Assembly: GCA_028713125.1 (NCBI GenBank)
Contig: JAQTOU010000006.1
Coordinates: 1-64,000 of the forward strand
Direction: 5' to 3'
Source: Elusimicrobiales bacterium
GTDB lineage: Bacteria > Elusimicrobiota > Elusimicrobia > Elusimicrobiales > UBA9959
DNA: 64,000 bases
The position numbers and the translations under genes were made by a program. The first letter of the stretch is position 1, and each line of letters starts with the position of its first letter. Below the pieces are notes generated by a model. The model did no database searches. It was not told where the DNA came from and saw nothing but the letters and a program-made list of their open reading frames with translations. This document shows, piece after piece, positions 1 to 64,000 of the stretch.

Positions 1-152
1 AGCCCGGCGTTGAAATGATCATGCCCGGCGACCACGCCGAAATGACCGTTGAGCTGATCTCCGCTATCGCCATGGAAAAGGGCCTCCGCTTCGCTATCCG
101 CGAAGGCGGCCACACCGTGGGATCCGGCGTCGTCTCGGAAATAATCGAATAA
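1..152 (+). CDS. tuf: Elongation factor Tu, C-terminal end (5' truncated by window)
   Basis: The first 150 in-frame bases (frame starts at base 3) encode the last 49 residues of EF-Tu, the GTPase that carries aminoacyl-tRNA to the ribosome. The fragment is the domain III end: it contains [25 protein letters not shown] and a short tail ending in EIIE before the TAA at 150-152. These strings are diagnostic of bacterial EF-Tu. It is followed after 66 bases by rpmG, then tRNATrp, secE and nusG, the usual bacterial order. The start lies outside the window. Confidence 0.97.
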
Positions 153-218
153 GCGGCTGGCGGCAGCGGCCGGGAAACCGGCCGCCGCCGGCCGAATTTT
201 ACACTGGAGTATTTAACT

Positions 219-374
219 ATGGCTGACAGAATTACGATCATACTCGGCTGCACCGCGTGCAAGAACAAGAATTACCACTTCGCCCGGGGCAAAAAGAAGG
301 AATTCAAGATAGAACTTAAGAAGTTCTGCCGGGCCTGCGGCAAGCAGACCGCGCACAAAGAAGTAAAGTCCTGA
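219..374 (+). CDS. rpmG: 50S ribosomal protein L33
   Basis: This 51-residue basic protein begins MADRITIILGCTACKNKNY and is a small component of the large ribosomal subunit. It is of the zinc-binding (C+) type: two CxxC pairs are visible, CTAC near residues 11-14 and CRAC near residues 38-41. Length matches the family (about 50 residues). The start ATG at 219 follows a GGAGT ribosome-binding sequence about 10 bases upstream. Its place between tuf and tRNATrp-secE-nusG is the classical arrangement. Confidence 0.95.
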   Translation: MADRITIILGCTACKNKNYHFARGKKKEFKIELKKFCRACGKQTAHKEVKS

Positions 375-384
375 TTTTCTCTGT

Positions 385-455
385 GGGAGCGTCGGTTAAC
401 GGTAAACCAGCAGTCTCCAAAACTGCAACTGAAGGTTCAATTCCTTCCGCTCCCG
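385..455 (+). tRNA. trnW: tRNA-Trp (anticodon CCA)
   Basis: A cloverleaf can be drawn directly: acceptor GGGAGCG (385-391) pairs with CGCTCCC (448-454), the anticodon stem GCAGT/ACTGC encloses loop CTCCAAA with anticodon CCA, and the T arm carries GGTTCAATTCC. The discriminator base is G455. The following bases are CCCAG, so a standard CCA end does not appear to be encoded in register. Position between rpmG and secE is common in bacteria. The 3' end is copied in the repeats that follow. Confidence 0.93.
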
Positions 456-628
456 CCCAGTTCTTTTAGTGTTTTATGTGGTTGGCGGAAGGAATTGTCT
501 GATAGGAGAAGCTCGCTAACGCTCGCAGCCGCTCCCGCCCAGATTCCTGCGGTGTTTTACGTGTTTGGCGGAAGGAATTGTTCTTGATAGGGGAGGCTCG
601 CTAACGCTCGCTGCCGCTCCCGCGAGAG
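456..628 (+). repeat. Two tandem cassettes built from copies of the tRNA-Trp 3' end
   Basis: Between tRNATrp and secE lie two diverged tandem units of about 82-85 bp. Each holds GTTTTAYG (471-478; 554-561), then GGCGGAAGGAATTG (484-497; 567-580), of which 13 nt are an exact reverse complement of the tRNA T-arm/acceptor segment 438-450. Then follow GCTCGCTAACGCTCGC and a direct copy of the tRNA 3' end: CCGCTCCCGCCCAG at 447-460 recurs exactly at 529-542, and its first ten bases recur at 614-623. No gene is seen here. The architecture resembles rtT-type repeats behind E. coli tyrT in principle, not in sequence. Confidence 0.85.
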
Positions 629-654
629 CTGAATTTTGTAGAGAACGTTAAACT

Positions 655-843
655 ATGAACAAAATAACCGGTTTCCTTAAAGAGGTTTACATAGAGCTGA
701 CTAAAGTTACCTGGCTGAACCGCACGGACGTCGTGCGCTCGACCATAGCCGTCAGCTTCGTGGTCATCCTTATCGCAATTTACGTCAGCCTTGTGGACCT
801 GGGGCTCAACACGATACTCAAGGCAATACTGGGAGGCCGCTAA
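655..843 (+). CDS. secE: Preprotein translocase subunit SecE
   Basis: The 62-residue product is the minimal, single-span form of SecE, which clamps SecY in the SecYEG translocon. It has the conserved amphipathic helix FLKEVYIELTKVTWL (about residues 7-21) followed by one membrane segment (about residues 28-50, STIAVSFVVILIAIYVSLV). No clear ribosome-binding site precedes the ATG; TAAACT sits immediately before it. The stop codon overlaps the nusG start (TAATG at 841-845), implying translational coupling. Confidence 0.95.
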   Translation: MNKITGFLKEVYIELTKVTWLNRTDVVRSTIAVSFVVILIAIYVSLVDLGLNTILKAILGGR

Positions 844-1373
844 TGGCTAAGTCATGGTATGTGATCCACACCCGCACCGGTTTCGAGGAGCGCGTCCTGA
901 AGATGCTCCAGGCCAAGGTGGAGGATAAAGAGCTCGCCGGCCGCATCGCGCAGGTCCTCATTCCCACCGAGGACGTGATGCAGGTAAAGAACAACCAGAA
1001 AAAGGTAAGCAAGCGCAAATTTTTCCCGGGTTACGTGCTGGTTAACATGGAGCTGGACAACAACACTTACTGGGCCATACGCGGCGTGCAGGGCGTCAGC
1101 GGGTTCCTCGGGGACCCCAAGCCCGTGCCTATGGACGAAGTTGAAGTCCAGCAGATCCTGGAGCTGATGAATTCCACCAGCCAGGAAAAGCCCAAGCCGG
1201 CCGTGCAGTTCGAGAAGGGCGAGAACGTGCGCATCGTGGAAGGTCCGTTCAAGCACTTCATGGGCGTCGTGGAGGACGTCAACGAGCAGAAAGCGAAACT
1301 GCGCGTCACCGTCACCGTCTTCGACCGGCCCACCCCGGTGGAACTTGATTTCCTGCAGGTAGAAAAAGTCTAA
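843..1373 (+). CDS. nusG: Transcription termination/antitermination factor NusG
   Basis: This 176-residue protein is the universal NusG/Spt5 elongation factor that binds RNA polymerase and links it to Rho or ribosomes. The NGN domain occupies about residues 1-110 (WYVIHTRTGFEERV at the start, FFPGYVLVNM in the middle). A KOW domain follows from about residue 122 (GENVRIVEGPFKHFMGVVE). Length is typical for the short bacterial form without insertions. Its ATG overlaps the secE stop codon, so the two are one transcription and translation unit. Confidence 0.97.
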   Translation: MAKSWYVIHTRTGFEERVLKMLQAKVEDKELAGRIAQVLIPTEDVMQVKNNQKKVSKRKFFPGYVLVNMELDNNTYWAIRGVQGVSGFLGDPKPVPMDEVEVQQILELMNSTSQEKPKPAVQFEKGENVRIVEGPFKHFMGVVEDVNEQKAKLRVTVTVFDRPTPVELDFLQVEKV

Positions 1374-1468
1374 GGCCGCAGCTTCAGCGGCTTAAGGATG
1401 ACCGTGTTACGCGGCGCGTCCGGGACTTAATTATAAGGAGAGAATAAGGGCAACCTTAATTTATTACT
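1374..1468 (+). promoter_or_regulatory. rplK leader; possible autoregulatory RNA
   Basis: The 95-bp gap between nusG and rplK is longer than neighbouring gaps and holds a GCCGC/GCGGC hairpin just after nusG and a second imperfect hairpin (GGA-CCGTG/CGCGG-TCC, about 1397-1429). In many bacteria protein L1 represses the rplKA mRNA by binding a structure just here. That family knowledge makes an L1 site plausible, but I cannot match a firm consensus, so this is a low-confidence call. Confidence 0.25.
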
Positions 1469-1903
1469 ATGGCTAAAGTTAAAGCGGTTAAAACAATGAT
1501 AAAGCTGCAGATCCCGGCCGGCGCCGCCAATCCCGCGCCTCCCGTGGGTCCCGCGCTCGGCCAGCACGGCGTCAACATCATGGACTTCTGCAAACAGTTC
1601 AATGAAAAGACCCGCAAGCTGGAGCAGGGCGTCCCGATACCCGTGGTCCTCACCGTTTACGAAGACCGCACTTTCACCTTCATCACCAAGATGCCCCCGA
1701 TGGCCGCTCTTATAAAGAAAGCCGCCGGCCTCGCCAAGGGCTCGGGCGTTCCGAACAAGGATAAAGTGGGCAAACTCACCCTGAAGCAGGTTGAGGAAGT
1801 CGCCAAGATCAAGCTTGTGGACCTTAACACCAAAGACGTGAAGAAGGCCATGGAAATGGTGAAAGGCACCGCGCGCAGCATGGGCGTGGACATCATCGGT
1901 TAA
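1469..1903 (+). CDS. rplK: 50S ribosomal protein L11
   Basis: The 144-residue product is L11, which with 23S rRNA forms the GTPase-associated centre and is needed for stringent-response signalling. The N-terminal domain is diagnostic: [20 protein letters not shown] then [10 protein letters not shown]. The rRNA-binding C-terminal domain contains [10 protein letters not shown] at the end. Length matches the family (about 141). The ATG follows nusG by 95 bases and is preceded by an AT-rich stretch rather than a strong ribosome-binding site. Confidence 0.97.
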
Positions 1904-1906
1904 CTA

Positions 1907-1985
1907 AATCGAGAATCGAGGATCCCGAATCGGGAATCAAGGAACTCCTTAATGATACCCGACTCTCGATTCCAGATTCTCGATT
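1907..1985. repeat. 79-bp imperfect inverted repeat between rplK and rplA
   Basis: The ends AATCGAGAATC (1907-1917) and GATTCTCGATT (1975-1985) are perfect inverted copies of 11 bp. The interior contains further partly palindromic GAATCGGGAATC and CCCGACTCTCGATTC motifs, so the whole can fold as a long hairpin. It carries no open reading frame. It may be a small non-autonomous palindromic element inserted inside the ribosomal operon, or a processing/attenuation structure between the two genes. Confidence 0.7.
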
Positions 1986-1991
1986 AGTATA

Positions 1992-2040
1992 CGAGGAAGC
2001 GGAACCTTTCCGCGCATGAACCTCGGGGGCGAAAGCCCCG
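1992..2040 (+). promoter_or_regulatory. rplA leader hairpins
   Basis: Immediately before rplA are an outer stem CGAGG/CCTCG (1992-1996 with 2021-2025) enclosing GCGGAA-CCT-TTCCGC (1999-2013), followed by a GGGGC-GAAA-GCCCC hairpin (2026-2039). The rplA ribosome-binding site AAGGAG lies at 2049-2054, just downstream. These structures could be an L1 translational operator; that is inference from position only. Confidence 0.3.
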
Positions 2041-2062
2041 GAAATAACAAGGAGAAAACAAA

Positions 2063-2746
2063 ATGGGAAAAAGAATAGACAACCTGAAGAAAGGCCTGGA
2101 CCTCGAGAAGAGGTACACCCTTAAGGAAGCGGTGGCGCTGGTGAAGAAGACCGCGAACGCCAAGTTCGACGAGACCCTCGAAGTCCACTTCAAGCTGGGT
2201 ATCGACGTGAAGCAGAGCGACCAGCAGGTGCGCAGCACCGTCAGCCTCCCGCACGGCACCGGCAAGACCAAGAAGATCGCCGTCATCGCCAAGGGCGAGA
2301 AGGAAAAAGAAGCTCAGGCCGCCGGCGCGGACATTTACGGCGGAGCCGAGCTGATCGAAAAGATCTTCGGCGGTTTCATGGATTTCGACATCCTCGTCGT
2401 CACCCCGGATATGATGAAAGACGCCGCCAAGCTGGGTAAGACGCTGGGCCCCAAAGGCCTGATGCCCAACCCCAAGAGCGGAACCGTCACTTTCGACGTG
2501 GCCAAGACCGTGAAAGAGCTTAAAGCCGGCCGCATCGAGTTCAAAGCCGACCCCCAGGGCATAGTGCACGCCGTGGCCGGGAAGGTTTCGTTCCCTGACG
2601 AGAAGCTGATAGCGAACGTGCAGTCCGTGATAGACGCTGTTCTTAAAGTAAAGCCCTCCTCCTCGAAGGGCGTGTACATGGAGTCGGTGTTCATCGCCTC
2701 CACCATGGGCGCCGGGGTAGCCGTCGCCGTGGATCAGAAAGCCTGA
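2063..2746 (+). CDS. rplA: 50S ribosomal protein L1
   Basis: This 227-residue protein is L1, part of the mobile stalk that moves deacylated tRNA from the E site and a translational repressor of its own mRNA in many bacteria. Diagnostic segments include [20 protein letters not shown] near the N-terminus, [15 protein letters not shown] around residues 128-142, and [15 protein letters not shown]. Length matches the family (about 230). A strong AAGGAG precedes the ATG. Unusually, the cluster stops here: a terminator follows, and rplJ/rplL/rpoBC are not downstream. Confidence 0.97.
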
Positions 2747-2756
2747 AGCTAACAAA

Positions 2757-2784
2757 AGCCCGCCGGCAAACCGGCGGGCTTTTT
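2757..2784 (+). terminator. Rho-independent terminator after rplA
   Basis: A 10-bp perfect stem AGCCCGCCGG (2757-2766) / CCGGCGGGCT (2771-2780) with a four-base loop is followed by a run of T. It ends the tuf-secE-nusG-rplKA transcription unit 33 bases before hppA. Confidence 0.93.
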
Positions 2785-2816
2785 AAAGTCCAAAAGTTAA
2801 AAATACAGGAGAAACA

Positions 2817-5210
<2,394 letters not shown>

Positions 5211-5230
5211 GGATCCGCGAACAAGGACTA

Positions 5231-5266
5231 AAACTCCCCGCCCTAAGAAGCGGGGAGTTTTATTTT
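5231..5266 (+). terminator. Rho-independent terminator after hppA
   Basis: An 11-bp stem AAACTCCCCGC (5231-5241) / GCGGGGAGTTT (5250-5260) is followed by TATTTT. It separates hppA from the next promoter at 5293-5303. Confidence 0.9.
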
Positions 5267-5310
5267 ATGGGGCCTCAAAGGACAGCGTGCGATTTTGTAT
5301 TATTTAGACT

Positions 5311-6063
5311 GTGACTTTTCTTATTAAGAAAATTATCGAGGCTTTTGTGCTGCCGCCGGGGTGCTATATTGTGGCGCTGGCGGGGGTGGCTTTTTATTTG
5401 CGGAAGCGGGCGCGGGCGGCGGGTTTGGTTTGCGCGGCGCTTGCGGGGTTAATCTGGGTGGGCTCTTCCAATGTGTTTGGCGGGTTGCTGCTTGGGCCGC
5501 TGGAGCGGGCTTATTCGGCGCCGGAGAAGCCGGCGGGGGACGTTATCGTTATGCTTTGCGGCGGGTTTAAGGGCGGGGGGCGGCCTTTTTCGGCTTCGGA
5601 GCGGCTGGCTTTCGGGACTTTGGAGCGCGCGGACGCGGCTTTTAAGCTTTATAAGGATACGGGGCTGCCGCTGCTGATCTCGGGCGGTGCGCCTTTTTCA
5701 GACAGCCCGGAAGCCGAAGCCGCCGCGGCTTATCTTCAAGAGCTGGGCGTGCCCGAAAACAAGCTTATCAAGGAAGAAAGGTCCCGCGATACTGAGGAAA
5801 ATGCCCGTTTCAGTCTGAAGATCTGCGGAGAGAAAGGGTACAAAAAGCTCATCCTGCTCACTTCCGCCTACCATATGCCGCGTTCCGTTCTGCTTTTCAG
5901 GAAGGCCGGAACGGCTGATATAGTCCCTTTTCCGGTAGCGCGCCGGACCGGGGGGCCGCGCTTCTACGCCGATTACCTGCCAGGAGGAGGGCTTGAGGCC
6001 AGGATGGCCCTGAACGAATACCTGGGGTTGCTGTATTACCGCCTTTATTATTCCCTCTCATAG
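5311..6063 (+). CDS. YdcF/ElyC-like DUF218 membrane protein
   Basis: The 250-residue product has two N-terminal membrane segments (about residues 14-30 and 36-55) and a DUF218 domain (about 75-240) with DVIVMLCGGF, LLISGGAPFSDS, RSRDTEENARFS and LLTSAYHMPRS. Members such as ElyC, SanA and YdcF act in envelope or peptidoglycan physiology; exact substrates are unknown. The GTG start at 5311 has no ribosome-binding site, but TTTTGTATTAT ends 7 bases before it, suggesting a leaderless mRNA. Codon choice is odd: the first 130 codons favour GCG, GGG, CGG and TTT, then switch near 5700 to the GCC/GGC/CGC style of the neighbours. Confidence 0.8.
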   Translation: MTFLIKKIIEAFVLPPGCYIVALAGVAFYLRKRARAAGLVCAALAGLIWVGSSNVFGGLLLGPLERAYSAPEKPAGDVIVMLCGGFKGGGRPFSASERLAFGTLERADAAFKLYKDTGLPLLISGGAPFSDSPEAEAAAAYLQELGVPENKLIKEERSRDTEENARFSLKICGEKGYKKLILLTSAYHMPRSVLLFRKAGTADIVPFPVARRTGGPRFYADYLPGGGLEARMALNEYLGLLYYRLYYSLS

Positions 6064-6074
6064 GCCAAAAAAGG

Positions 6075-6147
6075 TAGAATATAGGATAGACAGGAGTAAA
6101 AGCCTGTCAGGTATCATTTTCTGTCCCAAGTTCACAGGAGGAAGCGT
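6075..6147 (+). promoter_or_regulatory. infC promoter and structured leader
   Basis: A TAGAAT -10 candidate (6075-6080) precedes a leader with a GACAGG/CCTGTC hairpin (6089-6094 with 6103-6108) and a strong AGGAGG ribosome-binding site (6137-6142). infC operons are often controlled through their leader (IF3 start-codon discrimination, or L20); the hairpin is seen, the regulatory role is inferred. Confidence 0.45.
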
Positions 6148-6762
6148 TTGAACAACGATAAGAGAGTAAGAGTCAACCGGAACATCACATCCCCGCAGGT
6201 GCGCCTCATCGACATGCACGGCACCATGCTCGGCATAAAGCCGCTCATCGAAGCCGTAACTATGGCCAAGGGCTCCGGCCTGGACCTGGTGGAGATCTCC
6301 CCCGGCGCCAACCCGCCTGTCTGCAAGGTGATGGACTTTTCCAAATTCCTCTACGAGAAAGAAAAGCAGGACCGCGAGAACCGCAAGAAGCAGAAAGCCG
6401 GCGTGCTGAAGGAGATCCGCCTTAACCCGCGCATCGCCACCCACGACCTGCAGACCAAGGTCAAGCATATCGAAGAATTCCTCAAGGAGCACAACAAGGT
6501 GCGCGTCACCGTGGTGTTCCGCGGCCGCGAGAACCAGCACCGGAACCTCGGCGAGGAGATCCTTAACGCGATCCGCGACAATTTGTCCTCCGTCGGCGTC
6601 GTGGAAGGCCGCCCTTCGATGATGGGCAACCGCATGAGCATCATGCTCGCCCCGGCCACGCACGCCCCCAAGCCCGCCGCGAAACCCGCGGGTCCCGCGG
6701 CGGCGAAGCCCGCGGCGCAGCCGGCGCCCGCTCCGAAGCCGGAGCAGGCTCCCGGAACCTGA
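6148..6762 (+). CDS. infC: Translation initiation factor IF-3
   Basis: A 204-residue IF-3, which binds the 30S subunit and proofreads initiator tRNA and start codon. The N-domain shows RLIDMHGTMLGIKPLIEA and LDLVEISPGANPPVCKVMD; the C-domain shows KEIRLNPRIATHDLQTK and VVFRGRENQH. A low-complexity Pro/Ala/Lys tail of about 35 residues extends beyond the usual end. The start is TTG at 6148, set by AGGAGG five bases upstream. Use of a non-ATG start in infC fits the known autoregulation in which IF-3 rejects its own poor start codon. First gene of infC-rpmI-rplT-pheS-pheT. Confidence 0.96.
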   Translation: MNNDKRVRVNRNITSPQVRLIDMHGTMLGIKPLIEAVTMAKGSGLDLVEISPGANPPVCKVMDFSKFLYEKEKQDRENRKKQKAGVLKEIRLNPRIATHDLQTKVKHIEEFLKEHNKVRVTVVFRGRENQHRNLGEEILNAIRDNLSSVGVVEGRPSMMGNRMSIMLAPATHAPKPAAKPAGPAAAKPAAQPAPAPKPEQAPGT

Positions 6763-6833
6763 GCCCTTTTACAGGCGGGCCGGAAAGTTATATAATATCA
6801 GGATAAGCCAGAGTTAAAAAAAAGAGAAACACT

Positions 6834-7037
6834 ATGCCTAAAATTAAATCACATAGCGGCGCTAAAAAAAGATTTAGAAAGACCAGCACGGGTAAATGGC
6901 TGCACCGGAAATCCGGCCTGCGCCACCTCCTGACCGGGATGTCGGCCAAGCGCGGCCGCAATCTCCACACCGCGAAGGTGGAAGAAAAGAATTCCGCGGA
7001 AGGCAAAATGCTTAAGCAGTACCTGCCTTACCAGTAA
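6834..7037 (+). CDS. rpmI: 50S ribosomal protein L35
   Basis: A 67-residue very basic protein of the large subunit, beginning MPKIKSHSGAKKRFRKT and containing GKWLHRKSGLRHLLTGMS, both characteristic of L35. Length matches the family (about 65). It lies between infC and rplT as in nearly all bacteria. A TATAAT-like sequence (6790-6797) in the 71-bp gap could be an internal promoter for rpmI-rplT. Confidence 0.96.
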   Translation: MPKIKSHSGAKKRFRKTSTGKWLHRKSGLRHLLTGMSAKRGRNLHTAKVEEKNSAEGKMLKQYLPYQ

Positions 7038-7078
7038 AAGCGGGTTCTTGAAGAAATAATTAAACCAGGGATAATAAA

Positions 7079-7462
7079 ATGAGAATAACATACAGCGTAG
7101 CAAGAAACAAAAGAAAAAAGAGAATTTTAAAGCTCTCCAAGGGCTATTACGGCAATAAGGGCAATCGCCTGCGCCAGGCTACGCAGCAGGTGAAGAAGTC
7201 CCTCACCACTGCCTACATACACCGCCGCGACAAGAAAGGCGATATCCGCCAGCTGTGGATAGTGCGCCTGAACGCCGCCGCCCGCGAGGAAGGTATGTCT
7301 TACAGCAGGTTCATGGACGGTATCCACAAAGCGAATATCAACCTGAACCGCAAGATGCTGTCCGAGATCGCCATCCGCGACCCGAAGTCTTTCAAGCAGC
7401 TTGCTGAGATCGCCAGGAAAGCTATCGGCAACATCAAGAAAGTTGTCGGTACCGCTAACTAA
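7079..7462 (+). CDS. rplT: 50S ribosomal protein L20
   Basis: A 127-residue RNA-binding protein essential for early assembly of the 50S subunit. Sequence starts MRITYSVARNKRKKRIL and includes AKGYYGNKGNRLRQA-like text (SKGYYGNKGNRLRQATQQV), YIHRRDKKGDIRQLWIVRLN and NINLNRKMLSEIAI. Length is slightly above the usual 117-120. Spacing of 9 bases to pheS suggests one transcript. In other bacteria L20 represses the rpmI-rplT mRNA. Confidence 0.96.
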   Translation: MRITYSVARNKRKKRILKLSKGYYGNKGNRLRQATQQVKKSLTTAYIHRRDKKGDIRQLWIVRLNAAAREEGMSYSRFMDGIHKANINLNRKMLSEIAIRDPKSFKQLAEIARKAIGNIKKVVGTAN

Positions 7463-7471
7463 GGCCTCGCC

Positions 7472-8518
7472 GTGAACTCCACGGAGTGGAAGGGAAAACT
7501 GTCCGCAATACGGGACAGTTTTTCCGTTTCTATAGGCAAGACCCCGGCCGAAGCCCCTGAGGCCATCGAGCTGCATTACCTCGGCCGCAAGGGGGAACTC
7601 GCCCTCCTGCTCCGCGACCTTAAAGACATTCCTATAGAAGAGCGCAAGGAGCTGGGCGCGCTCGGCAATACCGCTAAAGAAGAGATGACGGCCAAGCTCG
7701 CCGAGCTGAAAGGCGCTTCCGGCGCCGCCGGGCCCGCGGTGAAATCCTCGCTGGACCTTACGCTGCCAGGCTGGCCTTTCCCCAAAGGCAGCCTCCACCC
7801 GCTTACGCACACTATGAACAGGCTCGCCGAGGGCTTCCTTAAGCTCGGCTTCACCATGGCCGACGGCCAGCTGGTGGAGGACGATTACCATAATTTCGAG
7901 TCGCTAAACTTCCCGCCTTTCCACCCCGCGCGCGACATGCAGGACACTTTTTACGTGGGCGCTATCGACGAGGTCGGCAAAGGCATGCTGCTGCGCACCC
8001 ACACTTCCCCGGTACAGATCCGCTCCATGGAGAAGCAGGACCCGCCGCTGCGCGTTTTCCATACCGGCCGCGTTTTCCGCTCCGAGGCGGTGGACGCCAG
8101 CCACTCTTTCGCTTTCCACCAGATAGAGGGTCTTTACGTCGACAAGGGCGTCAGCATGGCCGACCTGAAATGGACCGTGGACGCTTTCATGAAGGACCTG
8201 TTCGGTTCCTCCGTGAAGACCAGGTTCAATCCTTCCTATTTCCCTTTCGTCGAGCCCGGCGCCGAAGTGGACATGTCCTGCGTGTTCTGCAAGGCCGGCG
8301 AGCGCTGCCCCGTCTGCAAGGGCACCGGCTGGCTGGAAGTCATGGGCGCGGGCCTGGTGCATTCCAATGTGCTGAAGGCCTGCAAGTACGATCCCGAGAA
8401 ATGGAGCGGCTTCGCTTTCGGGGCGGGCATAGAGCGCTTCGCGATGCTGCTGTACGGCATCAGCGACATGCGCATGCTCTACGAGAACGACCTCCGCATC
8501 TTAAAACAGGTCCAGTAA
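7472..8518 (+). CDS. pheS: Phenylalanyl-tRNA synthetase alpha subunit
   Basis: The 348-residue alpha chain of the (alpha-beta)2 synthetase holds the class II catalytic core. Visible are the N-terminal coiled region, HPLTHTMNRLAEGFLKLGF, the motif 2 region FHTGRVFRSEAVDASHSFAF, and motif 3 GFAFGAGIERFAMLLYGI. A Cys cluster CVFCKAGERCPVCKGTGW (about residues 269-286) gives two CxxC pairs likely to bind zinc, as in some other bacterial PheS. The start is GTG at 7472, nine bases after rplT. The stop is directly followed by the pheT ATG, so the subunits are coupled. Confidence 0.96.
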   Translation: MNSTEWKGKLSAIRDSFSVSIGKTPAEAPEAIELHYLGRKGELALLLRDLKDIPIEERKELGALGNTAKEEMTAKLAELKGASGAAGPAVKSSLDLTLPGWPFPKGSLHPLTHTMNRLAEGFLKLGFTMADGQLVEDDYHNFESLNFPPFHPARDMQDTFYVGAIDEVGKGMLLRTHTSPVQIRSMEKQDPPLRVFHTGRVFRSEAVDASHSFAFHQIEGLYVDKGVSMADLKWTVDAFMKDLFGSSVKTRFNPSYFPFVEPGAEVDMSCVFCKAGERCPVCKGTGWLEVMGAGLVHSNVLKACKYDPEKWSGFAFGAGIERFAMLLYGISDMRMLYENDLRILKQVQ

Positions 8519-10906
8519 ATGAAAATAATTTATTCCTGGCTTTCGGACTTTATCGAGAATCCTCCTCCGGCGGCGGAGCTGGCTGCCAAGCTTGGCCGCA
8601 TCGGGCTGAAGGTGGAGGAAATAAAGAAGACGGGCGCCTCTTTTTCCGGCGTCTGCGTGGCCCAGATCCTCAAGATAGACAAGCATCCTAACGCCGACAA
8701 GCTCGCGCTGGTGGACGTTAACGACGGCAAGGTGACCATGCGCGTGGTCTGCGGCGCGAAAAATATAGCCGTGGGCCAGAAGATCCCTTTCGCCAAAGTG
8801 GGCGCTATGCTCACCGGCGGCGAGCTGAAGAAAGCAAAGATCCGCGGCGTGGATTCGGAAGGTATGCTCTGCTCGGCGGCCGAACTGGGTCTGGAGGGCT
8901 ATGACAGCTCCGGGATACTTCTCCTGCCCGACACCACTGCCATAGGCGTGGACGCGGTCACCCTTTTCCCAAAAGCCGACTATACGCTTGAAGTCGAGAT
9001 GCTTCCTAACCAGTCCCATTGCCTTTCTCATTACGCTCTGGCCCGGGAGTTCTGCGTTTTCTACGGCTATAAGCTGAAAGAAGCCGCGATCTTCGAAGGA
9101 AAATCTTCCGGAGAGGTCGTGCCTGTTCACATAAACGTGCCGGACCTCTGCCCCCGCTACGGCGCGATAGTCATAAAGGGCGTGCGCGGCGCGAAGACGC
9201 CGGCCTGGATGGCGGACCGCCTGCGCGCGATGGGTTCCAATCCCAAAGGCAATCTCCTCATCGACGGCTCCAATTACGTGATGTACGAACTTGGCCAGCC
9301 GACGCATTGCTTCGATATTTCAAAGCTCGCCGGCCCGAAAATAATAGTGCGCCGCGCGATGCCCGGCGAGATGCTCAAGCCCCTCGACGGCCAGGCTATA
9401 AAACTGGACGCCGGCATGCTCGTGATAGCCGACGCTTCGAAGCCCGTGGCGCTGGCCGGGGTGATGGGCGGCTTCTATACGGCCGTCTCGGAAGAGACCG
9501 ACGCTATTTTGATAGAGTCCGCGCGCTTCCACCCGCCCACCGTGCGCCTGGCTTCCAAGACCACAGGGATCAAGAGCGAATCCTCCTACCGCTTCGAGCG
9601 CGGGACCGACCCCGAGCTGCCGAAGAAAGCGGCACGCCGCCTTGCGAAACTTATTCTTGAGGCCGCCCCCGGCGCTGAGATCGAGCAGATAAGCGATACT
9701 TGCCCCGTTAAATACGAGCGGCCCGTAGTGGAAATAGACCCCGCGCGGGTGAACGCGATCCTCGGCACCGGCATAGCCGACGGCGAGATCTACGCCTGCC
9801 TGAAGGCTTTCCAGCCCGACCTGAAGGACTCAAAGCCCTGGAAATTTACAGTGCCGTCCTATCGCCAGGATATCGAAACTATCTGGGACGTGGCGGAAGA
9901 GATAGCCCGCTACGTGGGCTACGACGTCATCCCGGCCGTGTCTCATATGCCAATGCTGCCCTCCGCCGTCACTGCTCAGTGGGCCGTGGGTCTGGAGATG
10001 AAGAACACGCTGGCCGGGCTGGGCTTCAGCGAGGTTTATAACTACGATTTCGTTTCGGTAAAAGAGATGAAGGCCTGCGCTTTCTACGCCGATATGGCGC
10101 TGGAGGTCAAGAACCCCCTGTCCCTGGATTACCAGTTCATGCGCCAGTCTTTGCTGACCGGGCTGCTTAAAACTTTGCGCTACAACCTTAACCGCGGGCG
10201 CGAGACGGTGCAGATCTTCGAATCCGGAACCGTTTACGCCAAGGCCGACGCCGGCAAGACGGAACAGGTCCACTGCGCGGGGCTGATGGCCGGGGCTTTC
10301 CCGGAGGGCGGCTTCTGGCAGGGCGGCCAGGGCGCCACGGATTTCTATCACCTCAAGGGCATGATGAGCCGGATCTTCTCCGGCAAAGGCGGCTTCCGTT
10401 TTGAGAAGCCGAAGAGCGCGCCGGGCTATTTCCAGCCGGGGCTCTGCCTCGAGATGAAGCTGGGCGGCAATTCCGCGGGCTACGTGGGCAAGCTGAGCCC
10501 GGCGGTGGCCGCCGCTTTCGATTTCAAGGATAATAATATTTTTTACTTCGAGATCCCGCTGGACAGCATGGCGGCTGCCTGGAAGCCGGATTTCTGGCAG
10601 AAGATAACTAAGATAAAAGCGGTCTCGGCTTTCCCGCAGAACTGGCGCGATCTTTCCATCGTGCTCGAGGAAAAGCACGAATGGGCCGAGCTGGAGCGCT
10701 CTTTCTCGGGCGTGCAGGACCTGGCCTCCGCTCGCCTCATCGACGTTTACAAGGGCAAGAATATCCCGGCCGGCTCGCGCAGCCTGACCATCCGGTTCAC
10801 TTTCTCTTCGATGGCCGGAACCCTCAACGACGCCGACGTCGGCGCCCGCATGACGGCTGTGCTGGAAAAGCTCGCGAAGAACTTCGGCGCGAAGCTCCGC
10901 AGCTGA
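8519..10906 (+). CDS. pheT: Phenylalanyl-tRNA synthetase beta subunit
   Basis: The 795-residue beta chain, needed for tRNAPhe binding and editing. Domains in order: EMAP/OB tRNA-binding fold (about residues 38-150; HPNADKLALVDVN, VVCGAKNIAVGQKIPFA), B3/B4 editing domain (about 205-370; YVMYELGQPTHCFD), B5 domain (about 395-470), synthetase-like core, and C-terminal FDX-ACB domain (about 700-795; FPQNWRDLSIVL). Length matches the family (about 790-800). It begins at the base after the pheS stop. The following 20 bp lead into a palindromic repeat. Confidence 0.96.
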   Translation: MKIIYSWLSDFIENPPPAAELAAKLGRIGLKVEEIKKTGASFSGVCVAQILKIDKHPNADKLALVDVNDGKVTMRVVCGAKNIAVGQKIPFAKVGAMLTGGELKKAKIRGVDSEGMLCSAAELGLEGYDSSGILLLPDTTAIGVDAVTLFPKADYTLEVEMLPNQSHCLSHYALAREFCVFYGYKLKEAAIFEGKSSGEVVPVHINVPDLCPRYGAIVIKGVRGAKTPAWMADRLRAMGSNPKGNLLIDGSNYVMYELGQPTHCFDISKLAGPKIIVRRAMPGEMLKPLDGQAIKLDAGMLVIADASKPVALAGVMGGFYTAVSEETDAILIESARFHPPTVRLASKTTGIKSESSYRFERGTDPELPKKAARRLAKLILEAAPGAEIEQISDTCPVKYERPVVEIDPARVNAILGTGIADGEIYACLKAFQPDLKDSKPWKFTVPSYRQDIETIWDVAEEIARYVGYDVIPAVSHMPMLPSAVTAQWAVGLEMKNTLAGLGFSEVYNYDFVSVKEMKACAFYADMALEVKNPLSLDYQFMRQSLLTGLLKTLRYNLNRGRETVQIFESGTVYAKADAGKTEQVHCAGLMAGAFPEGGFWQGGQGATDFYHLKGMMSRIFSGKGGFRFEKPKSAPGYFQPGLCLEMKLGGNSAGYVGKLSPAVAAAFDFKDNNIFYFEIPLDSMAAAWKPDFWQKITKIKAVSAFPQNWRDLSIVLEEKHEWAELERSFSGVQDLASARLIDVYKGKNIPAGSRSLTIRFTFSSMAGTLNDADVGARMTAVLEKLAKNFGAKLRS

Positions 10907-10925
10907 ACTTATGGCGAGCTAGAAG

Positions 10926-10992
10926 AAAAGGGGACAGGCTACTTTATTCCGGGAAAAATCCCTGATATAAATAAAGTAGCCTGTCCCCTTTT
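10926..10992. repeat. REP-like GGGGACAGGCTACTTT palindrome, copy A
   Basis: A perfect 23-bp inverted repeat (10926-10948 with 970-992) whose arms contain GGGGACAGGCTACTTTATT, with a 21-nt loop that itself holds a GGGA/TCCC hairpin. Three related copies occur in the window (44220, 44995, 53790). It lies between pheT and the next gene and could also end pheT transcription. Such short palindromes are typically spread by RAYT-type (IS200-like) enzymes; none is encoded here. Confidence 0.85.
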
Positions 10993-11009
10993 GCTATTAT
11001 TATCCAAGA

Positions 11010-12077
11010 ATGCGCATAGTTATCGCCCTGATGTTGTTATTTCCGGCTGCCGCCATGGCGGACGGGCCGGGGAGCTATTATTTTATCGCGGTACAGAACG
11101 GATCTTATAATTTCAAGGGCGGGGAAAAGCAGTTGGAGGAGTCTTACAAAGCGCTGCAGGGGATGGTGAAGCTGGCGGACGCGCAGAACGCGCGGCTAAC
11201 GCTCCTGTTCAGCGCGCAGTACGCGGTTTATATCGCCTCGGACCCGGTCAGGTTGGCTGAGCTTGAGGGCTGGAAAAAAACCGGCCATGAGATAGGGGCT
11301 TATCACCAGGGGCCGGACACGAGGGCCTGGGACGGGTATTCCGACCTGCCGGAAGAGGACCTGGCGCGCGTAAATAAGAAAGCCGGGAAAAGCGATCCGG
11401 CGCAAACCCACAAAGAATACTTCGAGGCGCTTGGACGCCTGGAGCCGGCGATAAAATCCGGCTGCATGCAGGACGGGAAAGATAAAAAATTCCTGGCTGC
11501 CGCGCCGTTTTACGAGGTCTGCGCCAGGCCGGAAGACAAGGGCGTAAATAATTTCGTGGCCGTTACCGGGGGGGAGAGGCCGGGAAAGAAACTCTCGGTC
11601 TTCCATCCGGCCGATAAAGCGGGCGTCCTTGCGGCAAGGGTGGCCTTTGCCTCGCTGTCTTCCGGAGTTTACGGCGCTTCGTTCAAGAGTTCCCCGTCCG
11701 AATTCGGGGCTTTCTACGCCTGGCTTTCTTTTTTGAAAGGCAAGGACCCGCAGGGGCTGCGCAGCCGCACCGTCTCTTCGGCGGTCGAGGGGAAACTCCT
11801 GCCGGAAAAAGAAGTGAAGGCCGCGGCGAAACCGGTGAAAACGGCGAAAAAAGTGAAGGTCGAGAAGGAAGTCCTCCAGCCGGAGCCGGATCCGCCGCCG
11901 GTCGACCTTCCCCGCCTCAGGCCCGTCCCGTCCTTTTACGGCAAGGTCGGGAAACTGATGTTCGGCCCGCGCGCCGGCGGGAAGAACCTGGAGCAGCGGA
12001 CCCGCTGCGGCGACGGGCTCTGCGACGCTTTCGAGCGGGCCCAGGCCGGCCGCTGCCCGCGCGACTGCGGAAATTAG
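11010..12077 (+). CDS. Secreted protein, deacetylase-like, with C-terminal Cys motif
   Basis: A 355-residue exported protein (signal peptide about residues 1-17, cleavage after AMA). The region about 20-235 resembles the NodB/polysaccharide-deacetylase fold: HEIGAYHQGPDTRAWDGY looks like the metal-site HEIGxH strand, but the first Asp motif is not obvious, so activity is doubtful. A Lys/Pro-rich linker follows (about 262-305). The end carries CGDGLCDAFERAQ and CPRDC, a Cys-rich motif of many secreted bacterial and archaeal proteins. A TATTAT -10 (10995-11000) ends 9 bases before the ATG and no ribosome-binding site is seen, suggesting a leaderless mRNA. Confidence 0.6.
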   Translation: MRIVIALMLLFPAAAMADGPGSYYFIAVQNGSYNFKGGEKQLEESYKALQGMVKLADAQNARLTLLFSAQYAVYIASDPVRLAELEGWKKTGHEIGAYHQGPDTRAWDGYSDLPEEDLARVNKKAGKSDPAQTHKEYFEALGRLEPAIKSGCMQDGKDKKFLAAAPFYEVCARPEDKGVNNFVAVTGGERPGKKLSVFHPADKAGVLAARVAFASLSSGVYGASFKSSPSEFGAFYAWLSFLKGKDPQGLRSRTVSSAVEGKLLPEKEVKAAAKPVKTAKKVKVEKEVLQPEPDPPPVDLPRLRPVPSFYGKVGKLMFGPRAGGKNLEQRTRCGDGLCDAFERAQAGRCPRDCGN

Positions 12078-12161
12078 CGGGCTCCTTATAGGACTTTTGC
12101 CGCGGGATAGAGGGCCTTATGACTCTATTTCAGATCCGGCGCCAATGATAGAATTGTATTA

Positions 12162-13499
12162 ATGCGAAACTCATTAAGGCTCCTGTTCGTTCCTGCGCTT
12201 GCCGTTTTCCAATTCCTGCTTTCCTTCTCCTCCGTTTCCGCCGAGCCGGACTGCTCCGCTTTTATCTCACAGCTGCCGGCCGGGGCTATTAAGGGCTATG
12301 TTTCCGTTCCTGAAGACTGGAGCGATCCCAAGGGCCGGAAGATAAATGTTTTTTACTATGGCAGCAGGAAGGCCGGCGAAGAGCGGCCCGCGGTGGTGTT
12401 TTTTAACGGCGGCCCGTCCTCCGACAGCCACGGCTCGTATGAAACGCTCAGAAGTGATATCCGGTCCGAGAAGTTTGATTTTATTTTTATAGATCAGCGC
12501 GGGACCGGCTGCTCCGATCCTTACCCGGCCGGGACCGGTTTTGAAACCGCCGGGCGCCTGGCCAACTATACCAGCCGCGCTATCGTTAATGACGCCGAGG
12601 AAATACGGAAAACCGTTCTGGGTCCCGATAAAAAATGGAGCGTCTTCGGCCAGAGCTACGGCGGGATGATCGTGCACCGTTATGTCGCCGTCGCCCCTAA
12701 ATCCATAGAGGCGGCGTATTCCCACGGCTATGCGGTCATGACCGACCAGGTGGAGTGGATGAAGCTCCGGATCCTTTCCCAGAGCAGGGTCGCGGAGAAT
12801 TATTTCCGTCAGTATCCGCGGGACCGCGCGGCTTTGGACGCGCTCCGCTCGCAGATCCCGGCCGGTAAATGTTTTGAGGACGAGGGGAGCCGGATTTGCG
12901 GGCCGGCGCTTCTGGACGCCCTCAGGCACCCCCTCGGGTTCCAGGATTCCTGGGAGGGCATGCACTGGTGGATAGAGAACCTGGCTCAGGACTCGGTCCT
13001 CAATGATAATATGCTCGAGGGCTTTTCCAGGTTCTATGTAACCGATTTTACTCAGTCCAAGCTTGCCAGCTCGGTGATAAACCGCGTGGAGATAAACAAA
13101 GGCTCGAGCGATATCGAGGAGTGCGCCGAGGCAGTCCGCCGCCTGAAAAAGTCCGGCGACGATCCCGATAAATGGCCGATAAACGAGTGCCGCATCATCG
13201 CGGCCGTTGAGAATATGGCTTTAGACCCCGTTATAGCCTCTGTGGATAAAATAGACCCGCTGAGGCTGGAGGATGTCAGGTCTTCCCTTGAGCAAAACCC
13301 CGCACTGCGCCTGTTCCTTTATGCCGGGCAAAAAGACACCTTCGTCCCGGTAGAAACATTCAAGGAAGAAGTTTCCAGTTTGGGCGTACTGGTCGAGTAT
13401 AAGCTTTTCGGTTCCAGCGGGCATGAGGGCTACCATACCGAAGGGCAGGTCTGGGAAGACCTGTCGGCGGGTGCCCGCGGCGGAAGCCGGAGGATCTGA
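12162..13499 (+). CDS. Secreted alpha/beta-hydrolase (S33 peptidase-like)
   Basis: A 445-residue hydrolase with a signal peptide (about residues 1-27, VSA cleavage). The fold shows the oxyanion region FFNGGPSSDSHG, FIFIDQRGTGCSDP, and the nucleophile elbow GQSYGG with Ser165. Asp in GQKDTFVPV (near 393) and His in SSGHEGYH (near 423) complete the triad. This is the proline-iminopeptidase/tripeptidyl-peptidase (S33, TAP-like) type; the substrate cannot be told. TAGAAT (12149-12154) lies 7 bases before the ATG, again without a ribosome-binding site. The stop is two bases before the TSCPD gene, so the two are co-transcribed. Confidence 0.8.
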   Translation: MRNSLRLLFVPALAVFQFLLSFSSVSAEPDCSAFISQLPAGAIKGYVSVPEDWSDPKGRKINVFYYGSRKAGEERPAVVFFNGGPSSDSHGSYETLRSDIRSEKFDFIFIDQRGTGCSDPYPAGTGFETAGRLANYTSRAIVNDAEEIRKTVLGPDKKWSVFGQSYGGMIVHRYVAVAPKSIEAAYSHGYAVMTDQVEWMKLRILSQSRVAENYFRQYPRDRAALDALRSQIPAGKCFEDEGSRICGPALLDALRHPLGFQDSWEGMHWWIENLAQDSVLNDNMLEGFSRFYVTDFTQSKLASSVINRVEINKGSSDIEECAEAVRRLKKSGDDPDKWPINECRIIAAVENMALDPVIASVDKIDPLRLEDVRSSLEQNPALRLFLYAGQKDTFVPVETFKEEVSSLGVLVEYKLFGSSGHEGYHTEGQVWEDLSAGARGGSRRI

Positions 13500-13501
13500 A
13501 C

Positions 13502-13747
13502 ATGAAACATAAATTAAAAGGCGTCTGCGCGAAAGAAGTGAAGTTCAGGATCGTGGACGGCAAGCTGAAGGATGTCGAGTTCGTCAAGGGCTGCCCCGGC
13601 AATCTGCAGGCGATGGCCGTGCTGCTCGAAGGGATGAGCGTGGACGATGTCATTCTGAAGCTGAAGGGAATTTCCTGCGGGGACAGGCCGACCTCCTGCT
13701 CGGACCAGTTCGCGAAAGTCCTTAAGAAGGTAAAAAAAAGACTCTAA
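13502..13747 (+). CDS. Small TSCPD-domain protein (four-Cys type)
   Basis: An 81-residue protein with four conserved cysteines: C9, C in KGCPGNLQAM, C in GISCGDRP, and C in the signature TSCSDQFAKVL. This matches the short TSCPD family (TIGR03905-like), related to the C-terminal domain of B12-dependent ribonucleotide reductase and of unknown function when free-standing. It starts two bases after the hydrolase stop. A strong terminator follows at 13770. Confidence 0.8.
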   Translation: MKHKLKGVCAKEVKFRIVDGKLKDVEFVKGCPGNLQAMAVLLEGMSVDDVILKLKGISCGDRPTSCSDQFAKVLKKVKKRL

Positions 13748-13769
13748 ATAACCGGAGCGGAACTCTTCC

Positions 13770-13802
13770 GGCCGCCCGCATAAAGCGGGCGGCCTTATTT
13801 TT
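13770..13802 (+). terminator. Rho-independent terminator after the TSCPD gene
   Basis: Perfect 10-bp stem GGCCGCCCGC (13770-13779) / GCGGGCGGCC (13785-13794) with an ATAAA loop, then TTATTTTT. Confidence 0.93.
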
Positions 13803-13830
13803 CCGGCGCAGGATTTTATACACTTTGTTT

Positions 13831-15288
13831 ATGGCCGATATAGTGCTCGCCACTTTTAACGCCCGGTACGAACACTGCTCCTTCGGGCTGCGCTGCCTTA
13901 TGGCTAATTTGGGCGAATATGCGCCGCGCGCTAAAATGCTGGAGTTCAACACGGAGCTGCGTACCGCCGAAGCCGCGGAGGCGATCCTTGCGCTGGAGCC
14001 GCGCATCCTCGGGCTGGGCGTTTATGTATGGAACGCGCGGGAAAGCGCCATGCTTGTAGCCGAACTTAAGCGCCTGAGGCCCGAGCTGACGATAGTGCTG
14101 GGCGGGCCGGAGGTCAGTTACGAAATTTCAGAACAGCAGATCTGCCGCGACGCCGATTATGTGATAAAAGGCGAGGGGGAAAACGCTTTCCGCGCTTTAT
14201 GCGGCAGCTTGCTTTCGGGCCGGGCGCCGGCTGAAAAAGTAATCAGCGTCCCGGCCGCCGACCTGGCGCTGCTCGCTCTGCCCTATGGTCTTTATACGGA
14301 CGAAGACATAGCGAACCGGGTGCTGTATACCGAGGCTTCCCGCGGCTGCCCTTTCGCCTGCGAATTCTGCCTGTCCTCCCTGGATAAAACGGTAAGGAAT
14401 TTCCCGCTGGAGCGCTTGTTCCCGGCCTGGGAAGAGCTCCTGGCCCGCGGCGCCCTTAAATTCAAGTTCGTGGACCGGACCTTCAACCTGGAAACCGGGC
14501 GCGCCGCCGCCGTCCTCAATTTCTTCCTTGAGAGGCACCGGCCCGGGCTATTCCTTCATTTCGAGGTGGTTCCCGACCGCTTCCCTGAAGAGCTTTACTC
14601 TATCGTAAAAAAATTCCCGGCGGGCTCGCTGCAGCTGGAGGCGGGGGTGCAGACTTTCAACGAGTCCGTCGCGGAGCGGATCGGGCGCAGGCAGGATAAC
14701 TTGGCGGTGGAGAAGAACCTGCTCCGCCTGAGGGGGGGAACCTCCGCGCACCTGCACGCCGACCTTATTATAGGCCTGCCGGGAGAAGACCTGGCTTCTT
14801 TCACCTCCGGGTTCGACAGGCTCGCGGCCCTGGGGCCGCAGGAGATCCAGGTGGGGATACTTAAGCGCTTGCGCGGCGCGCCCATAGCCCGGCACGACGC
14901 GGAGTGGAAAATGGTCTACAGCCAGGAACCGCCTTACGAACTGAGGCAGAACGGGCTCCTCGACTTCTTCACCATGCAGCGCCTGCGCCGTTTCGCGCGC
15001 TACTGGGACCTGATCGCCAATAGCGGCGTCTTCTCCGGGACTTCAGCGCTGCTCCGCGCGGGGCCGTCGCCCTTTAATAATTTTCTCGCTCTAAGCGACT
15101 GGCTTTACGCCCGGACGGGCCAGACTCACTCTATCTCCCGCGCCCGACTGAGGGAACTGCTGACGGTCTATCTTACCGAGGCACTGAAACAGCCTGCCGA
15201 AGCCGCCGCGGCCCTGGCCGGGCGGGACGAAGCGAGCGCGCGGCGCGGTCCGGGAAGCGGCGCCCTCCGGCAGGCAAGGCACCGGTAA
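13831..15288 (+). CDS. B12-binding radical SAM protein (DUF4080 type)
   Basis: A 485-residue protein with an N-terminal cobalamin-binding Rossmann domain (about residues 1-135; LGLGVYVWNARE, IVLGGPEVSYE, YVIKGEGENAFR) and a radical SAM domain (about 165-390). The cluster motif CPFACEFC supplies three cysteines (CxxxCxxC). The C-terminal region about 400-470 matches the DUF4080 type. The reaction is not predictable from sequence. An upstream in-frame TTG (13825) is possible, but ATG 13831 starts at MADIVLATFNARYEHCS, the usual N-terminus, and TATACA lies 8 bases before it, suggesting a leaderless mRNA. Confidence 0.85.
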   Translation: MADIVLATFNARYEHCSFGLRCLMANLGEYAPRAKMLEFNTELRTAEAAEAILALEPRILGLGVYVWNARESAMLVAELKRLRPELTIVLGGPEVSYEISEQQICRDADYVIKGEGENAFRALCGSLLSGRAPAEKVISVPAADLALLALPYGLYTDEDIANRVLYTEASRGCPFACEFCLSSLDKTVRNFPLERLFPAWEELLARGALKFKFVDRTFNLETGRAAAVLNFFLERHRPGLFLHFEVVPDRFPEELYSIVKKFPAGSLQLEAGVQTFNESVAERIGRRQDNLAVEKNLLRLRGGTSAHLHADLIIGLPGEDLASFTSGFDRLAALGPQEIQVGILKRLRGAPIARHDAEWKMVYSQEPPYELRQNGLLDFFTMQRLRRFARYWDLIANSGVFSGTSALLRAGPSPFNNFLALSDWLYARTGQTHSISRARLRELLTVYLTEALKQPAEAAAALAGRDEASARRGPGSGALRQARHR

Positions 15289-15324
15289 ACGGCTATGCCC
15301 CCATTTGCTAAACTAAACTCTGCT

Positions 15325-16881
15325 ATGTTAAAAACCGCGGTCTTCCTCTCTTTTTTCCTGGCCTGCCCGCCATCCGTTCCGGCGGCGGATTTCAGGGACG
15401 AAACCATATACCTGGCGGTAACGGACCGTTTCGTGGACGGAGATCCCGCCAATAACGATATTTACGGTGACGAATATGTCCCCGGCAATCTGCGCTACTA
15501 CCAGGGCGGCGATTTCCGCGGCCTTATAGACAATCTGGACCATATAAAGAGCATGGGTTTCACGGCGCTTTGGATAACCCCGCCGGTGCTGCAGCCGCCC
15601 GGGCGCTACGTCAACAGCTCGCAGACCTACGACGCGGCGGGCTACCACGGCTACTGGGCCTGGGATTTCTCGAAGATAGATCCGCACCTGGAGTCCAAAG
15701 GAGCCTCGTACGCCGACCTGATAAAGGCCGTGCACGGCAAAGGCATGAAGCTTATCCAGGACATCGTGCTCAACCACGGTCACGGCGGGGATACGCATCC
15801 TTCCGTAAAGTGGTACGCCGACCGCGGCAAAGTTCGCGGGCTTGGGCGCGAATACGACTATTTCGCGGATGACAAAAACTGGTTCACTCACAAAGGGCCG
15901 GTGCTGGCCGACCTGCTTGATTTTAACGACGAGAACCCCGAAGTGCTCAAATGGTTCACCGCCATTTACGGCAAGTACCGGGATATGGGCGTGGACGCTT
16001 TCCGCGTGGATACGCTGGTCTGGATGAAGAACGATTTCTGGCATGATTTCGCGGCCGAGATGCATAAGGGGAAAAAAGATTTCTTCATGTTCGGCGAAGC
16101 CTGGACCAATGACGATTTTAAAACGCTGTCCTCCTACACTAAGCTGTCCCCGGGCGACCCGATGAACAGCTCGATGAGCGTGCTGGACATGCCGCTGTCC
16201 TCCATGGGCGGCTGGGGGCCGATGGAGAAGGTCTTCAAAGGCGGGGATTACTCGCAGGCCGACTTGATCCTGAAACACGACGGGGAATACAAGGACGCGA
16301 CCTACCTTGTTACCTACCTGGATAATCACGACAAGCCGCGCTTCAGCGGCGGAACCGGCGAAGCGATTCCGGCGGAACAGTATTTCGACGCGCTTAATTT
16401 TTACTTTACCGCGCGCGGCATCCCCTGCATTTTTTACGGTACAGAGATAAGAATGCCGGGCGGAGAAGACCCGGACAACCGCAGGATGCTCGGCGCCGAG
16501 GGTATTAAAAAAGCAAAGTCGGACCCGGTCTACGCCCATTTACAAAAACTTAACGCCATAAGACGCTCGGCGCTTCCTCTGAGGCGGGGCGTCCAGTCCC
16601 GGCTGCTTGCCTCGCCGAACCAGTACGCTTTCCGCCGCGATTACGGCGGAGAGACCGCCGCGGTTTTTCTGAACAAGGACGAGAAAACCGCGCAGCTCAA
16701 GGCTTCAGGCCTGCCTGACGGAAACTGGCGCGAACTTTATACCGGCGCGAAGCTGGAAGTAAAAGGCGGCGTTATTGAAACGGAAGTTCCCGCCCACGGG
16801 CTAAGGGTTTTCGTTAATGGTAAAATAAAGGGCAGCCCCTGGAAAACCGCGGAAATGAACTATGAAAGAAAGAAAAATTAA
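15325..16881 (+). CDS. Secreted GH13 alpha-amylase
   Basis: A 518-residue exported glycoside hydrolase of family 13. The N-terminal signal peptide spans about residues 1-21 (FLSFFLACPPSVPAA). GH13 regions are visible: DIVLNHGHGG (region I), VDAFRVDTLVWM with nucleophile Asp229, FMFGEAWTND with acid/base Glu258, and YLDNHDKPRF with Asp336. It should hydrolyse alpha-1,4-glucans outside the cytoplasm. An in-frame ATG at 15295 adds ten residues, but the signal peptide fits the 15325 start and TAAACT (15314-15319) lies 5 bases before it. Its last 20 bases overlap pirin. Confidence 0.88.
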   Translation: MLKTAVFLSFFLACPPSVPAADFRDETIYLAVTDRFVDGDPANNDIYGDEYVPGNLRYYQGGDFRGLIDNLDHIKSMGFTALWITPPVLQPPGRYVNSSQTYDAAGYHGYWAWDFSKIDPHLESKGASYADLIKAVHGKGMKLIQDIVLNHGHGGDTHPSVKWYADRGKVRGLGREYDYFADDKNWFTHKGPVLADLLDFNDENPEVLKWFTAIYGKYRDMGVDAFRVDTLVWMKNDFWHDFAAEMHKGKKDFFMFGEAWTNDDFKTLSSYTKLSPGDPMNSSMSVLDMPLSSMGGWGPMEKVFKGGDYSQADLILKHDGEYKDATYLVTYLDNHDKPRFSGGTGEAIPAEQYFDALNFYFTARGIPCIFYGTEIRMPGGEDPDNRRMLGAEGIKKAKSDPVYAHLQKLNAIRRSALPLRRGVQSRLLASPNQYAFRRDYGGETAAVFLNKDEKTAQLKASGLPDGNWRELYTGAKLEVKGGVIETEVPAHGLRVFVNGKIKGSPWKTAEMNYERKKN

Positions 16882-17707
16882 AAAGATCGTCGAAGGCATG
16901 ATGGTGATGGAAGGCGCCGGCGTAAAGCTGAAGCGCATCTTCGGTTTCGGCGACACCGCCCTCACCGACCCTTTCCTCCTGCTGGACAATTTTGGTTCCA
17001 AGGACCCGGCGGATTATATCGCCGGCTTCCCCTGGCACCCGCACCGCGGTATCGAGACCATCACTTATATGATTGAGGGCGTGGTGGCGCACGGCGATTC
17101 GCTCGGCAACTCAGGGACGATAAAAAGCGGCCAGGTGCAGTGGATGACAGCCGGCTCCGGCATAGTCCACCAGGAAATGCCCAAGGCCTGGGAAGGGAAC
17201 ATGCGGGGCTTCCAGCTCTGGGCCAACCTTCCGAAGAAAGAAAAGATGTGCAGGCCGCGCTACCGGGACATAAAATCCGAGGACATGACGGAGTTCAAGG
17301 GTGAAGGCTATAAAATAAAAATTATCTGCGGCGAGTATGGCGGCGTGAGCGGCCCGGCGCAGGACATCGTGATAAACCCGTGGTTCTTCGACGTGCAGGC
17401 CGAGCCCGGCGCCGAGTTCTCCCTGAAGGTCCGCCCGGAAGACAATGTGCTCTGCTGCGTCTTCGAGGGAAAGGGTTGGTTCGACAAGAAAAAGACGCAG
17501 GAGGTCGGCCCGGGCCAGCTTGCGGTGCTCGAGGAGGGGGAAACTATATCCTGCTCCGCCTCTAAGGAGGGCCTGCGCTTCATGCTGATGGCGGGCAAGC
17601 CGCTCAATGAACCGGTGGCCTGGCGCGGCCCGATAGTCATGAATACCGAGTCCGAGCTGAAAAAAGCTTTCGAAGAATACCGCAAGGGTACTTTTATTAA
17701 AAGGTAG
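16862..17707 (+). CDS. Pirin family protein
   Basis: A 281-residue bicupin. The N-terminal cupin has the metal-site text FPWHPHRGIETITYMIEG (two His and Glu) and WMTAGSGIVHQEMP with a further His, all typical of pirin. C-terminal cupin covers about residues 165-275. Bacterial pirins are iron-binding proteins, some with quercetinase activity and some regulating pyruvate metabolism; the role here is unknown. The gene overlaps the end of the amylase by 20 bases, indicating coupling. Confidence 0.92.
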   Translation: MKERKIKKIVEGMMVMEGAGVKLKRIFGFGDTALTDPFLLLDNFGSKDPADYIAGFPWHPHRGIETITYMIEGVVAHGDSLGNSGTIKSGQVQWMTAGSGIVHQEMPKAWEGNMRGFQLWANLPKKEKMCRPRYRDIKSEDMTEFKGEGYKIKIICGEYGGVSGPAQDIVINPWFFDVQAEPGAEFSLKVRPEDNVLCCVFEGKGWFDKKKTQEVGPGQLAVLEEGETISCSASKEGLRFMLMAGKPLNEPVAWRGPIVMNTESELKKAFEEYRKGTFIKR

Positions 17708-17718
17708 CTCATCTATCT

Positions 17719-18141
17719 ATGTCTGGAAAAGTTCTTATTATCGACGACGACGACGCCCTTTCGAGCCTGCTCAGGGATTTTCTGGTCTCTAAAGGCTATA
17801 CCGTTTCCAGGGAAGCCGACGGTCATGCCGGCGCCGCCAGGGCCAGGGAAATTCTGCCCGACCTGATAACGCTGGATTTTAATATGCCGGGCAACAACGG
17901 CGTAGAGACTTACAATGAGCTGCACAGGTATCCCGAGACCGCGGTCATCCCGGTCATCTTCCTGTCGTCGACTCTTTTAGGGCTTATAAAAAGGATGCTG
18001 ACCGAGAATTCCCGGCTCAGGTTCCTGAAGAAGGGCTGCTCCACCAAAGAGCTGGAGCAGTGCGTGAGCGAAATGATGGCCCTGCCGAAACTTGCGCCGC
18101 CGCCGCCCCCGCCGCCCGGGAAAAACGATTCCCACCACTGA
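17719..18141 (+). CDS. Stand-alone response-regulator receiver protein
   Basis: A 140-residue protein consisting of one CheY-like receiver domain. The acidic pocket is DDDD (residues 9-12), the phosphoacceptor is Asp53 in LDFNMPG, and the conserved Lys is in FLKKG near residue 106; the usual Thr is Ser. A Pro-rich tail (seven consecutive Pro) follows the domain. No output domain and no adjacent kinase are present. It follows pirin by 11 bases and converges on the lipoprotein gene. Confidence 0.88.
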   Translation: MSGKVLIIDDDDALSSLLRDFLVSKGYTVSREADGHAGAARAREILPDLITLDFNMPGNNGVETYNELHRYPETAVIPVIFLSSTLLGLIKRMLTENSRLRFLKKGCSTKELEQCVSEMMALPKLAPPPPPPPGKNDSHH

Positions 18142-18157
18142 ATTAACCAGGAGCGGC

Positions 18158-18562
18158 TTACTCCGCGGAGAGACCTTTGTAGATCCAGCCCGTGTCGGTT
18201 TTCGCAAGCAGTATTGCGCCTTTTATGTATCCGTTACGGCCGGTTTTCGGGCCCGCTCCCAGCTTTAAGGACATTTCCTCCAGCTTTACCAGGTATTCCT
18301 GCGCGTCTCCGGCGGCTCCCTTGCTTGAGAGGGCTTCTTCCAGGGTAAACCATTGCACATCGCTCTCGAAGTGAACAACGGCGGCCGTGCCGCCCGGCGC
18401 TTCTTTCTTCTCGGTGCTTAATTCCCTGAAACTGAGAACCTTTCCCACCGCTTTAAGTTCTTTGCGCAGCCCGCTTTCCGCGGCGCTTACCGCGTGTTCC
18501 GAAGTTTTGCAGCCGGAAAAGCACAGAAATGCCGCGGCGGCGGATAGCAACATTATTTTCAT
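18158..18562 (-). CDS. Small predicted lipoprotein
   Basis: A 134-residue protein on the - strand with a lipoprotein signal: MKIMLLSAAAAFLCFSGC, lipobox FSGC with the modified Cys at residue 18. The remainder is hydrophilic, with alternating charged strands (VVHFESDVQWFTLEEAL; GYIKGAILLAKTDTGWIYKGL), suggesting a small beta-rich domain. I do not recognise a family. It is transcribed divergently from acnA and convergently with the receiver gene, with only 16 bases between stops. Confidence 0.7.
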   Translation of the reverse strand: MKIMLLSAAAAFLCFSGCKTSEHAVSAAESGLRKELKAVGKVLSFRELSTEKKEAPGGTAAVVHFESDVQWFTLEEALSSKGAAGDAQEYLVKLEEMSLKLGAGPKTGRNGYIKGAILLAKTDTGWIYKGLSAE

Positions 18563-18648
18563 TTTATTCCCCTGAACCCGGCTTAAAGAATATTAATTTT
18601 ATGTCCGGAAGGCAAATAAAGAGGCCTGTTTCAGGCGGGGTTGGCTTA

Positions 18649-18690
18649 TTTTGTATTATAGGGCGTAGTGGCCTGAGATAGAGGTTAACA
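18649..18690 (+). promoter_or_regulatory. Promoter and leader of the acn-kor-aspA operon
   Basis: TTTTGTATTAT (18649-18659) matches the -10 motif repeated through the window (TTTTG followed by TATNAT). A start about 18666 would give a leader of about 25 bases with AGAGGT before the acnA ATG. Confidence 0.6.
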
Positions 18691-21390
18691 ATGTCAGAAT
18701 CCTCCCGTTCAAATTCATTCGGTTCCCGCTCCGTACTAGCTTTGGCCGAAGGGAGCGTGGCGTATTACAGGCTTTCGGCCCTCTCGGGCCAGGCCGGCGT
18801 GGACCTTTCCCTCCTGCCCTTTACGATAAAAATACTCCTCGAAGGCGCGCTGCGCGCGGAGAACGGCCTGGAAGTCACGGCCGAGGACGTCCTGAACCTG
18901 GCCCGCTATAACGCAAAAGTCCCGTCCGGGCCGGAAGTCCCTTTCGTGCCGGCGCGCGTGCTGATGCAGGATTTTACCGGCGTGCCGGCCCTTACCGACC
19001 TGGCCGCTCTCCGCGACGCGCTGGCCCGGCTGGGCCGGGACCCGCAGCTGATAAACCCGCGGCTGCCCGTGGACCTTGTGATAGATCACAGCGTGCAGGT
19101 GGACGCTTACGGTTCGCCGGAAGCCCTCGCCGTTAACGCGCGCAAAGAGTTCGAGCGCAACCGCGAGAGGTACGAGTTCCTGCACTGGGGGCAGAAAGCT
19201 TTCACTAATTTCAAAGTGGTCCCTCCGGCGTCCGGGATCTGCCACCAGGTTAATCTTGAATACCTGGGAAAAGTGGTCTGGCGCTTTAAAGAGGACGGCG
19301 CGGAGACCGCCTGCCCCGACACTCTGGTCGGAACCGATTCGCATACCACGATGATAAACGGCCTGGGCATACTCGGCTGGGGCGTGGGAGGGATAGAAGC
19401 CGCCGCCGCTATGCTGGGGCAGCCCGTCTTTATCCAGCTCCCTGAAGTTATCGGGGTCCGCTTCTCCGGCGCTATGCCGGCAGGCTGCACGGCGACCGAC
19501 CTGGTCCTGGCCGTCACGCAGAAGCTGCGTAAAAAGGGCGTGGTGAACAAATTCGTGGAATTCTTCGGGCCCGGCCTCTCTTCGCTCACTCTCGCGGACA
19601 GGGCCACCGTCGCGAATATGGCGCCGGAATACGGGGCCACCTGCGGTTTCTTCCCCGTCGACGCCGAAACTCTGCGCTATATGCGGGCCACCGGCCGGAC
19701 GGAAGCGGAAGTCGACCTGGCGGAGCGGTACTGCAAAGCGCAGGGGCTTTTCAGGACCGACGAAACGCCCGCTCCCGTATTCACGGACACAGTAGAGGTG
19801 GACCTCTCCGGCATCGTCCCCGCCATAGCGGGTCCTTCCAGGCCGCAGGACCGCATTCCGCTGAACGAGGCGAAGTCCGCCTGGCGCCGGATACTTACTT
19901 CCGCGCCGGGACCGCAGGGCCTCGGCGTGCCGGAGACCGAGTCCGCCAGGATAGCGGCGATAAATTTCCCGGACGGGTCGAAAGGAACGGTCGCCCACGG
20001 CGCGGTGGCGATCGCCGCCATCACAAGCTGCACGAATACAAGCAATCCCAGGGTAATGATAGGCGCCGGCATAATGGCGAAAAAAGCCGTGGCGGCCGGG
20101 CTGAAGGCGAAGCCTTACGTCAAGACCAGCCTCGCGCCGGGCTCTCTCGCGGTGACCCGCTACCTCGACGCGGCTGGCCTTACTCCCTTTCTCGGGAAGC
20201 TGGGTTTCAATACCGTGGGCTACGGCTGCACCACCTGCATCGGGAACAGCGGCCCGCTCCCGGACCATGTCGTGCCCGCGGCGGACGCCCTGGCTATGAC
20301 GGCGGTCCTGTCCGGCAACCGGAATTTCAACGGGCGGATAAATCCCCACTGCAAAGCTTCTTTCCTGGCCTCGCCGCCGCTCGTGCTGGCCTACGCTCTT
20401 TCCGGCACGCTTGATTTCGACTTTGAAAATGAACCGCTCGGCCCCGGCGTGTTCCTGAAAGATATCTGGCCTACGGAGGCCGAGATAGACGCGCACCTGG
20501 CCCTGGCGGAGGACCCGGCGGCTTTCCGCGAGGCCTATTCCAGCCTCTATACTGGGAACTCGGTCTGGAACGGGATAGGGAGCGGAAAATCCCCGCTCTA
20601 CCCCTGGGATACGGAGAGCACTTACCTGCGCGAGCCGTCTTTCTTCAGGGGCATGACCGAGGAGCCGAGGCCGGTTGCGCCGGTGAACGGAGCCCGCGTC
20701 CTTGCGATGTTCGGCGGCTCTATCTCCACGGACCATATCAGTCCGGCGGGAACCATCGCCCCGGACAGCCCGGCCGGGCTGTATCTCTCCGGCAGGAAGG
20801 TGTCCCCGGCGGATTTTAACTCCTACGGGACCAGGCGCGGCAACGCCGAAATCATGACGCGCGGGACCTTCGCCAACAGGCGGCTGCTCAATCTTCTCGT
20901 CCCCGGTACCGAAGGCGGGGTGACTCTGCACCAGCCTTCGGGCCTGAAGCTGTCCATCTTCGACGCCGCGGAGCGCTACAAGGGCGAGGGCGTGCCGCTG
21001 GTGCTGCTCGCGGGCGCCGACTACGGCATGGGCTCCAGCCGCGACTGGGCGGCCAAAGGGGTCTTCCTGCTGGGCGTGCGCGCCGTCATCGCCGAATCTT
21101 TCGAGCGGATACACCGCTCCAATCTGGTCGGCATGGGCGTGCTCCCGCTTCAGTTCCTGCCGGGCGAGGGCATAGGCCCGCTTAAACTTACCGGCAGGGA
21201 AACTTACACCGTTCTTTTGGACGACAAGCTCGCGCCGCGGCAGACCGTAAAAGTGGAGGTCGAGGCCGAGGGCCGCGAGCCGCGCTATTTCGACGCGCTC
21301 TGCCGCATAGACACGCGGATAGAGCTGGAGTATTTCCGCAACGGCGGGATACTCCACTACGTGCTCCGCAGGCTGATAGGGAAGCGCTGA
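18691..21390 (+). CDS. acnA: Aconitate hydratase A
   Basis: An 899-residue aconitase that interconverts citrate and isocitrate through a [4Fe-4S] cluster in the cytoplasm. Cluster cysteines lie in ITSCTNTSNP and in GYGCTTCIGNSGP; substrate-loop text includes PDTLVGTDSHTTMINGLGILG and, in the swivel domain, GADYGMGSSRDWAAKG. Length is that of the AcnA/IRP class (about 890). It is the first gene of a tight operon: the stop is one base before korA. Together with korAB and aspA it suggests a unit for 2-oxoglutarate and C4 dicarboxylate metabolism. Confidence 0.96.
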   Translation: MSESSRSNSFGSRSVLALAEGSVAYYRLSALSGQAGVDLSLLPFTIKILLEGALRAENGLEVTAEDVLNLARYNAKVPSGPEVPFVPARVLMQDFTGVPALTDLAALRDALARLGRDPQLINPRLPVDLVIDHSVQVDAYGSPEALAVNARKEFERNRERYEFLHWGQKAFTNFKVVPPASGICHQVNLEYLGKVVWRFKEDGAETACPDTLVGTDSHTTMINGLGILGWGVGGIEAAAAMLGQPVFIQLPEVIGVRFSGAMPAGCTATDLVLAVTQKLRKKGVVNKFVEFFGPGLSSLTLADRATVANMAPEYGATCGFFPVDAETLRYMRATGRTEAEVDLAERYCKAQGLFRTDETPAPVFTDTVEVDLSGIVPAIAGPSRPQDRIPLNEAKSAWRRILTSAPGPQGLGVPETESARIAAINFPDGSKGTVAHGAVAIAAITSCTNTSNPRVMIGAGIMAKKAVAAGLKAKPYVKTSLAPGSLAVTRYLDAAGLTPFLGKLGFNTVGYGCTTCIGNSGPLPDHVVPAADALAMTAVLSGNRNFNGRINPHCKASFLASPPLVLAYALSGTLDFDFENEPLGPGVFLKDIWPTEAEIDAHLALAEDPAAFREAYSSLYTGNSVWNGIGSGKSPLYPWDTESTYLREPSFFRGMTEEPRPVAPVNGARVLAMFGGSISTDHISPAGTIAPDSPAGLYLSGRKVSPADFNSYGTRRGNAEIMTRGTFANRRLLNLLVPGTEGGVTLHQPSGLKLSIFDAAERYKGEGVPLVLLAGADYGMGSSRDWAAKGVFLLGVRAVIAESFERIHRSNLVGMGVLPLQFLPGEGIGPLKLTGRETYTVLLDDKLAPRQTVKVEVEAEGREPRYFDALCRIDTRIELEYFRNGGILHYVLRRLIGKR

Positions 21391-21391
21391 T

Positions 21392-23104
21392 ATGGAACAT
21401 CTCAATATAGTTATCGCCGGCGCGGCGGGACAGGGCGTCCAGTCCGCGGGCGAGATACTCGGCAAGACCCTGCTCAGGCTCGGCTACCATATCTTCATCA
21501 CCCAGGATTACCAGTCGCGGGTGCGGGGCGGGCATAATTTCATGAGCGTCCGCTTTTCCGGCGGGCCGCTTGCGGCCCCGGTCAGGCGGGCGGATTATCT
21601 GCTCGCCCTGAACGAAGAAAGCGTCGGGCTCAGGCTTGGAGATCTGGGAGCCGAAGGCCTGGCTTTCTGCCTGGAGGCGGACAAGGGCGCGAATACGGAC
21701 CCGCGCCTGCGGGTTCTGCCGGACTCCCTGGGACCTGAGGCCGCGCGTGGGGAAAAGTTCGCCGCGGTTAAGTTGGTCTCTATGCTGTTCGCGAGCCTCG
21801 GTTTCCAGCCGGATATCCTGGCCGGTTCGGTAAAGAAAATGTTCGAAGGGCGCCTGAAGCCGGAAGCGCTGCAGGCCAATCTGGACGCCGTCGCCGCCGT
21901 CTCCGGTTTTATCGGGGCGAAGGACGTCCGCCCCCCGGCCTTCAAGCCGGCCCCCTCCCCGGACCGCATGCTTATCTCCGGGAACGACGCCGTGGCCCTG
22001 GGTATGGTCGCCGCCGGGATCGGAGTTTATGCCGGCTACCCTATCACGCCTTCCACGACCATCCTCAACGCTCTCGGCACGGTCGGCCCTAAGCTCGGCA
22101 TCGCCGTCGAGCAGGCCGAGGACGAAATAGCCGCGCTCAACCTCGCGATCGGGGCTTCCTACGCCGGCGCGCGCGCGGCCTGCGGCTCTTCCGGGCCGGG
22201 CATGAGCCTGATGGCCGAGGCGATCGGCCTGGCCGGGATCACAGAAACGCCGGTGGTGATCTATGACGGCCAGCGCGCCAGCCCCTCTACGGGCATGGCG
22301 ACCCGCACGGAGCAGGGCGACCTTCTGTCGCTGGTTAATATTTCGCACGGCGAGTTCCCGAGGGCGGTAATTTCTCCCGCCACTCACGAAGACAGCTTTT
22401 ACCTGGCGGCCGAGGCTTTCAATATCGCCGACGCCTGGCAGGTCCCGGTCTTCCTCGCGAACGACCTGGGGCAGGCGGGCTCGGAATCCACGGTCGGAGA
22501 ATTCGACGTTTCCCGCGTGCGGATAGACCGCGGCCTTTTCGCCCCGGAACCCGCCGGGCCGGAGATGCTCGCGCGCTACGCGGTAACCGACTCGGGCGTC
22601 TCCCCGCGCGCCGTCCCCGGCCTGTCAAAATGGCTGGTCTCCTGCGACAGCCACGAGCACGACGAACACGGCCATCTCACGGACGATCCCGCCAACCGCG
22701 TCGCCCAGCATTCCAAGCGGATGCGCAAGCTCGCGGGCATGGCCGCCTCTTTCCCCGGCCCGGAGATAATAGATCCCGGCCGGCCGGTCTGCGTGATAGC
22801 CTGGGGCTCCACCGTCGGACCGCTGCTCGAGGCGAAGCTGCTTCTCAAGGAAAAGGGCATTGATTTCTCTGTGGCCGTCTTCAGGTATCTCTATCCGCTG
22901 GACAAGGAGAAAGTGCGGGAGGCGCTGAATGGCTTCAAGCGGCTTGTTACGCTCGAGCAGAATTATTCCGGCCAGCTTGGCAAATTGCTCCGCATGGAAT
23001 GCGGGGTGGAAACGCACGCGCATCTCGGGAAATACGACGGGCGGAACCTGACGGTCGAGGCCGCGGCCGCTCTGCTCGAGTCCGGCCTCGGGGGGAAAGT
23101 ATGA
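21392..23104 (+). CDS. korA: 2-oxoacid:ferredoxin oxidoreductase, fused gamma-alpha subunit
   Basis: A 570-residue fusion. Residues about 1-180 form the gamma domain (IVIAGAAGQGVQSAGEILG, QDYQSRVRGGHNFMSVR); about 190-565 form the alpha (pyrimidine-binding) domain with GYPITPSTTI and GPGMSLMAEAIGLAG. With KorB it oxidatively decarboxylates a 2-oxoacid to an acyl-CoA and reduces ferredoxin, or runs in reverse. The gamma-alpha fusion next to a two-subunit KorB and aconitase favours 2-oxoglutarate as substrate, by family analogy. Its stop overlaps the korB start (ATGA, 23101-23104). Confidence 0.93.
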   Translation: MEHLNIVIAGAAGQGVQSAGEILGKTLLRLGYHIFITQDYQSRVRGGHNFMSVRFSGGPLAAPVRRADYLLALNEESVGLRLGDLGAEGLAFCLEADKGANTDPRLRVLPDSLGPEAARGEKFAAVKLVSMLFASLGFQPDILAGSVKKMFEGRLKPEALQANLDAVAAVSGFIGAKDVRPPAFKPAPSPDRMLISGNDAVALGMVAAGIGVYAGYPITPSTTILNALGTVGPKLGIAVEQAEDEIAALNLAIGASYAGARAACGSSGPGMSLMAEAIGLAGITETPVVIYDGQRASPSTGMATRTEQGDLLSLVNISHGEFPRAVISPATHEDSFYLAAEAFNIADAWQVPVFLANDLGQAGSESTVGEFDVSRVRIDRGLFAPEPAGPEMLARYAVTDSGVSPRAVPGLSKWLVSCDSHEHDEHGHLTDDPANRVAQHSKRMRKLAGMAASFPGPEIIDPGRPVCVIAWGSTVGPLLEAKLLLKEKGIDFSVAVFRYLYPLDKEKVREALNGFKRLVTLEQNYSGQLGKLLRMECGVETHAHLGKYDGRNLTVEAAAALLESGLGGKV

Positions 23105-23958
23105 ACTGCTCCGGACGCTACGATTTCAACGAACCCCAGTGGTGCCCCGGCTGCGGCAATTTCGATATCCTGACCTGCGTTAAAGAGGCGCTCTGCGGGC
23201 TGGACCTGAAGCCGCAGGATTTCATCATGGTCACCGGGATAGGCCAGGCCTCCAAGCTTGGCTTTTCCGTGAAGTGCAATCTGTTCAACGGGCTGCACGG
23301 CCGGGCTTTGCCGGTGGCCGCCGGCGTGAACATGGCCAATCATAAACTGAAACTTATTTCCGTTTCCGGGGACGGCGACTATTACTCCGAAGGCGGCAAC
23401 CACTTCATCCACGCCGCGCGCCGCAATCTGGATATAGCCGTGTTCGCCGGCGACAACCGCGTCTACGGCCTTACCAAGGGACAGGCTTCGCCCACTTCTT
23501 CACCGGACTTCTCTACGCCCATCCACCCCGAGGGCGTCGGCGGCAAGCCCGTCAACCCGGCTTTGCTCGCTCTGGCCTCCGGCGCCACTTTCGTGGCCCG
23601 GGCTTTTTCCGGGAATAAACCCGAATTGACCGGGCTGATGAAGCAGGCTATAGAGCATAAAGGTTTCGCGCTCCTGGATATCATGTCGCCCTGCATCACC
23701 TTCAACAAGGTCAATACTTTCGGCTGGTTCAGACAGCGCGCGAAACCGCTCGGGCCCGAACACGACCCGTCGGATTTCGACGCGGCTTTGAGCCTCGTTT
23801 CCCGCGCTCAGGAGACCATCCCGACCGGCCTTATCTACAAAACTGACCGGCCCGCCTTCGACGCCCGCTTTTCTGCGCTGAAAGGCGAAGCGATAGCGGT
23901 CCGCACCGCCGCTTATTCCCCTGAAAGGGTCAGGCCTCTTTTCGAGAAGTTCAAATGA
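23101..23958 (+). CDS. korB: 2-oxoacid:ferredoxin oxidoreductase, beta subunit
   Basis: A 285-residue thiamine-pyrophosphate subunit. WCPGCGNFDI near residues 14-23 supplies two cluster cysteines, and GDGDYYSEGGNHFIHAARRN holds the TPP/Mg2+ motif (GDGD). AGDNRVYGLTKGQASPTS follows, a hallmark of this family. The start MNCSGRYDF at 23101 overlaps the korA stop, so the subunits are translationally coupled. No separate ferredoxin-type delta subunit is present nearby, consistent with the two-gene form. Confidence 0.94.
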   Translation: MNCSGRYDFNEPQWCPGCGNFDILTCVKEALCGLDLKPQDFIMVTGIGQASKLGFSVKCNLFNGLHGRALPVAAGVNMANHKLKLISVSGDGDYYSEGGNHFIHAARRNLDIAVFAGDNRVYGLTKGQASPTSSPDFSTPIHPEGVGGKPVNPALLALASGATFVARAFSGNKPELTGLMKQAIEHKGFALLDIMSPCITFNKVNTFGWFRQRAKPLGPEHDPSDFDAALSLVSRAQETIPTGLIYKTDRPAFDARFSALKGEAIAVRTAAYSPERVRPLFEKFK

Positions 23959-23969
23959 GGAAAAAAACT

Positions 23970-25418
23970 ATGAGCCGGATATCCCATGGCCGCAAGCGCG
24001 CTTTTAACCGGGCCGGGGCCATGCGCATTGAAAAAGACTCTATCGGCGAATTCCCGGTCCCGGCAGGGGCCTACTGGGGGATAAACGCGGGCCGCGCCGC
24101 GGAGAATTTTCCGATAAGCGGCCGGAAGATCAATCCGCGCCTGATAGCCGCTTACTGCCGGATCAAGAAAGCCGCCGCGGTCGTGAATATGCGGACCGGG
24201 CAGCTTTCAAAAGCGAAAGGTAAAGCAATTATCCGCGCCGCCGAAGAGGTCCTGTCAGGAGGGCTCCGCGACCAGTTCATTGTCGACAGGTTCCAGGCGG
24301 GAGCCGGGACCAGCACCAATATGAACGTGAACGAGGTGCTCTGCAATCGCGCGCTGGAGCTGCTGGGGCAGAAGAAAGGCCGCTACGATATCCTGTCGCC
24401 AAATGACCATCTGAATATGGGGCAGTCCACCAACGACACTTACCCGGCGGCGGCCCACCTGGCGGCGCTCGCGGCGCTGGAAGATTTTGAAGCCGAGGCC
24501 GCGCGCCTGGCCGCTTCGCTGTCGGAGCGGGGGAAGAAATTTTCCAAAGTTCTTAAGAGCGGGAGGACGCATCTTCAGGACGCCGTCCCGGTCCTGCTCG
24601 GGCGCGAGTTCTCGGCTTATGCCGCCGCGGTACGCGCCTCGGCGCGCCATATCCGCCGCACGGCCGCGGACCTGAATGAACTCGGTATCGGCGGCTCGGC
24701 CGCCGGCACCGGGATGAACACCCACCCCGCCTTCGCGCGGCGCATGGCGGCGGAGCTTTCCAGGTCCACGGGTTTCAAGCTGCGCAAAGCGGCCGACCTT
24801 ATGCACGCGATGCAGTCCCAGGCCCCGCTTGGCAGGGTTTCCTCGGCGATGCGCGATTTCGCGGTGGAGCTGGGGAGGATAGCCAATGATCTCAGGCTTC
24901 TCTCATCCGGCCCGGCCACCGGCCTCGCCGAGATCCGGCTCCCGGCCGTGCAGGCGGGCAGCTCGATCATGCCGGGCAAGGTCAATCCTTCCGTCCCGGA
25001 GATGGTCAATATGGTCTGTTTCCACGCTGTCGGCGGCGACCTGAGCGTGTCTCTAGCCGCGGCCGCGGGCCAGCTTGAACTGAACGTTATGATGCCCCTG
25101 ATGGCCGAGAACCTGCTGGAGTCCATAGACCTGCTCGCCGCCGCCTGCCGCCAGCTCGCGCTGCGCTGCGTGGGCGGCATCACGGCGGACGCGGCGCGCT
25201 GCCGCGACTACGCCGGCCGCTCGATGGGGCTGGCGACCGCGCTCGCGCCCGAGATCGGCTACCTGGCGGCCGCGGGCGCGGCCAAACGCGCCCTTGCTTC
25301 GGGCAAGAGCATCGCCGGGCTGGCGGAGGCGGAGGGGCTGCTTTCCCCCGGGGCCCTGGCCCGCCTGCTTGACCCCGTACGGCTGACGCGCCCGGGCGCG
25401 GGAAAGCCCCGGCGCTAG
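23970..25418 (+). CDS. aspA: Aspartate ammonia-lyase
   Basis: A 482-residue member of the aspartase/fumarase superfamily. The signature GSSIMPGKVNPSVPEMVN (catalytic Ser loop) is present. Aspartase rather than fumarase is indicated by GAGTSTNMNVNEV, RTHLQDAVPVLLG, AAAAGQLELNVMMPLM and CVGGITAD. It would convert aspartate to fumarate and ammonia, feeding C4 units into the partial TCA set of this operon. ATG 23970 is chosen because GAGGA lies 8-12 bases upstream; ATG 23955 or 24021 are alternatives. The first 17 residues are basic and not part of the conserved fold. Confidence 0.85.
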   Translation: MSRISHGRKRAFNRAGAMRIEKDSIGEFPVPAGAYWGINAGRAAENFPISGRKINPRLIAAYCRIKKAAAVVNMRTGQLSKAKGKAIIRAAEEVLSGGLRDQFIVDRFQAGAGTSTNMNVNEVLCNRALELLGQKKGRYDILSPNDHLNMGQSTNDTYPAAAHLAALAALEDFEAEAARLAASLSERGKKFSKVLKSGRTHLQDAVPVLLGREFSAYAAAVRASARHIRRTAADLNELGIGGSAAGTGMNTHPAFARRMAAELSRSTGFKLRKAADLMHAMQSQAPLGRVSSAMRDFAVELGRIANDLRLLSSGPATGLAEIRLPAVQAGSSIMPGKVNPSVPEMVNMVCFHAVGGDLSVSLAAAAGQLELNVMMPLMAENLLESIDLLAAACRQLALRCVGGITADAARCRDYAGRSMGLATALAPEIGYLAAAGAAKRALASGKSIAGLAEAEGLLSPGALARLLDPVRLTRPGAGKPRR

Positions 25419-25440
25419 CTCCGGTCTAAAGAGAATCAAT

Positions 25441-26853
25441 ATGAACACACAAAATAATTCCAGGCCCCTGACTACGCAGGAAAAAGCCACCCGGATAAAC
25501 CTAGCCAAGAAATTTTACGGGACCTTCGCCGAGATAGGCGCCGGCCAGGAAGTCGCGCGCTGGTTCTTCGTGGTCGGCGGCGCTTCCGGCGCCCTCGCCA
25601 AGACCATCTCCGCTTACGATATGGCGGTCTCGGACGCTATTTACGGCAAGGATAAAAAGTATGTCAGCCAGGCGCGGCTGCGGAAAATGCTGGATTACGA
25701 GTTCGACCTGATGGTCGAGCGCCTGGGCTCTGGGCGCGGCGATAAATCCTCTTTCTTCGCTTTCGCCGACACCGTCGCGGCGCGGAGCTACCAGGGGAAC
25801 AATGAATGCCACGGCTGGATGGGGATCAAGTTCCAGGCGGAGCCGAAAGGGGCGCCGTCCGAGATCGTCCTGCACGTGAACATGCTGGACAAGGAGAATT
25901 TGCAGCAGCAGGAAGCGCTCGGTATCATAGGCGTGAACCTGGCCTACGGCGCTTTTTATCTCAACGCCGAGCCGGAAAAGCTGATCGCTTCGCTCCTCGA
26001 CGGCCTTTCGACCGAGCGGATAGAAGTAGACATGATAAAGTTCACCGGGCCCTGCTTCAAAGGCGTGGACAACCGGCTGATGAGCCTGCAGCTCGTGGCC
26101 CAGAAGCTTACCGGCGCGGCCCTTATCGGCGCTAACGGGGAAGTGCTGCAGCCTTCCGCAGCCCTGTGGAAAAAAAAGATCCTGATAGAGCGCGGCAGCT
26201 TCCGCCCTCTCACCAAGGTGAATTTGGACATGCTCGACTGCTCGCGCGTCCAGTTCCAGGCCGAGGAGGGCGGGGGAGAGGGCGAGATAGTGGAGCTTAT
26301 GGAGATCACCATGAGCAATCTGCTCAGTTCCGGGAAGATCGACCATACCGACTTCCTCGCCCGCGCGGATACGATAAACTCCGTGGGCAAGATGGTCCTG
26401 ATCTCGGATTACGCCAGGTATTACAAGCTGGCCGCCTACCTGCGGCGCTATACCGGGCGCAGCATCAGGATCGCGCTGGGGATCCCGACCCTGAAAGAAG
26501 TTTTCAACGTCAAGTATTACGAAGACCTGGGCGGCGGCATCCTCGAGTCTTTCGGCCGTCTTTTCAAGAACGACATCAAGCTGTACGTCTATCCTTTCAT
26601 GGAAGGCGCGCCGGGCAAGGTCGTCACCGCGGAAAATGTGAAGGTCCCGGACCAGCTTAAGCACCTCTACATTTATCTTAGGGATAACGGCTGCATAGTC
26701 CCGATAGGAAATTTCCGCAAAGAAAGCCTGGGCATCCTTTCGCGGAACGTGCTCGCCAGGATCTGCGCGGGCGACGCCTGCTGGGAAGCTATGGTTCCCG
26801 CCGAAGTGGCGAAGTGCATCAAGGCCCGCCGCTTCTTCGGCTATAAACCCTGA
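25441..26853 (+). CDS. Conserved protein of unknown function (470 residues)
   Basis: A soluble-looking 470-residue protein with no signal peptide or membrane segment. Distinctive segments are KFYGTFAEIGAGQEVARWFF, ISAYDMAVSDAIYG, FFAFADTVAARSY, NECHGWMGIKFQ, HVNMLDKENLQQQEALGIIGVNL and ALGIPTLKEVF. I recognise this as a family conserved across distant bacteria without a secure function; published labels for relatives are inconsistent, so I assign none. It sits 22 bases after aspA, probably the last gene of that operon. The family's conserved acidic and His residues would suit an enzyme, but no known catalytic motif is visible. Confidence 0.75.
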   Translation: MNTQNNSRPLTTQEKATRINLAKKFYGTFAEIGAGQEVARWFFVVGGASGALAKTISAYDMAVSDAIYGKDKKYVSQARLRKMLDYEFDLMVERLGSGRGDKSSFFAFADTVAARSYQGNNECHGWMGIKFQAEPKGAPSEIVLHVNMLDKENLQQQEALGIIGVNLAYGAFYLNAEPEKLIASLLDGLSTERIEVDMIKFTGPCFKGVDNRLMSLQLVAQKLTGAALIGANGEVLQPSAALWKKKILIERGSFRPLTKVNLDMLDCSRVQFQAEEGGGEGEIVELMEITMSNLLSSGKIDHTDFLARADTINSVGKMVLISDYARYYKLAAYLRRYTGRSIRIALGIPTLKEVFNVKYYEDLGGGILESFGRLFKNDIKLYVYPFMEGAPGKVVTAENVKVPDQLKHLYIYLRDNGCIVPIGNFRKESLGILSRNVLARICAGDACWEAMVPAEVAKCIKARRFFGYKP

Positions 26854-26951
26854 CGCCGGTCAATTCCCGAAGTGCCCAGGCCCGGATAGGCCGAAAGAGT
26901 CTTCTCTTTTGGGTATTTGGCATCATGCCGCCCGCGGCGGAGTTTTCATAC

Positions 26952-26982
26952 TATTATCCTGTAGGAAGCCGGAGCGGCTTCC
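26952..26982 (+). promoter_or_regulatory. Promoter and leader hairpin before the two-repeat secreted protein
   Basis: TATTAT (26952-26957) is followed by a GGAAGCC/GGCTTCC hairpin (26964-26970 with 26976-26982) and an AAAGGA ribosome-binding site before the ATG at 27002. The hairpin is at or near the predicted RNA 5' end and may stabilise the message. Confidence 0.45.
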
Positions 26983-27001
26983 CTTTAGAAAGGATGATAA
27001 A

Positions 27002-27766
27002 ATGAAAATAATCGCGAAAACGTTCACTCTCTTTACTTTCCTGGCGGCCGTAAGCCTGCCCGCCGCCGCCGGCCAGTCCAAGGTTCTCGATTCTCTGTCC
27101 GGCCAGAAAGCCGGCGCTGCTATCCCGCTCCCCGGCCCGGCCTACGGCCTGACCAGGGACGTCTTCCGGGAAGTGGACGCGTGCTCGATACTTAACGCGC
27201 AGTTCATCATTCAGCCCTTCATGAAAGACGCGCTGAGCATGCTCAAGCCCTGTCTCGCCGGGGTTTCCGACCTGACCGGCAAAGCAAAGATCTCCGTAGG
27301 GGCCGTTAAGAACGGCAAAGCTATAGAGATAACCGTTCTCGGGAGCAAGAACAAAGACGTAGCGGACCTTATAAAAGGCTCGCTCGCGAAGAGGAACGAC
27401 CAGGTCTTCGGCTATCCCGCTTCCGTAGTCGTGATAGCGGCCGAGCCTAAAACCTCCATCCTGCCCAGGGACGTTTTCACCGAAGTGGAAGCCTGCTCCA
27501 TCGTGGACGCCCAGTTCTTCATGCAGCCTTTCATGAAAGACGCGCTTAAGATGCTCAAGCCCTGCCTGGACGGGATCTCGAAGATCTCCGCCTACGCCCC
27601 TATTTCCGTAGCCGAAACAAAGAACGGCAAGGCGATAGAAATAACCGTCCTGGGGGAAAAGAACGATTATGCGAGGAGCCTGATAGACGCTTCCATCGCC
27701 AAAAGGGGCGGCCAGCTCTTCGGCTATCCCGCCGAAGTAGTGTTGAACGCGGGGGCGCCGCTCTAA
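27002..27766 (+). CDS. Secreted protein with an internal duplication
   Basis: A 254-residue exported protein (signal peptide about residues 1-24). Residues about 51-147 and 154-253 are two copies of one domain: each has RDVF.EV.ACSI..AQF, QPFMKDAL.MLKPCL, KNGKAIEITVLG and FGYPA.VV. Each repeat has two Cys (61 and 84; 165 and 188) that could form a disulphide after export. I do not recognise a family. ATG 27002 is chosen because it begins the signal peptide and follows AAAGGA. It is closed by its own promoter and terminator as a single-gene unit. Confidence 0.75.
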   Translation: MKIIAKTFTLFTFLAAVSLPAAAGQSKVLDSLSGQKAGAAIPLPGPAYGLTRDVFREVDACSILNAQFIIQPFMKDALSMLKPCLAGVSDLTGKAKISVGAVKNGKAIEITVLGSKNKDVADLIKGSLAKRNDQVFGYPASVVVIAAEPKTSILPRDVFTEVEACSIVDAQFFMQPFMKDALKMLKPCLDGISKISAYAPISVAETKNGKAIEITVLGEKNDYARSLIDASIAKRGGQLFGYPAEVVLNAGAPL

Positions 27767-27784
27767 AACTGCAGTTTTCTGTCA

Positions 27785-27817
27785 AGCGGCCCGCAGGGAT
27801 GCGGGCCGCTTTTTTTT
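27785..27817 (+). terminator. Rho-independent terminator
   Basis: Stem AGCGGCCCGC (27785-27794) / GCGGGCCGCT (27801-27810), loop AGGGAT, then eight T. Confidence 0.93.
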
Positions 27818-27843
27818 GCGCGAAGTTTTACTATAATCTAGCT

Positions 27844-28110
27844 ATGCATAACCGCATAAAGCGCCTTGAGGAACTGGTGAACGGCGCTTCAGAACTTATT
27901 GCGCAGCTCAAAGAAGAGAACAAGGTGCTGAAGCAGCAGGTGGAGCTGCTGGGCGCCGCCCGCAATAAGGCCGCCTCAAATACCGCCGCCGCCCGCGAAC
28001 TGGCCGAGTTCAAGGTCAAGGTGCGCCGCCGGCTGGAGCGCATCTGCGCGAAGATAGAAAAGGCCAACGACCTGCAGCCGGCCCTGTTCGAGGACGACGA
28101 TGCAGAATAA
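27844..28110 (+). CDS. Small coiled-coil protein upstream of zapA (ZapB-like)
   Basis: An 88-residue, almost fully helical protein with heptad-like Leu spacing (MHNRIKRLEELVNGASELIA, then KEENKVLKQQVELLGAA) and an acidic end FEDDDAE. Short coiled coils of this kind next to zapA are often cell-division (ZapB-like) proteins; this is inference from shape and position. TATAAT (27832-27837) lies 6 bases before the ATG, so the mRNA is probably leaderless. The last 11 bases overlap zapA. Confidence 0.65.
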   Translation: MHNRIKRLEELVNGASELIAQLKEENKVLKQQVELLGAARNKAASNTAAARELAEFKVKVRRRLERICAKIEKANDLQPALFEDDDAE

Positions 28111-28411
28111 CGAATTCGAAGCGAAGATAAAGAACCGCGTGATCAAGTTCCCGTCCGTGGACGGGATGTCCCAGCTCGAGATGAGCATGATAGTGGGCCA
28201 GGTCGAGGAAAAGATAAACAAGATAGAGGAGAAACTCAATATCGTGGATTCCTCGAAGCTCGCCATCCTGGCCGCCTACGATTTCGCTGTCGAGCTTTAC
28301 CACCTGAAGCAGCGATCCGAGACCAACCGCGAGGCCGACTCGAAGAAGGTTGAGGAGCTGGTGGAAAAGCTGGCGAAAACCCTCGAAAAAGAAATACACG
28401 GCGAGCAGTGA
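28100..28411 (+). CDS. zapA: Cell division protein ZapA
   Basis: A 103-residue ZapA-like protein, which cross-links FtsZ filaments at the division site. The N-terminal globular part has KIKNRVIKFPSVDGM and the C-terminal part is a long coiled coil (KLAILAAYDFAVELYHLKQR, typical LAALNIADEL-like helix). Length matches the family (about 100). It overlaps the preceding coiled-coil gene by 11 bases, supporting a joint function. Confidence 0.82.
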   Translation: MQNNEFEAKIKNRVIKFPSVDGMSQLEMSMIVGQVEEKINKIEEKLNIVDSSKLAILAAYDFAVELYHLKQRSETNREADSKKVEELVEKLAKTLEKEIHGEQ

Positions 28412-28438
28412 TTAAATTCCCGTTCCCCGGTCCCTAAA

Positions 28439-29770
28439 ATGCCTGAATCCCTTTTTGACGAAAAGCCTGCAGCGTCCGAGCCCGAGGGCGGGCCGGTATA
28501 TTCCCCGCTGGCGGCCAGGCTGGCCCCGAAGAACCTGGCTGATTTCTCCGGCCAGGAGCATATCCTGGGCGAGGGCAAACTGCTGCGCCGCGCTATAGAG
28601 TCTGATAATCTTAAATCGGCCGTTTTCTTCGGCCCGCCTGGGGCCGGCAAGACCGCCCTGGCCCGGTACATCGCTTCCCGCGCAAATGCAAAGACCTTCG
28701 ACCTGAACGCCGTGATGGCCGGGGTGGCCGACCTTAAAAAAATAATCGAGTTCTCCCGGGGGATGGGCAGCGGCCTGGCGCAGAACCAGCGCGTATTGCT
28801 GGTGCTCGACGAGATCCACCATTTCAACCGCACGCAGCAGGACGTGCTTCTTCCTTCCGTGGAAAAAGGCGAGATCATCCTTATCGGGATGACCACGGAG
28901 AATCCCTTCTTCTATATAAACCAGGCCCTGCTTTCCCGGTTCATAGTCGTGGAATTCAAGCAGCTGACCATTGAGCACCTTTCGACCATTTTCGACCGGG
29001 CCCTCACCGCCGAAGCCGGGCTGAAAGCCCTGAAGCCGGAAGTCACGCCGGAGGCGAAGCGCTATCTCGTAGAGAATTCTTCCGGAGACGCGCGCCGCCT
29101 TCTGAACGCCCTCGAGCTGGCCGTGATAACCACCAAGGCCGGCGCGGACGGCAAGCGCCTGATAGACGAGGCGGTGGCCAGGGAGTCGATACAGCGCCGG
29201 AGCCTGCGCTACGACCGCAGCTCCGACGAGCATTACGACCATATTTCCGCTTTCATAAAGAGCATGCGCGGCTCGGACCCGGACGCGGCCGTCTACTGGC
29301 TGGCCAAGATGCTCGAGGCCGGCGAGGACCCCCGCTTCGTCGCGCGGCGCATCCTTATCTGCGCTTCCGAGGACGTGGGCAACGCCAACCCGATGGCGCT
29401 GGTGATGGCCGAGAGCGCTTTTAGATCGGCCGAGGTCCTGGGCATGCCCGAGGCCCGCATAATATTGGCGCAGGCGGCTATCTATGTCGCCTGCTCCCCA
29501 AAGTCGAACGCTTCCTATCTGGCCGTGAACGAGGCGCAGGCCGAGGTAAACAGCGGTATCGAGCGCGCCGTGCCGATGCATCTGCGCGACGCTTCCAAGG
29601 ACGGGAAAGCGCTCGGCCACGGCAAAGGCTACAAATACCCGCACGATTTCGAGAACCATTATGTGAAGCAGGAATACATGCCGGACCCGAAGGTCTTCTA
29701 CCGGCCTGCGGAGCAGGGATTCGAAATAGAAATTTCAAAGCGCCTGAAGCGCCTCCGGGGCGAAAAATGA
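28439..29770 (+). CDS. rarA: Replication-associated recombination protein A (AAA+ ATPase)
   Basis: A 443-residue clamp-loader-like ATPase (RarA/MgsA) acting at stalled replication forks. Walker A is GPPGAGKT (residues 65-72), Walker B is LVLDEIHHF (near 120), sensor/Arg-finger text includes TTENPFFYINQALLSR, and the C-terminal tetramerisation region has CSPKSNASYLAVNEA. Length is typical (about 440). Its stop overlaps the xseA start by four bases (ATGA, 29767-29770). Confidence 0.95.
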   Translation: MPESLFDEKPAASEPEGGPVYSPLAARLAPKNLADFSGQEHILGEGKLLRRAIESDNLKSAVFFGPPGAGKTALARYIASRANAKTFDLNAVMAGVADLKKIIEFSRGMGSGLAQNQRVLLVLDEIHHFNRTQQDVLLPSVEKGEIILIGMTTENPFFYINQALLSRFIVVEFKQLTIEHLSTIFDRALTAEAGLKALKPEVTPEAKRYLVENSSGDARRLLNALELAVITTKAGADGKRLIDEAVARESIQRRSLRYDRSSDEHYDHISAFIKSMRGSDPDAAVYWLAKMLEAGEDPRFVARRILICASEDVGNANPMALVMAESAFRSAEVLGMPEARIILAQAAIYVACSPKSNASYLAVNEAQAEVNSGIERAVPMHLRDASKDGKALGHGKGYKYPHDFENHYVKQEYMPDPKVFYRPAEQGFEIEISKRLKRLRGEK

Positions 29771-31053
29771 CCGAGCCCAGGATCTATACCGTCAGCGAAC
29801 TCAGCCAGGGCATTAAATACCTGCTGGAATCCTCTTTCCGCGAAGTCTGGGTGGAGGGGGAGCTCTCCGGGCTGAAAGTCTCCTCGCTGGGACATACTTA
29901 TTTCGACCTGAAAGACGCGAATTCGAATATCTCCGGCGTGCTGTTCCGCGGCCACGCGGCTAATATGAAGTTCGACCTGCAGAACGGCCTTCTTGTGCGG
30001 GTGCGCGGGAATATCACCACCTACGACAAGCAGAGCAAGTACCAGCTGATGGCGAAGGAAGTGGTTCCCGCCGGCATAGGCCCGCTGCAGCTGGCCTTCG
30101 AGCAGCTTAAGAAAAAACTCCAGGCCGAGGGCTTTTTCGACCAGGCCCGCAAGCGCCCTATCCCCGCCCTGCCGCAGAAAATAGCGGTGGTCACTTCCCC
30201 CACGGGCGCGGCCATACGGGACATCCTTTCCATACTCAAGCGGCGCTACGCGAATATGCACATCATCATCGCGCCCGTGAAGGTGCAGGGGCAGGGCTCG
30301 AAGGAAGAGATAGCTCAGGCTATCAAAGACCTGAACGAGGGCTTTCCCGATATAGACGTGATGCTGGTCGGGCGCGGCGGCGGCTCGATGGAAGACCTCT
30401 GGGCTTTCAACGAGGAAATAGTCGCGCGGGCGATCTTCAATTCCAGGATCCCGGTTATCTCCTGCGTAGGACATGAGACCGATTTCACTATAGCGGACTT
30501 CGTGGCGGACATGCGCGCGCCCACGCCTTCGGCCGCGGCCGAGCTGGTGGTGAAAAGCAAGGTGGAACTGGCGGCGAATATCGCGGGGCTCGAGCGGCGG
30601 CTGCTGCAGAGCCTGCGCATCTATTACGAGAATTTGCAGGGCAAGTTCCGCAGGCTGGTTTCAAGCAGGCCGATGATGAACCCGCTGGTCCTGCTCGAGA
30701 GGCCAACGCGCAGGCTGGACGACGCGATAGAGGGCCTTTTCCTGGCCTCCGCCGATAAAGCGCGCCACGCCGCGGAAAAACTTAATTTGCAGTCGGAAAA
30801 GCTGAAGGCCCTGAGCCCTCTTTTCCCTCTTAAGAAAGGCTACGCCATCGTCAAGGACGCTAAAGGCAAAGCCGTTAAAACCGCGGCCGCCCTCGTCCCG
30901 GGGGACCGTCTTTCGCTTCAGTTCGCTGAAGGCAAGGCCGAGGCCGAAGTCCTGGGCGCCGGCGGCGGCGGCGCGGGGAGCAGCGCGGACAGGAAAAAGA
31001 ACAAGCCTGAAGCCAAAGGCGGGGCGGGGCCCCAACAGGAGACTTTATGGTAA
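29767..31053 (+). CDS. xseA: Exodeoxyribonuclease VII large subunit
   Basis: A 428-residue nuclease subunit. The N-terminal OB fold begins YTVSELSQGIKYLLESSF with VWVEGELSG; the catalytic region has VVTSPTGAAIRDIL, LVGRGGGSMEDLWAFNEE and SCVGHETDFTIADFVADMRA. A central coiled coil and a Gly/Ala/Lys-rich tail follow. With XseB it degrades single-stranded DNA in repair. It overlaps rarA by four bases and xseB by seven. Confidence 0.95.
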   Translation: MTEPRIYTVSELSQGIKYLLESSFREVWVEGELSGLKVSSLGHTYFDLKDANSNISGVLFRGHAANMKFDLQNGLLVRVRGNITTYDKQSKYQLMAKEVVPAGIGPLQLAFEQLKKKLQAEGFFDQARKRPIPALPQKIAVVTSPTGAAIRDILSILKRRYANMHIIIAPVKVQGQGSKEEIAQAIKDLNEGFPDIDVMLVGRGGGSMEDLWAFNEEIVARAIFNSRIPVISCVGHETDFTIADFVADMRAPTPSAAAELVVKSKVELAANIAGLERRLLQSLRIYYENLQGKFRRLVSSRPMMNPLVLLERPTRRLDDAIEGLFLASADKARHAAEKLNLQSEKLKALSPLFPLKKGYAIVKDAKGKAVKTAAALVPGDRLSLQFAEGKAEAEVLGAGGGGAGSSADRKKNKPEAKGGAGPQQETLW

Positions 31054-31295
31054 AGAAAGCAAATGCGGGCGGTTTCGAGGAAAAGCTGGAGAAGCTCGAG
31101 GAGATAGTGGCCAAGCTCGAGGACGAAAATACGCCTATCGAGGAATCGCTCTCCCTCTTCGAGGAAGGCGTGGTCATTTCAAAAGAGCTCTCGGTGAAGC
31201 TTGAAGAAGTGAAGCGCAAGATAGAAGTGCTCCGCAAGGACGCCGAGGGCAAACTTAAACTTGAAGCTTTCGAGGACGAAGAGAACGAGCAATAG
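31047..31295 (+). CDS. xseB: Exodeoxyribonuclease VII small subunit
   Basis: An 82-residue helical protein with FEEKLEKLEEIVAKLEDENT and SLSLFEEGVVISKELSVKLEE-like text (ESLSLFEEGVVISKEL), the hallmarks of XseB, which binds in several copies to XseA. Length is typical (about 75-80). It overlaps the xseA end by seven bases and ends the rarA-xseAB unit. Confidence 0.94.
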   Translation: MVKKANAGGFEEKLEKLEEIVAKLEDENTPIEESLSLFEEGVVISKELSVKLEEVKRKIEVLRKDAEGKLKLEAFEDEENEQ

Positions 31296-31346
31296 AGCCC
31301 GCCGGATGTGACTTTCGGGCTATATTGCATTTTACCGGAAATTTTG

Positions 31347-31381
31347 TAGTATGGGGTTGAGGGGGGGATAGTTCCTATCCC
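31347..31381 (+). promoter_or_regulatory. Promoter with overlapping palindrome
   Basis: In the 155-bp gap, TTTTGTAGTAT gives a -10 at 31347-31352, and a perfect palindrome GGGATAG-TTC-CTATCCC lies at 31365-31381, just after the expected start of transcription. This could be an operator or a 5' stem; no regulator is adjacent. Confidence 0.45.
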
Positions 31382-31450
31382 GCAATTAAAATAAGGCAAC
31401 GTTCCCGCGCTAAGAAGCGCGGCCGGCCGTTTGCCACACAAGGGGGAAGA

Positions 31451-32089
31451 ATGACTAAAAATACAATGAGCACAGTGAAGCATTTCTATGCGCAGGCCTA
31501 CGCGGATTACCTGAGAAGCGGGAACCTGGAGGACGCGACCAGGGAAGTGGCGGAGCAGATCTACTTCAACAGGGGCGACAGGCCCGGCACGCCGCAGGAT
31601 GACTGGCACGCGGCCGAGAGGATAACCAGCGAATGGCCCAAGACCATCACCGACGCCTCGGAGTCGCACCTGTTCGACAAGGCCATGGCGAAGACGCGGG
31701 TCTGGCTTAAGGAGATAGAGGAGGAACTGGGCTTCGATAATCCTAATGACGCCTACCGCGCGCTGCGGGCGGTGCTGCACGCCGTCAGGGACAGGCTGCC
31801 GGTGCGGGAGAGCACGGAGTTCGCCTCGCAGCTGCCTATGCTCATCACGGGGATGTACTATAACGGCTGGACCCCGATAGATAAGCCGGTCAAGCTGCGC
31901 ACGATGGACGAGTTCCTCGACCGGGTACAGGAGCAGCTGCCCAAGGGTATGGACCCGATGCGGATCACAGTGGGCATTATCCGGGTGATGGAGCGGCATG
32001 TGAGCAAGGGCGAGATGAAGGACGTGCGCAGGAATTTCCCGGAGAAGCTGAGCGAGCTGTGGGAGGAAGCGGCCCGCGGAACCCGCTAA
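31451..32089 (+). CDS. DUF2934-DUF2267 fusion protein
   Basis: A 212-residue soluble protein. Residues about 18-65 (REVAEQIYFNRGDRPGTPQD, DWHAAERI) resemble the short DUF2934 motif; residues about 75-205 (FDKAMAKTRVWLKEIEEELG, AYRALRAVLHAVRDRLP, FASQLPMLITGMYYNGW) match DUF2267. DUF2267 proteins are often found with stress or host-interaction genes, with no known activity. The start follows GGGGGAAGA. It has its own promoter and terminator. Confidence 0.75.
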   Translation: MTKNTMSTVKHFYAQAYADYLRSGNLEDATREVAEQIYFNRGDRPGTPQDDWHAAERITSEWPKTITDASESHLFDKAMAKTRVWLKEIEEELGFDNPNDAYRALRAVLHAVRDRLPVRESTEFASQLPMLITGMYYNGWTPIDKPVKLRTMDEFLDRVQEQLPKGMDPMRITVGIIRVMERHVSKGEMKDVRRNFPEKLSELWEEAARGTR

Positions 32090-32106
32090 AAAACCATGCG
32101 CGGCCG

Positions 32107-32138
32107 AAAAGGGACTCTTTATGGGAGAGTCCCTTTTT
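32107..32138 (+). terminator. Rho-independent terminator
   Basis: Stem AAAAGGGACTCT (32107-32118) / AGAGTCCCTTTT (32126-32137), seven-base loop, T-rich tail. Confidence 0.92.
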
Positions 32139-32168
32139 ATTTGGTTCTACCTGGTTCTGTACAGGGCC

Positions 32169-32296
32169 GGGCGACGCGGGGGCCGGAACGCAAAACACGT
32201 TCGGCCACACCGTGGCCTCACTCGGTATTCGCCCTCCGCGCTTACGCAAGCGTCGGGCTCAACGACGGTTTTGCTAACCCGGTCCCCGCGTCGCCC
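32169..32296. repeat. 128-bp inverted-repeat element upstream of tlyA
   Basis: Arms GGGCGACGCGGGGGCCGG (32169-32186) and its inverse copy at 32279-32296 match at 17 of 18 positions. The interior carries a GGCCAC/GTGGCC hairpin (32203-32217) and a GCTTACGCAAGC hairpin. There is no open reading frame of note. It may be a non-autonomous palindromic element or a structured RNA; it ends 42 bp before the tlyA -10. Confidence 0.75.
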
Positions 32297-32350
32297 TGAA
32301 GTCCCTACACGTATTCCAGAAGAACCTTTTAATTTTTGTAACATATTAGG

Positions 32351-33085
32351 ATGAAAACACGGCTGGATGTGGCTTGCGTCGGGAGGGGGCTTTTTGAAAG
32401 CCGGGAGAAGGCGCTGCGCGCTATTATGGCGGGGCTGGTGACCGTCAACGGGCGGCCGGCGGACAAGGCCGGCCAGCAGGTCAAAGAAGCCGACATCATA
32501 GAGCTGGCAAAAAGCGACTGTCCCTACGTGTCCCGGGGCGGGACCAAACTTAAGGGCGCGCTGGACGCTTTCAAGACGCCTGTCAAAGGCCGGATCTGCC
32601 TGGACGTGGGCGTGGCCACCGGCGGCTTCACCGATTGCTTTCTCCAGGAGGGGGCGCTCAAGGTTTACGCGGTGGACGTGGGCGAAGGCCAGATACACGA
32701 GAAAATAAAGACCGACCCTCGCGTCGTCTTCATGCCGGAGACCAATGCCCGCTTCCTCGGCCCTGAATTATTCCCGGAGAAGCCGGAGCTTTGCGCCATA
32801 GACGTCTCTTTTATTTCGCTGCGGCTGATCCTTGGCCCGGTTTTCAGCGTAATGGCGCCCGGGGGGGAAGTTATAGCGCTGGTGAAGCCGCAGTTCGAGC
32901 TCGCCCCCGGCGACCTGAAGCGCGGGATAGTTAAAACCGAAGAGCTGCGGCTTAAGGCAATGGAAAATATGAGGGCCTTCCTGAAAACGGCCCTGCCCGG
33001 AGTGGAAGAAAAAGGCCTCGTCGATTCGCCAATTAGGGGCGCCAAAGGTAATCTTGAGTTCCTCTGGCTGCTGAAGAAAAATTAA
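32351..33085 (+). CDS. tlyA: TlyA family rRNA 2'-O-methyltransferase
   Basis: A 244-residue protein with an N-terminal S4 RNA-binding domain (about residues 1-60; RLDVACVGRGLFESREKALR) and an FtsJ/RrmJ methyltransferase domain. Visible are YVSRGGTKLKGAL, CLDVGVATGGFTDC (SAM site), AIDVSFISLRLIL and VKPQFEL. TlyA methylates 16S and 23S rRNA in mycobacteria; some relatives were named haemolysins. TAACAT (32339-32344) ends 6 bases before the ATG, suggesting a leaderless mRNA. Confidence 0.93.
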   Translation: MKTRLDVACVGRGLFESREKALRAIMAGLVTVNGRPADKAGQQVKEADIIELAKSDCPYVSRGGTKLKGALDAFKTPVKGRICLDVGVATGGFTDCFLQEGALKVYAVDVGEGQIHEKIKTDPRVVFMPETNARFLGPELFPEKPELCAIDVSFISLRLILGPVFSVMAPGGEVIALVKPQFELAPGDLKRGIVKTEELRLKAMENMRAFLKTALPGVEEKGLVDSPIRGAKGNLEFLWLLKKN

Positions 33086-33089
33086 AGGC

Positions 33090-34799
33090 ATGGAAGAAAA
33101 CCAGGATTCTCTGAGCGGAAGAGTCTGGCTGTTCGCCGGGATCCTGCTGGCGCTGGGCGCGATAGCCATGCCCGTGCTGAACCCCGACCTGTACTGGCAC
33201 CTCTCGGCCGGTAAATATATCTTTCAGAACCTGCGTCTTCCGTCCGCGGATTTCCTTTCCTGGACGGAGAGCGGCGCGCCCTGGACCGATTTCGAATGGC
33301 TGGCGCAGATAATTTACTACGGCGTTTATTCCCTGGGCGGCAAAGCCGGCTTTTTCGCGCTTAAGCTGGCGGTGCTCGCAGCGACCTTCCCCGTATTCTA
33401 TTCCATCCTTTCCCTTAACGGGCTGAAGCGCGCCGCTTTTTTCGCATTGCCGGTCTGGGGGCTGGCGCTGATGGCCAACTCGGACCTTCGGCCCGAGAAT
33501 TTCAGCGTCCTGTTCTTCTCTCTCCTCCTCTGGCGGCTCGAGGCGGAGCGGATCTCCGGGCGGGGGTTTGCAGGACCTCGTTCCTATATCATGCTGGCGG
33601 CTTTTTTCGCCCTCTGGGCCAATTTGCACGCCGGTTTCGCTTACGGTCTGGCGCTGCTGGGAACTTACGCGGCCGGGAACCTGGCGAACCTGAGGCTGTG
33701 GCCCGCCGGGGGAGAAAAAAGCCCGGGCTGGCGACCTTCACTGGAAGTTCTGGCCGCCTTTGCCGGCACGCTGCTGAATCCCTGGGGTTTCAAACTGTAT
33801 TACATACTTCTGCAGCATGCGGCCCAGGCCGGCGACATGTCCCGCTACCTGGCTGAATGGGCCCCGCCTTCCCTTACTAATATATGGCATTGGCCTTTCA
33901 TGGTATTTTTGCTGGTCTCTTTTTCGCTTCTGCTGAGAAGGTTCCTGAAAGACCGCTCTCTCCCGCTTGCGCATTTGCTTGCCCTGGGCTGGCTGGCTTT
34001 CGAGGCCTCTCGCCATACGCGGCACATTGTTTTTTTCTCTATGGCGGCGGCCGTTTTTTCCTTTGACGCCGCCGCGCGCCTGTGGGAACCGGCCGCGCTG
34101 CGCCGCCGGGGGCGCTTTCTTTTCGGCCTGGCCCTGGTTTATCTCGCCCTGTTGGTCTGGCCGCGCTACTTCGCTTTCAAGATCAATCTGGGCGAGGAGG
34201 CCGCCGGAGCGGCCGCCTATCTTAAAGCCAATACGCCGGAGCTGGGCGGCCGGAAGCTTTACAACCCCTGGACCTGGGGCGGCTATCTTGGCTGGGCGCT
34301 GTACCCGGAATATAAAGTTTTTACCGACGGCAGATATCTATTCCATAAATACCTGGAGCCTGTGAGCGCGGCCATGGCCGACCAGGACACCTGGGAGAAG
34401 TTCGCCGCGGAACGCGGCTTCGAACTGGCTCTTTTCCGCCGGGATTACCGGCTGCTGCCTTTCGAACAGGTCAACAGGAAGGGGGAGAGACGTACGGTCC
34501 TAAGGCCCTCCTATTTGGTGTTCATGCCTGAAGAAAAATGGGCGCTGGTCTACTGGGACGCTTTCTCGGTCCTTTTCGCGCGCAGAGGAAGGCCCGTCCC
34601 CGCTGAATTTAAAATTATCCGCCCGGGCGACTTCGAAAGCGTAAAGCTCGCGCTTTGTTCTGGAGAGCTGTCGAAAAAGGAAGTTGACGCGGAGCTCGAG
34701 GTCTATTATCGCGCCGCCGCGGCGGCCCCGTCGAGAAAAGAGGCTGACGGCTTCAGGAGCTGGCTCGCGGGCTTTCCTGCCGCCTGTGCCGGAAGATAG
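33090..34799 (+). CDS. Polytopic membrane protein, GT-C glycosyltransferase-like
   Basis: A 569-residue integral membrane protein with about ten hydrophobic segments in residues 10-370 and a soluble C-terminal part. NPDLYWHLSAGKYIFQN and PSADFLSWTESGAPWTDFEW near the N-terminus resemble the acidic first loop of GT-C lipid-linked sugar transferases, with candidate catalytic Asp residues. KVFTDGRYLFHKYLE near 405 is another conserved-looking stretch. The sugar and acceptor are unknown. It follows tlyA by four bases. Confidence 0.6.
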   Translation: MEENQDSLSGRVWLFAGILLALGAIAMPVLNPDLYWHLSAGKYIFQNLRLPSADFLSWTESGAPWTDFEWLAQIIYYGVYSLGGKAGFFALKLAVLAATFPVFYSILSLNGLKRAAFFALPVWGLALMANSDLRPENFSVLFFSLLLWRLEAERISGRGFAGPRSYIMLAAFFALWANLHAGFAYGLALLGTYAAGNLANLRLWPAGGEKSPGWRPSLEVLAAFAGTLLNPWGFKLYYILLQHAAQAGDMSRYLAEWAPPSLTNIWHWPFMVFLLVSFSLLLRRFLKDRSLPLAHLLALGWLAFEASRHTRHIVFFSMAAAVFSFDAAARLWEPAALRRRGRFLFGLALVYLALLVWPRYFAFKINLGEEAAGAAAYLKANTPELGGRKLYNPWTWGGYLGWALYPEYKVFTDGRYLFHKYLEPVSAAMADQDTWEKFAAERGFELALFRRDYRLLPFEQVNRKGERRTVLRPSYLVFMPEEKWALVYWDAFSVLFARRGRPVPAEFKIIRPGDFESVKLALCSGELSKKEVDAELEVYYRAAAAAPSRKEADGFRSWLAGFPAACAGR

Positions 34800-34844
34800 A
34801 GGGTTTTATTGAAAGAGAGGGCGTTCGTCGCCTGTCCCGGCGGT

Positions 34845-35492
34845 TTACGGGGTGACGGATCGGAGCAGTCCGGAATTCAAAAGCGCCGACGGGGTGACTA
34901 TAGGCTCATCCATGTTAAGTCTCTTTCCGGCGGCGATATAGCGTTTGCGGATGAGTTCCTTCGCAAGCGGGCCGTCCAGCTTCAGGTCCGAGAATTTCTG
35001 CGGCGCGGAAAGAACGGGATGTCCGGGCAGGGCGCTGTTATACGCTTTCCACGCATATTCGCTGCAGTAGAACGCCGTATCCGACCATTCAAAATAAATA
35101 TCGTACTTCTTCCCCTGGTTGGCCAGCAGCCATTCCTTCAACAGGGCAAGCCCCTTTTTATCGGGACGCTTGCTCCAGGGTTTGAATCTTTTTACGAGAA
35201 AGTCCCGGCCGCGGCTTTTGTCCAGGAACTTCGACAGGGGGGTAAGGCTGGACTCAGCCGCCGTTTCCGCTACGAACCACGAGGAGTTGTTGAGTAGCGC
35301 GATCCCGACATGGGTCCAGCTCGACCCCATCACTTCTTCCAGCGCGGGCGACTGGGCGCTTTTGCTCCGGATAAAGACCAGGTCCCCTTCCTGCAGGCGG
35401 GAGGCGCCGCCGGGCCCGCCCGGCTCCAGGGCAAAGGCCCCGGGGGGAAGGAGCAGGAAGACGGCCGCGATAACCCGCTTTAAGTTTTTCAT
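34845..35492 (-). CDS. Secreted YiiX-like (permuted papain) cysteine hydrolase
   Basis: A 215-residue exported protein (signal peptide about residues 1-21). It shows the permuted NlpC/P60 layout: GDLVF start strand, catalytic His61 in SSWTHVGIAL, and catalytic Cys143 in FYCSEYAWKAY. Related YiiX/YebB enzymes act on amide or ester bonds in the envelope (lipids or peptidoglycan), substrate unknown. It is downstream of a second protein of the same fold with 12 bases between them, so the two are co-transcribed on the - strand. Confidence 0.78.
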   Translation of the reverse strand: MKNLKRVIAAVFLLLPPGAFALEPGGPGGASRLQEGDLVFIRSKSAQSPALEEVMGSSWTHVGIALLNNSSWFVAETAAESSLTPLSKFLDKSRGRDFLVKRFKPWSKRPDKKGLALLKEWLLANQGKKYDIYFEWSDTAFYCSEYAWKAYNSALPGHPVLSAPQKFSDLKLDGPLAKELIRKRYIAAGKRLNMDEPIVTPSALLNSGLLRSVTP

Positions 35493-35504
35493 GCGGGGCG
35501 GCGC

Positions 35505-36833
35505 TTAATCCGAAAACACTACCGTTCCGACCAGGTCCATTTTCCTGTCTTCGCTGCCGGCCGGGAGAAGGGTGTTCACAAGGTACGCGGCGGGGGGATA
35601 GTTCGGCGTTACTTTGCTGTTGAAAGCGTTCCTGACGCTGGCGGCCTGGGGCGACCCCGTATGGATGGCGGTGTAGTAATTTTCCAGCGGCATGAAGAGC
35701 GGCGCGAGGCTTTCCGCCACGGCGACGTGTCCCGCCGACATATGCGTGGCCCCCGGCTTTTTCACGAACACTTCGTGCAGAAGCGCTTTCGTTTCGGGTT
35801 CTGGCAGCCCCATCGACATGATCACGGCCAGGGGCCCGTCCGAAAGACCGATCCTAGACGAGGGGGATTTCGGGGCCAGGAAATGATCGCCGACCATCTG
35901 GAGCGGGTCGAAGATCGGCTTGACGCAGGCGGGGACGCCTTCCCGGGCGAACTGTTCGGGCTGCCCGGGGTCGCAATCCCTGAGCGAAAGGAGCGCCCAC
36001 ACGAGCTCCGAGCAATAAATGTCTATCTTGGCGGAGCTGTCCTGCTGGAGCGCGATCTGCGCGACCGTCTTCACGAATTTCAGGTCGGCCGTATATTTAG
36101 GGGAAAAATAATCCTGGTTAAAGGACAGCTGCGAAGGAAAGATCTGCGGCGCGAGCTTGCTCAGCCTTTTCATCCAGCCGAGAAGGTTGGCTTTCTGCTC
36201 CGCGCCGAGGTTCCTGGGGCGGATGATATGGAGGGCCGGGGCTTTTCTGTAATAAGGGCTGTCCAGGTTCCCGAGGAATTCCTGCGACAGCGGGTTGTCG
36301 ATATTAGAGACGATACCGTTTTCCACGTACAGGATCCCGGCGTGGCTTATCCCCATCTGGACGTTCGGGTACGGCCCCTGGAAGCCCCATTCGGGCCTGA
36401 AGGTCATGACGATATCTCCGGTCTGCGCTAAGCCGCCGGCGGCGAGCCTCGTCGCTACGTCCTTGCGGGGGGTGAGGTAGACGCGGAGCCCGACGGGTGC
36501 GGCGGCGCCGGCCGAACCCGGGTGGCGGAAGTCCCACAAGCCTTCCATGGGGGCTGTGGTCTCGGAAGTCCGCGCGTAAGCGCTTTCGGGGAAGGCGTAG
36601 AACACCGGGATGCGCAGTTTCTCGTCGAGCTGCTTATTGACCGCCGGGTCGAAAACGAAGGGTCCTTTGGAGGTGGCGGCCGGTTCGGGAACGGCCGGAA
36701 CTTCTATTTTAGGCGCGCCGGTCTGTCCGCCCGAAAAGAAGCCGTCCGCGAGGGCGGCGTCCTGGGCGCGGCTCAATGCCGGAAGCAGAAAGATCAAAGC
36801 TGAAGCTAAAGTCCTGACAGAAATTGATTTCAT
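35505..36833 (-). CDS. Large secreted YiiX-like cysteine hydrolase
   Basis: A 442-residue exported protein (signal peptide about residues 1-23, SRA-Q). The central domain repeats the permuted-papain pattern: TGDIVMTFRP, His164 in MGISHAGILYVENG, and Cys274 in IDIYCSELVWALL. The N-terminal 110 residues and the C-terminal 150 residues are extra. ATG 36833 is chosen because AGGGGAG precedes it and the signal peptide starts there; an in-frame ATG 60 bases further upstream is less likely. It heads the two-gene - strand unit with 34845-35492. Confidence 0.75.
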   Translation of the reverse strand: MKSISVRTLASALIFLLPALSRAQDAALADGFFSGGQTGAPKIEVPAVPEPAATSKGPFVFDPAVNKQLDEKLRIPVFYAFPESAYARTSETTAPMEGLWDFRHPGSAGAAAPVGLRVYLTPRKDVATRLAAGGLAQTGDIVMTFRPEWGFQGPYPNVQMGISHAGILYVENGIVSNIDNPLSQEFLGNLDSPYYRKAPALHIIRPRNLGAEQKANLLGWMKRLSKLAPQIFPSQLSFNQDYFSPKYTADLKFVKTVAQIALQQDSSAKIDIYCSELVWALLSLRDCDPGQPEQFAREGVPACVKPIFDPLQMVGDHFLAPKSPSSRIGLSDGPLAVIMSMGLPEPETKALLHEVFVKKPGATHMSAGHVAVAESLAPLFMPLENYYTAIHTGSPQAASVRNAFNSKVTPNYPPAAYLVNTLLPAGSEDRKMDLVGTVVFSD

Positions 36834-37002
36834 GGTTTCTCCCCTTGTTATAAGAATTTTAGGATAATACGGGTTTTCCGGAGTAGAAGCCAAAGGCCCA
36901 TCTTTCCTTTATCTTTTGCCGCCCCCGGCCTGGGTATTATGGCCGCTTCCGGCGGCCTGGCCCCGCACTTTAAACCCGTTTATATAGTAAAATTTTAATT
37001 AT

Positions 37003-38343
37003 ATGTTAAGGCCGAACGCTTTTCTAAAGGTAGCCGGCCCGGCCGCCATTTTGGGCGCGATCGGCTGGTCGCTTTGGCTTTGGCCCGCCCATTTCCTCTG
37101 GATCTTTCCGGCCAGCGGGGCGCTTTTTATCTGGTTTTCCTGGTCCGGCGAAAAAGAAGTCAAATATATCTTCCTCTTCCTGGTGACGGTGGCCGGGTTC
37201 CTCCTGCCAAAGCTTTCGGGCGGCGGGGATTCAATTTACCTGATGACGGGAGCCATAGCCGAAGTGCTTTGCCTGTGGCTGCTTTTTTTCGCCCTCTCCC
37301 ATTCCGAAAGCGCGCGGGCGGCCGCCCGCGAGCGGCTGGCCTCGGAAGAGGCGGCCGCCGGCGAGAAGATAAAGAATCTTGAAGACGAGCTGGCCCGCTA
37401 CCGCCTGCACCTGGACAGCACCCTGGCGCGGATAAGGGACAAGGGCGCGCTTTCCTCCGCTATACAGGACATGGGGGCCGCTTCCACTCCCGACGAAGTT
37501 AAGGGCCGGCTCGAGACGCTGCTTAATAATTATTTCCCCGGCGCGCTTGTCGAACTGCGTTCGGGCGCTCCGCGGGATTTCGCCGACCGGTGGGTAGCCG
37601 AGCGCAAGATCCCCCTTCTGGTGCGCAACGCCGAGACCGACAGCCGCTTCGCCAAGGGCTTCTTCGGGCCGGGCGAGAAGTCGTTTATGGCCCTGCCGCT
37701 GCACCTTTTCGGCCGACTCGTCGGTTTTGTCCGCGCTTCCGCGCAGGAGCCGGACCGCTTCAGGTCGGAGGACCTTCGCGGCGCCGAGCTGGCCTGCACG
37801 CTGGCCGGGGTCAGCATGGAGAACATCCACCTGTTCGAGAAGGTGAACGAGCTGGCAATAAAGGACGGCCTTACCGGCCTCTATACCCACCGCGCCTTCC
37901 AGTCCAGGCTGGACGAGGAGATACTGCGCTCCGCCCGCGCCAAGGTCCCCTTCTCGCTGGTAATGGCGGATATAGACCATTTTAAATCCTATAACGACAC
38001 TTTCGGCCACCAGGCCGGCGACGCGGTGCTAAAGGCCGTGTCGGAGACCATCGCCGGCGGAGTGAGGGAAGTTGATTTCGCGGCCCGCTATGGCGGCGAG
38101 GAATTCGCGCTGATCATAACCGGCGCCGATAAAGCGCAGGCCGCCGCAGCCGCCGAGAAGATACGCGTCGCGCTGGAGACCCGCTCTTTTAATTTCGGGG
38201 GCAAGGTTTCAGGAGTGACGTCCAGCTTCGGCGTGGCCGAATTCCCCTCCGAGGCTTCCGCCGCCGGGCAGCTGGTGCGCCTTGCGGACGAGCGGCTCTT
38301 CAAGGCGAAGCAGGCCGGCCGCAACAGGGTGGTGTCCGCATGA
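37003..38343 (+). CDS. Membrane GAF-GGDEF diguanylate cyclase
   Basis: A 446-residue c-di-GMP synthase. Three or four membrane segments occupy about residues 10-105, then a coiled coil, a GAF sensor (about 145-280; LHLFGRLVGFVRAS), and a GGDEF domain (about 285-445) with active-site RYGGEEFAL near residue 362. The inhibitory I-site RxxD (REVD) precedes the active site, so product inhibition is expected. The stop overlaps the next cyclase start by four bases, so the two are coupled. Confidence 0.9.
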   Translation: MLRPNAFLKVAGPAAILGAIGWSLWLWPAHFLWIFPASGALFIWFSWSGEKEVKYIFLFLVTVAGFLLPKLSGGGDSIYLMTGAIAEVLCLWLLFFALSHSESARAAARERLASEEAAAGEKIKNLEDELARYRLHLDSTLARIRDKGALSSAIQDMGAASTPDEVKGRLETLLNNYFPGALVELRSGAPRDFADRWVAERKIPLLVRNAETDSRFAKGFFGPGEKSFMALPLHLFGRLVGFVRASAQEPDRFRSEDLRGAELACTLAGVSMENIHLFEKVNELAIKDGLTGLYTHRAFQSRLDEEILRSARAKVPFSLVMADIDHFKSYNDTFGHQAGDAVLKAVSETIAGGVREVDFAARYGGEEFALIITGADKAQAAAAAEKIRVALETRSFNFGGKVSGVTSSFGVAEFPSEASAAGQLVRLADERLFKAKQAGRNRVVSA

Positions 38344-39587
38344 ACAGGCCTGAGCTCTGGATCGCCGCGGCCGCCGCTTCGCCCCTGCTCTCCTATTTCC
38401 TGGGCCGCTTCAACCGCTGGGCGGGCGCCTCGGCAGGAGCGGCGCTTTTCGCCTTCGCCTCTTTCATGCTTGCCGGTGAGATCTCCAAAGGCGCGCCGTA
38501 TGCGGCCCTCGCCCTGTGGATAACCGCCGCTCTGGCGCATTCCGTCATGCTTAACGGCGGCGCCGTGGCCGCGCCCGACCGCGCCGGGCTTGTAAAGCTG
38601 CTCGGCCGCGCCGCTAAACTGGAGGCTGAGCTCACCCTTATAAAGACCATGACGTCCCTTAACTCCGCCGGAGAGAAAAGATCTCTTGCGGTGTATTCCG
38701 CAGTAAGGCTGCTCTCGGACACGGTGGAGCCGCAGTCGGCGGCTAAGCAGCTTGGCAAATACCTGTCCGATTATTTCGAGACCGAAGAGGTTTCGCTTTA
38801 CATGGAAGGCAACTCCCCCGGCGGCGGGGGGATGGAACTTTTCGCGCACGGCGCGAAGGGCTCCGCGCTTCCAGGCTACCCGGAGCTGCTGGCCCTGGCC
38901 GGCGGCTTCCCGGCGGCGGCCAGGTCAGTCCAGGGCCTGGTGCTTGCGCCGGTCTCGGCCGGCGGCGGGCCGCTGGGGCTTATCGTTCTTCGCGGCGGCC
39001 CGCAGGGCGAGGAGCCGGCGGCCAGGTTCGCGGCCGAGATCTCTTTCGCGCTTAAGCGGGTCATTCTGTTCCGCAAGGTGGAATGGCTGTCTCTGACCGA
39101 CGGGCTTACCGGCCTCTGGCGCCGCAGCGCGCTCGACGAGAAGATCCGCGAGGAGCTGCGCCGGGCGGCGGCCTTCAAGACCACGATGGGCTTCATGATA
39201 GCCGATATCGATCATTTCAAGCATTTGAACGACACCTATGGCCACCAGTTCGGTGACGCGGTGCTCAAGCGGGTGGCGCAGCTGCTGAAGGAAGGCGTCT
39301 ACGAGACCGACTTCGTGGGGCGCTATGGCGGCGAGGAATTCGGCATCGTGCTGCCGCGCGCGGATTCCGCCGGCGTGCTGCGCAAGGCCGAGACCATAAG
39401 GGCGCGCATAGAGGCAGAGGTCTTTTCCCAGGGCCTGGAAAAGGTGCGCCTGACGGTGTCCATAGGCATAGCCCATTTTCCGCGCGACGGGCGCGCCCCG
39501 GAGGAGATAGTGGGCCGGGCCGACGCCGCGCTTTACGCCGCCAAGGAAGGCGGCCGGAACAGGGTTCTCGACGCGGTGGATCTATAG
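38340..39587 (+). CDS. Membrane GGDEF diguanylate cyclase lacking the I-site
   Basis: A 415-residue paralogue of the preceding gene: hydrophobic segments in about residues 1-75, a diverged GAF-like region (about 120-245; LVLAPVSAGGGPLGLIVLRG) and a GGDEF domain with RYGGEEFGIV near residue 328. At the I-site position it has YETD instead of RxxD, so inhibition by c-di-GMP is not expected. It overlaps the upstream cyclase (ATGA) and is followed by sppA. Confidence 0.9.
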   Translation: MNRPELWIAAAAASPLLSYFLGRFNRWAGASAGAALFAFASFMLAGEISKGAPYAALALWITAALAHSVMLNGGAVAAPDRAGLVKLLGRAAKLEAELTLIKTMTSLNSAGEKRSLAVYSAVRLLSDTVEPQSAAKQLGKYLSDYFETEEVSLYMEGNSPGGGGMELFAHGAKGSALPGYPELLALAGGFPAAARSVQGLVLAPVSAGGGPLGLIVLRGGPQGEEPAARFAAEISFALKRVILFRKVEWLSLTDGLTGLWRRSALDEKIREELRRAAAFKTTMGFMIADIDHFKHLNDTYGHQFGDAVLKRVAQLLKEGVYETDFVGRYGGEEFGIVLPRADSAGVLRKAETIRARIEAEVFSQGLEKVRLTVSIGIAHFPRDGRAPEEIVGRADAALYAAKEGGRNRVLDAVDL

Positions 39588-39641
39588 CCATATGCTATAG
39601 TTTGTTTTTACTTTTTTCGGCTCAATTCAGTTGGAGGACTA

Positions 39642-40691
39642 ATGGAAGAGCAAAACAACAGCGGCGCGGTAAATCCCGAAGCACAGCCCAAGCCGGCGGC
39701 CCCGCCCGTTCCCGCGGCGCCCAAGCCCGGCGCGGCGCTCTGGCTTAAAATAATAGCCGTGCTATACGCGCTTTCGCTTGCGGCGTCCTATACCGTGATA
39801 AGCAAGGCCGACGCGGCCCGCAAGGCGAAGCCTGACGACCTGGACATCTCCAAGCTGACCGGCCTGGGCCAAAGCAAGAAGAACGCCGTGGCGGTAATAC
39901 CGCTTTACGGCGCCATCTCGCAGGGCAGTTCCGGCCACTCCTGGGAGAGAGGCAGCCAGCAGATAGCCAGGCGCATAAAGAACATGGCAGCCAAAAAGGA
40001 AGTAAAGGCCATCGTCCTGGACATAAACTCTCCCGGCGGCACGGTGGGCGCGGTGCAGGAGATCTATTCCGCCATCCTCAAGGCCAAGGCCGAAACCAAA
40101 AAACCTTTTATCGCCCGCTTCGGCGAGGTTTCCGCAAGCGGCGGCTACTACGTGGCCGCGGCCTGCGACCAGATCATGGCCCACCCCGGAACCATAACCG
40201 GCTCTATAGGCGTGATCTTCAGCGTGGGCAACTTCGAGGGGCTCATGAAAAAAGTGGGCTACCGGAGCGAGGTCATTAAATCCGGCAAGTTCAAGGATAT
40301 CGGCTCTCCCTCTCGCGAAATGACGCCAGAGGAGCGCAAGCTGCTCCAGGCGATGATAGACGACTCTTACGACCAGTTCGTGAAAGCCGTTTCCGACGGG
40401 CGCAAGATGCCGGTGGACCAGGTGAAGGTTCTGGCCGACGGCCGGATCTACACCGGCCGGCAGGCCCTGGACAATAAGCTCGTGGACTCGCTGGGCGACC
40501 TGCAGGACGCTATCGACAAGGCCGGCGAGCTGGGCGGTCTGGGCAAGAACCCCCGCGTGCTGAACGAGGCCGACCCGCTGGAAAACTTCCTTTCGCTGAT
40601 CGACACCAAGCTCTCTTTCATGGGGACGAAGTCGGTGACCGACGCCATGGACATGGCGCCCAGCCTGGAATACCGCTGGTACGGGAGGTAA
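39642..40691 (+). CDS. sppA: Signal peptide peptidase SppA (S49)
   Basis: A 349-residue membrane-anchored serine protease that degrades cleaved signal peptides. A Pro/Ala-rich cytosolic start (about 1-30), one membrane segment (about 34-50) and the S49 domain follow. LDINSPGGTVGA, Ser166 in EVSASGGYYVAAACD, and Lys213 in VIKSGKFKDIGSP form the expected Ser-Lys site. Length matches the single-domain (short) form. GGAGG lies at 39632-39636. The next gene begins three bases after the stop. Confidence 0.93.
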   Translation: MEEQNNSGAVNPEAQPKPAAPPVPAAPKPGAALWLKIIAVLYALSLAASYTVISKADAARKAKPDDLDISKLTGLGQSKKNAVAVIPLYGAISQGSSGHSWERGSQQIARRIKNMAAKKEVKAIVLDINSPGGTVGAVQEIYSAILKAKAETKKPFIARFGEVSASGGYYVAAACDQIMAHPGTITGSIGVIFSVGNFEGLMKKVGYRSEVIKSGKFKDIGSPSREMTPEERKLLQAMIDDSYDQFVKAVSDGRKMPVDQVKVLADGRIYTGRQALDNKLVDSLGDLQDAIDKAGELGGLGKNPRVLNEADPLENFLSLIDTKLSFMGTKSVTDAMDMAPSLEYRWYGR

Positions 40692-40693
40692 AA

Positions 40694-41239
40694 ATGAATC
40701 CTTTTACCGCTTTGGAAGCCGTTATCGAACGGCCTGAAATTCTGGCCGGGGAGGAGCGCCCCGCCGGGCTCGGCCGCGCCGGCCTGCTGGGCTACTTCGC
40801 CGGCACGCTGGGCGTCTTCACCTTCCTGCGCATGTTCTCGGCGGTGCCGCCGGGGGCCATGTCTTTCATGGTCGTCCTGACGCTCCTCCTGGCTTTCAAT
40901 TACTTCCTCGCCTCGTCCATCCACCTGTTCATGGACTTCACCGGGGCCAGGGGCAGCGCCGCCAGGCTTTTCCTCGCCTTCGGCCTCTCGGACTACCTCC
41001 TGGCGCTGCTGGTTCCGCTGGCTTTTTTCGCGAAGCTGCAGTTCCTGAACGCCTTCCTCTGGTTCTGCCTCTGCCTGCTGGTCGTGTTCTACGCCAGGAC
41101 GCGGCTGGTGCGCAGGCTTTACCCGGTCTCCACCAACAAGGCGCTGCTCTCGCTCTGGCTGCCTTACGCCGGGCTGGGCATGGTGGTCTTTACCGTGGGC
41201 GTCTATTCCATAGCCTGGCTGGTCTGGCTGATCGTCTGA
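40694..41239 (+). CDS. Yip1-like integral membrane protein
   Basis: A 181-residue protein with a short cytosolic start (NPFTALEAVIERPEIL, typical of bacterial Yip1-like proteins) and about five membrane segments from residue 30 to the end. No catalytic residues are apparent. It starts three bases after sppA and 12 bases before nnrE, so it is part of the sppA-nnrE transcript. The function is unknown; membrane-organisation roles of eukaryotic Yip1 cannot be transferred. Confidence 0.6.
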   Translation: MNPFTALEAVIERPEILAGEERPAGLGRAGLLGYFAGTLGVFTFLRMFSAVPPGAMSFMVVLTLLLAFNYFLASSIHLFMDFTGARGSAARLFLAFGLSDYLLALLVPLAFFAKLQFLNAFLWFCLCLLVVFYARTRLVRRLYPVSTNKALLSLWLPYAGLGMVVFTVGVYSIAWLVWLIV

Positions 41240-41251
41240 GGCTGAAGCCGC

Positions 41252-41980
41252 ATGTCAAAAGTCCCGCAGGTTAAAGAATTCGGCGGCTTTCCCGTAGTGA
41301 CGGCCGAAAAAATGAAGTACCTCGACAGGAAGGCCTCGCTCGAGTACGGCATCCCTTCCCATATTCTGATGGAGAACGCCGGCCGCGCCGTGGCGCAGGC
41401 CGCGCTCGAATTCGCCGCCGCGGAACTGGGCAAGCAGCCGGCCGGCCTTAAAGCCGTGGTCTGCTGCGGCAAGGGGAATAACGGCGGGGACGGGCTCGTC
41501 GCCGCGCGCTACCTGAAGCGGGCCGGCGCGGACGTGAAGGCCTTTATCCTCCCGCCCAGGGAGACCGGCTACGGCGAGCTGGTCGTAAAAAATCTCGAAG
41601 CGGCCAAAGCCGCCGGGGTCCCGGTGGCTATGACGGAAAAAGAGGGGCTCGACGCCCTGGCGGCCGAGTTCTCCTCCGCCGACCTGCTTCTGGACGCCCT
41701 GCTCGGTATCAGCGCCGTCGGCAAGCCCACCGGCCCGGTCCATAGGGTGATACAGCTGATGAACAAAAGCGGCCGCGCGATAATCGCCGTCGACATCCCT
41801 TCCGGCCTAAGCACCGACACCGGCCATCACAGCGGCGTGTACATCATGGCGAAGCTGACCCTGACGCTGGGCTTCGCGAAGAGCGGCCTGATGGCGGCGC
41901 ACGCCCAGAAGAACACCGGCGTAATAAAGGTTCTGCCCATAGGTTACCCGCAGGCGCTTATAGAGGAGGCCGCACGATGA
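41252..41980 (+). CDS. nnrE: NAD(P)H-hydrate epimerase (YjeF N-domain)
   Basis: A 242-residue protein that epimerises damaged NAD(P)H hydrates so that they can be repaired. The YjeF-N fold shows MKYLDRKASLEYGIPSHILM, ENAGRAVAQ, CCGKGNNGGDGLVAARYLK (phosphate loop), LLLDALLGISAVGKPTGPV and IAVDIPSGLSTDTG with the catalytic Asp. The C-terminal dehydratase (NnrD) domain of the fused form is absent. The stop overlaps the receiver gene by four bases. Confidence 0.92.
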   Translation: MSKVPQVKEFGGFPVVTAEKMKYLDRKASLEYGIPSHILMENAGRAVAQAALEFAAAELGKQPAGLKAVVCCGKGNNGGDGLVAARYLKRAGADVKAFILPPRETGYGELVVKNLEAAKAAGVPVAMTEKEGLDALAAEFSSADLLLDALLGISAVGKPTGPVHRVIQLMNKSGRAIIAVDIPSGLSTDTGHHSGVYIMAKLTLTLGFAKSGLMAAHAQKNTGVIKVLPIGYPQALIEEAAR

Positions 41981-42387
41981 ACATAGTCATAGCCGACGAC
42001 GACCAGAACCTGCTGGCCATGCTGGTCCCGCACCTCGAGCACGCGGGACACAAAGTGACGCTGGCCGCCAACGGCGCCGAGCTCCTGAAGAAAATAGCGG
42101 AAACCCGCGCCGACCTTGTAATTTCCGACATAAACATGCCCGGCTTCGACGGCATCGAGCTTTATAATAAAACCCGGGCGATGCACGAATACGAGACCAC
42201 CCCGTTCATCCTCTGGAGCGGGCTTGAGATAGAAAAAGGCCGCGCCCTGGCCGCCACCGACCATAAGCTGCGCTTCCTGAAAAAACCTTTCAGCCTGGCC
42301 GCCCTGCACAAGGCCATGGACGAAGTGACGGATATCCCGCTTTTCTGGGATTACGGTTCCGGCGGCAAGCCGGGCCTCAAAATGTAG
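41977..42387 (+). CDS. Stand-alone response-regulator receiver protein
   Basis: A 136-residue receiver domain: acidic DDD at residues 7-9, phosphoacceptor Asp51 in ISDINMPGFDG, and Lys in FLKKPF. The Thr/Ser position is in LWSG. No output domain is present. It overlaps nnrE by four bases and is 28 bases before an amylase gene; no kinase lies next to it, so partners are unknown. It resembles the receiver at 17719 in lacking an effector. Confidence 0.88.
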   Translation: MNIVIADDDQNLLAMLVPHLEHAGHKVTLAANGAELLKKIAETRADLVISDINMPGFDGIELYNKTRAMHEYETTPFILWSGLEIEKGRALAATDHKLRFLKKPFSLAALHKAMDEVTDIPLFWDYGSGGKPGLKM

Positions 42388-42415
42388 CGCAAAAAAATAC
42401 GGCACCGGGAGGCTT

Positions 42416-44221
42416 ATGCGCCCTTTCAACGACAGCGTCATTTACTTCGCCGTGGTGGACCGGTTCTGCAACGGCAACCCCGCCAACGACCTGGGGTTCA
42501 ATAAAGATTCTTTCGACGAAACCCATACCGACTGGTTCAAATACTGGGGCGGGGATCTCCACGGCGTGATCAGCAAGCTGGATTATTTAAAAGAGCTCGG
42601 CTGTTCCTCCGTCTGGCTGACCCCGCTGTTCGACCAGGCTGACGGGCTGGTGGACGTGGAGGGGCGCGGCATGGCCTCCTATCACGGCTACTGGGCCAAG
42701 GATTTCAAGCGGCTCGACGAGCACTTGTCCGGCTCGAAGGACGATGTAAGGGTTTTCGCCTCGAAAAATACCGTCGTGGACCGCCTCGTGAAGAGCATGC
42801 ATGACAAAGATATGCGCCTGGTGCTCGACATAGTCTGCAACCATTCCAGCCCCGCGCAGCGCCCCGACAGGGGGGGGCTGCCTACCAAGGGGGAGCTGTA
42901 CGACGACGGAAAACTGCTGACTTCCTACGACAACGACAAACTTGGCTGGTACCACCGGAACGGCGGCGTCAGCGACTGGAACAATAAGGGCCAGGTGGAG
43001 ACCAGCGAACTCGCCGGGCTGGCGGATTTCAACGAGTCGCATATAGGCTACCGCAACTATATAAAGGACGCGATGCGGCTGTGGCTCGATAAGGGCGTGG
43101 ACGCCCTCCGCGTGGACACCGTCAAACATATGCCCCTCTGGTTCTGGCAGGAGTTCGTGTCCGACATGTTCTTCCACAGGCCCGGTCTTTTCATCTTCGG
43201 GGAATGGTTCCAGGGCGGCTGCTACGACGGGCAGTCGGTGGAGTTCGCGAACAAGAGCGGCATGGGCATGCTTGACTTCGCCCTCCAGCGCGGGCTGGAA
43301 GGCTGCCTCGCCCGCGGCGAGGAGCAGGGCTTCGAGCTGGTGGACAACGTTTTCGGGCTGGATTCCTGTTTCGACGACTGCCGCCACCTGGTCACTTTCC
43401 TGGACAACCACGACATGCCGCGCTTCATGTCGTCCGGCGCTAGCCCGGCGCGCGTGGACATGGGCCTGGCCTTTATCCTGACCTGCCGCGGTACGCCCTG
43501 CATCTATTACGGCACGGAACAGTACCTGCACGATGACACTAACGGCGGAGTCGACCCCTATAACAGGCCGATGATGGAAAAGTGGGGAACGGATACCCCG
43601 GCTTTCCGCATAGTTAAAAAACTCGCGGCGGTCCGCAGGGAGAACAAAGCCGTGCAGAGCGGCAGCCATCGAAAAAAATATTTAACGCCCGACGTTTACG
43701 CCTATACCCGCGTCTACCGGGGCAGCAGCTGCCTGGCCGCTTTCAACCGCGGTGCCGACGCCGTTATCGACCTCGAAAGCATAGAACTGCCCGACGGGGT
43801 TTACAAGGACATCCTGTCCGACCGCGCGGTTACCGTGAAAGAAGGCCGGATAAAAGGCCTCCGGCTGGAGCGGGACAGCTCTTTTATCATTTCTTATTGC
43901 GGCCCGGCGCGGGAAAAAGCGGAGCTTGAAATTTCTTTTCTTCTGAACGGCTACTGCACGCCCTTCGGAGAGCGCGTGAAGGTGACTGGCAACTGCCCGG
44001 AACTGGGGAACTGGGACCTGGAAAAAGCCTTCCCGCTTGAATATATAAACGAAAATATGTGGCTGGGCCAATTGCCGCTTAAGGAAAGCGCCGGCAAGGC
44101 CATAGCTTACAAGTTCATCATCGATAAAGGCGAGGGCGGCGTTCTCTACGAGAACCGCCCCGCCCATGTCCGCTTCCTGCCCGCGAAGGGCCTGGTGGAG
44201 CAGCAGCACAAATGGAGTTAA
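42416..44221 (+). CDS. GH13 alpha-amylase with C-terminal CBM20-like domain
   Basis: A 601-residue enzyme without a signal peptide, so cytoplasmic. GH13 elements: DIVCNHSSPA, VDALRVDTVKHM with nucleophile Asp234, FIFGEWFQGG with acid/base Glu263, and FLDNHDMPRF with Asp333. Residues about 500-601 (FLLNGYCTPFGERVKVTGNC, PELGNWDLEKAFPL) resemble a CBM20 starch-binding domain. It probably acts on stored glycogen or internal maltodextrins, in contrast to the secreted amylase at 15325. GGGAGG precedes the ATG. The final A of the stop codon begins a palindrome half-copy. Confidence 0.88.
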   Translation: MRPFNDSVIYFAVVDRFCNGNPANDLGFNKDSFDETHTDWFKYWGGDLHGVISKLDYLKELGCSSVWLTPLFDQADGLVDVEGRGMASYHGYWAKDFKRLDEHLSGSKDDVRVFASKNTVVDRLVKSMHDKDMRLVLDIVCNHSSPAQRPDRGGLPTKGELYDDGKLLTSYDNDKLGWYHRNGGVSDWNNKGQVETSELAGLADFNESHIGYRNYIKDAMRLWLDKGVDALRVDTVKHMPLWFWQEFVSDMFFHRPGLFIFGEWFQGGCYDGQSVEFANKSGMGMLDFALQRGLEGCLARGEEQGFELVDNVFGLDSCFDDCRHLVTFLDNHDMPRFMSSGASPARVDMGLAFILTCRGTPCIYYGTEQYLHDDTNGGVDPYNRPMMEKWGTDTPAFRIVKKLAAVRRENKAVQSGSHRKKYLTPDVYAYTRVYRGSSCLAAFNRGADAVIDLESIELPDGVYKDILSDRAVTVKEGRIKGLRLERDSSFIISYCGPAREKAELEISFLLNGYCTPFGERVKVTGNCPELGNWDLEKAFPLEYINENMWLGQLPLKESAGKAIAYKFIIDKGEGGVLYENRPAHVRFLPAKGLVEQQHKWS

Positions 44222-44238
44222 GGGGACAGGCTACTTAT
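44220..44238. repeat. REP-like palindrome, half copy B
   Basis: AAGGGGACAGGCTACTTAT (44220-44238) matches one arm of the palindromes at 10926, 44995 and 53790, with no opposite arm nearby. It begins at the stop codon of the amylase and contains the tilS stop codon (CTA at 44231-44233 on this strand), so both convergent genes end inside it. Confidence 0.75.
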
Positions 44239-44980
44239 CGGTTTTCAGCGCCGCGGAGAGTTTTCGGGAAAGTTCGCCGAGATGCTCGCGCAGGCGGGGC
44301 TGCTTTTTAAGCATCAGCGGCAGCAGGGTTTTGCGGATCCAGTTGCGGGTATAATACTCGTCGTCGTTGGTGTGATCTTTTTTGGACGGCAGGCCATTCG
44401 CCTTAAGATAGGCCTCTATCTCTTTCCTCGAAACCGCCAGCATCGGCCTGATAAGCTGCACTTTCTTCCTGCCGCGGACCAGCTCCCGCTTCGCGGGTAT
44501 GCCCAGCAGGCCCTTCGGCTCCGTGCCGCGCAGTAAATTCAAAATGATCGTCTCGGCGTGGTCGTCGGCATGGTGCGCCGTCGCCACCAGTCCGCACTTT
44601 TTCTTTAAAGCCGTCTCGGAAAGCAGCCCGTACCTGGCATTGCGCGCGGCGTGCTCTATGCTCGTGCCGGACTTTTTCGCCAGCTCCTTGACGTCGGCCG
44701 TAAGGATGAAGGTCTCTATGTCGTAGTCGGCGCCCAGTTTCTTAACGAAAGCCGCGTCCGCGTCGGCCAGTTTGCCCCGCAGTTTGTGGTTGATGTGGCA
44801 GATATAAAGCTTCAGCCTGTGCGAGCGGGCCTGACCGGCGAAGAAATCGAGCATGACCACTGAATCCGGCCCGCCGGAGACGGCCAGAAGTACGGCGTCG
44901 CCGTCCGTGAAAAGCTTCCGGGCCCTGGCGTGCGCCAGAACCTTGTTCCACAAGCTCATCGTAGCAGCCCTTTTGCTCAT
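44231..44980 (-). CDS. tilS: tRNA(Ile)-lysidine synthase
   Basis: A 249-residue N-type ATP pyrophosphatase that makes lysidine at C34 of tRNAIle(CAU), an essential step. The PP-loop is SGGPDS (residues 35-40), followed by CHINHKLRGKLADADAAFVK, and ATAHHADDHAETIILNLLRGT; the end of the catalytic domain is RNWIRKTLLPLM. It is the short form without the C-terminal tRNA-binding domains of E. coli TilS (about 430). On its strand TATAAT lies 6 bases before the ATG, so the mRNA is likely leaderless; MSLW at 44959 is an alternative start. Palindrome copies flank both sides. Confidence 0.92.
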   Translation of the reverse strand: MSKRAATMSLWNKVLAHARARKLFTDGDAVLLAVSGGPDSVVMLDFFAGQARSHRLKLYICHINHKLRGKLADADAAFVKKLGADYDIETFILTADVKELAKKSGTSIEHAARNARYGLLSETALKKKCGLVATAHHADDHAETIILNLLRGTEPKGLLGIPAKRELVRGRKKVQLIRPMLAVSRKEIEAYLKANGLPSKKDHTNDDEYYTRNWIRKTLLPLMLKKQPRLREHLGELSRKLSAALKTDK

Positions 44981-44994
44981 CCCTTGATTATAAT

Positions 44995-45046
44995 AAAAAA
45001 GGGGACAGGCTACTTTTTCCTGAAAAGCAGACTGTCCCCTTTTTTT
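44995..45046. repeat. REP-like GGGGACAGGCT palindrome, copy C
   Basis: Arms AAAAAAGGGGACAGGCTACT (from 44995) and AGCAGACTGTCCCCTTTTTT (to 45046) form a 20+ bp stem with a few mismatches. It sits in the short divergent gap between tilS and phoB, overlapping the space where the -35 of the phoB promoter would be. Confidence 0.82.
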
Positions 45047-45047
45047 G

Positions 45048-45067
45048 TTTTGCTATCATATTCACGT
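45048..45067 (+). promoter_or_regulatory. phoB promoter (leaderless type)
   Basis: TTTTGCTATCAT (45048-45059) gives a -10 TATCAT 8 bases before the phoB ATG, so transcription should start at or next to the start codon. No 11-bp direct repeats like those upstream of the porin are seen here. Confidence 0.6.
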
Positions 45068-45763
45068 ATGGACGAGAAGATACTTATTGTCGAAGACGAG
45101 AAGGACATAGCCAGGCTGCTGGAGTATAACCTTAAAAAAGAGGGCTACCGCACCGTGCTCGCGCACGAGGGGTCGGCGGCTCCACTGCTGGCCGCCAAAG
45201 AGCGGCCCAGGCTGGTGATCCTGGACCTGATGCTGCCGGGCCTCGACGGCCTCGAAGTCTGCCGCCGCATGAAGATGGACGCTAAAACCGCGGGCATCCC
45301 AATAATAATGCTTACCGCCAAGGGCGAGGAATCGGACAAGGTCGTGGGCCTGGAGATGGGCGCCGACGATTATGTGACCAAGCCGTTCAGCGTCAAGGAA
45401 CTTATCTCGCGCGTTAAAGCCGTGCTGCGGCGCTCGGCATTGATCGGCGAGGCCCTGCAGGTTTACCGGGCCGGCGACCTCGAGCTGGACTGCTCGCGGG
45501 TGCTGGCGCTCCTGAAGGGGAAGCCGCTAGATATAACGGCCCGGGAATTCGAACTTCTGAAGGCCCTGATGGCCGCGGGCGGGAAAATGCTGTCCCGCGA
45601 GGACCTGCTGGAGAAAGCCTGGGGCCTTGACGCCTCGCTCGAGGTGGAGACCCGCACCGTGGACGTGCATATAGGCACCTTGCGTAAAAAGCTCAAGGGC
45701 GAGGGAAAGCGCATCGTCACGGTAAAGAATTACGGCTACAGGTTCGAGCCGGAAACGAAATGA
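45068..45763 (+). CDS. phoB: PhoB-type response regulator
   Basis: A 231-residue OmpR/PhoB-family regulator. Receiver domain: acidic pair in IVEDEKD, phosphoacceptor Asp53 in ILDLMLPG, Thr in IIMLTAKG, Lys in YVTKPFS. Winged-helix domain (about 135-230) with LDITAREFELLKALM and RTVDVHIGTLRKKL. ATG 45068 begins the conserved MDEKILIVEDE; upstream in-frame codons run through the palindrome and are not coding. Its kinase partner overlaps it by four bases. The genes that follow include a porin and phosphate transporters with PHO-box-like promoters, supporting a phosphate role. Confidence 0.9.
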   Translation: MDEKILIVEDEKDIARLLEYNLKKEGYRTVLAHEGSAAPLLAAKERPRLVILDLMLPGLDGLEVCRRMKMDAKTAGIPIIMLTAKGEESDKVVGLEMGADDYVTKPFSVKELISRVKAVLRRSALIGEALQVYRAGDLELDCSRVLALLKGKPLDITAREFELLKALMAAGGKMLSREDLLEKAWGLDASLEVETRTVDVHIGTLRKKLKGEGKRIVTVKNYGYRFEPETK

Positions 45764-46974
45764 ACCTTATTTCGAAGCTTAAATTGTTCCTGGGCGGGCA
45801 GTTCGGGGAGATAATAACCGGGTCGAAGCGCTTCGCCGCGGGCGACTTCGATTACCGCATCCCGGCCGGTTCCTCCGGCGAGCTGAGAAAACTTTCCGAG
45901 ACCCTCAACTACATGGCGGGCGAGATAAGCGTGAAAATGCGCGAGGCGGAGCTGCGCCGCCTCGAGCTCGAGGCGGCCTTCAGGGACATGTCCGAAGCGA
46001 TCCTGATCACCGACGGGGCCGGGGTTATAACGCGCATAAATCCGCGCGCGCGCCTGCTCATGGGCGTGAAGGATTTCGACGCGGAGGGCATGAGGCTCTC
46101 CGGGCTGTCCGGCGGGCCGGAGCTGTCCTCCGCCGCCATCAAGGCGCTTACCAGCGGCCTCCCCGTTTATTTCGAGATGGAGCCGGCGTCCTTCCCGGGC
46201 ACGGTCCTGAGCGTAAGCGCCTCACCGATAATCGATAACGGCGTCATCGGCGGCTGCGTGCTCGTGGCCAGGGATATAACCGGCCCGCGCAAGCTTGAGG
46301 CGATGAGGCGGGATTTCGTGGCCAACGTCTCGCATGAGTTGAAAACGCCGCTTACCGCGATCAGGGGCTGCGCCGAAACGCTCCTGGACGGGGCGCTGGA
46401 GGACAAGGAACACGGCCCCGGCTTCGCCCGCAGCATCTGCGAGCAGGCGGTGCGGCTGGACAAGCTGGTCGACGACCTGCTGAAGATCTCGTACGCCGAA
46501 TCCGGGCAGGCCTCTCTAGAAAAGGCTCCCGTCGAACTGAAGGCCCTGGCCGAAGATATCTCCGGCGGGATGTCCGCGATCCTGGGCAAAAAGAAACTTT
46601 CCCTCGCGAACCTGATCCCGGCCGGGCTGAGCGTCAGCGCGGACCGGGATAAGCTTTCCCAGGTGCTCATCAATTTGCTGGACAATGCCGCAAAGTACGA
46701 CCGCGAAGGCGGCAGGATAGAAATTTCAGCCGCGCCGCAGGAGGCCTTCGTTAAAGTCTCCGTCAGGGATACGGGGCCGGGGATACCGGCGGAGCATTTG
46801 CCCAGGATCTTCGAGCGCTTCTACCGCGTGGACAAAGCCAGGTCCCGCGAGCTCGGAGGCACCGGCCTCGGCCTTTCCATCGTCAAGCATCTTGTTGAGC
46901 TGCACGGTGGCGCCGTAGGCGTAGAAAGCGCCGAAGGCCGCGGTTCCGCCTTCTGGTTCACTCTGCCCAGATAA
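45760..46974 (+). CDS. phoR: PhoR-like sensor histidine kinase without membrane segments
   Basis: A 404-residue kinase: HAMP-like helix (about residues 20-60; RFAAGDFDYRIPAGSSGELR), PAS domain (about 70-175), HisKA with His192 in VANVSHELKTPLTAIRG, and HATPase with NLLDNAAKYD, DTGPGIP and GTGLGLSI. Domain order matches PhoR, but the N-terminal membrane helices are missing; the start overlaps the phoB stop, so there is no room for a longer form. It should be soluble or recruited by a partner, and sensing would then need another protein (PhoU-like or transporter). Confidence 0.87.
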   Translation: MNLISKLKLFLGGQFGEIITGSKRFAAGDFDYRIPAGSSGELRKLSETLNYMAGEISVKMREAELRRLELEAAFRDMSEAILITDGAGVITRINPRARLLMGVKDFDAEGMRLSGLSGGPELSSAAIKALTSGLPVYFEMEPASFPGTVLSVSASPIIDNGVIGGCVLVARDITGPRKLEAMRRDFVANVSHELKTPLTAIRGCAETLLDGALEDKEHGPGFARSICEQAVRLDKLVDDLLKISYAESGQASLEKAPVELKALAEDISGGMSAILGKKKLSLANLIPAGLSVSADRDKLSQVLINLLDNAAKYDREGGRIEISAAPQEAFVKVSVRDTGPGIPAEHLPRIFERFYRVDKARSRELGGTGLGLSIVKHLVELHGGAVGVESAEGRGSAFWFTLPR

Positions 46975-47107
46975 AAGCCGGCCCGGCCATATATAGGTCC
47001 AAAGACTTATTCGGCGTAGGCCTTAAGCCTCTCTCCCTTTTTCCTTAAACTTGTAAAATATAACGGGCAGAAAGCGGCGTCCTGGCCGCCTGCGCCTCTC
47101 TGAAGAT

Positions 47108-48079
47108 ATGAGAACACGAAGTCAGGCACGCGCTACTGTGAAACTTAAAACCATTTTCGCCGCCGTCCTGTTTTCCTCCGGGCTGCTCGCCTTTGCCCCG
47201 GGCTCCGACCTTTTCGCGGCCGGCGCGCTCGACTCTCTTTCTACCCTCGTTTCGCCTATCCCCGCTCCAGTTCCTATTCCCGGCCCCCCGGCTCCTTTTC
47301 CCGGTCCCCTAAAGCCTTCCCCGGCCCTGCAGGCATATTTTGTCAACGTCGGCCAGGGCGACGCCGAATATATAGTGCTGCCCAACGGCAAGAACGTCCT
47401 TATCGACGGCGGGCCCAATCCTACCGCCCCGCTTATCCAGTTCCTCTCCCAGAACGGCGTCACTAAGCTGGATTATGTGGTGCTGACCCATCCCCACCTG
47501 GACCATTATGCCGGGCTGGATTACGTTTTTACACACCTGAAGGTCGGAACTTTTTACGATACCCGCGAGGACAATACCGGCGCGGCCGGCGCGAAGACCC
47601 TGCGCGATAAAATAAGCGCCATGGGGATCAGGACCGTTTACCCGGCGGCCGGGGACACCCTGGACTGGGATCCCGGCGAGGTGCAGGTGAACGTCCTTAA
47701 CGCCTGCGCGACTCCGGGCGGCAGCAATTCAGGCCCCGTGCTCAATAACTGCTCCATAGTGTTCAAGGTAACCTACCAGGACACTTCCATGCTCTATACC
47801 GGCGACATCCAGGCGGACCAGGAGGCCAATTTGGTGGCCAAATACGGCGGCCAGCTGCAGTCGCTGGTCCTTAAAGTGTGCCACCACGGCAGCAATACTT
47901 CCTCCAGCCCGGCTTTCCTTAATATGGTGAAGCCCAAATACGCGTATATCGGGGTCGGCAAGGACAATATCTTCGCCTTCCCTTCCCCGGTGACCTTAGC
48001 CAATCTGCAGGCGGTCGGCGCCACTGTGTACCGGACGGACCTTGACGGCACGCAGCAGTTCAATATAGGCGGGCGCTAG
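47108..48079 (+). CDS. Secreted ComEC-like metallo-beta-lactamase-fold hydrolase
   Basis: A 323-residue exported protein: signal peptide (about 1-38), Pro-rich linker (PIPAPVPIPGPPAPFPG), then an MBL domain similar to the C-terminal domain of ComEC/Rec2. AYFVNVGQGDAEYIVLPNGK, the metal motif THPHLDHYAG (residues 127-136), GDIQADQE and VCHHGSNTSSS are present. It may be a secreted nuclease or phosphodiesterase, which would suit phosphate scavenging; this is inference from the neighbours. No PHO-box-like repeat is evident upstream. Confidence 0.82.
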   Translation: MRTRSQARATVKLKTIFAAVLFSSGLLAFAPGSDLFAAGALDSLSTLVSPIPAPVPIPGPPAPFPGPLKPSPALQAYFVNVGQGDAEYIVLPNGKNVLIDGGPNPTAPLIQFLSQNGVTKLDYVVLTHPHLDHYAGLDYVFTHLKVGTFYDTREDNTGAAGAKTLRDKISAMGIRTVYPAAGDTLDWDPGEVQVNVLNACATPGGSNSGPVLNNCSIVFKVTYQDTSMLYTGDIQADQEANLVAKYGGQLQSLVLKVCHHGSNTSSSPAFLNMVKPKYAYIGVGKDNIFAFPSPVTLANLQAVGATVYRTDLDGTQQFNIGGR

Positions 48080-48103
48080 CTTTACAGCGGCCGCGCTTTT
48101 TGC

Positions 48104-48300
48104 TACAATAGTTGTACAGCAATGTCAGTCTGCAGAGTAGTTTCCGTATCTTACAAGCTGCGCTGGTATCCTTAAACACCTAAGACTACCTCCGGCAGTG
48201 ATGTCCTTCCCAGATTACAGTCGGAAGGCGCGTTAAGTTCACCCACCTAATAACGGAACTTAGCACAAAGTATCGGGAATATAACAGAAAATTATATTTC
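48104..48300 (+). ncRNA. Candidate structured RNA (6S-like or riboswitch) in a 235-bp gap
   Basis: TTTTTGCTACAAT gives a strong -10 at 48104-48109, about 200 bases before the next gene, whose own AGGAGG-like GGAGG lies at 48301. The span holds possible stems: CTTAA/TTAAG, CCTTCC/GGAAGG (48205-48226 region) and TTCC/GGAA near the ends, plus TTCACCCACC. Length and rod-like pairing would suit 6S RNA, but I cannot match a consensus; a cis-regulatory leader of 48315 is the alternative. No open reading frame explains this stretch. Confidence 0.35.
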
Positions 48301-48314
48301 GGAGGCTTCGTGTC

Positions 48315-48914
48315 ATGAAAAAGTTCGTTAAACTGGTTTCCTTTATCTCATTGGTTTTCCTGTCCGGCTCCGCTTTCGCGAAGACGGGCCCCGTCAATTA
48401 CGCGTTCGCGCAGCTGCCCCAGGCCTCGGCCGCCGGCAAGCTCCCGGTCCCAGTGGTCCCGGCGCCCTCGATCACGATGGTCACCCCCGGAGGCGTCGGC
48501 CTGGTGGACATTACCCGAAACTGCCTGAAAGACGGCGAGGTCGTTTCCGCTTATCCGGCGATATACAATAAGATCCACAGCGAAGAGAATTCCCGCATTC
48601 TCAACGTGTTCCGCATCATCGATTCCAGGGGCGTGGAGCGCAGGCTGGAAGTCTATTTCACCGGCGGCGACTGGATGAAGTACGGCCTGGTCTACTTCGT
48701 GACGACGGCCGGACAGAACGGCGGCCAGGTCAGCGCGTATTTCATGAACGACCTGTCCACCCCCGACCGCGAGGAGGGCGCCGTGGCCCCCAATATAGAC
48801 CCTTTCGACCACGCGAAGCTCGTCTCCTATATCTCCTCCGATTTCCTGGACGTGAACGGGAACGTGAAAGCCGCTTTCGGCAGCTCGGCCGTGGCGTCCG
48901 TTTCGGTTTACTAG
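48315..48914 (+). CDS. Small secreted protein of unknown function
   Basis: A 199-residue exported protein with signal peptide about residues 1-22 (FVKLVSFISLVFLSGSAFA). The mature part is beta-rich without cysteines; notable stretches are TMVTPGGVGLVDITRN, RIIDSRGVERRLEVYFTGG and DWMKYGLVYFVTTAGQNGG. I do not recognise a family. A GGAGG site precedes the ATG, and a long possibly structured leader lies upstream. A terminator follows at 48941. Confidence 0.7.
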   Translation: MKKFVKLVSFISLVFLSGSAFAKTGPVNYAFAQLPQASAAGKLPVPVVPAPSITMVTPGGVGLVDITRNCLKDGEVVSAYPAIYNKIHSEENSRILNVFRIIDSRGVERRLEVYFTGGDWMKYGLVYFVTTAGQNGGQVSAYFMNDLSTPDREEGAVAPNIDPFDHAKLVSYISSDFLDVNGNVKAAFGSSAVASVSVY

Positions 48915-48940
48915 GCTCTAACGAAGTTCTTTTAAGGCCT

Positions 48941-48968
48941 GAGGCCGCCGAAAGGCGGCCTCTGTTCT
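48941..48968 (+). terminator. Rho-independent terminator
   Basis: Stem GAGGCCGCC / GGCGGCCTC (48941-48962) with a GAAA loop, then TGTTCTTT. Confidence 0.88.
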
Positions 48969-48977
48969 TTATTTCCC

Positions 48978-49031
48978 TTTACCCACAATTTACACCGGCT
49001 TCACCGGGCCTTTAACCGGTTTTTCTAAACT
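48978..49031 (+). promoter_or_regulatory. PHO-box-like promoter of the porin gene
   Basis: Four 6-mers lie at exact 11-bp steps: TTTACC 48978, TTTACA 48989, TTCACC 49000, TTTAAC 49011. The -10 TAAACT is at 49026-49031, 15 bp after the last repeat start, and the porin ATG follows at 49038 (leaderless). The array shares its phase and the sequence GTTTTTCTAAACTATA with the promoter at 50313. PhoB-family proteins bind direct repeats with 11-bp period; PhoB is encoded 4 kb upstream. Confidence 0.8.
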
Positions 49032-49037
49032 ATAGTC

Positions 49038-50285
49038 ATGAAACTTAAGAAAAACCTGTTAGCGCTTCTGTTCCTCGCGGCGGCCCTGCCCGCCAGCGCC
49101 GGAGAACTGGATATCCTGCTCGACCGGCTAGTAGCGAAAAACGTTCTTGCGCCCGTTGAAGCGCAGGAAATAAAGGCCGGAGCCGGCCCCGCGGCCGCAA
49201 TGCCGGCCTGGGCCCAGACCCTTAAGTTCCGCGGCGACATGCGCCTGCGCTACCAGTACACCGACAATGAAAACAAGGCTTTGACTCAGCACCGGGCGCG
49301 CTACCGGCTCCGCTTTGGCGCTGACGCGAAGGCGAACGAGCGGGTTTCCGCAAGCTTCGGCTTCGCCAGCGGCTCCAGCGCCGATCCCCGCTCGACCAAC
49401 CAGACTTTCACCGATAATTTCGGAAAGAAAAATCTTTATATAGATTATGCTTTCGTCGAATATAAAGCTTCCGAGAAGCTGTCCCTGAACGGCGGCCGTA
49501 TAAAAAACCCGCTCTGGCTTACTAATGACATGCTCTGGGACACGGATATAAACATGGAGGGCGTCGGCGCCAGGTTTAATGCCGCGCTAAGTCATAGTTG
49601 CCAGTTCTTCGCGAACGCCGGCTACATGGTTCTGAACGAGCTGGCCAATTCCTCTCATGACCCCGGCCTGCTGTTTCTCCAGCCCGGCCTTAGCTGGCAT
49701 GATACGGAGGGCGTCTATGATCTGAAAGCCGGGGCCGCCGTTTACGGCTTCAACCACCAGAAGCGCTCCTCGCCGCTGAATTACCGGCCGTCGCTCGCTG
49801 ACGGCTACCAGCAGGTGAATACGCTCGCGGGGGGGAAATACAAATACAGCTATAACGCCTTTAGCCCCGAGGTGGAGCTGAACGCCAATATACTGAAGCC
49901 CCTGCCGGTGCCGCTCCTGGGCGCCTTCGGCTGGAAGCTTTCTTATATCGGGTTTTTCGGGAATTATGTTCAGGCCATGGATCACGGCGGCGACAATAAG
50001 GGCGGGATAGGCGGGGTAAAGCTCGGACAGCGCAAAGTTGAGGGCGCCGGCCAGTGGCAGCTGCGCTATTCGGCGCGCAGGCTCGGGAAAGACGCCTGGC
50101 TTGAAACTTATCCGGATTCGGACTTCTACGGCGGCTCTGCCGGGGTGAAAGGGCAGGAAGCCCTTCTGGCCCTCGGCCTTATGAAGGATTTCGTCCTGGA
50201 CCTGGATTATTATTCTGCCAGGCCGACGAGCGGGAGCCTGAAACGCGAGCGCGTTTTCCAGGCCGATCTGAATGTCAGGTTCTAG
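49038..50285 (+). CDS. Outer-membrane porin (putative phosphate-starvation porin)
   Basis: A 415-residue outer-membrane beta-barrel protein. Signal peptide about 1-21 (LPASA-G), a short helical/coiled start (LDILLDRLVAKNVLAPVEAQ, as in many Bacteroidota/delta-type porins), then alternating amphipathic strands such as LKFRGDMRLRYQYTDN, ARYRLRFGADAKAN and QLRYSARRLG. The chain ends VFQADLNVRF, with the terminal Phe needed for barrel insertion. The PHO-box-like promoter suggests that it admits phosphate or phosphorylated solutes; the pore's specificity is not visible in the sequence. Confidence 0.82.
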   Translation: MKLKKNLLALLFLAAALPASAGELDILLDRLVAKNVLAPVEAQEIKAGAGPAAAMPAWAQTLKFRGDMRLRYQYTDNENKALTQHRARYRLRFGADAKANERVSASFGFASGSSADPRSTNQTFTDNFGKKNLYIDYAFVEYKASEKLSLNGGRIKNPLWLTNDMLWDTDINMEGVGARFNAALSHSCQFFANAGYMVLNELANSSHDPGLLFLQPGLSWHDTEGVYDLKAGAAVYGFNHQKRSSPLNYRPSLADGYQQVNTLAGGKYKYSYNAFSPEVELNANILKPLPVPLLGAFGWKLSYIGFFGNYVQAMDHGGDNKGGIGGVKLGQRKVEGAGQWQLRYSARRLGKDAWLETYPDSDFYGGSAGVKGQEALLALGLMKDFVLDLDYYSARPTSGSLKRERVFQADLNVRF

Positions 50286-50312
50286 ACGCGGAAAAATACC
50301 GGCCCTGGGATG

Positions 50313-50366
50313 TTTACATACATTTTACAAGGGCTTTAAGCCGCCTTTATAGTGTTTTTCTAAACT
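50313..50366 (+). promoter_or_regulatory. PHO-box-like promoter of the first DUF47-PiT operon
   Basis: Repeats TTTACA 50313, TTTACA 50324, TTTAAG 50335, TTTATA 50346 have exact 11-bp period; the -10 TAAACT is at 50361-50366, again 15 bp after the last repeat start. Transcription should begin near 50373, giving a leader of about 30 bases with AAGGAG before the ATG at 50403. Confidence 0.8.
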
Positions 50367-50402
50367 ATAAGCGTGGTCAGAGATAAAAGCCAAGGAGAAA
50401 AT

Positions 50403-51029
50403 ATGCCTATTAACTTTATGCCGAAGGAAGTGAAGTTTTTCGACTACCTAAACCTGCAGGCCGAGAACCTCGTTAAGGCCTCCGGTTATTTTAAATCCAT
50501 CCTGAAGAACGGCGTGCTGGACGAAGCCGCGGCCAAGAAGATCCACGACTTCGAGCACGAGGGCGACACGCTTTCGCACGAGATCACCGACATGCTCAAC
50601 CGGACCTTCATCACCCCCATCGACCGCGAGGATATCTACGCGCTGGCCAACCAGCTCGACGACGTACTGGACATGCTCAACGCGATGGCCGGCCGCATGC
50701 GGCTCTACAAGCTGGACCCGGGCAACGAGTATTTCTCGCAGTTCATAGACCTTATAGACCAGTCATCCGTGGCTCTTTCCAACGCCGTAAAGCATATGCA
50801 CGACACCAAGCGCACCCGCCGCGTGCTGGACCACTGCATAGAGATCAACCGGCTGGAGAACATGGGCGACCAGGTGCGCGAGAAAGCCATCGGCAACCTG
50901 TTCGAGACGGAGAAGGACCCTATCATGGTCATAAAGTGGAAGGAGATGTACGAAGTGGCGGAATCCACTCTCGATAAATGCGAGCACGTGGCCAAAGTCA
51001 TAGAAGCCATCCTGGTGAAGCATGGATAA
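50403..51029 (+). CDS. PhoU-like DUF47 protein, copy 1
   Basis: A 208-residue helical protein of the DUF47/PhoU-like family that accompanies PiT phosphate transporters and modulates them. Conserved text: FFDYLNLQAENLVKAS, KIHDFEHEGDTLSHEITD (metal-binding EHEGD motif), TFITPIDREDIYALANQLDD and ENMGDQVREKAI. ATG 50403 follows AAGGAG; the in-frame GTG at 50373 is probably the transcript start. It differs from copy 2 (52163) at four residues only. It overlaps the transporter gene by eight bases. Confidence 0.92.
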   Translation: MPINFMPKEVKFFDYLNLQAENLVKASGYFKSILKNGVLDEAAAKKIHDFEHEGDTLSHEITDMLNRTFITPIDREDIYALANQLDDVLDMLNAMAGRMRLYKLDPGNEYFSQFIDLIDQSSVALSNAVKHMHDTKRTRRVLDHCIEINRLENMGDQVREKAIGNLFETEKDPIMVIKWKEMYEVAESTLDKCEHVAKVIEAILVKHG

Positions 51030-52020
51030 CACACTGATCGCCATAATCTTCCTGGTGGGGCTGGCGCTGTTCTTCGACTTCCTGAACGGCTTCCACGATG
51101 CCGCCAACTCCATAGCCACCATCGTCGCTACCCGCGTGCTTTCGCCGCGGTACGCGGTGATGTGGGCGGCTTTCTTCAACTTCATCGCCTTCGCCTTCTT
51201 CGGCCTGCACGTGGCCGGGACCATCGGCAAGGGCATCGTCGACATCGCCCAGGTGGACAGTTATGTCATCTTCGGCACTTTGATCGGCGCCTGCTCCTGG
51301 AACCTCGTAACCTGGTATTTCGGGATTCCGTCGAGTTCCTCGCACGCCCTGGTGGGCGGGCTTATCGGTTCGGCGCTGGTAAAGTCCGGGCCGACCGCGC
51401 TGGTGATGAAAGGCATAATAAAGACGCTGGTCTTTATCGTGGTCTCTCCTGTCGTGGGCATGCTCCTGGGGCTTATCCTGGGGGTTATAGTCTATAACCT
51501 CGCTTCGCGCTCTACGCCTTCGAAGGTGGACAATCTGTTCCGCAAGGGGCAGTTGTTGAGCGCCGCGGCCTACAGCCTGGGCCACGGCGGCAATGACGCG
51601 CAGAAGACCATGGGTATAATCGCTGGCCTGCTGTTCAGCGCCGGCTACCTGGGCACGGAATTCCACGTTCCGTTGTGGATAGTGCTCTCCTGCCACGGCG
51701 CGATAGCCCTGGGCACGATGTCGGGCGGCTGGCGCATAGTGAAGACCATGGGCAACAAGCTTTCGAAGCTGCGCCCCGTGGACGGCTTCTGCGCCGAGCT
51801 CGGCGCCTCGATCGTCCTGTTCGGCGCTTCGGCCATCGGCGTGCCGATAAGCACCACGCATACCATAACCGGCGCGATAGTCGGCGTCGGCTCACTGAAG
51901 GGCGTTCGCGCCGTGAAGTGGGGCGTGGCGGGCAATATAGTCTGGGCCTGGATAATCACCATCCCGGCCGCAGCCCTGATCTCCGCCGCCTGCTACAAAC
52001 TGGCAATAGCGGTTTTCTAG
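51022..52020 (+). CDS. pit: PiT-family inorganic phosphate transporter, copy 1
   Basis: A 332-residue inner-membrane PiT transporter (low-affinity phosphate or metal-phosphate symport). The two PD001131-type signatures are visible: FDFLNGFHDAANSIATIVATRVLSPR near the start (split here as GFHDAANSIATIVATR) and GHGGNDAQKTMGII in the middle, with VPISTTHTITGAIVGVG near the end. About nine membrane segments are expected. It overlaps DUF47 copy 1 by eight bases. The neighbouring copy 2 protein is nearly the same, with clustered differences around residues 85-135. Confidence 0.94.
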   Translation: MDNTLIAIIFLVGLALFFDFLNGFHDAANSIATIVATRVLSPRYAVMWAAFFNFIAFAFFGLHVAGTIGKGIVDIAQVDSYVIFGTLIGACSWNLVTWYFGIPSSSSHALVGGLIGSALVKSGPTALVMKGIIKTLVFIVVSPVVGMLLGLILGVIVYNLASRSTPSKVDNLFRKGQLLSAAAYSLGHGGNDAQKTMGIIAGLLFSAGYLGTEFHVPLWIVLSCHGAIALGTMSGGWRIVKTMGNKLSKLRPVDGFCAELGASIVLFGASAIGVPISTTHTITGAIVGVGSLKGVRAVKWGVAGNIVWAWIITIPAAALISAACYKLAIAVF

Positions 52021-52049
52021 CGCGATCGGGCCTTCAAACGGCCTTTGGA

Positions 52050-52090
52050 CCCCCGGAAGGAGCGAGCCTCCTTCCGGGGGTAATTTTTTT
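52050..52090 (+). terminator. Rho-independent terminator after pit copy 1
   Basis: Perfect 13-bp stem CCCCCGGAAGGAG (52050-52062) / CTCCTTCCGGGGG (52068-52080), five-base loop, then TAATTTTTTT. It separates the two DUF47-PiT operons. Confidence 0.95.
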
Positions 52091-52107
52091 CTGCTCTTTT
52101 CTTAAAG

Positions 52108-52162
52108 TATAATTGTGATAGCGCTTAATACCGCGCCGGATAATCAATACTCAGGAGAAAAT
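52108..52162 (+). promoter_or_regulatory. Promoter and leader of the second DUF47-PiT operon
   Basis: A consensus TATAAT (52108-52113) precedes a 40-base leader and AGGAG before the ATG at 52163. Unlike copy 1 there are no 11-bp TTTACA repeats here, so this operon is probably not under the same PhoB-type control. Confidence 0.65.
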
Positions 52163-52789
52163 ATGTCCATTAATTTCATGCCGAAAGAAGTTAAATTTTT
52201 CGACTATCTTAACCTGCAGGCCGAGAACCTGGTGAAGGCCTCCGCTTATTTTAAATCCATCCTGAAGAACGGCGTGCTGGACGAAGCCGCCGCCAAGAAG
52301 ATCCACGACTACGAGCACGAGGGCGATACGCTGTCGCACGAGATCACCGACATGCTCAACCGGACCTTCATCACCCCCATCGACCGCGAGGACATCTACG
52401 CGCTGGCCAACCAGCTCGACGATGTGCTGGACATGCTCAACGCGATGGCCGGCCGCATGCGGCTCTACAAGCTGGACCCGGGCAATGAATACTTCTCCCA
52501 GTTCATCGACCTTATCGACCAGTCCTCCGTCGCTCTCTCCAACGCCGTGAAGCATATGCACGACACCAAGCGCGCCCGCCGCGTGCTGGACCACTGCATA
52601 GAGATCAACCGCCTGGAGAACATGGGCGACCAGGTGCGCGAGAAAGCCATCGGAAATTTGTTCGAGACCGAGAAAGACCCCATCATGGTCATAAAGTGGA
52701 AGGAAATGTACGAGGTGGCTGAAAGCACGCTGGACAAATGCGAGCACGTGGCGAAAGTCATAGAGGCGATACTGGTGAAACATGGATAA
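52163..52789 (+). CDS. PhoU-like DUF47 protein, copy 2
   Basis: A 208-residue paralogue of 50403-51029. It differs at residue 2 (Ser for Pro) and at three others: Gly to Ala before YFKSIL, Phe to Tyr in HDYEHEGD, and Thr to Ala in KRARRVLD. Many third-codon positions differ, so the near-identity of the proteins is maintained by selection or partial conversion rather than being a fresh copy. ATG 52163 follows AGGAG. It overlaps pit copy 2 by eight bases exactly as in copy 1. Confidence 0.92.
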   Translation: MSINFMPKEVKFFDYLNLQAENLVKASAYFKSILKNGVLDEAAAKKIHDYEHEGDTLSHEITDMLNRTFITPIDREDIYALANQLDDVLDMLNAMAGRMRLYKLDPGNEYFSQFIDLIDQSSVALSNAVKHMHDTKRARRVLDHCIEINRLENMGDQVREKAIGNLFETEKDPIMVIKWKEMYEVAESTLDKCEHVAKVIEAILVKHG

Positions 52790-53780
52790 TACGCTCATAG
52801 CAATAATTTTCCTGGTGGGGCTGGCGCTGTTCTTCGACTTCCTGAACGGCTTCCACGACGCGGCCAATTCTATCGCGACCATCGTCGCCACCCGCGTGCT
52901 TTCGCCGAGGTACGCGGTGATGTGGGCGGCTTTCTTTAACTTCATCGCTTTCGCCGTCTTCGGCCTGCACGTGGCCGGGACCATCGGCAAAGGCATAGTC
53001 GACATCGCCCAGGTGGACAGCTATATCATCTTCGGCGCGCTGATGGGCGCTTCCACCTGGAACCTTATAACCTGGTATTACGGCATACCGGCCAGCTCTT
53101 CCCACGCCCTGGTCGGTGGTCTTATCGGCGCGGCGCTGGTAAAAGCCGGCCCGACCGCGCTGGTAATGAGCGGCATTATCAAGACGCTGATCTTTATAGT
53201 CGTTTCTCCGGTGGTCGGGATGCTGCTTGGGCTGACGCTGGGGGTTATAGTTTACAACCTGGCTTCCCGCTCTACGCCGGCCAGCGTGGACCACCTGTTC
53301 CGCAAGGGCCAACTCCTGAGCGCGGCGGCCTACAGCCTGGGGCACGGCGGAAATGACGCGCAGAAGACCATGGGCATAATCTCGGGCCTGCTTTTCAGTG
53401 CGGGTTACCTGGGCAAAGAGTTCCACATCCCGCTCTGGGTAGTGCTTTCCGCCAACGGCGCGATTGCCCTGGGCACGATGTCGGGCGGCTGGCGCATAGT
53501 TAAGACCATGGGCAATAAGCTCTCCAAGCTGCGCCCCGTGGACGGCTTCTGCGCCGAACTCGGCGCCTCCATAGTGCTGTTCGGCGCTTCGGCCATGGGC
53601 GTGCCGATAAGCACCACGCATACCATCACCGGCGCTATAGTGGGCGTAGGCTCCCTTAAAGGCGTGCGCGCCGTGAAGTGGGGCGTGGCGGGCAATATAG
53701 TCTGGGCCTGGGTGATCACCATTCCCGCCGCGGCGTTTATATCGGCGCTCTGCTATAAATTCGCAGTTATGGCGTTCTGA
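52782..53780 (+). CDS. pit: PiT-family inorganic phosphate transporter, copy 2
   Basis: A 332-residue transporter of the same length as copy 1, with the same signatures (GFHDAANSIATIVATR, GHGGNDAQKTMGII, VPISTTHTITGA). Differences cluster in one loop and adjoining helices: FGALMGASTWNLITWYYG and SALVK/AALVK-type changes around residues 85-135, and SGIIKTLIF. That could alter affinity or regulation. It is followed after 9 bases by palindrome copy D, which may act as its terminator. Confidence 0.94.
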   Translation: MDNTLIAIIFLVGLALFFDFLNGFHDAANSIATIVATRVLSPRYAVMWAAFFNFIAFAVFGLHVAGTIGKGIVDIAQVDSYIIFGALMGASTWNLITWYYGIPASSSHALVGGLIGAALVKAGPTALVMSGIIKTLIFIVVSPVVGMLLGLTLGVIVYNLASRSTPASVDHLFRKGQLLSAAAYSLGHGGNDAQKTMGIISGLLFSAGYLGKEFHIPLWVVLSANGAIALGTMSGGWRIVKTMGNKLSKLRPVDGFCAELGASIVLFGASAMGVPISTTHTITGAIVGVGSLKGVRAVKWGVAGNIVWAWVITIPAAAFISALCYKFAVMAF

Positions 53781-53789
53781 TAAAAGAAC

Positions 53790-53838
53790 AAAAGGGGACA
53801 GGCTGCTTTTCCCTTGAAAAGCAGCCTGTCCCCTTTTT
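53790..53838. repeat. REP-like GGGGACAGGCTGCTTTT palindrome, copy D
   Basis: Perfect 21-bp arms (53790-53810 and 53817-53837) with a six-base loop and a T-rich end. It differs from copy A by GCTGCTTTT instead of GCTACTTT on both arms, showing compensatory change that keeps the stem. It lies just after pit copy 2 and could terminate it. Confidence 0.87.
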
Positions 53839-53869
53839 CGGCCATTTCATAAAAACGCGTCTACTTTTG

Positions 53870-53929
53870 TATTATAATTGTAACGGTTCACTCTTTGACC
53901 GTTAGCGGCCCCATAGCGAGGATAAAACG
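53870..53929 (+). promoter_or_regulatory. Promoter and leader of the zinc-ribbon/nfn operon
   Basis: TTTTGTATTATAAT (53865-53878) offers -10 TATTAT or TATAAT. The leader contains AACGGTTCACTCTTTGACCGTT, an inverted repeat AACGGT/ACCGTT that can form a hairpin, before a GAGGAT site and the ATG at 53930. Confidence 0.55.
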
Positions 53930-54793
53930 ATGAGCTCAGAGATCGCTTTGCAGATAAAATGCCCCGCCTGCCAGAAGAGCCTGATGGACCGGCGGCACAA
54001 GCTGGACGGGCACCCCAGTATAGCGCTGACCGTGAAGCTGAAAGGGAAAAAAGGGTGGATGCGCCTCTCCCCGCTCTACGGAAGCTACGCGCTCGAATCA
54101 GAATTCGAGCTGCCCGCCGGCTCCGTCCCGAAGATCTACTGCCCGAAGTGCGAGGCCGAGCTGGTCGGCAAGTCCCTCTGCGACAAATGCCGCGCGCCCA
54201 TGGTCCCGCTGCTGCTGCGCGAGGGGGGCAAGGTCAGGATCTGCGCGCGCAAGGGCTGCAAGAAGCATTTCCTGGAGTTCGAGGACGTCGGCGAGGCCCT
54301 GGCGAAATTCTACGATTCCTACTCCGCGGACAATATCAGCGATCCGGCCCCGAAGAAGGCGGCGCCCGCAGAAGACGAGGCGGAATCGGACAAAGAGATC
54401 ATCGCAAGCGGCTCCTATCTGCAGGCCTACTGCCCCCATTGCAGCCAGAGCATGACTACCGAGGGTTCGCTCCTGCTGGGCGTGACCGCCCGCGATGGAA
54501 AAAAGGGGGAACTGCACCTTTCTCCCTATCTCAACGTCTTCACCAACCGCTCCACGATAACTATCCCGCACGGCGAGGAGGTCAAAGACCTGACCTGCAC
54601 GCACTGCAAGCATTCGCTTATAGAGCCGAAAACAAAGTGCGGCCGCTGCAAAGCCAGGGTCGCCAGGATAAATCTGGACGCGATGCACAAGATGGTCTCT
54701 TTCTTCATCTGCATGCGCAAAGGCTGCACGTGGCACGGCCTGTCGGACAAGGACACCGAGCTTATCATGCTCGAAGACAGCAAGGAATGGTGA
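53930..54793 (+). CDS. Protein with two 8-cysteine zinc-ribbon modules
   Basis: A 287-residue soluble protein made of two copies of one module. Module 1 Cys: 11, 14, 71, 74, 84, 87, 105, 110. Module 2 Cys: 168, 171, 223, 226, 237, 240, 261, 266. Each reads CPxC, a beta-rich stretch ending LSP, CxxC, CxxC, then C-x4-C. A Pro/Ala/Glu linker (about 135-160) joins them. The same module is fused to the N-terminus of NfnB two genes downstream. It probably binds metal and may be an accessory or assembly factor of the Nfn complex; that role is inference. I do not recognise a named family. Confidence 0.8.
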   Translation: MSSEIALQIKCPACQKSLMDRRHKLDGHPSIALTVKLKGKKGWMRLSPLYGSYALESEFELPAGSVPKIYCPKCEAELVGKSLCDKCRAPMVPLLLREGGKVRICARKGCKKHFLEFEDVGEALAKFYDSYSADNISDPAPKKAAPAEDEAESDKEIIASGSYLQAYCPHCSQSMTTEGSLLLGVTARDGKKGELHLSPYLNVFTNRSTITIPHGEEVKDLTCTHCKHSLIEPKTKCGRCKARVARINLDAMHKMVSFFICMRKGCTWHGLSDKDTELIMLEDSKEW

Positions 54794-54797
54794 AACA

Positions 54798-55634
54798 ATG
54801 TACCCGATCATAGACCGGCAGGAACTCGCGAAGGGAACCATGGTTCTGATCACGGTGGAAGCGCCGCAGATCGCCGCCAAGATAAAGCCCGGGCAGTTCG
54901 TGGTTCTGCGGGTCAACGAGACCGGCGAGCGGATCCCGCTGACCGTCGCTTACAAAGACCTGTCGCACGGGACCATCACAATCATCTTCATGATCGTCGG
55001 CAAGAGCACGGCGCTGCTGGGCTCTCTGAAAGTAGGCGACGCCATCAGGGACCTGGTCGGACCGCTCGGCGCGGTCGAGGACTTCGCCAATGTCGGCACC
55101 GTGGTGGGTATCGGCGGCGGCACCGGCGTGGCGGTGCTGCACCATCTGCTGCAGGGCTATGCCGCGGCAGGTAACAGGATCATAGGGATCATGGGCTCCA
55201 GGGAGCGCGATCTGATCATTCTCGAGGAAGAGATGAAGGCCCTCTGCCAGCAGCTGATCGTCACCACCGACGACGGCAGCCACGGCATGCACGGCCTGGT
55301 GACCGACGCCCTCAAGACTTTGGTCGAGCGCGAAAAGCCCGAACCGATAGGGCTGGTAGTGGCCGTGGGGCCGCTGGTCATGATGCGGTCAGTCTGCCAG
55401 CAGACCAAGCTTTATAATCTGAAGACCATCGTCAGCCTGAACCCGGTGATGGTGGACGCAACCGGGATGTGCGGCGCCTGCCGCGTAAGCGCCGGCGGTA
55501 AAACTAAATTCGCCTGCGTGGACGGTCCCCACTTCGACGGGCATGAGGTGGATTTCGACGAGCTGATCCAGCGCAACAATATGTACGTCAGGGACGAAAA
55601 ATCCTCTATTCTTCACTCTATCCGCGCTAAATAG
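54798..55634 (+). CDS. nfnA: NfnA-type FAD/NAD-binding, [2Fe-2S] subunit
   Basis: A 278-residue flavoprotein of the ferredoxin-NADP reductase/sulfide dehydrogenase/PyrK-like family, small subunit of NADH-dependent ferredoxin:NADP oxidoreductase. Visible: FAD-binding GERIPLTVAY, NAD-binding VGIGGGTGVAVLHHLLQG, IIGIMGSRERDLIILEEEM, and Cys ligands of a [2Fe-2S] cluster in GMCGACRVSAGGKTKFACVDGP. It starts four bases after the zinc-ribbon gene and 10 bases before nfnB. Ferredoxin produced or used by KorAB could link to NAD(P)H here. Confidence 0.9.
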   Translation: MYPIIDRQELAKGTMVLITVEAPQIAAKIKPGQFVVLRVNETGERIPLTVAYKDLSHGTITIIFMIVGKSTALLGSLKVGDAIRDLVGPLGAVEDFANVGTVVGIGGGTGVAVLHHLLQGYAAAGNRIIGIMGSRERDLIILEEEMKALCQQLIVTTDDGSHGMHGLVTDALKTLVEREKPEPIGLVVAVGPLVMMRSVCQQTKLYNLKTIVSLNPVMVDATGMCGACRVSAGGKTKFACVDGPHFDGHEVDFDELIQRNNMYVRDEKSSILHSIRAK

Positions 55635-55644
55635 CGGGACCATC

Positions 55645-57462
55645 ATGACCGAAAATAAAAAAGACGAGCTGAAACAGATCCCGGCGGGAACCGAGCTGTC
55701 GGTTTTCTGCCCTCACTGCCACCAGGGACTGAGCCAGTACGACCCGAAGACCGGGAAGACCTGGTTCCGGCTCCATGTTAAGTCCGGGGCGGCCGAGGGC
55801 GAACTGTTTCTTTCCCCGGTAATGGAGGACTTTTCAAAGCACGCCACTATAGACCTGCCGGACGGCACCGAAGTTAACGGCCTTTCCTGCCCGTTCTGCC
55901 GGACTACGCTCATTGAAAAAGAGGGGCATTGCGGCATCTGCGATTCTCCCGTCGCGCGGCTGATGGTCACGGTCCATTCAAAGCTCATCCCGTTCTTCAT
56001 CTGCACCAGGGTCGGCTGCCGCTGGCACGGCATCACCAAGGCCGACGAGCAGCGGATAAAACCTAAAGTTCCCAGGCAGAAGGTCCCGGCGCAGGACGCG
56101 CTGCTGCGGATCCGCAATTTCCAGGAAGTTCCTTACGGCTTCACCCGCGAACTGGCGCTGGCCGAGGCCGCCCGCTGCCTCGAATGCAAGAATCCAAAGT
56201 GCCGGGTAGGCTGTCCCGTGGAGATAGATATCCCGGCTTTCGTCCGGCTCATAAAGGACGGCAAATTCGCCGAGGCGGCCCAGAAAATAAAAGAGAAGAA
56301 CGCCCTGCCGGCTATTTGCGGCCGGGTCTGCCCCCAGGAAGACCAGTGCGAGAAGCTCTGCATCGTCGGGCTGAAGGACGAGCCAGTGGCTATCGGCAGC
56401 CTGGAACGGTTCGCCGCCGACATGGAGCGCGAGACGGGCTCGGTCTCCCTGCCGAAAAAGGCGCCGCCGACAGGAAAGAAGATCGCCATAGTCGGCAGCG
56501 GCCCTTCGGGGCTTACCCTTGCGGCCGACATGGTGGTCAAGGGACACAGCGTCACCGTTTTCGAAGCTCTTCATAAACCGGGCGGCGTGCTGGTTTACGG
56601 CATTCCCGAATTCCGCCTGCCCAAGACCATCGTCGACGGGGAGATCAACTACCTGCGCCGGCTTGGCGTGAAGATAGAGGTCAATGCCCTGATAGGCAAG
56701 ATGTACGACGCCGACGACCTGAAGAAACTGGGTTACGACGCGGTTTTCCTCGGCGTGGGCGCCGGGCTGCCGGTGTTCATGAATCTGCCCGGCGAGAACC
56801 TCTGCAATATTTTCTCGGCCAACGAGTACCTCACCCGCATCAACCTGATGAAGGCTTACGCCTATCCCGACTACGACACGCCCGCGCCGAAGGGCCGGCA
56901 CGTGGTGGTCATAGGCGCCGGCAATGTGGCCATGGACTGCGCCCGCAATGCCCTGCGCATGGGCAGCCGCGAAGTGACCGTGGTCTACCGCCGCTCCCGC
57001 GGCGAGATGCCCGCACGCAAGGAAGAGATAGAACATGCCGAGGAAGAGGGGATAAAATTCCGGCTGATGACCAACCCGGTAAAGTTCGTAGGCGACAACC
57101 AGCGCTGGCTGCGCCAGGTGGAATGCGTCCAGATGAAACTGGGCGAGCCCGACGCCTCCGGCCGGCCGCGTCCGATCCCTATCGCCGGCTCCAACTTCCT
57201 GATAGAGGCCGACCTGGCCATAATCGCCGTGGGCGCCGGTCCCAACCCTGTAGTCTTCTCCGGATTCCCCGGAGTCGTGCGGGAGCCGAACGGCTATATA
57301 AGAACTATCGGACCCTCCGGACGCACCAGCCAGCGCGGAGTCTGGGCCGGCGGCGACATCGCCACCGGCTCCTCCACTGTGATCTCCGCCATGGGCTGCG
57401 CCCGCAAAGCCGGCAACGATATCCAGGACTTCCTGGCGGGGAACGGAAAGAACTGGGATTGA
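55645..57462 (+). CDS. nfnB: NfnB/GltD-like FAD, 4Fe-4S oxidoreductase with N-terminal zinc-ribbon module
   Basis: A 605-residue protein. Residues about 20-130 are the 8-cysteine module shared with 53930 (Cys 22, 25, 82, 85, 96, 99, 120, 125). From about 150 it is NfnB/glutamate-synthase small-subunit-like: cluster cysteines in ARCLECKNPKCRVGCPV and CGRVCPQEDQCEKLC, FAD site IAIVGSGPSGLTLAADM, NADP site HVVVIGAGNVAMDCARNALR, and GVWAGGDIATGSSTVISAMG at the end. NfnB is usually about 465 residues, so the N-terminal 140 are an added domain. With NfnA it should bifurcate electrons between NADPH, NADH and ferredoxin. Confidence 0.9.
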   Translation: MTENKKDELKQIPAGTELSVFCPHCHQGLSQYDPKTGKTWFRLHVKSGAAEGELFLSPVMEDFSKHATIDLPDGTEVNGLSCPFCRTTLIEKEGHCGICDSPVARLMVTVHSKLIPFFICTRVGCRWHGITKADEQRIKPKVPRQKVPAQDALLRIRNFQEVPYGFTRELALAEAARCLECKNPKCRVGCPVEIDIPAFVRLIKDGKFAEAAQKIKEKNALPAICGRVCPQEDQCEKLCIVGLKDEPVAIGSLERFAADMERETGSVSLPKKAPPTGKKIAIVGSGPSGLTLAADMVVKGHSVTVFEALHKPGGVLVYGIPEFRLPKTIVDGEINYLRRLGVKIEVNALIGKMYDADDLKKLGYDAVFLGVGAGLPVFMNLPGENLCNIFSANEYLTRINLMKAYAYPDYDTPAPKGRHVVVIGAGNVAMDCARNALRMGSREVTVVYRRSRGEMPARKEEIEHAEEEGIKFRLMTNPVKFVGDNQRWLRQVECVQMKLGEPDASGRPRPIPIAGSNFLIEADLAIIAVGAGPNPVVFSGFPGVVREPNGYIRTIGPSGRTSQRGVWAGGDIATGSSTVISAMGCARKAGNDIQDFLAGNGKNWD

Positions 57463-57481
57463 AATAGTATCCTCAGATATG

Positions 57482-57516
57482 AAAAAGCCCGGAAGGCATA
57501 GCCTTCCGGGCTTTTT
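57482..57516. terminator. Bidirectional terminator between nfnB and a - strand gene
   Basis: A 16-bp perfect stem AAAAAGCCCGGAAGGC (57482-57497) / GCCTTCCGGGCTTTTT (57501-57516) with ATA loop; T-runs on both strands suit the two converging genes. Confidence 0.95.
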
Positions 57517-57530
57517 CTATTCCTGCCGGC

Positions 57531-58880
57531 TTACTGGCCGCGCAGTTCGTTCAGGCCCTGCCTCACTTCGGGGAAGGGGATGTCGGCGATGTTGCTGAAA
57601 GGAAGTGAATCGAAGATCACCGAGGGTTTCGGCTGGGCGAGCAGGTCGTAGGGCAGAGAGTTGGAGACGGCGTCGAGGCCGTTGCTGCCCCTGAACAGGG
57701 AGGGGTTGCGCGTCATCGGGTAGGCGGGGCGGCCGGTCACGAAAGCGTTGACGTCATTGCAGTCCCCGAGCGGCCCGTAGCCGCCCTGCGGAAGGTTCGC
57801 CGCCTTGGCCTTCATCGCCCGGTGGAACCAGGCGGCGCGGTCCAGCAGCTCTACGGCCCTGGCTCCGGTATAGGTTTCCACGGTCCGTCCGCCCACCCAG
57901 CTCATATTTGTGGTCGGGTTCGTGCGGAAAGTGGACAGACCGTCCAGGCCGAAGAAGAAGCTCAGGTCGGCGTTCACTTTGCCGCGCAGGTAGATATCGA
58001 GCTCGCTGTGGGTCGCGGGCAGGATCAAATGCCTGCCGCCGGAGAGGCTAAGGCCGGTGTCGACGTACAGGGGGGTGCGGACCTCGCGGCGGACGCCGTT
58101 CTTCTCGTAGCGCAGGTCGCCGAAATTCGCGAAGTAGCGGCGGTCCTGGACCTCGATGGAGACGCCCGCGGCCCGGAGGAAGCCGAGGAAAGCGGAGACG
58201 GTATTAAAGTTTTTCCCGGCGTAGAACAGAGTGAAAACAGGAGCTTCCGGGGGATTATTGGCCAGGCGGTCCAGCGCCTGCGCCATGGCGATGCTGTCCC
58301 CGTAGGCGGCCGCGCCAGCGGGCTGAGATTCGTCGCCGTAAAGCAGGCCATAGCCTACGGGCTTGAGGAACTCGTCCGGGCGGGGTGCTTTAGGGAAACC
58401 GCTCAGAAGGAGGGTCTGTGTGGGCGGGACCGGGGCTTCTTTTATCTGCGGCTGCTTCGAAGCGTAGGCGGCGGCGGTGGCGAACAGTTCCTTCGGGGTG
58501 AGGGTGGGGAAATGGTCCAGGGTTTCTTTGTCGGCTTCCTTCAGGGCTTTGGCCAGGGCCGCTTTGCGCTCCGGGGTGGCCCAGGCGGCGAGATAGCCGC
58601 CCTTTCCGGCGATGGTTTCCACCAGCTTGTCGATAGTTCCCGGCTCATTCGAGAGCTGAGCCGCAAGTTCCGCCAGGCCCATATCTTTCGAAGCGGAGAG
58701 GCGGGCGGGCTCGGGGGCCTGCACGCGGTCCGGGAGGCTCGCGGCGGGGGCGGCGGGCAGCCCGGCCCCGGCGGCCGTAGCCGCCAATTGTTTTATCGAG
58801 ACCAGTTCCTGGGAATATGAGCTGAAAGGGAATAAAGCGAGTAAAAGGGATACGGAGGCTGTTTTGTTCATTTTCATCAT
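57531..58880 (-). CDS. Secreted protein of unknown function (449 residues)
   Basis: An exported protein (signal peptide about residues 1-23, SSYS-Q) with an Ala/Pro-rich low-complexity region to about residue 65, then a globular part. Notable stretches: FTLFYAGKNFNTVSAFLGFL, RYFANFGDLRYEKNG, YVDTGLSLSGGRHLILPATH and NADLSFFFGLDGLSTFRTNP. No known domain or catalytic motif is recognised. Several ATGs lie close together (58880, 58877, 58871); GGAG upstream favours the first two. On its strand TATAAT is at 58911-58916, giving a leader of about 25 bases. Confidence 0.7.
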   Translation of the reverse strand: MMKMNKTASVSLLLALFPFSSYSQELVSIKQLAATAAGAGLPAAPAASLPDRVQAPEPARLSASKDMGLAELAAQLSNEPGTIDKLVETIAGKGGYLAAWATPERKAALAKALKEADKETLDHFPTLTPKELFATAAAYASKQPQIKEAPVPPTQTLLLSGFPKAPRPDEFLKPVGYGLLYGDESQPAGAAAYGDSIAMAQALDRLANNPPEAPVFTLFYAGKNFNTVSAFLGFLRAAGVSIEVQDRRYFANFGDLRYEKNGVRREVRTPLYVDTGLSLSGGRHLILPATHSELDIYLRGKVNADLSFFFGLDGLSTFRTNPTTNMSWVGGRTVETYTGARAVELLDRAAWFHRAMKAKAANLPQGGYGPLGDCNDVNAFVTGRPAYPMTRNPSLFRGSNGLDAVSNSLPYDLLAQPKPSVIFDSLPFSNIADIPFPEVRQGLNELRGQ

Positions 58881-59026
58881 TTAAAGCTCCATTAATACGG
58901 CCGCTATCTAATTATACCCCTGGCGGCGGGACCGCCCAAGCGGCTATAGGCCCAGGCGGGCCCGGTTAATAGACCCATAGGGTCCTGGGTCCTTATAACG
59001 ATCCCGCCTCATTAGCCTCGCTCATG

Positions 59027-59076
59027 TTTTGTATAATTAGACTTGCTTTTAAAGTAAAGAAAGGACGCGTTACGCC
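59027..59076 (+). promoter_or_regulatory. alaS promoter
   Basis: TTTTGTATAAT (59027-59037) contains a consensus -10 at 59032-59037; GAAAGGA precedes the ATG at 59077. The rest of the 196-bp divergent gap (58881-59026) holds short GC-rich inverted stretches such as GGCGGGACCGCC and the - strand promoter at 58911. Confidence 0.65.
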
Positions 59077-61725
59077 ATGCAAAGCTACCAGATACGCAAA
59101 AGTTTTTTGGATTTCTTCGCCAAACAGGGCCATCCAGTAGTTAAATCCAGCCCGCTCATCCCCGAGGGAGATCCCACCCTTCTTTTCACCTCCGCCGGGA
59201 TGGTGCAGTTCAAGCCGTATTATCTAGGGCTGAAGACCGATATGAAGCGCGCCGCTTCCTGCCAGAAAAGCTTCCGCACCACGGATATAGATAATGTCGG
59301 CAAAACCATCCGCCACCTGACCTTCTTCGAGATGCTCGGGAATTTCTCCTTCGGCGATTATTTCAAGAAAGAGTCCCTGAACTGGGGCTGGGAATTCTTC
59401 ACGAAAGAACTCGGCCTCCCGGCCGACCGCTTCTACCCGTCCATCTATAAAGGAGGCGTGGCCCCGCGCGACGAGGAAGCCCGCGCTATCTGGGAAAGCA
59501 TCCTCCCTAAGAACCTGCATTCCCATATCATCGAGCTCGGCGACAAAGATAATTTCTGGGCGATGGGGGACACAGGCCCTTCCGGCCCATGCTCCGAGGT
59601 TTACTGGGACCGCGGCGCGAAATACGACCACCCCGGCTGCGAAGGTCCCGGCGCCTGCTCCTGCGACCGCTATATAGAGATCTGGAACCACGTTTTCACG
59701 CAGTTCGACAAGCAGGCCGACGGGACTTTCAAGCCGCTGCCGCGCAAGAACATCGACACCGGCATGGGCCTCGAGCGCCTCACTTTCGTGGTGGAAGGCA
59801 AGGAATCCCCTTTCGAGACCTCGCTTTTCCAGCCTATAGTGCGGGCCGCCGCGAACCTGCTCAAGGTGGAGCCCGGTTCTTCCGATGAGGCCAACTCCGC
59901 TTTCCGCATAATCAGCGAACATCTCCGGGCCTCTTCTTTCCTGATCGCCGAGGGCATCATGCCATCCAATGAGGGCCGAGGCTACGTGCTCCGCCGCCTT
60001 ATCCGCCGCGCCGCCCGCTACGGCCGCATCCTGGGCGCCAAAGACCCTTTCCTTCACAAGCTGGTCCCTTCCGTGCATGAAATTTTCCGGGACGTCTATC
60101 CCGAGATAATTTCCGCGGAGAAACAGATCTCGGCCGCTCTTAAATTCGAGGAGCAGGGCTTCATAGAGACCCTCGGTACCGGGGAGAAATTCCTGGCCGA
60201 CCTGCTGGAGAAATACCCGCGCGGCGTGCCCGGCGAAGAGGCTTTCAAGCTTTACGAGACCTACGGTTTCCCGATAGAGCTGACGCGCGAGCTGGCCCTA
60301 AAGAAGAATATCCCGCTCGACGAGAAAGGCTTCGAGGCCGCCCGCAAAGCCGCCCAGGAAACGGCCCGTGCCAACTGGAAGGATTCCGGCGAGCAGGACG
60401 GCTTCGTTTTCCAGACCGCCGAGGAAAAATTCCCGGCCACGGTTTTCAAAGGCTATGAAGCCACCGAAACCGATTCCGTTATCCTCGGCCTGATCGACCT
60501 GAAAGGGAATATAGTCGATTCTCTTCAGGCCGGCGCCGAAGGTCACGCGGTCCTGGACGTCACTCCTTTCTACGCCGAATCCGGCGGCCAGGTGGGGGAT
60601 GTCGGGACTTTGTCTTCCGGCGGGGAGAATCTCGCCGAGGTCTTAAACACTCAGAAGCCGGTGAAGAAAGTTTATTTCCACCATGTAAAACCCGCGGCCG
60701 GCCTGAAGGTCGGTATGAAAGTGCGCTCTAAAGTTTCCACCCTGCGGCATAATACGGCCTGCAACCATACCGCTATCCACGTGGTGAACGCCGCGCTTAA
60801 AAAAGTTTTCGGGGAAAGCACCCGCCAGGCCGGCTCCGAAGTGGACCCGCACAGGTTCCGCTTCGACTATACCATCACCAAGACTCCTTCCAAAGAGGAA
60901 ATGGCCGAGGTGGAAAGAATAGCCAACGAGGCCGTGGGCCGCAAATACAAGGTCCTGAAAATGGAGCGCCCGCTAAAGGACGCCGCCAAGTTCGGCGCCA
61001 CTACTTTGCTGGGCGAGAAATACCAGGACCCGGCGCGCTTCGTGCTGATAAATAAAGACGGCTGGGACTCGGCCGCGGACCATTACAGCCTGGAGCTATG
61101 CGGCGGAACGCATATAGATTCCCTCGGCGAACTGGTCCTGATAAAAATACTTAAGGACTCCTCGGTTTCGCGCGGCGTGCGCCGCATCGAGGGCGTCGCC
61201 GGGCCGGCCGCGGTAGCCCACCTCGCAAAACTCGCCGGTTTCGCGGAGACCGCGGCTTCAAAGCTTTCTGTCCCGCCGCAGGACCTGCCGGCGCGCGTGG
61301 AACAGCTGCTTGAAAATATCAAGGAGCTCAAAGCCGGCAAAGCGAAAGCCGCCCCGGCGGCTTCCGCAAAAGAGGGGCGCCGGCTGCTGACCGAGGGCAT
61401 AGACGGCTCCGGCTCCAGCTTCCTGATCTATGACGCCGGCGGGCTAGGGATGAAAGACCTCCGCGGGCTGTCGGACGAGGTAAAAAAAGACCTGAAGTCC
61501 ACCCTGCTGTTCATTTATTCCAGGGCGGAGGGGAAATTCTCTTTCATAGTTACCTATACCGGGGACGTCAAAGCCGACGCTTCCGCCATCGCGAAATGCG
61601 TGGCGGACGTGATAAACGGCTCGGGCGGCGGGCGCAAAGACTTCGCCCAGGGCGGGGGAGAGATCCCCGCAGACCTCCCCGCTTTCGAGAAGCAGCTTGT
61701 CGAAATAGCGAAAAAGCATGTGTAG
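59077..61725 (+). CDS. alaS: Alanyl-tRNA synthetase
   Basis: An 882-residue class II synthetase with all usual domains. Catalytic core: SSPLIPEGDPTLLFTSAGMV, FRTTDIDNVGKTIRHLTFFE, GPSGPCSEVYWDRG and NIDTGMGLERL. Editing domain: HNTACNHTAIHVVNAALKKV (first metal-binding His pair) and LCGGTHIDS (Cys and His). A C-terminal oligomerisation and C-Ala region follows, ending about residue 882. Length matches the family (about 875). tRNAArg follows after 41 bases. Confidence 0.97.
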   Translation: MQSYQIRKSFLDFFAKQGHPVVKSSPLIPEGDPTLLFTSAGMVQFKPYYLGLKTDMKRAASCQKSFRTTDIDNVGKTIRHLTFFEMLGNFSFGDYFKKESLNWGWEFFTKELGLPADRFYPSIYKGGVAPRDEEARAIWESILPKNLHSHIIELGDKDNFWAMGDTGPSGPCSEVYWDRGAKYDHPGCEGPGACSCDRYIEIWNHVFTQFDKQADGTFKPLPRKNIDTGMGLERLTFVVEGKESPFETSLFQPIVRAAANLLKVEPGSSDEANSAFRIISEHLRASSFLIAEGIMPSNEGRGYVLRRLIRRAARYGRILGAKDPFLHKLVPSVHEIFRDVYPEIISAEKQISAALKFEEQGFIETLGTGEKFLADLLEKYPRGVPGEEAFKLYETYGFPIELTRELALKKNIPLDEKGFEAARKAAQETARANWKDSGEQDGFVFQTAEEKFPATVFKGYEATETDSVILGLIDLKGNIVDSLQAGAEGHAVLDVTPFYAESGGQVGDVGTLSSGGENLAEVLNTQKPVKKVYFHHVKPAAGLKVGMKVRSKVSTLRHNTACNHTAIHVVNAALKKVFGESTRQAGSEVDPHRFRFDYTITKTPSKEEMAEVERIANEAVGRKYKVLKMERPLKDAAKFGATTLLGEKYQDPARFVLINKDGWDSAADHYSLELCGGTHIDSLGELVLIKILKDSSVSRGVRRIEGVAGPAAVAHLAKLAGFAETAASKLSVPPQDLPARVEQLLENIKELKAGKAKAAPAASAKEGRRLLTEGIDGSGSSFLIYDAGGLGMKDLRGLSDEVKKDLKSTLLFIYSRAEGKFSFIVTYTGDVKADASAIAKCVADVINGSGGGRKDFAQGGGEIPADLPAFEKQLVEIAKKHV

Positions 61726-61766
61726 CCCTTTTAACTAAAGGGGTATAATGTAGTTCTCGGTCATAT

Positions 61767-61838
61767 GCGCCCGTGGTGAAATGGATATCACAGGAGCCTC
61801 CGAAGCTTCTAGTGCAGGTTCGATTCCTGCCGGGCGCA
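61767..61838 (+). tRNA. tRNA-Arg (anticodon CCG)
   Basis: Cloverleaf: acceptor GCGCCCG (61767-61773) with CGGGCGC (61831-61837), D arm GTGAAATGGATATCAC, anticodon stem GGAGC/GCTTC enclosing CTCCGAA (anticodon CCG), T arm GCAGG-TTCGATT-CCTGC, discriminator A838. No CCA is encoded. A TATAAT -10 is at 61744-61749, inside a CCCTTT/AAAGGG inverted repeat (61726-61743) after alaS. Confidence 0.94.
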
Positions 61839-62037
61839 AATAGTTTTATGATGCTGTTAGCGGGCAGGAATCGAACGCTCGAAGCCCGGGGGTTCGAGTC
61901 ACGGATAAACCGCATAGCGGTTTTCCGCGACCCCGGCTCGGCGATTTTGCTTCGTAAAAAATCGCCTCCGCCTTTCGGACCGGACGCGCGGCATATTATG
62001 CCGCGCTCTGAAGCCGGTCCTCACCTGCCGGGCGCGG
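61839..62037 (+). repeat. tRNA-Arg 3'-end cassette with multiple hairpins
   Basis: GTTTTATG (61843-61850) is followed by GGCAGGAATCGAAC (61863-61876), an exact 14-nt reverse complement of the tRNA T-arm (61818-61831). Then come hairpins AACCGC-ATA-GCGGTT (61908-61922), GGCGATTTT/AAAATCGCC (61940-61966), and GCGCGGCATA/TATGCCGCGC (61986-62006) nested in GGACCGG/CCGGTCC (61977-62020). The end, CCTGCCGGGCGC at 62024-62035, is an exact direct copy of the tRNA 3' end (61826-61837). The order equals that behind tRNATrp. No gene is seen. Confidence 0.82.
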
Positions 62038-62050
62038 GTTTCACCCCATA

Positions 62051-63529
62051 ATGAATTTCGAAGAAGAGATCTCACTCCTGATAAAATCGCGGTACCCGCT
62101 CGTGCTGGTGGACGCTATTGACGAGAACTATGTGCTGGGGCAGCTGCACGGGGTGGCGGAAGAGCAGGCCCTGACTTTCTACTGCTGGTCCCTCACCAAG
62201 GGCCTGCGCATAGGCAAGAACGAAAATTCATTCTATAAATCCGGCGACCCCGTCGCCATGCTGCGCATCGCCAACGACCTGATAAAGGACCCGCACAGCG
62301 CCCTTTTCGCTTTCTCCGACTTCGACCGCTACCTGAACGACGCCGCGCCGGCGCGGCTTTTCAAGGACATGCTCGACCGCATAAAAGGCACGCCCACCAC
62401 GGTGGTGCTGCTCGGCGCCGAAGGGAAGCTCCCTTCCGACATCGCCCCCATGGCCGCGCGCATCTCTGGCGGCTACCCCGACGAAAAGCAGATCCTCGCC
62501 GAGATCAACAAGGTGCTGGTCGAGTTCAAGATGACTGGGGCGCAGCTTGAGATAGATATGCCGCCGGAATCCCTGCGGCGCGTGATCAAGACCCTTAAGG
62601 GCCTCTCCCTGCAGCAGATCCGCAACGCGCTCAATCTCTGCATCCTCAAGGACTCGCGGTTCGACGGGAAGGATATCTCCACGATAGAGAAATTCAAGAA
62701 AGAGGCCTTCGACCAGGGCGGCATCCTGGAATATTTCGGCTCCGAACAGGTGAATTCAATCGCCGGCTTCGGCAACCTCAAGCGCTGGGTCTCCGACCGC
62801 AGGAATTCTTTTTTCACAGACGGGCCGCTTCCGCCTCCCAAGGGACTCCTGCTGCTGGGCGTGCAGGGCTGCGGCAAGTCGCTCGCGGCCAAGGTTATAG
62901 CCGGCGAGCTCGGCATCCCGCTTTACCGGCTCGACCTGAACAGGCTTTATTCAAAGTATATCGGCGAGACCGAGGAGAACCTGCGCAAAGCGCTGGCCAC
63001 GGTGGAGCGCCTGGCCCCGGTCTGCCTCTGGATAGACGAGATCGAGAAGATCTTCGCCTCGTCTTCCGGCGAGATAGACGGCGGGGTGTCCAAGCGCGTG
63101 CTCGGGACCATGCTGACCTGGATGCAGGAGCGCAAGGACCGCTCTTTCATAGCCGCCACCTCCAACGATATCAACAACCTGCCGCCCGAGCTGCTGCGCA
63201 AGGGCCGCTTCGACGAGATCTTCTTCGCCGACCTGCCGGACGCCCAGGCGCGCGAAGGCATAATCAAGATCCACCTCGAAAAGCGGGGCCTCGACCCGGC
63301 TCTGTTCGACGTGCCCGTCCTGGCCGCCAACTGCGGCGGCTTCAGCGGCGCCGAGATAGAGCAGGCCGTGATCTCCGCCCTCTACAGCGCTTCCGGCGCG
63401 AACGAGAAGATCTCCGCGAAGCACGTGCTCGAGCAGCTGAAGCTTACCCGGCCGCTTTCCGTCATCAAGGCCGAGGCGGTGGATTTCCTGCGCAACTGGG
63501 CGAAGGAGCGGAGCATACTTCCGGTGTGA
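62051..63529 (+). CDS. Ycf46-like AAA+ ATPase
   Basis: A 492-residue protein with an N-terminal domain (about residues 1-225) beginning FEEEISLLIKSRYPLVLVDA, typical of Ycf46-like proteins, and one AAA+ module: Walker A GVQGCGKS (270-277), Walker B VCLWIDEIEK (near 325), and Arg-finger text NNLPPELLRKGRFDEIFF. Cyanobacterial/plastid Ycf46 has been linked to carbon uptake, but the general role is unknown. The ATG follows the tRNAArg cassette by 13 bases with no clear ribosome-binding site. Confidence 0.88.
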   Translation: MNFEEEISLLIKSRYPLVLVDAIDENYVLGQLHGVAEEQALTFYCWSLTKGLRIGKNENSFYKSGDPVAMLRIANDLIKDPHSALFAFSDFDRYLNDAAPARLFKDMLDRIKGTPTTVVLLGAEGKLPSDIAPMAARISGGYPDEKQILAEINKVLVEFKMTGAQLEIDMPPESLRRVIKTLKGLSLQQIRNALNLCILKDSRFDGKDISTIEKFKKEAFDQGGILEYFGSEQVNSIAGFGNLKRWVSDRRNSFFTDGPLPPPKGLLLLGVQGCGKSLAAKVIAGELGIPLYRLDLNRLYSKYIGETEENLRKALATVERLAPVCLWIDEIEKIFASSSGEIDGGVSKRVLGTMLTWMQERKDRSFIAATSNDINNLPPELLRKGRFDEIFFADLPDAQAREGIIKIHLEKRGLDPALFDVPVLAANCGGFSGAEIEQAVISALYSASGANEKISAKHVLEQLKLTRPLSVIKAEAVDFLRNWAKERSILPV

Positions 63530-63624
63530 GCGGCGGGGCCGGGTGGCCGCGTTGACTCCGCCTGTCTATTCTGTTATTATCGGATAAAGCCGCCGGCGCC
63601 GCCCGCGGGAACGGGGTAAAACAC

Positions 63625-64000
63625 ATGGCAACAGACCAGTCTTTCTTAAAAGAGATCTTAGGGCATATTCCTCCGGCCAATAAAAGGCTTAAGTCCATGG
63701 CCGCCCTCCTGGCCAAGCGCCTTAAAGCCAGCCCCAGGGATTTCTGGGCCTGGGACAATCTGGCCGGCCTTTATTTCAGCGAAGGTTTCGTCCTGCAGTC
63801 CATAGACATCTACCGCCAGGCCCTCAGGATAAAGCCCGACCTGCCCGTCGTGCACCTGCGCATCGGCATCGCCTATTACCGGCTCGCCCGCCTCGAGGAG
63901 GCGATAGCCGAGCTTGAAAAAGCGGTCGCTATCGACTCCAATCTCGCGATGGCCCACTATTACCTGGGTTTCGCCTATTATCACAAGGGAAATTCGGACC
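63625..64000 (+). CDS. TPR-repeat protein (3' end beyond window)
   Basis: The first 125 codons begin MATDQSFLKEILGHIPPANK and continue into tetratricopeptide repeats: FWAWDNLAGLYFSEGFVLQS, then HLRIGIAYYRLARLEEAIAE and AMAHYYLGFAYYHKGN. TPR proteins are protein-binding scaffolds; no catalytic domain is seen in the visible part. TATTAT (63575-63580) is a likely -10, giving a leader of about 40 bases. No signal peptide is present. The gene is open at the window end. Confidence 0.8.
   Translation, partial: MATDQSFLKEILGHIPPANKRLKSMAALLAKRLKASPRDFWAWDNLAGLYFSEGFVLQSIDIYRQALRIKPDLPVVHLRIGIAYYRLARLEEAIAELEKAVAIDSNLAMAHYYLGFAYYHKGNSD

Follow-up and report, generated by a model that had tools for sequence, protein, structure and literature searches.

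A known precedent for repeats behind a tRNA gene is the rtT array of E. coli tyrT, in which units repeated in tandem immediately after the gene each carry a copy of the 3' end of the tRNA. The locus analyzed here resembles it in having tandem units that each include a direct 3'-end copy. To our knowledge, the rtT units are unrelated in sequence to the units described below, contain no inverted copy of the T arm and do not follow different host tRNAs. Rickettsia palindromic elements (RPEs) were described as short non-autonomous palindromic elements that also occur in frame in protein genes and in RNA genes (PMC2229807). They comprise 105-146 bp with own terminal inverted repeats, whereas the outer arms of the tRNA-tail units consist of host sequence. 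The Yersinia YPAL/RU-2 elements are similarly small, lie beside dyad symmetry and show variable target duplications (3-26 bp), but a host-matched inverted arm was not described there (PMC2229807). REP elements, for which RAYT enzymes were reported as partners, are small palindromic repeats, some of them within genes, and are defined by a palindrome one end of which bears a GTAG or CGTC tag (PMC3733652). In contrast, the tRNA-tail units have no such tag, are present in few copies per genome, are tied to tRNA tails and show no consistent Y1 partner. Quasi-palindrome template-switch mutations and inverted triplications share with them the sense-inverted-sense order, the identical arms and the link to transcription (PMC3820800, PMC8604942, PMC7202029, PMC4689423). 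However, these arise at arbitrary sites, whereas the tRNA-tail units contain a conserved core in every unit at many loci. In highly transcribed DNA, template switching was shown to lengthen the identical part of inverted-repeat arms (PMC3820800); it also homogenises such arms (PMC8604942), and interstitial inverted triplications constitute a further precedent (PMC4689423). For the same layout behind tRNAs no description was found in the literature searched.

The stretch of DNA analyzed, here called the window, comprises 64 kb and derives from an Elusimicrobiota genome; the closest named relatives of its NusG are found in Elusimicrobia MAGs. The tRNA-Trp gene of the window is encoded in the order EF-Tu end, rpmG, tRNA-Trp, secE, nusG and rplK, as read from the sequence, and it is followed by a cassette of tandem units with a spacing of 82-85 nt (Table 1). 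The repeats at this locus had been noticed in a sequence-only reading, the coordinates of which all proved correct by ARAGORN and a repeat search of the window. That reading did not contain the third part common to the units, i.e., the core between the arms. The cassette reads as sense, inverted, core and sense, which is a micro inverted triplication. The 3' end of tRNA-Trp (384-460) is encoded as CCCA in the window's genome (G000) and in the close relative G026, and as CCA in the other genus members. The extra C is common to the tRNA-Trp and to R1 of the window's genome, whereas the R copies in G026 read CCAG and CCAAG, which indicates a recent homogenisation from host to R.

Table 1. Coordinates of the tRNA-Trp cassette and of the type-2 arrangement behind tRNA-Arg in the 64-kb window (RC, reverse complement; L, left arm; R, right arm).
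Feature	Position	Strand	Basis
Host gene tRNA-Trp(CCA), first (sense) tail copy	384..459	+	ARAGORN; Rfam RF00005, 64.2 bits at 385-455
Spacer 1, T/G-rich, between tRNA tail and inverted copy	461..483	+	sequence, spacer composition
L1, inverted tRNA-Trp T arm CAATTCCTTCCGC (485-497 = RC of 438-450) plus one extra 5' base	484..497	+	13/13 inverted repeat (repeat search)
Core 1, conserved 16-mer GCTCGCTAACGCTCGC at 511-526	498..528	+	
R1, direct copy of tRNA-Trp 3' end CCGCTCCCGCCCAG (447-460)	529..542	+	14/14 direct repeat (repeat search)
Spacer 2	543..566	+	tandem unit
L2, inverted T-arm copy (568-580 = RC of 438-450)	567..580	+	13/13 (repeat search)
Core 2, 16-mer at 596-611	581..613	+	92% identity with unit 1 over 39 nt
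R2, truncated direct copy CCGCTCCCGC (first 10 nt of the 447-460 sequence)	614..623	+	repeat search
tRNA-Arg(CCG), type-2 host	61766..61839	+	ARAGORN
Inverted tRNA-Arg T arm GGGCAGGAATCGAAC	61862..61876	+	sequence comparison
Type-2 core signature GAGCCGGGGTCGCG	61926..61939	-	orientation opposite
Direct copy of tRNA-Arg 3' end CCTGCCGGGCGC	62024..62035	+	tRNA copy at 61826-61837

Exact inverted tail copies of at least 11 nt within 200 nt were found for 5 of the 44 tRNAs in the window's genome, and exact direct tail copies of at least 11 nt likewise for 5/44. Neither kind of tail copy was reproduced by dinucleotide shuffles (0/2200 in each case), and the layout recurs behind tRNAs in relatives. 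In the 3.48 Mb of the window's genome the 16-mer, with at most one mismatch, is confined to units, with the exception of one additional copy immediately beyond the Gly(CCC) unit. Its sites are located behind tRNA-Trp (two), Gly(TCC), Thr(GGT), Gly(CCC) (two, the second without own arms) and Gly(GCC), and in every full unit of this genome the left arm is the inverted T arm of the own tRNA and the right arm a direct copy of its own 3' end. The exact 16-mer pattern is present in 23 of 295 genomes of the phylum, mostly of the genus of the window, while the reversed control pattern was found in 0/295, and at most of the retrieved sites the preceding tRNA is Gly, Thr(GGT) or Trp. The observation at tRNA-Trp is a local case of a genus-wide element and not a quirk of this tRNA. 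At two loci, L139 and L174 (G013 and G003), the core is antisense to a gene and located at its 3' end, beside an ATTGCC/GGCAAT hairpin; judged by eye, we take this gene to encode a microcompartment vertex protein of the EutN/CcmL type.

Altogether 85 distinct units were aligned from about 30 related Elusimicrobiota genomes, with tRNA-Gly (all three isoacceptors), Thr(GGT) and Trp as hosts. The units, designated type 1, are about 75-125 nt long and follow the order tRNA, spacer, L, core and R, with a core of 30-35 nt in which the near-invariant 16-mer reads GCTCGCTNMCGCTCGC across the genus. L reads as tRNA nt 58 to 69-73 in reverse complement and sometimes extends into the trailer; R is a direct copy of nt 65-73, sometimes plus CCA. 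The boundaries are narrow: the end of L falls almost always at nt 56-58, and nt 65 is the start of R. Pairing of L with R is complete (5/5) in 63 of the 85 units and 4/5 in 21. The arms track polymorphisms of their hosts, i.e., CGCCC versus CACCC at Gly(CCC), CCCAT versus CCCTT at Gly(GCC) and ACT/ATT/ATC at Thr. In the Gly(CCC) units of G006 compared with those of G026 and G000 the spacers are 78-80% alike, yet tRNA, L and R changed in concert. Spacers are T-rich and A-poor, and they diverged while the 16-mer and the L:R stem were conserved. In two Gly(TCC) tails (L227 and L246) both arms were kept and the core was lost. In G015 two tandem tRNA-Gly(GCC) genes are each followed by a terminator and L-arm sequence, the repeat unit including the whole tRNA (L240), and behind tRNA-Trp of G006 the unit is followed by several slipped tandem copies of the R-arm-like repeat CCGCTCCCGCAAGAGCAA (L064).

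Presence and copy number of the units differ between close relatives. Recognisable units were found at 22/32 Gly(CCC), 20/28 Gly(GCC), about 20/29 Gly(TCC) and 11/27 Thr(GGT) tails, counts that take in a few loci outside the genus, and the Trp unit occurs in 5 of 20 genus genomes in one to three tandem copies. Alignment with empty sites at Trp shows that the original trailer falls after the right copy. As units are kept at Gly tRNAs in most genus genomes, a useful function is possible. Units are also found at sites other than tRNA tails. In G009 the same layout is built from the sequence of a terminator, with 18 nt of inverted and 17 nt of direct host copies (L164); the flanks of this insertion are not conserved in the relatives used for the empty-site comparison. 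G027 has a clean in-frame insertion of 51 nt in a protein gene, directly after GATTCC, that is missing from all 11 orthologues aligned, most of which already contain the hexamer. The insert starts with CATCGC T GCGATGGGAAT, which forms a palindrome together with the host hexamer. This would be expected if the 3' end of the host had annealed to an L-bearing strand and been extended to the 5' end of that strand. The hosts Gly(TCC), Thr(GGT) and Trp are encoded next to one another in a single tuf-secE cluster, in relatives within a stretch of about 2 kb around tuf, and the insertion in G027 is about 1 kb from tRNA-Gly(CCC), both of which fit a local spread. The suggestion of the sequence-only reading that the direct copies are scars of an element targeting tRNA 3' ends is largely borne out by the empty-site comparison, the copy-number variation, the clean insertion in the protein gene and the occurrence at several tRNAs.

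It had further been suggested that the inverted T arm could act on the tRNA precursor, either as a competitor of cloverleaf folding or as a guide for 3' processing. In an RNA acting in cis, L would pair with the T-arm strand of the precursor and R would serve as second acceptor strand, thereby delaying, gating or guiding tRNA folding and 3' processing, and the matching would be maintained by selection on base pairing. The co-variation of arms and host resembles compensatory changes, the conservation of the 16-mer and of the L:R stem beside diverged, T-rich and A-poor spacers is compatible with such a role, and the cloverleaf is disrupted in the MFE fold computed for tRNA-Trp with its units. 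However, this fold is no more stable than shuffled sequences (z -0.82), and a search with the Rfam covariance models returned no family for the cassette, only the tRNA and sub-threshold chance matches. Moreover, Gly(GCC) units are located past an intrinsic terminator, a hairpin of 8-11 bp with T after it in the majority of cases, and match their host just as well (13/19 L arms perfect, 6/19 with one mismatch). The arms also copy trailers, a terminator and ORF sequence, and many close relatives have no units. Among the 20 units whose L reaches nt 72, i.e., covers the whole acceptor strand, the inverted repeat runs at least 5 nt into the trailer of its own locus in 12, versus 14 of 378 trailer-swapped pairings. 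At L163 and L252 nearly the whole trailer forms one palindrome with a loop of 3-4 nt, and the palindrome at L170 has its centre in the terminator hairpin that follows Gly(GCC). An RNA stem evolving by compensatory changes could produce a similar extension into the trailers, but the loops range from 3 to more than 50 nt and many units are not extended. The Gly(GCC) units past a terminator, the run-on into trailers, the insertion in G027 and the variation in presence and copy number favour an origin at the level of DNA over RNA pairing in cis. An RNA cause of the arm matching is not supported, since units past a terminator match equally and arms copy non-tRNA sequence as well, and we regard it as unlikely; the units may nevertheless exert an effect as RNA.

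At the level of DNA, the layout might result from mutation only. Stalling of forks at transcribed tRNA hairpins would generate sense-inverted-sense triplications and, by slippage, arrays, and the core would be a hitchhiking junction and not an element. The order of the copies and the maintained identity of the arms are those of quasi-palindrome mutations and inverted triplications (PMC7202029, PMC3820800, PMC4689423), and the multiple slipped R copies in G006 (L064) and G016 (L097) as well as the palindromes extended into trailers agree with this. But one core with its 16-mer recurs at different tRNAs, at a terminator and in an ORF, and therefore the core moves, which makes a purely mutational origin improbable. 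The tRNA 3' end is directly repeated at both ends of the insert, and integration into tRNA genes typically leaves direct repeats that extend from the T loop through the 3' end. The units could accordingly be decayed att sites of tRNA-targeting integrative elements, with R as attR, the tRNA tail as attL and the interior deleted, a view to which type-2 R copies of up to 21 nt including CCA would conform. From independent islands, however, neither an inverted host-matched L nor one constant core at dozens of loci is expected, and we consider such an origin quite improbable. Units of 75-125 nt are too short to hold an integrase gene, and no such gene was noticed. Mobilisation of REP-like elements by a Y1 (RAYT/IS200) transposase would be in line with small palindromic units within and between genes and with Y1_Tnp matches in 27/32 genus genomes. 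It is very improbable, given that the carriers G003, G016, G025 and G031 have no Y1_Tnp match, that only one match, a partial one covering positions 40-120 of 121, was found in the window's genome and that no GTAG or CGTC tag was found at the palindrome end of the 85 aligned units. RAYT/Y1 transposase as mobiliser is disfavoured because it is absent from several carriers.

The best explanation is that the cassette is a small non-autonomous insertion element, the host-matched arms of which are made and kept by fold-back (template-switch) DNA synthesis, and we assign to this a probability of about 0.5. The core with the 16-mer would be the element proper, and the arms would be copies of adjoining sequence and not carried cargo. 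An L-core single strand or a stalled nascent strand may anneal to the GATTCC-like T-arm sequence of the tRNA tail. The strand would fold back, DNA synthesis would copy the tail in inverted form, giving L, and then pass through the core and return to the tail, giving the direct copy R. Later on, quasi-palindrome template switching could keep L identical to the changing host tRNA, while recombination between direct repeats could keep R identical and generate tandem units. The conservation of the 16-mer is far above the expectation for a passive filler and, like the persistence of units at Gly tRNAs, counts against the fold-back explanation. The arm boundaries, too, are sharper than random template switching predicts, which hints at a specific enzyme or at selection. 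A stop of reverse transcriptase at m1A58 of the tRNA as origin of the L end was rejected as not general, with ends at nt 56-58 in type 1 and at nt 54 in type 2. One core is found at several unrelated sites with an empty site in relatives, and the units are placed with the small non-autonomous palindromic elements on account of their mobility and core conservation; a feature that defines MITEs is lacking, as there are no own constant terminal inverted repeats and the outer arms are host-specific.

A second type of arrangement, found in the window behind tRNA-Arg (Table 1), has a core that is unrelated to the type-1 core. It contains the signature GAGCCGGGGTCGCG and further stems of variable sequence and is found behind tRNA-Ser, Arg, Met, Val and Trp in several Elusimicrobiota genera; a related arrangement without the exact signature is found at tRNA-Ala. 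The type-2 L is the exact reverse complement of nt 54-64 in 8 of 10 cases, and the type-2 R matches its host for 8 to 21 nt, the longest including CCA, and often starts at nt 56. Of the hints at a general process that makes the arms, the strongest is the arm logic common to two unrelated cores; for the involvement of some specific enzyme or structure it is the fixed position of the arm boundaries. Tentatively, and with more doubt than confidence, the units might represent a minimal mobile DNA without own ends. A core of 30-35 nt would insert beside hairpin-forming tRNA tails and build custom host-derived inverted and direct arms by fold-back synthesis at every site, the fit being kept as the tRNA evolves, and the type-2 core would follow the same arm logic.

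If the fold-back explanation holds true, bacterial tRNA tails are places where palindromes matched to the host are built and repaired again and again by fold-back DNA synthesis, and a tiny element is able to spread without own ends. The family would then offer template switching in many naturally replicated cases, together with matching empty sites, and the formation of inverted triplications and the upkeep of arm identity would become testable from sequence. It would also be a warning that base-pair covariation 3' of tRNAs need not signal an RNA function.

Further rearranged tRNA tails were observed in these genomes. In G010 the sequence GTGTGCCCAGCATG... and a piece of an LtrA-like ORF lie behind the terminator of tRNA-Gly(GCC) and replace the L arm (L150); judged by eye, this is presumably a fragment of a group II intron. 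Behind tRNA-Ala(CGC) of the window's genome a second partial tRNA-Ala 3' half, consisting of a 24-nt exact tail copy plus trailer, follows the gene without an inverted arm (L038). Lone tRNA-Gly 3' halves with no intact tRNA-Gly gene near are present in four genomes (G030:C40:49952-49993, G028:C41:140-181, G012:C112:10291-10332 and G017:C69:70950-70991) and are possibly attachment sites of islands.
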